A stretch of DNA of 35,290 nt from Phycisphaerae bacterium (GTDB lineage: Bacteria > Planctomycetota > Phycisphaerae > Phycisphaerales > SM1A02): NCBI GenBank assembly GCA_002700845.1, contig PAFA01000019.1, positions 1 to 35,290 on the forward strand. Reading direction: 5' to 3'. Positions 1-35,290 of the stretch are shown piece by piece; the stretch's first letter is position 1; each line of letters begins with the position of its first letter. The position numbers and the translations under genes were made by a program. Under the pieces are notes generated by a model that did not search any database, was not told the DNA's origin, and worked only from the letters and a program-made list of their open reading frames with translations.

Positions 1-132
1 CGTCACGGCTTAGGCCGCGAGGGAGTACTGCGAATTAGCAGATAAGGGTTTTGCACACTTGTTAACGCGGGTGTGTGCGCCGCGACACGCAGCGAGAAGA
101 CTTCAACCGTCCGGTCAAAGCCAGTCGGCCCC
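1..132 (-). ncRNA. ssrA: tmRNA (ssrA), 5' portion, truncated by the left window edge
   Basis: Minus strand reads GGGGCCGACTGGCTTTGACCGGACGG (like the conserved tmRNA 5' end GGGGnUGAnnnUGGnUUCGACnGG), then a pseudoknot CGCGG/CCGCG + GCACAC/GUGUGC, then 13 nt, then GCT AAT TCG CAG TAC TCC CTC GCG GCC TAA = ANSQYSLAA*, ending in the canonical -LAA motif. Confidence 0.87.
10..39 (-). other. tmRNA proteolysis-tag reading frame (ANSQYSLAA*)
   Basis: Ala resume codon GCT at 39-37, tag ends YSLAA then TAA at 12-10; lies 13 nt downstream of the predicted PK1. Confidence 0.8.
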
Positions 133-151
133 AGTTTTCAAAGAACACACC

Positions 152-179
152 ATCTTACCCCCGCTGGGGTCAGAGGCAA
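152..179 (-). promoter_or_regulatory. candidate sigma-70 promoter for ssrA (TTGCCT - 16 bp - TAAGAT)
   Basis: -35-like TTGCCT at 179-174 and -10-like TAAGAT at 157-152, about 20 nt upstream of the mature tmRNA 5' end. Confidence 0.4.
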
Positions 180-187
180 CTTTGAAG

Positions 188-613
188 TCAGCCGGCCACG
201 GCGCCCTCAGCGGCAGCAAGTCCCAAAAAGCTCAGGAAGACGGTTACAAATGCGGCCAAACCCATCATGGCCAAAATGAACAGGATCACCGCCGCAACAG
301 CCATGATGACCGAAATCATCGACAGCACTTTTCCACTGCGGGTCATGGACATTCCGGATGGATCCATGATCCCAGAATGCATGGCTTTGAGATCGCTGCC
401 CCCAAAAATCCATCCCAAAATCCCGAGAATCAGGGCGATGAGTCCGAGCGGGAACGGAATGAGTGCCCACGAACAACAGCCAATAACGTTGATGATCAGC
501 GATGAGAGGCCCAGACCAAAGACGAGGCCCGCCCGGTGCTGTGCCATGTGATGGAGTGGTGGCGAAGAGGTCATGATGCGGTATTCCTTGCCCAAACCGG
601 GCGTTTGCTTCAC
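188..613 (-). CDS. DUF4190-like small membrane protein
   Basis: 141-aa ORF with Gly/Ile/Leu-rich TM segments (LGLIALILGILGWIFGG; VIMAVAAVILFILAMMG). Alternative start at 574. Confidence 0.7.
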   Translation of the reverse strand: MKQTPGLGKEYRIMTSSPPLHHMAQHRAGLVFGLGLSSLIINVIGCCSWALIPFPLGLIALILGILGWIFGGSDLKAMHSGIMDPSGMSMTRSGKVLSMISVIMAVAAVILFILAMMGLAAFVTVFLSFLGLAAAEGAVAG

Positions 614-633
614 TCGACCTTACACTAGATGCC

Positions 634-1431
634 GTGAGCGAATCAGCCCCACACCCCACGGTCGAGGACATCGAACGTACGTTTGACCATCCACTGGTCA
701 AAGGCACCCGCCCCATCGCACAAGGTGGCTTGATGCTGCTGCAGTGGGCCCTTCAATTTGGCTGGACGTGTGAAGGCCTGGGCCGACTTCGTGCCATTGA
801 TGGTCCATTCATCTTGGCGGCCAACCACACCAGCCATGCCGATACTCAGGCCATTTTGTCGGTGCTCCCTTCAAAAATCCGCAACCGAACCTGCGTCGCT
901 GCTGCTCAAGACACCTTTGGTGCCGCGAGTGAAATTCACTCGCTCAAAGACATCCAAAAAACTGCGGTTGAGTTTGCGGTCGCCAGCGCGTTCCGTGCTT
1001 TTGCCTTTGATCGTCGAGGCTCCCCTTTGCGTTCGCTGCGAACTGCGATTGAACTGGTAGACCACGGGTGGAATCTCTTGATTTATCCCGAGGGAACCCG
1101 AAGCCGAACCGGAGTTCCGGGAGAATTCAAACCAGGCATTGGCTTGCTGGCCAAGAAGACAGGGGTTCCAATCGTCCCGGTCCGGGTCACTGGGAGCGAC
1201 GAAATCTTACCTCTGGGCAGTACCGTGCCTCGACCCGAAACCGCTCACGTGGCCTTTGGCGCTCCGTTGAAATTGGAACCCGGTGAAGACGCCCGAGAGT
1301 TTCCTGGTCGGCTTCGAGAAGCTGTTCTCTCATTGCGCACCGAACCCCGCCCCAGACCGGATCGCTTCCGTATTCTGGCCCGGCACGTCTACCGCTCGGT
1401 CGCACATCGAATCTCGGAACTGGACTCGTGA
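634..1431 (+). CDS. plsC: 1-acyl-sn-glycerol-3-phosphate acyltransferase family protein
   Basis: Acyltransferase motifs NHTSHAD (NHxxxxD) and YPEGTRS; GTG start. Confidence 0.88.
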   Translation: MSESAPHPTVEDIERTFDHPLVKGTRPIAQGGLMLLQWALQFGWTCEGLGRLRAIDGPFILAANHTSHADTQAILSVLPSKIRNRTCVAAAQDTFGAASEIHSLKDIQKTAVEFAVASAFRAFAFDRRGSPLRSLRTAIELVDHGWNLLIYPEGTRSRTGVPGEFKPGIGLLAKKTGVPIVPVRVTGSDEILPLGSTVPRPETAHVAFGAPLKLEPGEDAREFPGRLREAVLSLRTEPRPRPDRFRILARHVYRSVAHRISELDS

Positions 1432-1901
1432 GCAACGCTTTCGTTCTGCTTGGACTCGCTGAAACATTCACACTCTCGACGAATGATCTCGACATGGCAT
1501 GGATGCGCGCCTGCGCCACCGCGCACCCAGATGCGGGAGGAAACGTTGATCATGCCGCCCGCCTCAATGAGGCTCGGGAAGTTCTGGCCCATCCAGAAAA
1601 ACGAGCCAACCTCCGGCTCGACATGCTGGGTGGTCCCAGTGCCGAACAAGACCAACGCCTCCCGGATGGTTTTTTGATGGAGATGCTGGAGCTCCGAGAG
1701 AAGATTGACGCAGAAATTGAAGCAGAAGGCACGGCCGCCACCGACCGTTGGCGATCTTGGGCTGATTCAGAAAGCGAACGCGCGTACTCCGAAATCGCCC
1801 CCGTCCTTGATGCCGCTTCCGCTTCCGGTGACGAACGGTCCGCCGTCCGAATGGTCCTCAATCGAGTGCGCTACCTCGAACGGCTTCGTGAGCAACTGTG
1901 A
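1428..1901 (+). CDS. hscB: HscB-like J-domain co-chaperone
   Basis: J-domain HPD motif (ATAHPDAGGN) followed by a helical C-terminal domain with FLMEMLELREKIDA, typical of HscB; overlaps the plsC stop. Confidence 0.78.
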   Translation: MSNAFVLLGLAETFTLSTNDLDMAWMRACATAHPDAGGNVDHAARLNEAREVLAHPEKRANLRLDMLGGPSAEQDQRLPDGFLMEMLELREKIDAEIEAEGTAATDRWRSWADSESERAYSEIAPVLDAASASGDERSAVRMVLNRVRYLERLREQL

Positions 1902-3154
1902 TGTGGGCCGAGCTGCTCCCGCTGCTGTTTACCCTGCCCTTGCTGGCACTCTCTGGATTCTTTTCGGGTTCCGAGACCATGCTGTTTGGCTTGTCGGCTG
2001 CCGACCGGGCCGAGCTTCGCGGACGCCACCCTTCGGTTGCGAAGCGTATTGAACTGTTGACCAGTGACGAACCGCGCCTTTTGGTGTCCATCTTGATGGG
2101 CAACACCATTGTGAATTGTTTGTTCTTTGTCATCACCTCGGCAATTTTATTGCAGGCCAATCTTGGGGCCGCTTGGTCTGCCGGTGTGGCCACTGGCCTG
2201 TTGCTGATGGTGGTGGTGTTTGGTGAAATTATTCCGAAAGCACTGTGCGATGGCGGGCGGGTTTCCGCGGCACTTTTCTTGTCGGGTCCTTTGGCGTTCT
2301 GGACCAAGATCGCCGGTCCAGTGGCCGCAGCCGTTGAGAAATTCTTGGTGGATCCACTGGCGCGTCTTTCGGGCTCTGAAGTTGCACAAGATCCAGATGC
2401 TGGTCGACGAGCGCTGCGACATATTGTCGAGCAAGCCGCGGAAGAAAATGTTCTCCGGAGTGGCGAGGCCGAAATGCTCTCCGAACTGATGTCCATGCCT
2501 GGACGCCGGGTTCGTGACGCCATGACCCCTCGGCTACGCATGCCCATGCTCGCCCATGATGCAAGCCGGTCCGATGCGGCTCGCTTGCTTGCCCAACAGC
2601 AAACACCACTGGTGACGGTCATTGGCGATGGTCCTGATGATGTCATTGGCTTCTTGCACGCCAAACGCTTCTTGCATCGAGATCTACCAACGGTTGGACA
2701 CCCGGCAGCACTGTTGCCGGTACGGGCCATCCCAGAAACAGCCACCCTTGAAGATGCTTTGCAAGTGTTCAAGCGTACCGGCTCTCGAGCTCTCATCGTG
2801 GTGGATGAGTTCGGCGGAACCGAGGGGGTCCTGACCATCGAGGACGTCGCCGAAGAGTTGGTCGGTGACTTGCGTCACCACCGCCCCGCCGACTTGGCGG
2901 CGCGAAGAAATGATGATGAATCTTGGTCCGTGCCAGGAGGATGCTCGATTCGAGACTTGGCTGATCAATTTAATCTTGTGCTTCAAGAGACGGAATCGGC
3001 AACCGCCGGTGGCTATGTGGTGGAACACTTGGGCCGGGTGCCACAAGCCGGTGAAGTGTTTGTCATGGATGGCCTCAGAATTACGGTGACCAAGGCCAAC
3101 CAACGCCGAATCCGAGAATTCCAACTTGTCTTGGAGGATGCCGATGGCGAGTAA
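1898..3154 (+). CDS. Hemolysin/CorC-type protein: CNNM transmembrane + CBS pair + CorC_HlyC domain
   Basis: N-terminal ALSGFFSGSETMLFGLSAADRAEL, VRDAMTPR, LIVVDEFGGTEGVLTIEDVAEELVGDL. Confidence 0.92.
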   Translation: MMWAELLPLLFTLPLLALSGFFSGSETMLFGLSAADRAELRGRHPSVAKRIELLTSDEPRLLVSILMGNTIVNCLFFVITSAILLQANLGAAWSAGVATGLLLMVVVFGEIIPKALCDGGRVSAALFLSGPLAFWTKIAGPVAAAVEKFLVDPLARLSGSEVAQDPDAGRRALRHIVEQAAEENVLRSGEAEMLSELMSMPGRRVRDAMTPRLRMPMLAHDASRSDAARLLAQQQTPLVTVIGDGPDDVIGFLHAKRFLHRDLPTVGHPAALLPVRAIPETATLEDALQVFKRTGSRALIVVDEFGGTEGVLTIEDVAEELVGDLRHHRPADLAARRNDDESWSVPGGCSIRDLADQFNLVLQETESATAGGYVVEHLGRVPQAGEVFVMDGLRITVTKANQRRIREFQLVLEDADGE

Positions 3155-4133
3155 TCTTCCATTGATCCTGTCCGGAAGCGCATTGGCCTTGGGTCTGGTG
3201 GGGAGTGCGCTGGCCTCGGGCTTGGAAACTGGATTTTATGTTTTGGATCCGGTTCAACTTCGACATCGCGCGATGGGTGGCGATACGGCCGCGCGCCGCG
3301 TTGAACAAGAACGGCGTCAACCCGGTCGTCTGCTGGCCCTGCTTTTGCTGCTGACCAACGGCATGAACTATCTGGCAACATTTGGTTTGGGTGGTCTACT
3401 TGGACACCTCGCCACTGGCGAAGGCTTGGCCATTGCCATTGAGGCCCTGCTGATTACCCCGCTGGTGTTCGTCTTGGGCGAATCCTTGCCCAAAGAAATC
3501 TTCCGCCGCCACGCCGATCGCTTGGTGTACACGCTCTCGGCCCCACTGCCCGTCCTCCGCTGGATCGCAACTGCGGTTTTGCTGTTGCCTTTTGTTCAGG
3601 CGATGCAAACCATTGCCAGCCGGCTTTCCGGAAGACGCTCGGGGCGAACCGAAAACGCTCGAGGACGGATCGCCCGTCTTTTGAAAGAAGGCGCGCGGCA
3701 CGGCGTCATCGGTGACCAACATACCGAGCTCATTGACCGGATCCTGGCCCTTCGCGTCCGCCCGGTTCGCACCCGAATGGTGCCATGGTCCAGAGTGGCC
3801 TCGGTCTCCAGATCACTTGATCCCGAAGCGCGCCGAAGAGTGCTCAAGCGAAGTCGATTTACCCGGCTCCCTGTGGTGGACAACAATGGACGACTGGTTG
3901 GTGTCCTCAACACGCTTCGAGCCCTTGCCGATCCTGACCGTGCAACCGTGGACCTCATGCGTCCCCCACTGATGCTTGATGCCGATGATTCCATGCTCGA
4001 AGCAATCGACCGTCTTCGGTCTGAGGGTCGCGGCATGGGCGTTGTCATGAAGGCCGGAACTTCAACCCCGCTTGGCATCGTGACCGTGAAAGACTTGGTT
4101 GAGCCGTTAACCGGTGAACTTGCGGCGTGGTAG
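3144..4133 (+). CDS. Second CNNM/CBS-domain membrane protein
   Basis: CNNM-like TM region (LGESLPKEIFRRHADRLVY) and CBS motifs (TRLPVVDNNGRLVGVLNT; PLGIVTVKDLVEPLTGEL). ATG at 3144 has an upstream GGAGG; preferred over TTG at 3126. Confidence 0.85.
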   Translation: MASNLPLILSGSALALGLVGSALASGLETGFYVLDPVQLRHRAMGGDTAARRVEQERRQPGRLLALLLLLTNGMNYLATFGLGGLLGHLATGEGLAIAIEALLITPLVFVLGESLPKEIFRRHADRLVYTLSAPLPVLRWIATAVLLLPFVQAMQTIASRLSGRRSGRTENARGRIARLLKEGARHGVIGDQHTELIDRILALRVRPVRTRMVPWSRVASVSRSLDPEARRRVLKRSRFTRLPVVDNNGRLVGVLNTLRALADPDRATVDLMRPPLMLDADDSMLEAIDRLRSEGRGMGVVMKAGTSTPLGIVTVKDLVEPLTGELAAW

Positions 4134-4141
4134 TTGACCGC

Positions 4142-6421
4142 TCAACCAGCTGGTTTGAGACGAATGACCCGAACCGCTGGACCTGAACGCATTGAAGTGG
4201 GGCGGCCCTTGAGCCACGCACTGTGGCCCTTGCGATAATTGTCGGCCCGCGGATCTCCGGATTGACCACCTGGCATGTGAAAGATTGCCGCATTGTGGTC
4301 TGATGGTGAAATCACCATTCGGAGTGACGCTCCAAAGCCAGGTCGAATGACCTTGACCGCGTCAAGGCTTCCAGACTGTGGAGGGTCAGGCAATCGCACC
4401 AAAGATCCGAACAAGGGCGGGAGTTGATCAGCAATGGGGTGAGCAACCCTTGGGCTATTTTTTTCTCCCCAGCGTTTTGCCAAAGCATTTGGGCCACCCT
4501 TCTTGATGAGGACACGGATCGCCTGATCGGCACATTCTGAAAGGAATGCATCCCAAGTTGCATGTGGCTGAGGCAACAGATGATCCGGACGTGTTCGAAG
4601 GATGGCCTCCACGGCCTCCTCCCGAACGGGGAACTTGCCTTGATAAACCTGAAGTGCCTCGGCCACCGGTGCAACCAAGGGTGACAAGAGTGCATCTTCA
4701 ACCACCTCACGGAAGGCTTGCACCATGACGTAAGACCGCGAGTCAGCGGCAGCGGTGCCGTTCCAATCTTTACTGAGGTTCCTGGCACGCCCCGCGTTGC
4801 CACCGTCCACCGACTTCATGGCTTTCGTAAATCGCTGATGCCATGCATCCATCATTTCCACTCGGGCATCGAGAGCGATTTCAAGCAGCGATTGTTCATC
4901 GTGCTGCTCCTTTGCGGCCAACAAATCACGAATGCGAGAAGCGCGGTACCCCGGGTCCCAATTTTCACCAATCGCCGGAGCGTACTCCCAACCAGCGACC
5001 CGGTTGTTGGCGGTAAACAAGACACCAGAGGTTGGGTCAACTACGGATGGGCGTGGGGCTTGTTTGCCCCAATCCCACCGACGCTCGGACGACCACTGCA
5101 CCGGAACACTTCCATCAAAGCCAATTCGCTTGGGAATAAAACCACTGATCGTCCAGCCAATCCGGCCGGAAGCATCAGCCATCACCACGTTCTGTGATGG
5201 ACCAAACCATTGACTGGTAATGGCCACGCCTTCATCAACGTTCTTGGCCTCGATCAGCTTGAATTGCGTTAGGTTTGCCGATTCCGCACGCAGCGCTGTC
5301 CAAACCGCAAACCGAACTGTCGCATGATCTTCTTGCTCTTCCAAGACTTCAACCACTGGACCAAGATCACTGCGAAGACCAACCAACGACTCCCCCTCAA
5401 GAGGGGCACCGCGGAGGCGCTCGGCGGGGCCAAAGGTGTCGTACCACCAGCCCCCTTCATCACGATGCAGTTCAATCTCGGCGTAATCCAAGAAATTGCC
5501 GCCGGTGTTGGTCAAACCCCAGGACAGATGATCCGTTCCGCCGACCGTTGCTCCGGGGAGTCCCGGCTGGGAAGCGCCCAACGCATTGATTCCAGGCCAA
5601 TGAAGATCCGATCGATACCAATAGCCTGGAGCACTCAAAGGCAAGTGTGGGTCATTGGCCATGATGGCATGCCCCGAGACCGATCGCTTTCCGCTCACCG
5701 CCCAATTGTTGGAACCAAGCATGGCCATAATCGGCTGCACCAAACCACGGGTCTCTGATCGCTCAAGATCCTGACGCAAATCCACCACATCCGGAGAAGG
5801 AATCATGGGTACCCGCAACGGCTCTGTATCAAATGGTTCAATCGGCGCGTCCCAATGAGATCGTCCTCGAGCGAGAAACTCAAAAAGTTCGGGGTCCAGC
5901 TCTGAAGCCACTCCACGCACCAGCTCCATACGCCGCTCGATGGACAATGCCGCCCACATGGTGTGCAACACACAAATCGAATCTCGAGGTTGCCAGGGTT
6001 CAAAGTTCGACTGAAGAATGGTGTGTTCGATGGTTTTGGGATGAGCGAGTACACCTGCGTTTACCCCATCGGTGTACGCCATCAACAACTCTCGCTGCTC
6101 ATCAGGAAGGGCGGCAAAAATTTCATCCGCAGCGTCAAGCATGCGGAACCGGCGAAATCGATCGTCTTCGCCACGGGCCTGTGGTCCCGCCAATCCTTCC
6201 AATCGTGCGGAACTGACCCGGCGCAAACCATCCATCTGAAACAGTCGATCCCGGGCGTGCATCCAACCCTGAGCCCGCACCACATCGGATCGACGTTCAC
6301 CGGTGATCTTTGGCACCCCGCGGTCATCGAGGGTAATCACGACCTCATCCACGAGACCAGGAATGGTGTGTGTCTCGTCGACCGAAGCACACATGAAAGC
6401 CAGAACAAATTCGATCAGCAT
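4142..6421 (-). CDS. Penicillin acylase family protein (Ntn hydrolase, S45)
   Basis: DDRGVPKITG, QGWMHARDRLFQMDGLRR, and GSNNWAVSG (autocatalytic Ser) with ANDPHLPLSAPGYWY. Confidence 0.9.
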   Translation of the reverse strand: MLIEFVLAFMCASVDETHTIPGLVDEVVITLDDRGVPKITGERRSDVVRAQGWMHARDRLFQMDGLRRVSSARLEGLAGPQARGEDDRFRRFRMLDAADEIFAALPDEQRELLMAYTDGVNAGVLAHPKTIEHTILQSNFEPWQPRDSICVLHTMWAALSIERRMELVRGVASELDPELFEFLARGRSHWDAPIEPFDTEPLRVPMIPSPDVVDLRQDLERSETRGLVQPIMAMLGSNNWAVSGKRSVSGHAIMANDPHLPLSAPGYWYRSDLHWPGINALGASQPGLPGATVGGTDHLSWGLTNTGGNFLDYAEIELHRDEGGWWYDTFGPAERLRGAPLEGESLVGLRSDLGPVVEVLEEQEDHATVRFAVWTALRAESANLTQFKLIEAKNVDEGVAITSQWFGPSQNVVMADASGRIGWTISGFIPKRIGFDGSVPVQWSSERRWDWGKQAPRPSVVDPTSGVLFTANNRVAGWEYAPAIGENWDPGYRASRIRDLLAAKEQHDEQSLLEIALDARVEMMDAWHQRFTKAMKSVDGGNAGRARNLSKDWNGTAAADSRSYVMVQAFREVVEDALLSPLVAPVAEALQVYQGKFPVREEAVEAILRTRPDHLLPQPHATWDAFLSECADQAIRVLIKKGGPNALAKRWGEKNSPRVAHPIADQLPPLFGSLVRLPDPPQSGSLDAVKVIRPGFGASLRMVISPSDHNAAIFHMPGGQSGDPRADNYRKGHSAWLKGRPTSMRSGPAVRVIRLKPAG

Positions 6422-8178
6422 GTTTCACTCTCGGCCATCAAAGCCAAATCTTTCACTTCCACTTCCGCGCTCACCGAGCCTCGGAATCTATTTTCACGGG
6501 GTACCCCAAGCACAAGCACACGGCGACCCCGGGCCAATCTTGGCAAAAATTCGCCGGCATTGAACCATATTGCCCGCAGTGATGTTGATCCGGAGCGTAA
6601 ACGGATTGCCACATGACTGCCGGTACGACCAATCGGATCCACCTGATCCAACGTCGCTTCAAGACGCAAGAGAGGCTCGGGGTTGCTGCGGCCGAAGGGT
6701 TCAAGCTTTTGCAGCCACTGAATCAAATCCACGTCGATTTCATGAAGCTGGGCATCGGTCGCGACCCGAAGTGCTGGGGTCAGATCCTCGGGATCGATGC
6801 GCATGGCATCCTCAAGAATTGCCGACGTGAACGCTTCCAATTGGTTGGTCGCCAAACTCAGCCCGGCCGCCATATCGTGACCGCCAAATTTGGTGACGTG
6901 CTCTTTGGCTGAATCGATGCACGCATGAATCGAAAAGCCCTCAATGGAACGAGCGGAACCACGCAACGTGTCCCCTTCCCGAGCCAACAAAATGGCCGGC
7001 CGGCCGAATCGATCCACCATACGGCTGGCAACAATGCCCACCACGCCCGGATGCCAGTCTTCACCGCACAACACCAGACACCGGCGGTTCGGTTGATCAA
7101 ACCCTTGAGCAATGGCCATGGCTTCAGCCTCTTTCGCCATGCGCTGGGTCAATTCTTGACGCTCTCGATTGATGGCATCCAACTCCAACGCCAGTTCCTC
7201 GGCGCGATTCTCGTCAGAAGTGCACAACAGTTCAACGGCCGCATCGGCTTTGCCCAAACGCCCAACCGCATTCAGCCTTGGGCCCAGACGGAATCCCACC
7301 TCCATGGCGGTGAGTTGCCGCTTGGCGTCGAGATTGGCGACCCGCAACAACGCCTCAACTCCGGGAATTCGGCACTGCGCAATATGACGAAGGCCCCACG
7401 CGGCAATGAGGCGGTTTTCGTCTTCAAGCGGGACCACATCGGCAATTGTGCCGATCGCTGCCAGTGAAGTGAGATCGGCAAGCAAACTTCGCAGATGCGC
7501 CGGCAAACGGCCCTCTTCATCCCCTGCCGCCAAACGCGCGCAGGCCCACGCCAGCTTCCATGCGACTGCCGCACCACAAAGACCAGCAAAGGGGTATTCC
7601 CCAAGCCCAGGATGAACCACGGGCACTTCTGGCAGTTGGATCTGACCAGTCTCGTCTTCGAGCGGCTTGTGGTGGTCCGTCACAAAGAGTTTGAGTCCCA
7701 ACGCTTTGGCCCGTTCGGCAGCATCAATGGCGGCAATCCCACAATCCACACTCACCACGACCTCATCCCCAGCCGAAGCAATTTCTTCAAGTTTGGCGAT
7801 GGAAATGCCATACCCCTCGGTCATGCGATCGGGCACATGGATCTTGACCGAAGCCTGCGGGCGAAGTTGACGAAGCATTCGAGCCAGAATCGTGGCCCCC
7901 GTAATGCCGTCTGCGTCATAGTCCCCATGAATCCAAACCGAACGCCCCTTCGTGTTGTCCAATTCCCCAAGGATGGCCTCGGCCACCTCGGCAATATTGG
8001 ACAACAGTCCAGGGTCATGGACGCCTGTGAGGGGGGACTGTAAAAAATACTCGGCCTCGGATTCGTTCTGAATGCCCCGCTGTGCAAGCAATCGACCCAC
8101 CAGATGAGGGCCTTGCCAGCCGACCGGCACCTCCGCGGCCCTTGGCTCAATCCATCGATAACGAAGCCCGCGACCCAT
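6415..8178 (-). CDS. recJ: Single-stranded-DNA-specific exonuclease RecJ
   Basis: IHGDYDADGITGATIL, SVDCGI, VTDHHK, GPRLNAVGRLG, GGHDMAAGLSL. Confidence 0.95.
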   Translation of the reverse strand: MGRGLRYRWIEPRAAEVPVGWQGPHLVGRLLAQRGIQNESEAEYFLQSPLTGVHDPGLLSNIAEVAEAILGELDNTKGRSVWIHGDYDADGITGATILARMLRQLRPQASVKIHVPDRMTEGYGISIAKLEEIASAGDEVVVSVDCGIAAIDAAERAKALGLKLFVTDHHKPLEDETGQIQLPEVPVVHPGLGEYPFAGLCGAAVAWKLAWACARLAAGDEEGRLPAHLRSLLADLTSLAAIGTIADVVPLEDENRLIAAWGLRHIAQCRIPGVEALLRVANLDAKRQLTAMEVGFRLGPRLNAVGRLGKADAAVELLCTSDENRAEELALELDAINRERQELTQRMAKEAEAMAIAQGFDQPNRRCLVLCGEDWHPGVVGIVASRMVDRFGRPAILLAREGDTLRGSARSIEGFSIHACIDSAKEHVTKFGGHDMAAGLSLATNQLEAFTSAILEDAMRIDPEDLTPALRVATDAQLHEIDVDLIQWLQKLEPFGRSNPEPLLRLEATLDQVDPIGRTGSHVAIRLRSGSTSLRAIWFNAGEFLPRLARGRRVLVLGVPRENRFRGSVSAEVEVKDLALMAESETC

Positions 8179-8278
8179 GACGCGAGATTATCCGAGATCG
8201 AAAAATGGGAAAGTCTGAAGTCGTTGCAGAATCATGCCGAACTGTCAATTGACGTCAGATTAGGATGTTCTTTCCGCG

Positions 8279-8890
8279 ATGAGCAATAGATTCCATGCCA
8301 TCCTCCTGTTTGGATACCCCGGTGCTGGCAAAGGCACCCAAGGGGATCGTCTTGGCTCGCGCAAAGGCTTTTTCCATCTTGCCACCGGCGACGTGTTCCG
8401 ATCGCTGGACCCCGATTCAGAGCACGGACGGGAATTTCAGTACTACGCCGCCAAAGGCTTGCTGGTGCCTGACAGCCTGACCATGGCCATTTTCCGAAGC
8501 TACCTGTACAACCAAATCGCCGCTGAACGCTTCCAGCCTGAGTCGGAAATGCTTTTGCTCGATGGCATCCCAAGATCTGTCGAACAAGCTCGGATCCTTC
8601 AGGACCTGGTCGAAGTGTGTTCTGTCTTGCACCTCAAAGCCAGCGACCTCGATGTGCTGGCGGACCGAATCGTCAAACGGGCGGTGGAATCAAAGCGAGA
8701 AGATGACGCCGACACCGAAGTGATTCATCGTCGATTCCGGGTGTACGAAGAACAATCCATGCCGGTTTTGGCGTGCTATGACGCCGCCAAGATCCACGAA
8801 TTGGATGCATTACAACCTATGAGTGAAGTCACCGAACACATCAACGGCATTGTTGATCCGATTCGCTACCACATCTTTCCTATGCGCTAA
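8279..8890 (+). CDS. adk: Adenylate kinase family nucleoside monophosphate kinase
   Basis: P-loop GYPGAGKGTQ, HLATGDVFRS, LLDGIPRSVEQA, REDDADTEVIHRRFRVYEEQSMPVL. Confidence 0.88.
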   Translation: MSNRFHAILLFGYPGAGKGTQGDRLGSRKGFFHLATGDVFRSLDPDSEHGREFQYYAAKGLLVPDSLTMAIFRSYLYNQIAAERFQPESEMLLLDGIPRSVEQARILQDLVEVCSVLHLKASDLDVLADRIVKRAVESKREDDADTEVIHRRFRVYEEQSMPVLACYDAAKIHELDALQPMSEVTEHINGIVDPIRYHIFPMR

Positions 8891-8908
8891 GAGCCACATG
8901 AAGGCTCT
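8890..8908. terminator. hairpin between convergent adk and COX3 genes
   Basis: AGAGCC-acatgaa-GGCTCT perfect 6-bp stem in the 40-bp convergent gap; no strong T tract. Confidence 0.4.
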
Positions 8909-8930
8909 GATGCTTTGCCGGCCTCCCGGG

Positions 8931-9941
8931 TCAGACCAGGTAAAGCAGCGGGAACAAGAAAATCCAGATCAAGTCAACGACGTGCCAATACAGGCCGCCA
9001 AGGTCAACTGGTGTGAAGTACTTCGCGCTGAAGTCTCCACGAACACCACGAAAGAACAACCAAGCGATCACGGCCATACCAATGATGACGTGGGCACCGT
9101 GAAGACCGGTCATGGTGTAGTAAATGCCAAAGTAGAGGTGGGCATTTGCGGGCCGCTCAGAATCAATCCGTGGATTGGGATGGTGGGCCGCGTGGTCGTC
9201 ATGGCCCTCATGGTCACCATGAGCATGCTCGTCATGGTCTCCAGAGTGATCATCATGTCCAGTGGTCTCGTGGGCCTCATGATCTTCATGGCCATCATGA
9301 GACGAATGGTCGTCATCAGCTTCCGATTGCTCGGCATCCAGCAACGCCAAACCACCGGACGACAAACCACTCGGTCCGGCGGGAGCTTCGGCAACCGCCG
9401 ACAAATTTTCGGGCTGGGGTTCGGGAAGCTCAAACCGCGTCTCTTGGATCTCGTCACCATCAAACTCCACCGCTTCCGATGCCGTCAAATCGTGGGTGAC
9501 CCCTTCGACCTCCTCATACAAAGCCGTTCCCCAGTAGATGTTGTCCTTGAACTTGCTGGTGTACTCCATGTACTTGATGCCCAAAAAGCCCACCCCGCCA
9601 AAGAAGGTGATGAAAAGCAGAATGTTCATCAACTTCACTTGACCACGCTGAGCGGCCGTCACGGCCCAAGCCATGGTGAAGGAGGAGGTAATCAAGACGA
9701 CAGTGTTGATCGCACCAAGCTTCCAGTCGAGAAACTTCGCGCCGTAATCAAACAACTCCGGATGGTTTGATCGGTATACGGCGTACGCGCAGAAGAGTCC
9801 GGCGAAAAGCAGGAATTCCGTGGCCAGAAACAGCCACATCCCCAATTTCCCGGCTTCAAACTGCTGGTTGGAATTGTTCCAGTGGTGGCCGAGCCAAGGC
9901 TCGTCTCCGTGGTCATCGTGTTGGTGGTCAATGGCGCTCAT
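8931..9941 (-). CDS. Cytochrome c oxidase subunit III-like protein with His/Asp-rich insert
   Basis: KLGMWLFLATEFLLFAGLFCAYAVYRSNHPELF, LGIKYMEYTSKF, GLHGAHVIIGMAVIAWLF, YWHVVDLIWIFLFPLLYLV. Confidence 0.9.
   Translation of the reverse strand: MSAIDHQHDDHGDEPWLGHHWNNSNQQFEAGKLGMWLFLATEFLLFAGLFCAYAVYRSNHPELFDYGAKFLDWKLGAINTVVLITSSFTMAWAVTAAQRGQVKLMNILLFITFFGGVGFLGIKYMEYTSKFKDNIYWGTALYEEVEGVTHDLTASEAVEFDGDEIQETRFELPEPQPENLSAVAEAPAGPSGLSSGGLALLDAEQSEADDDHSSHDGHEDHEAHETTGHDDHSGDHDEHAHGDHEGHDDHAAHHPNPRIDSERPANAHLYFGIYYTMTGLHGAHVIIGMAVIAWLFFRGVRGDFSAKYFTPVDLGGLYWHVVDLIWIFLFPLLYLV
9180..9318 (-). other. His/Asp/Glu/Gly-rich low-complexity insert inside the COX3 ORF
   Basis: Encodes DDDHSSHDGHEDHEAHETTGHDDHSGDHDEHAHGDHEGHDDHAAHH (15 His). 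Confidence 0.92.
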
Positions 9942-9949
9942 GCATGGCT

Positions 9950-9991
9950 CCTCGCGGGCAGATGAACTGCAAAGTATACGGGGGCGCGAGG
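9950..9991 (-). promoter_or_regulatory. inverted repeat overlapping the COX3 Shine-Dalgarno region
   Basis: CCTCGCG ... CGCGAGG arms (7 bp), with an inner GCAG-TTCAT-CTGC hairpin; 3' arm overlaps GAGGAG upstream of the ATG at 9941. Confidence 0.4.
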
Positions 9992-10005
9992 CAAAAACCG
10001 CGTCC

Positions 10006-10995
10006 TCATTCCACGCCGGGATGATTCAAGGCACTGGCAAACATTGAGGCAAAGTTGGAATGGGCCGGGGTCCACCCCAAAGCTTGCAATGAGCGCGAAT
10101 CAGCCATCACAGAGCCCGCGTCTCCAGGCCGCCGATCGCCAAGAATGACCGGTATGGGGTGTCTGGAAGCCTGTCGAGCAGCCAGTACGGCTTGCTGAAC
10201 GCTGGTGCCCTTTCCCGTCCCCACGTGGTACCGACACCATTGACCTGGCTCCAAGCGATCCCCAACGATGGCATGGGCGTCCACCACATCATCCACGTGG
10301 ATGTAATCCCGCACACATGTCCCATCTGGTGTCGGGTAATCCGTCCCAAAAATCGTCATATGCTCACGCCGTCCGTGCACCACATCGAGGAGCACTTGGC
10401 TTAAACGAACGTCCTGTCCAGATCCCGCGACGGGCTCTCCAAACGGGCCGGATCCCGCACCACAGACATTGAAATAACGCAAGATTGCGGCCGAAAAGTT
10501 GTCCCCAGCCGCGTTGGCCGCATGGACGGTCTCCTCAATAAGACGCTCACACGCTGCTTTGCTCGATCCATAAGGACTCATAGGTTTGAATGGATCTTCT
10601 TCGCGCACCGGTGTCGAGCCCGAACCCCCAAGGACGGCACAAGTCGAAGAAAAGACAAACTTGGGCACCCCCGCACGGCGAATCGCCGAGAGCAGACGAG
10701 TGGTGGTCCCAACATTATTTTCCCAGGTCGCAGTCGGAAACCGAACCGAAGCGCCCACATGGACATCGGCCGCAAAATGCTGCACACAATCAAACGACTC
10801 GCGTTGCAACAGGGCAAAGATTGCATCTTCATCACCAGCATCAAGCGCATGGAATGGCACGCCCAAGTGCTGAGGGGCATCTGGTCGACCACCTCGAAAG
10901 TCATCAAGACCGTGGACCTCATGCCCCCGCTGCAACAGGCCAGCAACGGCATTCGAGCCGATGTAGCCCGCGGCACCAGTAATCAAAATTCGCAT
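10006..10995 (-). CDS. galE: UDP-glucose 4-epimerase / NAD-dependent epimerase
   Basis: [40 protein letters not shown] (YxxxK), [24 protein letters not shown]. Confidence 0.92.
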
Positions 10996-11003
10996 GCCCC
11001 TTT

Positions 11004-11019
11004 TATCGGGCTCCCGATA
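11004..11019. promoter_or_regulatory. interrupted palindrome TATCGGG-CT-CCCGATA in the galE/dut divergent gap
   Basis: Perfect 7-bp arms with 2-bp centre inside a 35-bp divergent intergenic region. Confidence 0.45.
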
Positions 11020-11030
11020 GTCTCCACGCC

Positions 11031-11486
11031 ATGAACCAGCCGGTTGAACTTCGATGGACCCGATTGCGCCCTGACGCCTCCCTCCCCCAGCCAGCCACCG
11101 CTCAAGCAGCGGGCCTTGATCTGACTGCCGCCATGGATCACCCCATCACTCTTGACCCTGGGAGTATCGCCGCCATTCCGTGTGGATTTGCCATGGCGTT
11201 GCCTGCGGGCTTTGAGGCTCAAATTCGACCGCGATCTGGATTGGCCCTCCGGAATGGGATCTCGATGCCCAATGCTCCGGGCACCATCGATGCGGATTAC
11301 CGCGGTGAAGTGAAAGTGCCGCTCATCAATCTTGGTCGGGACACTTTTGTCGTGGAACCCGGCATGCGAATTGCGCAAATGGTGATTGCAGCCGTGCCAA
11401 GCGTACAAATCGTGGAGACCGACACCCTCGACGAGACCGAACGCGGTACCGGTGGATTCGGTTCAACGGGTCTTCAAACACCGTAA
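11031..11486 (+). CDS. dut: dUTP diphosphatase
   Basis: [63 protein letters not shown] (all five dUTPase motifs). Confidence 0.96.
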
Positions 11487-13237
11487 CGATGCTGGAGTGA
11501 GCGAATCGTGGCCGCACAACCACGACGAAGCATCAGTGCCGACAAATCCAAACCTCGCTCATCCAAGAATCGAGCTTCAATGGCGTAACGGATCACGTAA
11601 TCAAGTTCTGAGCGGCGATCGGCAAAAGGATCGGCCGCAAGACCGAGGACGTCACGAAAAAAAGCCTGAAGTGGATCGGGTTGCAACTCCGGATGATCTC
11701 GAGCCAGCCGTATGGCAAGATCGACCAAAGGGGCACGCAAAAGAATTTCCTCGAGTCGATCGTTCCCCTTCAGAATTGCTTTGGGGAGCTCTTCCTGCAA
11801 CAACTTCACCTCTTTGGCGAGCAGGGATCGTGGAATCATAAAACCATGCGCACCCGTCTCCTGGGAAGCAACGAGCCCTTCAATGAGGCGAAGGACGTCA
11901 AATGGACGACGGTCCACGGCGGCACCCTGAATTTCAAACTTGGATTTCCACCACACATTTCGTGCCGCGATCAGTTGTTGTTGCAGATTTCCACCAGCAT
12001 CCGACAACCAAGCTATGGAAGGCAATGTGAACTCCAATGAACGAGGGTAGAACCGTTCAGAATCTTCCAGAAAAAGTTCGATCACTTGCAGGGCATTGTC
12101 TCCAAGCACTGGGTCCGTCGCAGACAACAACATGTCCTGAAGTCGAACTCCAAATTCCTCGCGGTCTTGAGGATAGATTTTGCTCCACTTTTCGTGCCAT
12201 GCTTCCAGTGACTGCGCGTACCCAAGCAAATTCGAACGGGTTCGAAAACGCTCGTACATCGCGAGTCGACCCGGATCCAACAACATTTCACGACCTCCGA
12301 GTATCTCTGGCAATCTTGAAAGGATCTCTCTTTCTGCCGCCCGCATTTCAATACGAAGTTTGGGGAAGAGTCCACGAAACAAGCGGCCCCCTTGTTCGGG
12401 ATCAATTTCGGACCGTTTGGCAAATTGAGCAACCACGGCACCAAGTCGATTCACCCCGCTCTGGTCCAAAGGTTCTGTCCGTGCCGAGACCAAGAGTTCT
12501 TCAAGCAAACCCCTTAGGCTCTCGAGAATAACCTTCGCTTCGTTGGATTGAACTCGTGACAAATCTTCAAGGATGGGGTGCAGTGCTCCGTACACTTCCG
12601 CTTCACGCCACGCTTGAGCACGGGTAGATGGATCCAGCAGACGAATGCGTACGTCGCGAATATCTTCACGCCAACGATCACCGAGGCCACCAGTAGGAAA
12701 CGCCGAAGCCTCAAGAAACAATTGCGTCTGCATAGCGCAGTGGCAACAACTTCTGACGCTGAGAAGATCTGGTCGTTGGCGAAGATCTCGTTCAAACGCA
12801 TCCCATCGAGGATCAACATCCAAGTCCAATTTGAGTACCCCAATGGCCTGTTCGGAGACTTCAGGGGTTTGTTCAATCAGGGCACGACAAAAATTCACCA
12901 GATGGCCAGGCGTGGGCTGACCAACATCAAGTTGCATCCAAAGTGCGAGGTCCCCACTTTCGATCTTTGCATCAACCCAAGAAGTCAGTCCGTGCATTCG
13001 GACACCGCGAACATACAGACGATCACCCTGTGAATTCTGACTGGACCCGACCAGGTGGGCCAAGATCAACTGCCGCCAACCCGAACGTGCACGACTTGAC
13101 CAATCGTTTTTTTCGCTGAGCTCGGTTATCTCGGCCCCAACCGAGGCCATCAACGTGGTCTGGAAATTGGGTTCGTCTAAAACTGGACGGGGGTCATCCG
13201 AAGCCAAACCGAACGTCTGACCGAAAACCAACACCAT
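11474..13237 (-). CDS. Hypothetical protein, 587 aa, no recognised domain
   Basis: Long ORF. Start set at the ATG at 13237, just after the glycosyltransferase stop; the listed extension to 13552 would overlap the glycosyltransferase and is low-quality sequence. Confidence 0.75.
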
Positions 13238-13241
13238 TGAT

Positions 13242-14393
13242 TCAAGCCAACAACTTGGCATGGATCTCCTCCAAGGCCTCCACCATGGCATCCACAGTAA
13301 ACGCGGGCGCCACCAAAGACCTCGCCCGATCAGCCATTCTCGCAGATGACTGAGGCTGATCAAGGTGTTCCGCACAGGCTGTACGCAGGGCCGATACGTC
13401 ACCCACCGGAACCAGACGGCCCGTTTCCCCAGGCACACACACCTCACGAGTGCCGTCAGCATCGGTAGCAACAACGGGGATCCCGGCCAGCATGGCTTGA
13501 ACCACCACCCGCGGCAATCCCTCACGATAGGAAGGGTGAACCAGCAGGTCACATGCTTGAATCAATGAAGGAATCTCTTCAGAACCCACCATCCCCGTCA
13601 CGGTGATTCGACTGGACAGACCGAGCTCTTCTGCCAAAGCAAGCCTTGCGTCTCGCCGCCAGCCATCACCGACCCACAACAATCGAATGCGCTCGTCCTT
13701 CTTCATCAATGGAGCGAGTGCGTGCAGCAGATCATCATGTCCCTTGAGATCGGCAATTCGAGACACGGTGGCAATCACGACGTGTTCAGGATTGAATCCA
13801 AATTTGGTTCTCGTTGCGTCGGTGTCTTTGGCTTGAGCAAATGTCGAAACATCCATACCGCTCCGAACCAAGTGATACTGCTCTGGGGTCCCAACTCCAG
13901 CCGCGAGAAGTTGATCCCGCATGCTCCATGACACGACAGGAAGGGCGTGGCAGCGTTTGGCGGCATGACGTTCAAGCGCGATGTAAAATTTTCGCAGTAC
14001 CCACGGTTGGTACCGGTGAAATGGCATTCCGTGCACCGTGTGCAAAATGGCGGGGACCCGCTCCGCCCAGGCAGCCCGGCGTCCCAAGATCCCAGCTTTT
14101 GACGAATGCGTGTGCACGACATCGGGCCGCCAATCTCGAATCAAACCGCGGATGTCTTTCTCGCAGCGCCACTCCCGAAGTGGGGCAGGATCACGAACCA
14201 GGTGTGGGGTTTCAATTCGCTCGACTTTTTCGGGGACATCATTCTTCATGGACCCTTCTGGACCGTGAATAGGACCATGCACCAGCGCCACCGAATGGCC
14301 ACGATCCCGCTGACCTTGACACGTCAACAGTGTGTTTTCTTGCGAACCACCGCGAATCAAACGCGTTGAGATGTGCATGATTCGCAAACTCAT
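13242..14393 (-). CDS. Glycosyltransferase family 4
   Basis: MSLRIMHISTRLIRGGSQENTLL, VHTHSSKAGILGRRAA, ATVSRIADLKGHDDLL, LLWVGDG, HPSYREGLPRVVVQAMLAGIPVVATDADGTREV. Confidence 0.93.
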   Translation of the reverse strand: MSLRIMHISTRLIRGGSQENTLLTCQGQRDRGHSVALVHGPIHGPEGSMKNDVPEKVERIETPHLVRDPAPLREWRCEKDIRGLIRDWRPDVVHTHSSKAGILGRRAAWAERVPAILHTVHGMPFHRYQPWVLRKFYIALERHAAKRCHALPVVSWSMRDQLLAAGVGTPEQYHLVRSGMDVSTFAQAKDTDATRTKFGFNPEHVVIATVSRIADLKGHDDLLHALAPLMKKDERIRLLWVGDGWRRDARLALAEELGLSSRITVTGMVGSEEIPSLIQACDLLVHPSYREGLPRVVVQAMLAGIPVVATDADGTREVCVPGETGRLVPVGDVSALRTACAEHLDQPQSSARMADRARSLVAPAFTVDAMVEALEEIHAKLLA

Positions 14394-15190
14394 GGCAACT
14401 CCGGCGCCCAATGCCACCGCTCATCTGGGTAACGAAGCCATTCAAGGCAGAGTCCCTGCGCTGGGGCCGTGGGCCCAGAGTGACCTCGGTCAAGGGAAAG
14501 CAGGGCTTCACGAACCCAGTCCACATTTCGATATCCACGCCCAACTTCAACCAGCGTTCCGGAAATGATGCGAACCATGTTGTACAGGAAGCCCGATCCC
14601 TCCACGACGATTCGCAGTCGATGTTCATCAAGCGATTCAACATCACATCGGTGAACGGTTCGGACTGTGGTCTCGCGGCCGTGGTCCAATTTGGTGAACG
14701 CCAAGAAATCATGCGTCCCCACCAAACACTGGGCCGCTTCATGCATGGGCACTGGATCCAAGGCGTGTGCTGTAAAGGCCACAAAGTTCCGATCAAACAG
14801 TGGGCGAAGCACACCATGTTTGCCGCCGTGAGCCCAAATGTAAGAATACTGCTTGGTCGTCGCTTCACTTGAAGGAGTGAAGTCATGCGGCGCTGGAGCA
14901 GCATCTGTAATCAAAACATCCTCTGGCAAGCGACTGTTGATCGCTGCGGCCAACCGAGACACCGGAACTTGCCCGCGATAGTCAAAACAAGCCACCTGTC
15001 CTTTGGCGTGCACGCCGGCATCGGTCCGGGAAGCACCGTGAACCACGACCGGCTCTCCAACCACCCGGCCGATGACACTCTCAAGCGTGGCTTGGACGGT
15101 CCGGATCACTTCTCCCGTGGGAGGATCTTGACGCTGCCACCCACTAAAGGCGGTGCCGTCATAGGCCACGGTCAAGCGAAAGCGCGGCAC
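14390..15190 (-). CDS. truA: tRNA pseudouridine synthase A
   Basis: AYDGTAFSGWQRQ, GASRTDAGVHAKGQVACF, FLYNMVRIISGTLVEVGRG, AQGLCLEWLRYP. Confidence 0.96.
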   Translation of the reverse strand: MPRFRLTVAYDGTAFSGWQRQDPPTGEVIRTVQATLESVIGRVVGEPVVVHGASRTDAGVHAKGQVACFDYRGQVPVSRLAAAINSRLPEDVLITDAAPAPHDFTPSSEATTKQYSYIWAHGGKHGVLRPLFDRNFVAFTAHALDPVPMHEAAQCLVGTHDFLAFTKLDHGRETTVRTVHRCDVESLDEHRLRIVVEGSGFLYNMVRIISGTLVEVGRGYRNVDWVREALLSLDRGHSGPTAPAQGLCLEWLRYPDERWHWAPELP

Positions 15191-15192
15191 GG

Positions 15193-16329
15193 TCAGTTTC
15201 CGAACAAATTCTTCGTCCCGAACATTCCTTTTGCCTCAAACCACGCGAGTGCTTCGTCCACTGAAGCAAAGATTCGGGTCGCGGTCTCAGTAATGAATGG
15301 GCTTGGACTCTTGGCCGGCTTCCACACCACATAAACCTCTTTGGTGTGTTCCCATGCGTGTTGAAGTTCTCGCTCCACACCACTGGACAATCCGGGGACG
15401 CCGCCGGGCAGTTCGGGGACCAGTGACACGATCATGTCCGACTGGTCGATGAGTTTGAAATCCCGCATGTAAATCTGACCATCGATGTCACCGGCAATAT
15501 CCAAGATCTCACGAACTGGAATGCGAAGGTCCTCGGTCTGATCAAAACCACCACCGAACTCATGAGGCTCCACATCGACAAAATCTTTGCCTTCTTTCGC
15601 GGCGAGAATCGCACGGTCCAAAAGCAATTTTTCATCGACATCCGCTGGGTCAAATGTAATGAAATGCTCCGCGAGTGCGGCCCGGAACTTGGCGATCTCA
15701 GCCAAGACATCTGGCATATCTACCACGTGGCTCATGGGGAAGGACGGGTAGACCTTCCGCATCTCTGGACGACTGACCAAACGACGACAGGTTTCGTGGG
15801 TGGCGTTGTGCCGACCACGGCTAAGAATGTAGAAATCATTGGGACAGCCCATCGCCTGCGCTAGTAGCTCGGTGGCCAAGATCTCTTCTTCTCGCCAAAC
15901 CATGCAATCTTTCAACGTGGCGTCAATCTCGTGCTCTTTGTGCAGACGGGCGTGCACCATCTCGATGTTGTCAACCAAACAAATGAACATGTTGGGCTGG
16001 AGAGCTTGCATCTGATCGAAATCAAATGCGCTGAACAAGCCATGACGCCAGCGAAAGGTGGCATGGGTATTCACAATGAGATCCGGATGATCCTCAAGTG
16101 GCTGGCTTCGGTTGATGATGTCCTTGAAAGCGGCGCGACGAAGAGATGCGAGCCGCGAGATCGGAAGATCAAGAATTCTTCCCCCCCGAACATCTGTCGC
16201 CTCGTCGTACATCATCTTGCCCACGTGGAAGGAATCAATACGATCCCCCCCCTGCCCAGCCAGGTCCACGACCTGCCGAAGGTAGTCGGCTTTATCCATT
16301 CCAATTTGACCGGTCACAACTGCTCGCAT
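15193..16329 (-). CDS. Fusion protein: archaeal AdkA-like NMP-kinase fold + nucleoside 2-deoxyribosyltransferase-like domain
   Basis: N-term RAVVTGQIGMDKADYLRQV ... FHVGKMMYDEA ... LDLPISRLASLRRAAFKDI ... LIVNTHATFRWRHG ... LQPNMFICLVDN resembles archaeal adenylate kinase; C-term RKVYPSFPMSHVVD ... FDPADVDE ... YMRDFKLIDQSDMIVSLVPELPGGVPGLSSGVERELQHAWEHTKEVYVVW resembles the NDT fold with its SGxxxEL.xA Glu motif. Confidence 0.65.
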   Translation of the reverse strand: MRAVVTGQIGMDKADYLRQVVDLAGQGGDRIDSFHVGKMMYDEATDVRGGRILDLPISRLASLRRAAFKDIINRSQPLEDHPDLIVNTHATFRWRHGLFSAFDFDQMQALQPNMFICLVDNIEMVHARLHKEHEIDATLKDCMVWREEEILATELLAQAMGCPNDFYILSRGRHNATHETCRRLVSRPEMRKVYPSFPMSHVVDMPDVLAEIAKFRAALAEHFITFDPADVDEKLLLDRAILAAKEGKDFVDVEPHEFGGGFDQTEDLRIPVREILDIAGDIDGQIYMRDFKLIDQSDMIVSLVPELPGGVPGLSSGVERELQHAWEHTKEVYVVWKPAKSPSPFITETATRIFASVDEALAWFEAKGMFGTKNLFGN

Positions 16330-16362
16330 AAGAACAGTTTACTCGCCGCAGCGCCCAAACCC

Positions 16363-17754
16363 TCACACCAAGAATCGTTCTCCGGCCCCCAAATGTTTTG
16401 GGAGGGCAAGTGACGCCAAATCCTGCGGGCAAGTGGCGGTCGAGGGCCGAATTTCAAGTTCTGATTCGGGCTCTCCCTGCTCATTCCGACTGATATCAAC
16501 CCCAGCAGTCGTGAGCCAAGTGCCAGCTCGTGCACATTGAGCGGCCCGGCTCGTCTGCGGAGAATCCTGCCCCTCAGCATTTTTGATTGGGGCAAATTCT
16601 TGGGCCCGCTCAGCCTCGACCACGATGGGTCGACTCGCTTGCGGGAGAGCATCAAAGATGAAGGCTTCGTACTTCAGAGCATTTGGGGCAAGTGGCTCGT
16701 GCATCGTGCCCGTGGAATCATCAAAGAAGGGGACTTTCTTAATCGCCCGGTGGAAAGGAAGCCCTCCCTCGGCGGTAACACGGGAAAGAAAGTCCAAACT
16801 GAACGCATGGACGGCCATGTTGCCGGCCCGAAAACGCAGGGTCCCATCTGAATCGGTGGCTTCGGCAATATCCGGCGGGAGGTCGGAATATTCCAAAACC
16901 GTTAACTCTCCATCGCGCACCCCAAACACCCCGACCTTCTCATCAGGCTCCCTTTTGGCCACCGCTTTGCTGGTCGCTTCTCCGCTGGAAAGATCTTCGT
17001 CGACGTGAAGCCCCAAGAACACCGGGTCAAGGGCACGGACCAAGGGGTTGTCAACTTGAAAATAAGACAGGTGGCCCACTCCTTGTGCGCGGAGCTTGGC
17101 CAGAAGTCCTGAACCAGCCAACGCACGCAGGGTTCCGCCATGACCATCAGGATTGAATGCAATTTTATCGGGGCCCGCCAGCAACACTCTGCCTGATTCC
17201 CGATCCAACGAAGGCATGACACCTTGGATAAAAAAGTGAATCGTGCGGGGATCCAAACCAAAATGTTGATGCTTGTCAAAGAAGTCCACCGTTGCACCAT
17301 GATTCAGGGGACTGGTCATGATGCACCACTGGACCGGCTGACCGTAACGAACTGTTTCTCGAAGGATTTGCCCGGCAAACTGCGCAAACAAGGAATCACC
17401 GGAAATCGGCGCCGAGGGGTAAGTACCCTTTGGGCCATCCCAACCAAGACGAGATCCTTGGCCACCCGCCACGGTCAAACAGGCCACTGTTCCCCGGGCC
17501 AGCAAATCTTCACCCCGTGACCGCGCCTTGGCTCGAAGTGTGCTCTCCTCGAGCCCAATTAACGTTGGTGTTTGAGGGTGACCCTGAGTGGAATGACCCT
17601 CTTTGCCGTTCCACAATTGCTGCAAGCGCGGCAAATCCAAGCGTGCGAGATCATTGCGGAATCTCGCCTCTTGTTCACCGGACAATTGATCCAGCCGATG
17701 CAACAGGTGCAACTGTCCCGCCGCTTCAAATGCTTCGGTATGAAGTGAAGACAT
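16363..17754 (-). CDS. UDPGP-family nucleotidyltransferase (UTP--hexose-1-phosphate uridylyltransferase; UAP1-like)
   Basis: CLTVAGGQGSRLGWDGPKGTYPSAPISGDSLFAQFA, IMTSPLNHGATVDFF, AFNPDGHGGTLRAL, YFQVDNPLVRALDPVFLG, KYEAFIFDALPQA. Start placed at ATG 17754. Confidence 0.87.
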   Translation of the reverse strand: MSSLHTEAFEAAGQLHLLHRLDQLSGEQEARFRNDLARLDLPRLQQLWNGKEGHSTQGHPQTPTLIGLEESTLRAKARSRGEDLLARGTVACLTVAGGQGSRLGWDGPKGTYPSAPISGDSLFAQFAGQILRETVRYGQPVQWCIMTSPLNHGATVDFFDKHQHFGLDPRTIHFFIQGVMPSLDRESGRVLLAGPDKIAFNPDGHGGTLRALAGSGLLAKLRAQGVGHLSYFQVDNPLVRALDPVFLGLHVDEDLSSGEATSKAVAKREPDEKVGVFGVRDGELTVLEYSDLPPDIAEATDSDGTLRFRAGNMAVHAFSLDFLSRVTAEGGLPFHRAIKKVPFFDDSTGTMHEPLAPNALKYEAFIFDALPQASRPIVVEAERAQEFAPIKNAEGQDSPQTSRAAQCARAGTWLTTAGVDISRNEQGEPESELEIRPSTATCPQDLASLALPKHLGAGERFLV

Positions 17755-17768
17755 CAGTGCCAACGCCT

Positions 17769-18446
17769 TTACGTGGGATCCGCAGGTGACGTCCAACCGT
17801 CAGGCAAATGGCGAACGGTCTTTCCGGTACGCAGATAGATGACCTGCTCCGCAATATTTGTTGAATGATCCGCCACTCGCTCGAGCTGTGCGACTGTAGA
17901 ACGCAAACGAAAGGCATAGCGAACGGGCATTTCTGTGGCTGCTACTTTTTGTTCTGCCGACAGAAGAATTTCGTTTCGAAAACGATCGACGGTATCGTCG
18001 AAAGCCAAGACCTGAGCGGCCAAGTCTTCATTGAGATCGGCAAAGGAACGGGCTGCATCTCGGGTCATTCCCACCACGCTGTTGGCCATGACCCGAAATG
18101 CAGGGTCTGGCGCACGATCAAGATCTTCGCGGTGGTGCAGCACAATCTCAGCAATGTTGACACCAGAGTCTGCAATGCGTTCCAACTCGTTGTTGATTTT
18201 GACGATGGTCAGCACAGAACGAATCCTGGCGTGGTCCGTCTCGCCCATCGCCAACAAAGGCACTGAAGCCCGCTCGATCTCGACATCCACTCGATCAATT
18301 TCATCATCGGCCATGACTGCGGCACGAGCCTTGTCCTCATCGAGGTCAAACCATGCCTCAACGGCCGAGAGCAACAGACTCTGGACCCGTTCTCCTTGGC
18401 GGACAAGGTCCGATCGAATCGCAGCGTGGGCATCTTCAAAGGGCAT
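17769..18446 (-). CDS. phoU: PhoU-domain phosphate signalling protein
   Basis: Two PhoU repeats: VMADDEIDRVDVEIERASVPLLA ... ELERIADSGVNIAE and VLAFDDTVDRFRNEILL ... QLERVADHSTNIAEQVIYL. Confidence 0.93.
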   Translation of the reverse strand: MPFEDAHAAIRSDLVRQGERVQSLLLSAVEAWFDLDEDKARAAVMADDEIDRVDVEIERASVPLLAMGETDHARIRSVLTIVKINNELERIADSGVNIAEIVLHHREDLDRAPDPAFRVMANSVVGMTRDAARSFADLNEDLAAQVLAFDDTVDRFRNEILLSAEQKVAATEMPVRYAFRLRSTVAQLERVADHSTNIAEQVIYLRTGKTVRHLPDGWTSPADPT

Positions 18447-18506
18447 GATGTGAATCTATCGGCTCGGTTGGTGGCGGAACCTTGATTCGGACCCTACGCT
18501 CCCCAC

Positions 18507-19250
18507 GTGATTCAGCTTGGCGTCAATATTGATCATGTGGCCACGATTCGTCAGGCCCGCCAGACTTGGGAGCCCGACCCTGTCTGGGCGGCTGCAGAGG
18601 CCCATCTCGGTGGAGCCGACGGCATCACCGTGCACTTACGCGAAGATCGCCGGCATATTCAGGACGACGATGTGCGGCGGCTCAGAGAGCTGGTTCACAT
18701 CAAACTCAATCTGGAAATGGCCGCGACGCCAGAAATGGTCAAGATTGCCCTGGCAACGAGCCCACACTCAGTGATGTTGGTTCCAGAAGGTCGCCAGGAG
18801 GTCACCACCGAAGGTGGGCTTGATCTTGTCTCGGAGCGACAGCGTCTGCAACCGCTCCTCGATCAACTGCATGACGCTGGCCTCCGAACCAGCGCCTTTA
18901 TCGACGCTATCCCGGAGCAGATTGACGCAGCCGCCGAGATGGGGTTTGGAATCTGCGAAGTACACACCGGACCCTACGCACATGCATTCCACGAATACGG
19001 CCGTGATTCTGAGGCTCCGCAAGTCATTGAATCGCTCGCGCAACTGGACGCGGCCGGGCGTCGAATCCAAGCTGCAGGCATGAGATTTAACGCCGGTCAC
19101 GCTTTGAATTACTACAACGTGCAACCGATCGCGGCCCTTCAAGGCGTGCGAGAACTGCACATCGGGCATTCCATTGTTTCTCGAGCCGTCTTGGTCGGAA
19201 TTCGGGATGCGGTCCGAGAAATGAAATCACTGATCCGAGAGATGGCTTGA
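18507..19250 (+). CDS. pdxJ: Pyridoxine 5'-phosphate synthase
   Basis: [79 protein letters not shown] start. Confidence 0.97.
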
Positions 19251-19789
19251 TGAGTACCCCCCCGGTTGATCATGCAGGCGTGCCCTATCGCATTGCCGTT
19301 CTTGTCCACTTGACTGATGGGGAAGGTCGTCGACTGCTGCTTCACCGCACCAAGGAGCCCAATGCCGGAATGCACTCACCTGTGGGCGGCAAGTTGGAAG
19401 TGGAAGATGGTGAATCGCCGCACACCTGTGCGGTCCGAGAAGTGCATGAAGAAACCGGCGTCATCCTGCAAGAAAGTGAAATTCATTTGCTCGGCATGGT
19501 GAGCGAGCGGGCGTTCGAGAACACCAACCACTGGCTGATTTTTGTGTACGAAGCGACCCGTACCATTGACCCAAGTGAAATCACATCCATGACCATGGAC
19601 GAAGGCGAACTCAAATGGGTTGCCGACAAAGATGTTGTCGATGTGGGCATCCCCGATACCGACCGGGAGATTTTGTGGCCCCAAGTTCAAGACCACTCCC
19701 CGGGCGGGTTCTTTGTTGTGCATATTGATTGCGGTGGAGATTCGCTGGTGCCGACCTTGCACCAATCTCACCCCGCTCTACGCCAGTAG
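19250..19789 (+). CDS. Nudix hydrolase
   Basis: Nudix box GGKLEVEDGESPHTCAVREVHEETGV (GX5EX7REUXEEXGU). Confidence 0.93.
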   Translation: MSTPPVDHAGVPYRIAVLVHLTDGEGRRLLLHRTKEPNAGMHSPVGGKLEVEDGESPHTCAVREVHEETGVILQESEIHLLGMVSERAFENTNHWLIFVYEATRTIDPSEITSMTMDEGELKWVADKDVVDVGIPDTDREILWPQVQDHSPGGFFVVHIDCGGDSLVPTLHQSHPALRQ

Positions 19790-21151
19790 TTACAAATCTG
19801 CCGCTTGAGCTGCGTGCGCGACCAAGGCAGAGGCTTGTTCAGTTGTGTCTGCTTCAGCAATCAAACGAACAATCGGCTCGGTGTTCGAAGGTCGGACATG
19901 GACCCAACCTTCAGGCAAGTCCACTCGCACACCATCGAGGTCATTGATTTGTCCACCGGAGAACGCTCCGCGAACAGCATCCAGTACTTTTGGCACGGCG
20001 GCTCGACCACCTATCGCCGACAAGTCACGCTTTTCTTTCACCATGGCGAGTGATGGAAGATCTGCCACCAATGCTGATAGCGGTCGACCCTCTTCTGCCA
20101 ACAGGTCCATCACCATCGCCATACCAGTGATGGAATCCCGAACTTTGACCACTTCGGGATCGATGACTCCGCCATTGCCTTCACCGCCGAGAATCGCGGA
20201 CGTCTGCTCCATGACATCCACGACATTGGCTTCACCCACTGCAGATCGAACCACCCTTGCGCCGGGAAAGTTCTCAGCAATGTGGTCGATCATTCGACTG
20301 GTCGACAGGTTGGCGACCACGGTGCCCGCACCACGGTGCCGAAGTACCCAGGTTGCCGCAAGGGCGAGAGTGCACTCTTCATGAATAGGGATGCCACGTT
20401 CATCGACCAAGACCAAACGGTCGGCATCCGGGTCTTGGGCAAAGCCAGCCACTGCGTTACAGGCGCGAACCCGATCGCATAAATCACCGAGATGAGCTGG
20501 GACCGGTTCCGCAGGACGGGCAAAAACCCCATGGGGTTCTCCATACAAATGCTCATAAGGAACATCCAACGCAGCAAAAAGCAGACGCCCTCCCTCGCAA
20601 CCTGCCCCATTCACTGAGTCCAAAACAACCGGGCCAGACACTGAACGAACGGGGACCGCGGCAAGCGCACGCTCCACATGTTGTTGAGTCAGAGTGTTGT
20701 CAGACCCACTCTGTCCGGAACCCCCGGTGAGCAAATCATGGTTGTGGAAGCGGGCAATGATCTGTTCGGCGATCGCCGCTGGGGGCGCTACACCGCGATG
20801 GTCCAAACACTTGATGCCATTCCATTCGATGGGATTGTGGCTGGCGGTCACCATGAGTCCCCCGGCCGCACCAAACTTCGAAACGGCAAAACCTACGGTT
20901 GGTGTCGCCGCGATACCCAAATCAACCACGTTGCATCCGGCTCCCTGCAGGCCCAATCGGGCGGCCGCCACCAACGCCTCCCCCGATGGACGAGGATCAC
21001 GACCCAAGACCACCTGAACGCTCCCCTTACCCACAGAACGCAAATGGGAGCCCCAGGCTGCGGCGTAGCGCTCCGCGACCTCCGGCGTCATGGTGGCTCC
21101 AACGATGCCACGGGCACCAGAAACAGAAAGCATCAGGGGCGCATCACTCAT
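19790..21151 (-). CDS. glmM: Phosphoglucosamine mutase-type phosphohexomutase
   Basis: SGARGIVG, MVTASHNPIEWNGIK, DPDADRLVLVD, EGNGGVIDPEV, RPSNTEPIVRLIAEA. Start at ATG 21151 preferred over 21286. Confidence 0.88.
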   Translation of the reverse strand: MSDAPLMLSVSGARGIVGATMTPEVAERYAAAWGSHLRSVGKGSVQVVLGRDPRPSGEALVAAARLGLQGAGCNVVDLGIAATPTVGFAVSKFGAAGGLMVTASHNPIEWNGIKCLDHRGVAPPAAIAEQIIARFHNHDLLTGGSGQSGSDNTLTQQHVERALAAVPVRSVSGPVVLDSVNGAGCEGGRLLFAALDVPYEHLYGEPHGVFARPAEPVPAHLGDLCDRVRACNAVAGFAQDPDADRLVLVDERGIPIHEECTLALAATWVLRHRGAGTVVANLSTSRMIDHIAENFPGARVVRSAVGEANVVDVMEQTSAILGGEGNGGVIDPEVVKVRDSITGMAMVMDLLAEEGRPLSALVADLPSLAMVKEKRDLSAIGGRAAVPKVLDAVRGAFSGGQINDLDGVRVDLPEGWVHVRPSNTEPIVRLIAEADTTEQASALVAHAAQAADL

Positions 21152-21174
21152 GAAGGGAACGCTAGCATCGTCGC

Positions 21175-21549
21175 GTGCCTTTTGAGTTGCGTATCGAACG
21201 AACATTCTCTGCCGCCCACGCCATCGTGATCCAAGGGGAGCGAGAACCGCTTCACGGTCACGATTGGCGGGTCCTGGTTGCGGCACGTGGCCCCGAACTT
21301 GATCAGGAGGGACTGCTCTGCGATTTTCACGCCATTGAGCAACAAGTGGATGCGATCATCAAGCCATTTCACAATCGGAATCTGAACGAAATCCCACCGT
21401 TCGACAAACGCAATCCCACCGCCGAAGCAATCGCTGAGCACATCCACCACGCACTGATCAAAAAGATGCCACAAGGGGCAACTTTGCATCGGGTTGAAAT
21501 TGGGGAAGCTCCGGGATGTACCGCGGTCTACGGAGTCTCGCTGGTTTAA
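21175..21549 (+). CDS. 6-pyruvoyl-tetrahydropterin synthase / QueD family protein (atypical active site)
   Basis: FSAAHAI ... LHGHDWRV (zinc His), CDFHAIEQQVDAII, NPTAEAIAEHI, VEIGEAPGCTAVY; usual Cys, Asp and His catalytic positions replaced. Confidence 0.85.
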   Translation: MPFELRIERTFSAAHAIVIQGEREPLHGHDWRVLVAARGPELDQEGLLCDFHAIEQQVDAIIKPFHNRNLNEIPPFDKRNPTAEAIAEHIHHALIKKMPQGATLHRVEIGEAPGCTAVYGVSLV

Positions 21550-22385
21550 CGATCGCGAGGATCAACCGACTTGTCGTGCATTCGATGATTTTCCAGTGCT
21601 CTTCCATTCTTGCCTTGCAAGGTCGCACGAATGGAATCCACAATGCTTTGTACGGTTTGATTGCCTGAAAACTGGTCGAGCAGCATCGCGCAGGTGGATT
21701 CTTGATCACCGCTTGGCTCTCGATAAAGCATGCGATACGACTCCAAAACTGCGTGAATTTCATCTTCAGGCATTTGACTTCGTTGCATCCCCACACGGTT
21801 GCAACCTCGAACTTCAGCCGGTGTGCCATCGACCATCATCCAAGGTGGGACGTCTTTGATCACCCGAGCCAAACCCGCCAAAAAAGCACCGGTGCCGATG
21901 GTGGTGAAATGATGGACGCCAGCTCCGCCGCCCAAGTTGGCACGGTCACCGACCACCACATGTCCACCCAACATCACATTGTTGGCGATGATGCACAAGG
22001 AACCAATGTGGCAATCGTGCCCCACATGGCTTCCTGCCATGATGAGGTTTCGGTTGCCGAGGGTGGTGATGCCACCTCCCTGCACCGTGCCACGATGCAC
22101 GCTGCTGTGCTCACGGAAGCTGTTCTCGTCACCGCACTCCAGGCTGACTTGTTCGCCCTTCCACTTAAGATCTTGCGGGTCACCACCAACCACCGCAAAC
22201 GGGTGAACCGTGCAACCCCGACCAAGGGTGGTATCTGGACCAACCACCGCATGGCCCCGAAGCACACAACCTTCACCCAATCGACTTCGAGCACCGACCA
22301 TCACAAATGGTCCAATCTCACACCCCTCAGCAATGTGCGCTGTGGCATCTATTTCCGCAGTGGGGTGGATGGTCATGTGTATCAC
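21546..22385 (-). CDS. lpxA: UDP-N-acetylglucosamine O-acyltransferase
   Basis: IHPTAEIDATAHIAEGCEIGPFVMVG hexapeptide repeats, GDPQDLKWKGE, NLIMAGSHVGHDCHIG. Confidence 0.95.
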   Translation of the reverse strand: MIHMTIHPTAEIDATAHIAEGCEIGPFVMVGARSRLGEGCVLRGHAVVGPDTTLGRGCTVHPFAVVGGDPQDLKWKGEQVSLECGDENSFREHSSVHRGTVQGGGITTLGNRNLIMAGSHVGHDCHIGSLCIIANNVMLGGHVVVGDRANLGGGAGVHHFTTIGTGAFLAGLARVIKDVPPWMMVDGTPAEVRGCNRVGMQRSQMPEDEIHAVLESYRMLYREPSGDQESTCAMLLDQFSGNQTVQSIVDSIRATLQGKNGRALENHRMHDKSVDPRDR

Positions 22386-22388
22386 GCG

Positions 22389-23744
22389 TCAATCGACGCT
22401 GTCCTCCTCGATGAGCATAAAGCGAATTCTCGCCTCCGCCGCCAACCTTCCAGCAACCGTGGCTCGACATCGAACTGAGATGATCCTGGCTCGCACCTGA
22501 ATTGTTTCCGCTTCCAGAACCAACTGATCGCCCGGCGTCACTGGCTTTCGAATTTTGACGCCATCCAAACTCAACAGCACCGGGGTCTTTCCAGTGTTGT
22601 CGATGGTGTTGGAGACCAAAAGGCCACCCAGCTGGGCCATGGCTTCGACGATAAGGACCCCAGGCATGATGGGAACATTTGGGTAGTGCCCTTGGAAGAA
22701 TGGCTCGTTGATGCTGACGTTTTTGATGCCGATCGCTTTGCGATCGCCATCGAGTTCAAGGACACGGTCCACCAACAACATGGGGTACCGGTGGGGAAGG
22801 GCACGCTGAATGGATCGAATATCCATGGCACGGCCTTCACGCAGTAATTTGGGATCAACCGGAAGGTCGTGAACCAAGGAGAGTGCCAACCGGCGATTCA
22901 GCTCGTGTCCTGATCGTGCGGCAAACAAACGCCCTTGAATCCGCCGGCCGGTGAGTGCGAGGTCACCAATCAAATCCAAGATCTTGTGTCGGGCGGGCTC
23001 TTCGGGGAATCGAACTTCGGTTCCGATGGGCCCATCCGGACCAAAAACGAGCATGTCGCCTTCGCGGTGGTGCCGACCCAAACCCGCTTGCCGCAAAGCC
23101 TCGGCCTCTTCTTCCAAACAGAAGGTCCGCGCGGGGGCAATCTCGGTCGCAAAAGTGGCGGGAGTGAGGGCCAATCCCACAGACTGGCGGAGAATGCGGC
23201 CGTCATCGAGGCCGTCATCTCGGCTGTAATCCAAGTCGTACATCACTTCCAAGCCACCCGCCTTGGCTGGCGCAAGGCCAACCAACGCTTGCTCCTCAGA
23301 CTCTGCTGTCAAACTTTCGGGGTGCAGTACCTCGGCTGGTTCGTCCTGTTCGACGATGCCAGCGTCAAGAATTGCATCGACAAATGTCTTGGCTGATCCA
23401 TCAAAGCCTGGAGGTTCGGTGGCGTCCATCTCAATCCGAACATTGTCAATTTCCAGTCCCGCCAGTGCCGCAAGCAAGTGCTCAACTGTTTGGACGCGGA
23501 CTTCACCAAGTTCCAAAATAGTGCGGCGCTCTGCACGTCGAGCAAATTTCACCAGGGCGGGGATCTTGACCACTGGTTCTAGATCCGTGCGGAGAAAGAC
23601 CCGTCCGGTTCCCGGTTCAGCCGGTATCAGTCGCAAGCGGCAATGGTCACCGGTCAGCAGACCGGGACCCTCAAGTTCGATCGATGCCGCCAGCGTCCGC
23701 TGCAACGGGCTTGATTCAGAAATGGAAGCAGGGGAAGCGCTCAT
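22389..23744 (-). CDS. lpxC-fabZ: Bifunctional LpxC deacetylase / FabZ dehydratase fusion
   Basis: LpxC: QTVEHLLAALAGLEIDNVRIEMD, PARHKILDLIGDLAL, SGHELNRRL. FabZ: IQRALPHRYPMLLVDRV, GHYPNVPIMPGVLIVEAMAQ. Confidence 0.95.
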   Translation of the reverse strand: MSASPASISESSPLQRTLAASIELEGPGLLTGDHCRLRLIPAEPGTGRVFLRTDLEPVVKIPALVKFARRAERRTILELGEVRVQTVEHLLAALAGLEIDNVRIEMDATEPPGFDGSAKTFVDAILDAGIVEQDEPAEVLHPESLTAESEEQALVGLAPAKAGGLEVMYDLDYSRDDGLDDGRILRQSVGLALTPATFATEIAPARTFCLEEEAEALRQAGLGRHHREGDMLVFGPDGPIGTEVRFPEEPARHKILDLIGDLALTGRRIQGRLFAARSGHELNRRLALSLVHDLPVDPKLLREGRAMDIRSIQRALPHRYPMLLVDRVLELDGDRKAIGIKNVSINEPFFQGHYPNVPIMPGVLIVEAMAQLGGLLVSNTIDNTGKTPVLLSLDGVKIRKPVTPGDQLVLEAETIQVRARIISVRCRATVAGRLAAEARIRFMLIEEDSVD

Positions 23745-24751
23745 GATGATTGCCCGGGTTTGGCACGTGCCAGCCTACGAACCAAGGCCACCGATCGCAA
23801 GAATTGTCGGTGAGGCCGAGCCGGAGAGCCAGACCAAATTTCACCCGCCGGAACGTCCGAGATTACACACGAATCCATCCCAATAGTCGCGCCTTGATGC
23901 ACGGTCACGTGATCCTTGACCGTAGCCCCGCCCGCCAGAACAACGTCGTCTTCTAAAACCGAAGAGCCAGCAACCCCCGACATACCACTCATGCGAACGC
24001 GATCGCCAACCCTTGCGTTGTGTCCAACCTGGCAGAGGTTGTCAATCTTGACGTCATGACCAATGGTGGTATCCGTCAAGAGACCGCGATCCACACAAGA
24101 TTGCATACCAAGTTCAAAGCGGTCGCCAATGCGAACCGAAGCCAAATGAGTCAACCGGTGTGCCGGTCGGCCAGGTGCGTAATCGAAACCAAATCCCTCT
24201 CCGCCAACCACGGCATGCTCATGCAGCGTGCCGTCTTCACCCAGAACACAGCCACGACCCAAGACCGCATGTCGTCGCAATCTTGATCTGGCCCCAACGG
24301 TGGCACGTGCGGCCACATGGGACCCCGCCTCAAGAATGACGCCGTCGTGCAATGACGCGCCGGGACCAACGTGTACAAAGGGGCCGATGCAAATTCCCGG
24401 GGCCAAGACCACACTCGGAGCAATAACTGCTGAGGGATGAACTCCAGCTTCAGGGATGTCCTCTTCCGGCGCAAACAACGCCAGCATCCGACGCAAAGGG
24501 GCTTCGTCGACCAAGACCAGCGTCTTCCCATCAACGTCGCCAAACGCTTCAAAGTCTTTTTTACGCAGAACCACCGTCCCGGCGGCGGAGGCGCGAGCCG
24601 AATCCAACCAAGCCGGGCTGGAAACCGCGATCACATTTCCAAACGTTGCACGCTCTGGTGCCGATGGCCCCACAATTTCACGCAAAGGATCTCCCACCAC
24701 CTCGGCATCAAGGCATGCGGCAAGCTCCTCAGCAGTCTTGGGGTGGTTCAG
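23741..24751 (-). CDS. lpxD: UDP-3-O-(3-hydroxymyristoyl)glucosamine N-acyltransferase
   Basis: LpxD N-terminal domain then hexapeptide repeats, YAPGRPAHRLTHLASVRIGDRFELGMQSCVDRG, NLCQVGHNARVGD. Listed ORF starts at GTG 24700; conserved N-terminal sequence (TAEELAACLDAEVVGDP) continues upstream to a CTG at 24751. Confidence 0.9.
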   Translation of the reverse strand: MNHPKTAEELAACLDAEVVGDPLREIVGPSAPERATFGNVIAVSSPAWLDSARASAAGTVVLRKKDFEAFGDVDGKTLVLVDEAPLRRMLALFAPEEDIPEAGVHPSAVIAPSVVLAPGICIGPFVHVGPGASLHDGVILEAGSHVAARATVGARSRLRRHAVLGRGCVLGEDGTLHEHAVVGGEGFGFDYAPGRPAHRLTHLASVRIGDRFELGMQSCVDRGLLTDTTIGHDVKIDNLCQVGHNARVGDRVRMSGMSGVAGSSVLEDDVVLAGGATVKDHVTVHQGATIGMDSCVISDVPAGEIWSGSPARPHRQFLRSVALVRRLARAKPGQSS

Positions 24752-25323
24752 AGTTCGTTCATCCGACTGGTGACGATGCTGGTGACATCGGCCACTGGTT
24801 CAGCGTGCAGCACCGATTGTTTCAAAATGGCATCTCTCACCACATTTGGGTCAAGCGATTCCGGAACGGCAAATGGAGTTCGGGGCAAAACCACCGACCA
24901 ACCTCGTTCGGCGGCAAGAGAAGCCATTGCTCGCTGGGCCAAGTTGTGAACTTCTTCGAGGATCCGAGCATTTTCTGAACTGATCCGAAGCTCCATCATG
25001 CGCTGCTGAGCCCGGAAGGCGTTGGCTTTTTCCAGAAGCTTCTCTTCGAGGCGAACGCGCTCCGGAGAATCTGGAGTGAGGATGCCAGACTGCAAATCAT
25101 TTCGAATCGTGGTGATTTCATCTGCCATCACTTGGACGTCGCTTTGCATCTTTTGACCGATCTCACGCAAGCGAGCGTCCTCACGGCTCCATGCATCTGA
25201 TGCTTGGATTGCAGCGACCACATCCACCACGACCACCGGGCCCTCAGCGCTTCGGGAGAATCCAAGGACCAGAGCGGACAACACACAGCCCACCATCAAC
25301 ATCACAGTTCGTGGTCGGCTCAT
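24748..25323 (-). CDS. OmpH/Skp-family periplasmic chaperone (1)
   Basis: Signal peptide, VVDVVAAIQASDAW, coiled-coil centre, NAFRAQQRMMELRIS. Confidence 0.78.
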   Translation of the reverse strand: MSRPRTVMLMVGCVLSALVLGFSRSAEGPVVVVDVVAAIQASDAWSREDARLREIGQKMQSDVQVMADEITTIRNDLQSGILTPDSPERVRLEEKLLEKANAFRAQQRMMELRISSENARILEEVHNLAQRAMASLAAERGWSVVLPRTPFAVPESLDPNVVRDAILKQSVLHAEPVADVTSIVTSRMNEL

Positions 25324-25324
25324 A

Positions 25325-25939
25325 TCACTCTCCTTGAGGGCCGGCGGCCCAGCTTCGGTTCATTTGGTCCAAAATGATCGGGGTCGCATTGATCGATGCT
25401 CCGGAATACAGAATGCGGCGATTCCGCATGAAATCTTTGTATTGCGCTTCGAGAGGCGCATCTCGACCAGGCAAAAATTCCGCCGACGAATCATCGGCAA
25501 CGACCACATCCCAACCTCGGGACTCCGAAGTGCTCTGGATTTCTTGTCGGAGGGCCGCGAAGACAGATTGCCAAAGCTTCACACGCTCTCGTTCGAGGAT
25601 GTCACTCCAGTACCCCATCTTTCCCTCGAGTTGGAACTCAAGATCTTTGTACGCCAAGATGGCGTCGCGCTGGTCAGCTGAATCCTTGGCGGACTCCATC
25701 GCTGTTTGGGCCTTGTCCAGCCGGGACTGCCATACATCACGTTCGGCTTGAATCTCGGAGGCACGGACTTGCAGTTTGCGTTCTGCGTCAGCGCGCTGTT
25801 CAAGGCCAGCAATCACTTCCTCAATATCCACCACCGCCACAACCACGGCCGAAGCGCTACTGGCCGTCGTGCCATCGGCCATATCGGCCCCAATCCAGCC
25901 CACCAGCACTGCCAGTGGGAACCAACTTGCGACTCGCAT
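25325..25939 (-). CDS. OmpH/Skp-family periplasmic chaperone (2)
   Basis: Signal peptide, VVAVVDIEEVIAGLEQRADAERKLQVRASEIQAERD, coiled coil. Confidence 0.78.
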   Translation of the reverse strand: MRVASWFPLAVLVGWIGADMADGTTASSASAVVVAVVDIEEVIAGLEQRADAERKLQVRASEIQAERDVWQSRLDKAQTAMESAKDSADQRDAILAYKDLEFQLEGKMGYWSDILERERVKLWQSVFAALRQEIQSTSESRGWDVVVADDSSAEFLPGRDAPLEAQYKDFMRNRRILYSGASINATPIILDQMNRSWAAGPQGE

Positions 25940-26011
25940 AGACGAACTCCAACAAGATCACACGGACCTTGGATTCAGTATGTACAGGATACCCCGTCCA
26001 CCGGTCTCGGC

Positions 26012-28363
26012 TCAGAAGGGCAACTCTGCCCGGAAGGACAGCATTTGGGTTTGGTCCAGATCCTCTTGGGCGATTGGCCAAGCCAAATCAATGGCCATCG
26101 GGACTGGCCCCAAGAATGGCAGATAAAAGCGGCCACCAATTCCAGCAGAGACCCGCCAAGACTCCACCCCAGGCTCAGAGAGAACCGTTCCGGAGTCAAC
26201 GAAAAACGCCAGCGAGAAATTCTCGCCCACCAAGGGATGCTCGTATTGCAATCCCGCAAAAGCGAGGAATGTTCCTCCGATGGGATCTGAGCTTGGCTCC
26301 CCATCGCTGACCCGAACAGATTTGGGACCAATGGTTCGGTTCTCAAAGCCGCGAAGGGAATTGCCTCCGAGGTAATACCGCTCCCACAATGGAACTCTGG
26401 GCACGCTGTCGAAGATATTCCCCACTCGAGCATTCCAGCGCAGAACCCGATTGCGGCCCTGATCATCAGTCCCCAGCAAGGCAAACTGTGTCCAATCCAA
26501 ATCCATCTTCCACCAGTTGAAGTCTCCACCCAGGAATCCCACTTGCTCCATAGAGAATTCAATGGTGCCGCCATCGGTTGGCCGGAAATAACTGCTCAGA
26601 GTCGTTCGTCGTAATTTGAGGCCAACCCCATTGACGGTCGATCGGTCCCCATCCAAAAAGTATTCGATGGGGACGTCATCACTCGAGGGGTCAACTTCGG
26701 CGGCGTCACTCCGCAAAGTCAATGATGCGTTCCAGTTGTTGCCAAATCGTCGATCCACACCAACACTGGCTCGACGCGAAGACTCTGTCTGCCTGCTGTA
26801 CTGACGCTCCTGCCACGTCAAATTGGTTCGAAAGCCCCATTCGGTGTCGAAGACGCGCGGCTCCTCAAAGTTCAGGCTGTAGCGAAAGAGCTCTGTGCCC
26901 GGCTGAATGGTGAGTTGGAAGTTCTGCCCGCCGCCACGGAATCCTTCACGAAGACCTTCAAGCCCCCATGATTCCGGAGGGCGAGTGGCATCAAAATTGG
27001 ATTGGCTATAGCGGAACTCCCCATAGATTCCGCTGTCCGAACCAAGCGCTCCCCCGAAAGAGATTGAACCGGTGTTGCGTTCTCGAACAAAAACCAAGAG
27101 GTCACGTTCACCCGGTCGATCAGGTTTTCCGGGCTCAATTTGAACCCGTACCTCGCTGAAGTGCCGCAAATTATCGAGTCGACGCTCAGCTTCTTTGATT
27201 CCAGTTTTGTCAAAGGGTCGACCAGGCCGAAGATCAAGTTCGCGGCGGATGACCTTGTCTCGAGTAACCACATTGCCTCGAATATTGATCCGCCCCACCG
27301 TCGACATGGATCCTTCGGTGATCTTCAGTTGGAGATCGATCTTGACGCCTGGTCCCGGGCGAACCGGCCGGTCTTCGATCAGCACATCAAGGTATCCGAG
27401 GGAGTGATACCCCGATTCAACCTTCTCGATGGCCGCAGCAATACCCGCCTGCTCCCAAGGCTTTCCGAGCTCAAGTTCCAGCAATGACTGAACCTGATCG
27501 GCATCCAAAACCGCCTCGTCACCTTCGCTGATTTCAATGCGAATACCACCCAGTTGATATCGGGAGCCTTCCAACACGAAAAAAGTCACGATGGCTTCGC
27601 GATCATCGGGGCTTCGGGTCACCGACCAATCCACGCGGGCATCACGCCAGCCACGGCCGCGGTAAAAATCTCGAACTGCTTTGGCGTCCTCATCAAGTTT
27701 TGATTCGTCAAGCGTCCCTGATTCCAACAACAAAATGGCCGGCTTCACCGCAACCAACTGCCGCAGGCGATCACCCTTCACAGAAGAATTCCCCTGGAAT
27801 CGAACCGATCGCACTTTGGCTCGAGGTCCCTCGCTGACCAGCAAGATTAAATTTTCAGGCTGGCCCTCACTTACAAACTGAACACGAGATTCCAAATAAC
27901 CTTCACTGCGCATCCACAGTTCAACATCACGCGCGGCCCGTTCCAAAAGCGCCTCGTCACGTATCGAACCCAGTAATCGTGGCACGCGGTTCAGAATATT
28001 TTCCGAACTCAAACGACGATTTCCCTGAATCTCAACCGAACGAATGATGGGCGCCAGAACCACGCGATACACCAGATCAACCGCACCGTCCGGTCGCTCA
28101 GTAACTTTGGCCCCCACTTGGGAAAAGCGTCCCAATTCCGTAAGGCGCCGAATGTCGGCCCGCACAATTGAGGCATCAAGCGGAGAACCCGCAAGGCTCC
28201 GCAGGTTGTTCAGGGCCAGACGAGTGTCGGATTCGGTTCCGCCCAAAACACGGACACTCCCGACCGGACGACCGGACAGGGTCACCATCAGATCCTCCGC
28301 CCCCGCGAAGGAGGGACAGAGCATCCATATGGTCAGAATCAGGATGCGGGACGCAACCGACAT
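26012..28363 (-). CDS. bamA: Outer membrane protein assembly factor BamA (POTRA + beta-barrel)
   Basis: Signal peptide MSVASRILILTIWMLCPSFAGA, POTRA-like repeats, GYLDVLIEDRPVRPGPGVKIDLQLKITEG, FVRERNTGSISFGGALGSDSGI, ERYYLGGNSLRGFENRTIGP. Start at ATG 28363 chosen over 28414. Confidence 0.93.
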   Translation of the reverse strand: MSVASRILILTIWMLCPSFAGAEDLMVTLSGRPVGSVRVLGGTESDTRLALNNLRSLAGSPLDASIVRADIRRLTELGRFSQVGAKVTERPDGAVDLVYRVVLAPIIRSVEIQGNRRLSSENILNRVPRLLGSIRDEALLERAARDVELWMRSEGYLESRVQFVSEGQPENLILLVSEGPRAKVRSVRFQGNSSVKGDRLRQLVAVKPAILLLESGTLDESKLDEDAKAVRDFYRGRGWRDARVDWSVTRSPDDREAIVTFFVLEGSRYQLGGIRIEISEGDEAVLDADQVQSLLELELGKPWEQAGIAAAIEKVESGYHSLGYLDVLIEDRPVRPGPGVKIDLQLKITEGSMSTVGRINIRGNVVTRDKVIRRELDLRPGRPFDKTGIKEAERRLDNLRHFSEVRVQIEPGKPDRPGERDLLVFVRERNTGSISFGGALGSDSGIYGEFRYSQSNFDATRPPESWGLEGLREGFRGGGQNFQLTIQPGTELFRYSLNFEEPRVFDTEWGFRTNLTWQERQYSRQTESSRRASVGVDRRFGNNWNASLTLRSDAAEVDPSSDDVPIEYFLDGDRSTVNGVGLKLRRTTLSSYFRPTDGGTIEFSMEQVGFLGGDFNWWKMDLDWTQFALLGTDDQGRNRVLRWNARVGNIFDSVPRVPLWERYYLGGNSLRGFENRTIGPKSVRVSDGEPSSDPIGGTFLAFAGLQYEHPLVGENFSLAFFVDSGTVLSEPGVESWRVSAGIGGRFYLPFLGPVPMAIDLAWPIAQEDLDQTQMLSFRAELPF

Positions 28364-28365
28364 GT

Positions 28366-28383
28366 GGGGGGAGGATACCCCCC
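28366..28383 (-). promoter_or_regulatory. GGGGGG-TATCCT-CCCCCC hairpin just upstream of the bamA ATG
   Basis: Perfect 6-bp G:C inverted repeat with 6-nt loop ending 2 nt before the ATG. Confidence 0.5.
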
Positions 28384-28391
28384 GCACGGGT

Positions 28392-28613
28392 TCAACTGAG
28401 CCATATGGAGGCAATCATCCCCAATGCGAAGAGAACCAAGGCCATCGTGCCCAAACCATCGGTCTCGGTTGGGTGAGCGAGCGCCCGAGCTGAGGGGTGG
28501 GTCTGGGGTCGACGGCGACGGGCTTCTGTTGATCGGGGGTGCGACATCTTCATTCTCCAGTCACCCTCGTCGACCAAGAACGCAGACCAAACAAGTCCCA
28601 ACAGGACAATCAT
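28392..28613 (-). CDS. Possible 73-aa two-TM small membrane protein upstream of bamA
   Basis: MIVLLGLVWSAFLVDEGDWRMKMSHPRSTEARRRRPQTHPSARALAHPTETDGLGTMALVLFALGMIASIWLS; fills the bamA/gcvT gap on the same strand as bamA. Confidence 0.4.
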   Translation of the reverse strand: MIVLLGLVWSAFLVDEGDWRMKMSHPRSTEARRRRPQTHPSARALAHPTETDGLGTMALVLFALGMIASIWLS

Positions 28614-28673
28614 CCCGGCTGGGGTCGGGTCATTCCGGCAACTCCGGCAATCCGGCATGGCTACGCTGTGGGT

Positions 28674-29771
28674 ATGTCCGAGAACGCACTGCACCGCACC
28701 CCGCTCTACGACCGACACTGTGCACGAGGAGGCAAGCTTGTGCCCTTCGCCGGTTGGGAAATGCCATTGCACTTTGGCTCCATCCTCGAAGAGCACCGCG
28801 CAACCCGTGCTTCAGGTTCCATCTTTGACGTCAGCCATATGGGCCGTCTGTCTCTTACCGGTCCCCAAGCTGAGGGCCTGCTGGATCGAGTGGTCACCCG
28901 GAAAATTTCTGGGATGAAAGACGGTCAGGCTCGATATGGATTGGCCTGCCGAGAAGATGGTGGCACGATCGACGATCTCATTGTGAACCGAATGGGACCT
29001 GAAGATTTCTTGGTCGTATGCAATGGAGCCAACCGAGAATGTGTGGTCAAACACCTGCAAAGCCACAACACCACTGGTGCTGAAATTTCAGATGACACCG
29101 TGGGCTCAACCATGGTTGCCGTTCAAGGTCCCGCAGCGGTTCGAAGGATGACTGCACGTTGGCCACACCTGAGTGATATGAAGAGATATCGATGTGGGCT
29201 CATTGAGCATGGTGAACACAGTCTTTTTGTCGCGAGAACCGGATACACCGGCGAAGATGGCTTTGAAGTCATCGCCCCTGGTTCAGCCACCGAAGCCGTC
29301 ATTGAGCTTCTTGATGATCTGGCCAACCACGATGTGGTGGATGCCGGTCTGGGTGCGCGGGATAGCCTTCGGCTTGAAGCAGCAATGCCGCTCTATGGAC
29401 ACGAACTCTCTGAATCCAAAGACCCCATCGCCGCGGGGTTGCGATTCGCCGTAACTCTGGAAAAAGAAACACCTGGATTTATTGGTCAAGAAGCCCTGCG
29501 TCAAAAAGCTGAGCAAGGTGTTCCCGCCACACTGGTGGGACTTCAAATTCAAGCCCCACGCGCCGCAAGACAAGGCGCAGTGGTAAAGAAGCAAAACGAA
29601 GAGATTGGCGAAGTCACCAGCGGTGTTGTCTCACCCACCATGCAGCAATCTATTGCCATGGCCATGGTGGCCACCGAGTGGAGCACCGAGGGCACGATCT
29701 TGCAAGTCGAGATTGGCCGGAACGTGGCTGAAGCCACGGTCGTACCCATGCCTTTTTACAAGCGGTCCTGA
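28674..29771 (+). CDS. gcvT: Glycine cleavage system T protein (aminomethyltransferase)
   Basis: MSENALHRTPLYDRHCARGGKLVPFAGWEMPLHFGSILEEH, FDVSHMGRLSLTGP, ARTGYTGEDGFEVI, GLGARDSLRLEAAMPLYGHEL. Confidence 0.94.
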   Translation: MSENALHRTPLYDRHCARGGKLVPFAGWEMPLHFGSILEEHRATRASGSIFDVSHMGRLSLTGPQAEGLLDRVVTRKISGMKDGQARYGLACREDGGTIDDLIVNRMGPEDFLVVCNGANRECVVKHLQSHNTTGAEISDDTVGSTMVAVQGPAAVRRMTARWPHLSDMKRYRCGLIEHGEHSLFVARTGYTGEDGFEVIAPGSATEAVIELLDDLANHDVVDAGLGARDSLRLEAAMPLYGHELSESKDPIAAGLRFAVTLEKETPGFIGQEALRQKAEQGVPATLVGLQIQAPRAARQGAVVKKQNEEIGEVTSGVVSPTMQQSIAMAMVATEWSTEGTILQVEIGRNVAEATVVPMPFYKRS

Positions 29772-29777
29772 TTCAAT

Positions 29778-30701
29778 TTACAAATCAACCCTCTGACGGA
29801 TCTTGCGACGCTCTTCGAACCATCGCACAGGATGCCCTGATTCGATCGCACTTCGGATACGGCCCAAAGCCTCCGATTCCAACTGGCGAACGCGTTCTCG
29901 CGTCAAACCAATTCGAGCTCCGATTTCTTTCAGAGTCAACGGCTGCTCTCCTTGCAAACCAAAGCGGAGACGGAGAATGCTGGCGTCACGCTCATCGATG
30001 ACGTCAAGAAGCTGCATCACCACGCTGTAAATTTCTCGATTGCCCGACAGTTCCTCGGGCGCAACCTGGCTGGCATCGGCAAAGGTTTCAGAGAACCCCC
30101 GCTGTTCATCGTCATTCGCGGTGGAAATTGTGCTGGCGGATTGGGTATCCATTGCCTGTCGAACAACGGCGTATTTCCGGGGTGGAACGGAAAGCAACTT
30201 TGCCATTTCCGGATCGGTGGGCGAGCGACCATGCTTTTGCTCAAAATCACGGGCAAACTCCTTGGCTCGAGCAATGAGCTCCACCATGTAAGCCGGGATA
30301 TGCACTGGCTGTCGAGCATGCAAAAGCGTTCGCTTAATGGCCTGCTTGATCCACCAGGAGGCATAGGTTGAGAATCGTGCCCCTTGGGCAGGATCAAAAC
30401 CTTCCGCTGCTCGAATCAGGCCGACATTGCCCTCTTCGATCAAATCAGCCAAGGTCATACCTCGGTTGTTGTAGTTCTTACTGATGGCGACCACCAGACG
30501 AAGGTTCGCTCGGATCAATCGATCTTTCGCGTTATGACATCCGTCGTTAATGATGGACCACCCGAGCTGACGCTCTTCGAGCGGGGTCAGGAGATTGGTG
30601 CGTCCGATCTCCTGCAGGTAATGCTCGAGTTCTCCGTGGCTTCTGGACATTCTTGGCCTCGCAGGATCAACTGATCCGTCATTCCATACGGCGTGATCCA
30701 C
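29778..30701 (-). CDS. Sigma-70 family RNA polymerase sigma factor (RpoD/RpoS-like)
   Basis: ANLRLVVAISKNYNNRGMTLADLIEEGNVGLIRAAEGFDPAQGARFSTYASWWIKQAIKR; LTLKEIGARIGLTRERVRQLESEALGRIR. Alternative start 30650. Confidence 0.95.
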   Translation of the reverse strand: MDHAVWNDGSVDPARPRMSRSHGELEHYLQEIGRTNLLTPLEERQLGWSIINDGCHNAKDRLIRANLRLVVAISKNYNNRGMTLADLIEEGNVGLIRAAEGFDPAQGARFSTYASWWIKQAIKRTLLHARQPVHIPAYMVELIARAKEFARDFEQKHGRSPTDPEMAKLLSVPPRKYAVVRQAMDTQSASTISTANDDEQRGFSETFADASQVAPEELSGNREIYSVVMQLLDVIDERDASILRLRFGLQGEQPLTLKEIGARIGLTRERVRQLESEALGRIRSAIESGHPVRWFEERRKIRQRVDL

Positions 30702-30922
30702 GAAACGGATCCGCCAGATAAATCCATCGGTCGAGGAAGATGCGGTGTCAAATGAACGACAGCAAGATCTTTTGGAACCGGTTGGGCAAACTGCACGAAC
30801 GGAACAAACAGACCCACACAGAGTCGGCGGTTTTTGCGCGTAGATTTTTGGAACGCTGAAGTGATTCCGCCAGTCGGCGACAAGAAGTGTCGTCTTTCAG
30901 CCCTTTCTGACACCAGGAACGA

Positions 30923-33454
30923 TCAATAGGCTTTCTGAAAAGCCTCCACAGCCGAGCGAAATTGAGGCCCTCCGAGTTCCGGAAACGACGCACGCAACCT
31001 TTCCACTCGGGCCCAGAGTTCATCTTGAGGGGTGCCGATCCGTTGCAAAACGTCGAGCATGCTGAGTTGACTCTCCCAAAAAACATTGGGCAACTTTTGG
31101 GGCGAAGTTGCCCGCGCCAGACGCCGAAAAGTTTTCATCGGTTCAACCAAGGCCTCTCGATCTGGGCCAGCCAGGATCAACTGGCACCGAGCTTGGCCAA
31201 GCAGCCAAGGCGCGGCATCAGATTGGATGATCAAAAGGCGGTCGTAGGCCAGAAGTCCCGAGGCGGCGTCACCCAGAAGCAAATGGCTGTCCGCTACCAA
31301 CTCCAGCCATGCAGAGGACGGCTCTTCTTGCCCTGAAATCCAGGGGTCAAAAACCTTCAGAACCTCACGAAGGGCTGATTCTTGACTGGTCTGATCTCCG
31401 TTGGGCGTAGAAAGGCTCATGGCTCGTGCAGCCGAAGAAAGTCGGTCCCGAAGCATGCCAGCAACCACCGGGCCCAAACGATCCGGGGCGCGGTTCAATT
31501 GCTCCGACAGAGCCGTCGACATGAATTCACCAAGCTCCGAACCAAGACGAACCTCAACCCGAAGACGGTCTTCCAGCATGTCCCCATCAAGAATGGTCGG
31601 CCAAGGGTCCTGATTCAGAATATTTCTTGCTGAGCGTGGTCCATCGAGCGCGAACGCCACTTCGACCGCGGTCAAGCGGTACTCACCAGACAACTTTGGA
31701 TCTGTGGGACTCTTGACGGCTCGGGATTTTAAAAAGGACGACTTAAAATCATTAAGTCGCGATCTGACTTCCCGCGCGACAGGAACCCTTGCCTGGGAAT
31801 CCGCGCGAACAACACGCTGACGCTCCATGGCAAATACCGCCGCATGCACCTCTGGAGAATCTGGTTGCTCCTGCACAACCTGATTGAAGTGTGGCAAAGC
31901 GCGTGAATACTCCTCAAATCCCGCGAAACACTTTGCCAACGCCAACTGGTCTTCTGCGGTGTTGATCATGGGCTCCAGCGCATTCAACAACTCCACGGTG
32001 ACATGCTCAGAGTCGACTTCGACGACGGCGGCACAAGTTTGAAGCAGTAGCGTTACGGCCGTCCACTGCTCTGGAATAGACGGAAGAGACCTGCGATCTG
32101 GTGTCGATCCGAACGGTGCACCGAAGGCCGCCTGGCGAAGCAGTGGGATGGCTTGATCAAGATCTTGCGCTCGCAGAGCCTGCACACCAAGAACATAAGA
32201 AGCCCGGCAGAACGCGGAGGGATCGGCGTTTTCTGCCATTGAATCTTGAATCGCACGCTGAAAGAGAAGATTCGATTTTTCCGGATGGCTTGGTGCGATC
32301 AACAATGCAATCGCTACCAATCCGCAGGGCGGCGCACTTTGAACCAGCAAGTCTGCACGCAATGACCCCTGCCAACTGGACCACAACCGGGCAACACGCT
32401 GCCCCGTTAAACCGGACCAGTCAGGACCAGATCCCCGAAGATGATTTCGAATTTTGAACCACGCCTCAAAGCTCTTCTGCAATCCTTTTTTTGACATTGG
32501 TGCATCAGATAGATCCTTTACCACGGTGAAGTCAGCCCAGGCAAAACAGGTCTCAGGCGCATCCGGTTGACAGGAGAATTGACCCGAAAGCCAATGGAAC
32601 AACTCCTGCTCTGGTGGCAACAAGGATGCAACGCTCTCTTCGTCAAGCAATCCCGAATCAAGCTGACCGACCGAAGTTCGAGCCGTCTGCTCCAGAACCA
32701 GGCCATGGAATTCAAGAAGAGCCGCTGCGGCTTGAGAAAGGACCGGTTCTTCATAAGAAACGCCAGACGAATCCATCCCCTGATTGTGATTTTGGAATCG
32801 GTTCCGCCACATAGAGGCCTCACGGCGCATGGCCTCCTGCGACATTGGCTCATCAAACCGAAGATCTCGAGGCGCAATCGGAAAATCCTCCACCAAATCC
32901 AAATGAATGCGGTGACTAAGCGCCAAATACCTGAGCCATGGGCCGCGTAAATCACGTTCGCGCATTGCCATTTCGGATCTCTGCATGCGCAACGATGGAT
33001 CACTTAAGAATTCTGGATCCGATTCCAAATCCAAAATCTCTTGCTGCGTCGCGGCCATGCCTGCGGAACTCCACCGATCAAAGACACGCACCCAATTGTG
33101 AATGTCTTTTCGAGTTTCTGCAGAAACCAGGGGCCACGTCCAGAACCGCCGAATGGCATTGTTGGCCCCCGATCGAAGATGCACCATCAGCACATCTTCA
33201 GCATGATCGAACGCCACCCGGGCAGACACCTCACCAATCTCACAGTGCTGCTCTCGCCATAGGATTCGGTCACGGCGAATCACCGTGATCTCTTCCGGCG
33301 ACGCTTCCATCAGTCTTTGATCAAGCTCCTCAAGCCGGTCAACTTTGGGGGTCGAAGCCTCGATCTGCTGCGGCGCTCCAAAGAAAAGCGTGACCAACAA
33401 GGACAATCTGAAGCAGAAAATCAGATGAAAACGATCCACGAAGATTTCAGACAT
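30923..33454 (-). CDS. Large exported hypothetical protein with TPR-like segments
   Basis: Signal-peptide-like MSEIFVDRFHLIFCFRLSLLVTLFFGAPQQIEAS; TPR-like DQLALAKCFAGFEEYSRALPHFNQVVQEQPDSPEVHAAV. ORF is open to 33496. Confidence 0.72.
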   Translation of the reverse strand: MSEIFVDRFHLIFCFRLSLLVTLFFGAPQQIEASTPKVDRLEELDQRLMEASPEEITVIRRDRILWREQHCEIGEVSARVAFDHAEDVLMVHLRSGANNAIRRFWTWPLVSAETRKDIHNWVRVFDRWSSAGMAATQQEILDLESDPEFLSDPSLRMQRSEMAMRERDLRGPWLRYLALSHRIHLDLVEDFPIAPRDLRFDEPMSQEAMRREASMWRNRFQNHNQGMDSSGVSYEEPVLSQAAAALLEFHGLVLEQTARTSVGQLDSGLLDEESVASLLPPEQELFHWLSGQFSCQPDAPETCFAWADFTVVKDLSDAPMSKKGLQKSFEAWFKIRNHLRGSGPDWSGLTGQRVARLWSSWQGSLRADLLVQSAPPCGLVAIALLIAPSHPEKSNLLFQRAIQDSMAENADPSAFCRASYVLGVQALRAQDLDQAIPLLRQAAFGAPFGSTPDRRSLPSIPEQWTAVTLLLQTCAAVVEVDSEHVTVELLNALEPMINTAEDQLALAKCFAGFEEYSRALPHFNQVVQEQPDSPEVHAAVFAMERQRVVRADSQARVPVAREVRSRLNDFKSSFLKSRAVKSPTDPKLSGEYRLTAVEVAFALDGPRSARNILNQDPWPTILDGDMLEDRLRVEVRLGSELGEFMSTALSEQLNRAPDRLGPVVAGMLRDRLSSAARAMSLSTPNGDQTSQESALREVLKVFDPWISGQEEPSSAWLELVADSHLLLGDAASGLLAYDRLLIIQSDAAPWLLGQARCQLILAGPDREALVEPMKTFRRLARATSPQKLPNVFWESQLSMLDVLQRIGTPQDELWARVERLRASFPELGGPQFRSAVEAFQKAY

Positions 33455-33492
33455 GATCAACTTGCTCCACCGTGATATGAACTCCATCGACA

Positions 33493-34053
33493 TCAACCCG
33501 AAGTCAGCGTGACGTTGTTGTAACCCGCTCGGGCTGCAGCATCAAATGTTCTCACCACATGTTCCCAGTCCGTACCGACCTCTGGCTTCAACACGATTGG
33601 ATGATCCTCCGGCCAAAGTCCGCGTCTGCCGGGCCCGCCAAGTCGACGCGAAGCCAAAAAGTCAGTTAATGCTTCAGGTGTCTCTGGCTGTGGAAATGGA
33701 CCTTCCAGGCCGATCTGAAAACCAAGACCGACGCTGGCTTGACCGGCATCAGTGACACTTGATCGAACCGTAATGACCACCGGATGCTCCGGCACCTCAA
33801 AAGGGTCGGACACACCTGTGGACAGTCGATTTGGCAAATCAAGACGCTCGATTATTTCAGAACGTTTGAATTCTGTGGCCACCATGAAATACACCAGCAA
33901 CAAGAACACCACATCAATCATCGAGGTGAGGTTCAGACTGGGTCGAAAAGGCAAGCGAAGTTGGGCTTTTCGATCAGAGCGGCGCTGTGCTCTTCGCGCA
34001 GCGGCGTCTCCTTGCTGGTGGTCAGCGTCTTGTCGTGGCGCAGGCATCATCAT
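33493..34053 (-). CDS. exbD: ExbD/TolR family protein (1)
   Basis: RPSLNLTSMIDVVFLLLVYFMVATEF; C-terminal TWEHVVRTFDAAARAGYNNVTL. Confidence 0.9.
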   Translation of the reverse strand: MMMPAPRQDADHQQGDAAARRAQRRSDRKAQLRLPFRPSLNLTSMIDVVFLLLVYFMVATEFKRSEIIERLDLPNRLSTGVSDPFEVPEHPVVITVRSSVTDAGQASVGLGFQIGLEGPFPQPETPEALTDFLASRRLGGPGRRGLWPEDHPIVLKPEVGTDWEHVVRTFDAAARAGYNNVTLTSG

Positions 34054-34532
34054 GTCGAAGGCTCAAGCAACACCAAGTGCACCCTTGCTTCAGTATTCGC
34101 GGCAGAAGCGCTCGCCTGACGCAACGCGTCAAATATGGGCTGGATCCATTCAAAATGAATTTCACGATCTGCTCGCAAATGGATTGCCAAATCCGGACGG
34201 CCCCTCAAATCCTCGGCGATGCGTGCGGTCAGCGCGGAACACCCTTTGGCATCAATTGAAAATTCGTCCCCCAAGACCACTGCTCGGGATCCCACGCCAG
34301 GCTGAAATTCGTCGGGCAGAATATTGACGACCAGCCGAGGTTCTTCCCCCGCAACCATGGCCGCCGCGTTTGGAACTTCTGGGAGGTTAAGGGGCTCAGC
34401 CTCACGACTCACAACCTGTGAAACCAAGACAAAGAACACAATCAACAAAAAGACCACATCAATCATCGAGGTCAAATTTGCCTCGACTTGAGTCGGCAGG
34501 TGCTTTCGTTTGGTTCGAGTCATGCGAGACAT
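34050..34532 (-). CDS. exbD: ExbD/TolR family protein (2)
   Basis: VEANLTSMIDVVFLLIVFFVLVSQ; HLRADREIHFEWIQPIFDALRQA. Start uncertain (34532, 34583 or 34676). Confidence 0.9.
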   Translation of the reverse strand: MSRMTRTKRKHLPTQVEANLTSMIDVVFLLIVFFVLVSQVVSREAEPLNLPEVPNAAAMVAGEEPRLVVNILPDEFQPGVGSRAVVLGDEFSIDAKGCSALTARIAEDLRGRPDLAIHLRADREIHFEWIQPIFDALRQASASAANTEARVHLVLLEPST

Positions 34533-34545
34533 CAGATCACGGCGT

Positions 34546-35283
34546 TCAATGGCTTTGCGGCGGAGAAGATGGAGAACCACCATCTTTCGGGTGTGCCCCC
34601 GAAGCGGTGCTTGGTTGGGAACGTAAGGGTGCACCGGCAAGGTCAACGGTGGATTTGGTCTTTCCCCCCGATCCATGAGCCTTTCGCCATTCTGGGTCGA
34701 ACGGGCGGATCAAAACCGTCACTTCTGCCAATACAGATTCTGAAGCATCGAGAATTCGATTGCGCACGACGGCGTATCCCATGAGGGCTGGGATCGCGAC
34801 CACCAGCCCCCAAAAGGTTGTGACCAAGGCAGTACCAATTCCTCCGGCAAGCAGAACCGGGTCGGCATTTCCTCCGGCTGAAACAATTGATTGAAAGGCC
34901 AAGATCATTCCGTACACCGTGCCAAACAAACCAGCCATCGGAGCCAACTGACCAACCAGGTGAAGAAGGTCAACTTTCCGAAGGTGCCGAGCAGTTTCCT
35001 GGTCGACGGCATCTTCCATTGCCATCAACATGGCTTCGTATCCTCGGGGAGCGGTCAACAACGTGGTGTTGGCCACCGAACCAAAAAAGCTTTGGTCTTC
35101 GGTCAAGACCTTGATGGCTTTTCGGTAGCCCCCTGAATGCAGAAGCCGTGAGGCCTGCTCACGGCTGAACGTGGGGATGAGCGCTTCACGCTTGGTGCCC
35201 CAAAGGAAGAAAACAATCGCCCCCAGGCTGACGGCACTTGCTGACAACAGCAGCCAAATAATGCCTGTGCCCAGCCATTCCAC
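34546..35283 (-). CDS. exbB: MotA/TolQ/ExbB proton channel family protein
   Basis: LHLVGQLAPMAGLFGTVYGMILAFQSIVSAGGNADPVLLAGGIGTALVTTFWGLVVAIPALMGYAVVRNRI. GTG start is close to the window edge; N-terminus could extend. Confidence 0.92.
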   Translation of the reverse strand: MEWLGTGIIWLLLSASAVSLGAIVFFLWGTKREALIPTFSREQASRLLHSGGYRKAIKVLTEDQSFFGSVANTTLLTAPRGYEAMLMAMEDAVDQETARHLRKVDLLHLVGQLAPMAGLFGTVYGMILAFQSIVSAGGNADPVLLAGGIGTALVTTFWGLVVAIPALMGYAVVRNRILDASESVLAEVTVLIRPFDPEWRKAHGSGGKTKSTVDLAGAPLRSQPSTASGAHPKDGGSPSSPPQSH

Positions 35284-35290
35284 GCCTTGC

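Follow-up and report, generated by a model that had tools for sequence, protein, structure and literature searches.

A class-wide fusion of AdkA-like and NDT/DNPH1-like domains in Phycisphaerae, a candidate 2'-deoxynucleoside 5'-monophosphate N-hydrolase

Introduction

Which reaction should be expected of a protein that joins the fold of an archaeal-type adenylate kinase, bearing an unusual P-loop, to the fold of an N-glycosidase? The question is raised by a gene on the minus strand of a 35,290-nt stretch of Phycisphaerae DNA (the window). A preliminary description, made from the sequence, had read the protein as an AdkA-like half with a degenerate P-loop followed by a half resembling nucleoside 2'-deoxyribosyltransferases (NDT), and had proposed a role in nucleotide salvage, damage clearance or signalling. 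The N-hydrolases of 2'-deoxynucleoside 5'-monophosphates (dNMPs) described in the literature consulted are the mammalian nucleotide-pool sanitiser DNPH1 (PMC10603095) and the phage enzyme DmtZ (PMC12884076); MilB is a relative from an antibiotic pathway (PMC4081090). A literature search found no publication on the present family or on the fusion.

Results

Two folds in a single reading frame

The gene and its two parts are as follows.

15193..16329, minus strand: whole gene, 378 aa, an open frame with start ATG at 16329 and stop at 15193-15195
15769..16329, minus strand: N-terminal domain, residues 1-187, AdkA-type P-loop kinase fold (PF13207, 6ln3 profile, Foldseek)
15196..15768, minus strand: C-terminal domain, residues 188-378, NDT/DNPH1 N-glycosidase fold (model and Foldseek)

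The host genome is a 1.77-Mb, 78%-complete assembly in which the gene lies on contig C34; full-length copies with 97% identity occur in three genomes of the same genus. All of the motifs singled out in the preliminary description are present in the frame: GQIGMDKAD (residues 7-15), FHVGKMM, LPISR, VNTHA, RKVYPSFPMSH (starting at residue 191, nt 15759) and SSGVERELQHA. The domain boundary, which it had put near residue 190, falls between residues 187 and 188.

The N-terminal half matches the Pfam AAA_17 model (PF13207) with 32.4 bits against a cut-off of 27, and the PDB entry for AdkA (6ln3) with an E value of 2.3e-5 as one sequence and of 5.9e-11 as a 54-member family profile. An AlphaFold2 model of the whole protein, built on the family alignment (mean pLDDT 92.3, pTM 0.90), retrieves AdkA 6ln3 in a Foldseek search (E 2.7e-10, TMt 0.78), with NDT 7o62 lower in the list. 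The C-terminal half behaves differently in sequence searches. As a single sequence it matches no profile above any cut-off; PF05014 (NDT) weakly matches 20 of the 54 family members (best E 0.027), all below its cut-off and the window protein not among them, and a profile search of the domain against the PDB returned nothing meaningful (GTPase Grn1, E 0.68). A structure search was therefore needed. Modelled alone (pLDDT 91.0, pTM 0.81), the C-half matches 7o62_B (E 8.5e-6, TMt 0.78) and 8osc_B, DNPH1 with dUMP (TMt 0.74); the first two places are taken by chains of the NDT from D. psychrophila, and the leading coherent group comprises NDT (7o62, 8pqr), human DNPH1, YtoQ and BcmB. Modelling thus recovers both folds first suggested by eye, the C-half by itself and the N-half within the whole protein, and their assignment as AdkA-type and NDT/DNPH1-type is as good as certain. 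Fold and active site place the C-domain in the NDT superfamily, as a divergent member below the Pfam threshold.

A predicted active site with the signature of dNMP hydrolases

Conservation was counted among 72 homologues sharing less than 80% mutual identity, or 71 for C-domain positions D290, S315, G317, E319 and E321. The residue equivalences are putative, being drawn from the spacing of motifs, from a single MilB fragment of 53 residues and from the literature. The positions concerned are listed here.

15748..15750, minus strand: Tyr194, predicted equivalent of DNPH1 Tyr24 (MilB Phe17), conserved in 72/72; equivalence by spacing only
15460..15462, minus strand: Asp290, predicted general acid/base (DNPH1 Asp80, MilB Asp78), conserved in 71/71; register from the MilB fragment
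15364..15387, minus strand: residues 315-322, SSGVEREL, with Ser315 (predicted 5'-phosphate binder) and Glu321 (predicted nucleophile) in an S-x-G-x3-E spacing shared with rat DNPH1 and MilB

Ser315, Gly317, Glu319 and Glu321 are each present in all 71 nonredundant homologues, so that the acidic residue of SGVEREL, whose variability would have spoken against an enzyme of this kind, proves to be invariant. In the model, Tyr194 sits in the first strand of the C-domain. The family profile aligns to the MilB fragment in the same register, with the low probability that goes with a target of one 53-residue sequence; an NDT-like protein from a relative (L178), used as a bridge to the NDTs of the PDB, gave weak MilB matches that were usable for register.

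In human DNPH1 the catalytic triad is Y24, D80 and E104, while S98 and the dimer partner's S128' hold the 5'-phosphate (PMC10603095). The corresponding phosphate-loop and nucleophile residues are S87, G89 and E93 in rat DNPH1 (PMC3834327); MilB has D78, S97, G99 and E103 (PMC4081090). S-x-G-x3-E is thus common to rat DNPH1 and MilB; in human DNPH1 the distance from Ser to Glu is identical. Nucleoside transferases instead use an Asp or Asn to hold the 5'-OH (PMC12884076), AvNRT with its D79/E85 pair being an example (PMC7308715). Whether the Y24 position carries Tyr or Phe sets the preference for deoxyribo or ribo substrates (PMC10603095, PMC7308715). An invariant Ser six residues before the Glu, together with Tyr194, therefore makes up the signature of a dNMP N-hydrolase, and by analogy the Tyr rather than Phe points to a preference for deoxyribose. 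It is very probable that the C-domain holds an active glycosidase or transferase site. Of the nucleoside exchange or hydrolysis domain originally envisaged, the glycosidase fold stands; the signature is that of NMP hydrolases and not of nucleoside transferases.

Fold, triad and phosphate-site signature would equally suit a 2'-deoxyribose-5-phosphate transferase that swaps bases between dNMPs for salvage, with no hydrolysis. DmtZ demonstrates that an NMP-type NDT can perform both reactions (PMC12884076), and the class-wide conservation described below would befit salvage. The reading is nonetheless rather unlikely: DmtZ is its sole natural precedent, and the adjacency of deoC (see below) implies that free 2-deoxyribose 5-phosphate (dR5P) is the product. 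Taking the NDT label literally, with deoxynucleosides lacking a phosphate as the substrates of a nucleoside 2'-deoxyribosyltransferase or nucleoside hydrolase, would agree with the two top structure matches and with PF05014 being the weak profile match, yet it is improbable with an invariant Ser at the position where transferases have their 5'-OH-holding Asp or Asn.

An altered P-loop lacking both magnesium ligands

Three segments of the N-domain are listed here.

16288..16314, minus strand: altered P-loop, residues 6-14, TGQIGMDKA; family consensus TGQ[VI]G[LMVI]DKK
16048..16071, minus strand: residues 87-94, NTHATFRW, with Asn87 at the position of the Walker B Asp of AdkA (IIDTHA) in the alignment to 6ln3
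15883..15897, minus strand: residues 145-149, WREEE, invariant in the alignments; AdkA lid region, assigned by eye

In the P-loop, Gly7 and Gly10 are found in 72/72 sequences and Lys13 in 70/72. The third Gly (position 12) is absent from all 72, with Asp in its place in 64, and position 14, the site of the Walker A Ser/Thr, is Lys or Arg in 61/72 and Thr in 2. Asn occupies the Walker B Asp position in 71/72. In NMP kinases the Walker A Ser/Thr and Walker B Asp side chains organise a Mg2+ ion. The loop does depart from GxxGxGK[ST], as the preliminary description had remarked, but "degenerate" is not the proper term: TGQ[VI]GxDKK is a conserved variant and not the product of decay. Since both Mg2+ ligands are lost throughout the family, the domain is predicted to bind nucleotide rather than phosphorylate it. 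From this consistent loss, set against the strong conservation around it, we infer a metal-free nucleotide-binding domain, neither decayed nor an active kinase.

A bifunctional salvage enzyme, whose N-domain would still phosphorylate (deoxy)nucleosides or NMPs and whose C-domain would act on the product, could draw on the AdkA-like fold, on Lys13 and on the NMP-site residues, which are strongly conserved in the 72-sequence alignment. The two ligand replacements and the missing third Gly speak against it, as does a separate adenylate kinase-like gene at 8279-8890 of the window, and such an enzyme seems unlikely. With the P-loop and Walker B Asp both differing, and a score of 22.1 bits to the AdkA model NF003122 against a curated cut-off of 155 that no relative exceeds, the fusion protein is not a member of AdkA.

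The gene at 8279-8890 (plus strand) itself scores 123 bits against adk cut-offs of 168 or 187, below every curated adk cut-off listed, and is possibly a divergent NMP kinase. The idea that the fusion stands in for a missing adenylate kinase was rejected given this gene, below the curated cut-offs though it is.

Recurrent linkage to deoC

The preliminary description had noted a minus-strand run with truA, UDPGP and phoU. These neighbours are local: within Phycisphaerales the partner is often truA, but linkage to the three genes is confined to part of the order and the neighbours elsewhere are unrelated, so that functional coupling to them was rejected. The informative neighbour in the rest of the class is deoC. 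It is the most widespread same-strand neighbour in other orders, being the next gene in 13 loci from six families (f6, f7, f8, f111, f115, f119), often 0-31 nt downstream of the fusion, and it scores above the curated deoC cut-off wherever checked. The loci with deoC downstream on the same strand are the following.

L158 (G439); L165-L169; L171; L172; L135; L137; L139-L141

In the gene tree the linkage turns up in two places, f111 lying apart from the rest. In the clade of f7, f8, f115 and f119, deoC lies inside a longer conserved gene block, which in f8 includes a chorismate-binding enzyme, an aminotransferase of class IV, NIF3 and ScpB (scpB); in f6 and f111 the deoC link alone remains. Within Phycisphaerales, the window included, deoC is not adjacent to the fusion, and none was detected in the 78%-complete genome that the window comes from. 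Since f5 has the fusion gene without deoC and f110 has deoC without the fusion gene, an argument from strict co-occurrence was rejected.

Hydrolysis of the DNPH1 type yields 2-deoxyribose 5-phosphate, a compound for which DeoB is the usual source and which the aldolase DeoC consumes. Canonical DeoB scores above cut-off in 0/130 genomes of the class, whereas DeoC is found in 330/397; it is thus unlikely that dR5P arises by the standard DeoB route. As strong evidence the absence of DeoB was weakened by a sample of other planctomycetes, most of which likewise lack the canonical enzyme (present in 16/128). Altogether, the deoC/DeoB context, with canonical DeoB as the phosphopentomutase searched for, is no more than supportive of dNMP hydrolysis. 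DeoC also served as the coupling enzyme in the published dNMP hydrolase assay (PMC12884076).

Elsewhere in the window, a single frame at 22389-23744 (minus strand) encodes an LpxC-FabZ fusion, with TIGR00325 and TIGR01750 above cut-off and the bifunctional model NF009667 at 394 against a cut-off of 465; lpxA/lpxD-like, OmpH-like and BamA-like frames lie beside it by eye, indicating a group of lipid A and outer-membrane genes. A 692-aa frame at 11474-13552 (minus strand) has no NCBIfam match at E 1e-5 and was recovered beside dut in same-genus loci only.

Distribution and conservation

The homologue search places the fusion throughout the class: it is found in 346 of 397 Phycisphaerae genomes (258/283 of those of good quality), usually as a single copy. 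Across a phylum-wide sample of 392 genomes, 39 have a match and 38 of these belong to the class; a family-profile search gave the same count of 39 genomes as the single-sequence search. The lone match outside the class (L142 in G223) lies on a contig of 6.6 kb; the tree places it with Phycisphaerales, and either a stray (misbinned) contig or a transfer may account for it. Second copies in a few f112 genomes, G550 (L145) and G693 (L144), are nested among Phycisphaerales, from which transfer appears to occur; as judged from the tree, the extra and out-of-class copies (L144, L145, L142) suggest horizontal transfer or misbinned contigs.

Over 77 loci of other genera, the ratio of bit score to self score is 0.76 for the fusion against 0.57 for the next best neighbour, and the fusion outscores each of six compared neighbours in every paired locus. 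Between genera of the order its identity is 69-78%, against 70-74% for RecA of these genomes; over the whole depth of the class the values are 47-51% and 61-68%. The fusion is therefore as conserved as RecA within the order and less so across the class.

A nucleotide-signalling or defence enzyme related to TIR, SLOG or ADP-ribosyl cyclases, to which the common superfold and the Sir2 (TMt ~0.3 or less) and ThsB structures in the C-half Foldseek list might point, is very improbable, since NDT and DNPH1 come first with much higher TM, the pattern is the near-universal, slow-evolving one of housekeeping genes, and a defence or signalling origin was rejected for want of a consistent PADLOC match and of any occurrence in the phages, plasmids and viral contigs searched. 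Of the roles first proposed, salvage or damage clearance fits these findings as a predicted function, while signalling is disfavoured by structural rank, spread and housekeeping pattern.

Discussion

Taking sequence, models and analogy together, we favour, with a probability of about 0.5, the reading that the C-domain is an N-hydrolase of 2'-deoxynucleoside 5'-monophosphates and that the pseudo-AdkA domain either regulates it or captures its substrate. In the proposed mechanism, Glu321 would attack C1' of the dNMP while Asp290 protonates the base; Tyr194 would position Glu321 and select 2'-deoxyribose, and Ser315 with the GxxxE loop would hold the 5'-phosphate. Water would then free 2-deoxyribose 5-phosphate, the overall reaction being a retaining N-glycoside hydrolysis, and DeoC, where present, would split this product into glyceraldehyde-3-phosphate and acetaldehyde. 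The N-domain would use the P-loop Gly and Lys residues that it has kept, together with its NMP-site residues, to bind a nucleotide; no Mg2+-dependent phosphoryl transfer would take place, and the domain would in this way gate the hydrolase.

In the cell the enzyme would serve to dispose of surplus or damaged dNMPs, and the fusion is probably a core enzyme of nucleotide clean-up or recycling. A bolder proposal, which we put forward tentatively and hold to be possible rather than probable, is that in a class-defining enzyme, conserved to the degree of RecA, a kinase without metal ligands has turned into a nucleotide sensor over a dNMP N-hydrolase. Phycisphaerae would then feed surplus or damaged dNMPs into central metabolism independently of DeoB, and the removal of bases from dNMPs would be a core function in bacteria instead of a rare extra. 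A dNMP-cleaving enzyme kept by nearly all members of a bacterial class, in one slowly evolving copy, would make an entire lineage dependent on this reaction, and the pseudo-kinase fusion would exemplify the reuse of a kinase fold for metal-free regulation.

Comparison with known systems

The N-domain shares the fold of AdkA (PRK04040 / NF003122) at about 20% identity (6ln3); unlike AdkA, it does not conserve GxxGxGK[ST] or the Walker B Asp and is fused to another enzyme. Structurally the C-domain comes closest to the NDTs (PF05014; 7o62, TMt 0.78), from which it differs in having Ser for their Asp/Asn at Glu-6 and in scoring below the PF05014 cut-off. With MilB and BcmB, the N-glycosidases of CMP and hydroxymethyl-CMP, it has in common the register D-x3-I-x2-[AS]-D ... 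S-x-G-x3-E, but MilB has the ribo-specific Phe17 where the fusion family has its invariant Tyr194. DmtZ, and the DmtZ-DutZ fusions of PurZ0 phages, offer the parallel of a dNMP hydrolase from the NDT superfamily that in some cases is joined to a partner domain binding nucleotides (PMC12884076); there the partner is dUTPase-like and not AdkA, the protein is phage-encoded and Asn replaces the catalytic Asp. DNPH1 (Rcl, 2'-deoxynucleoside 5'-phosphate N-hydrolase 1) resembles the C-domain in its fold, its Tyr/Asp/Glu triad and its phosphate-binding S-x-G-x3-E loop. It differs in being a stand-alone single domain with no kinase-like part, and its partner's Ser128' has no mappable counterpart in the fusion; its base-recognition Arg30 is replaced here by Ser/Thr (position 200), so that the base preference of the fusion may differ from that of DNPH1.
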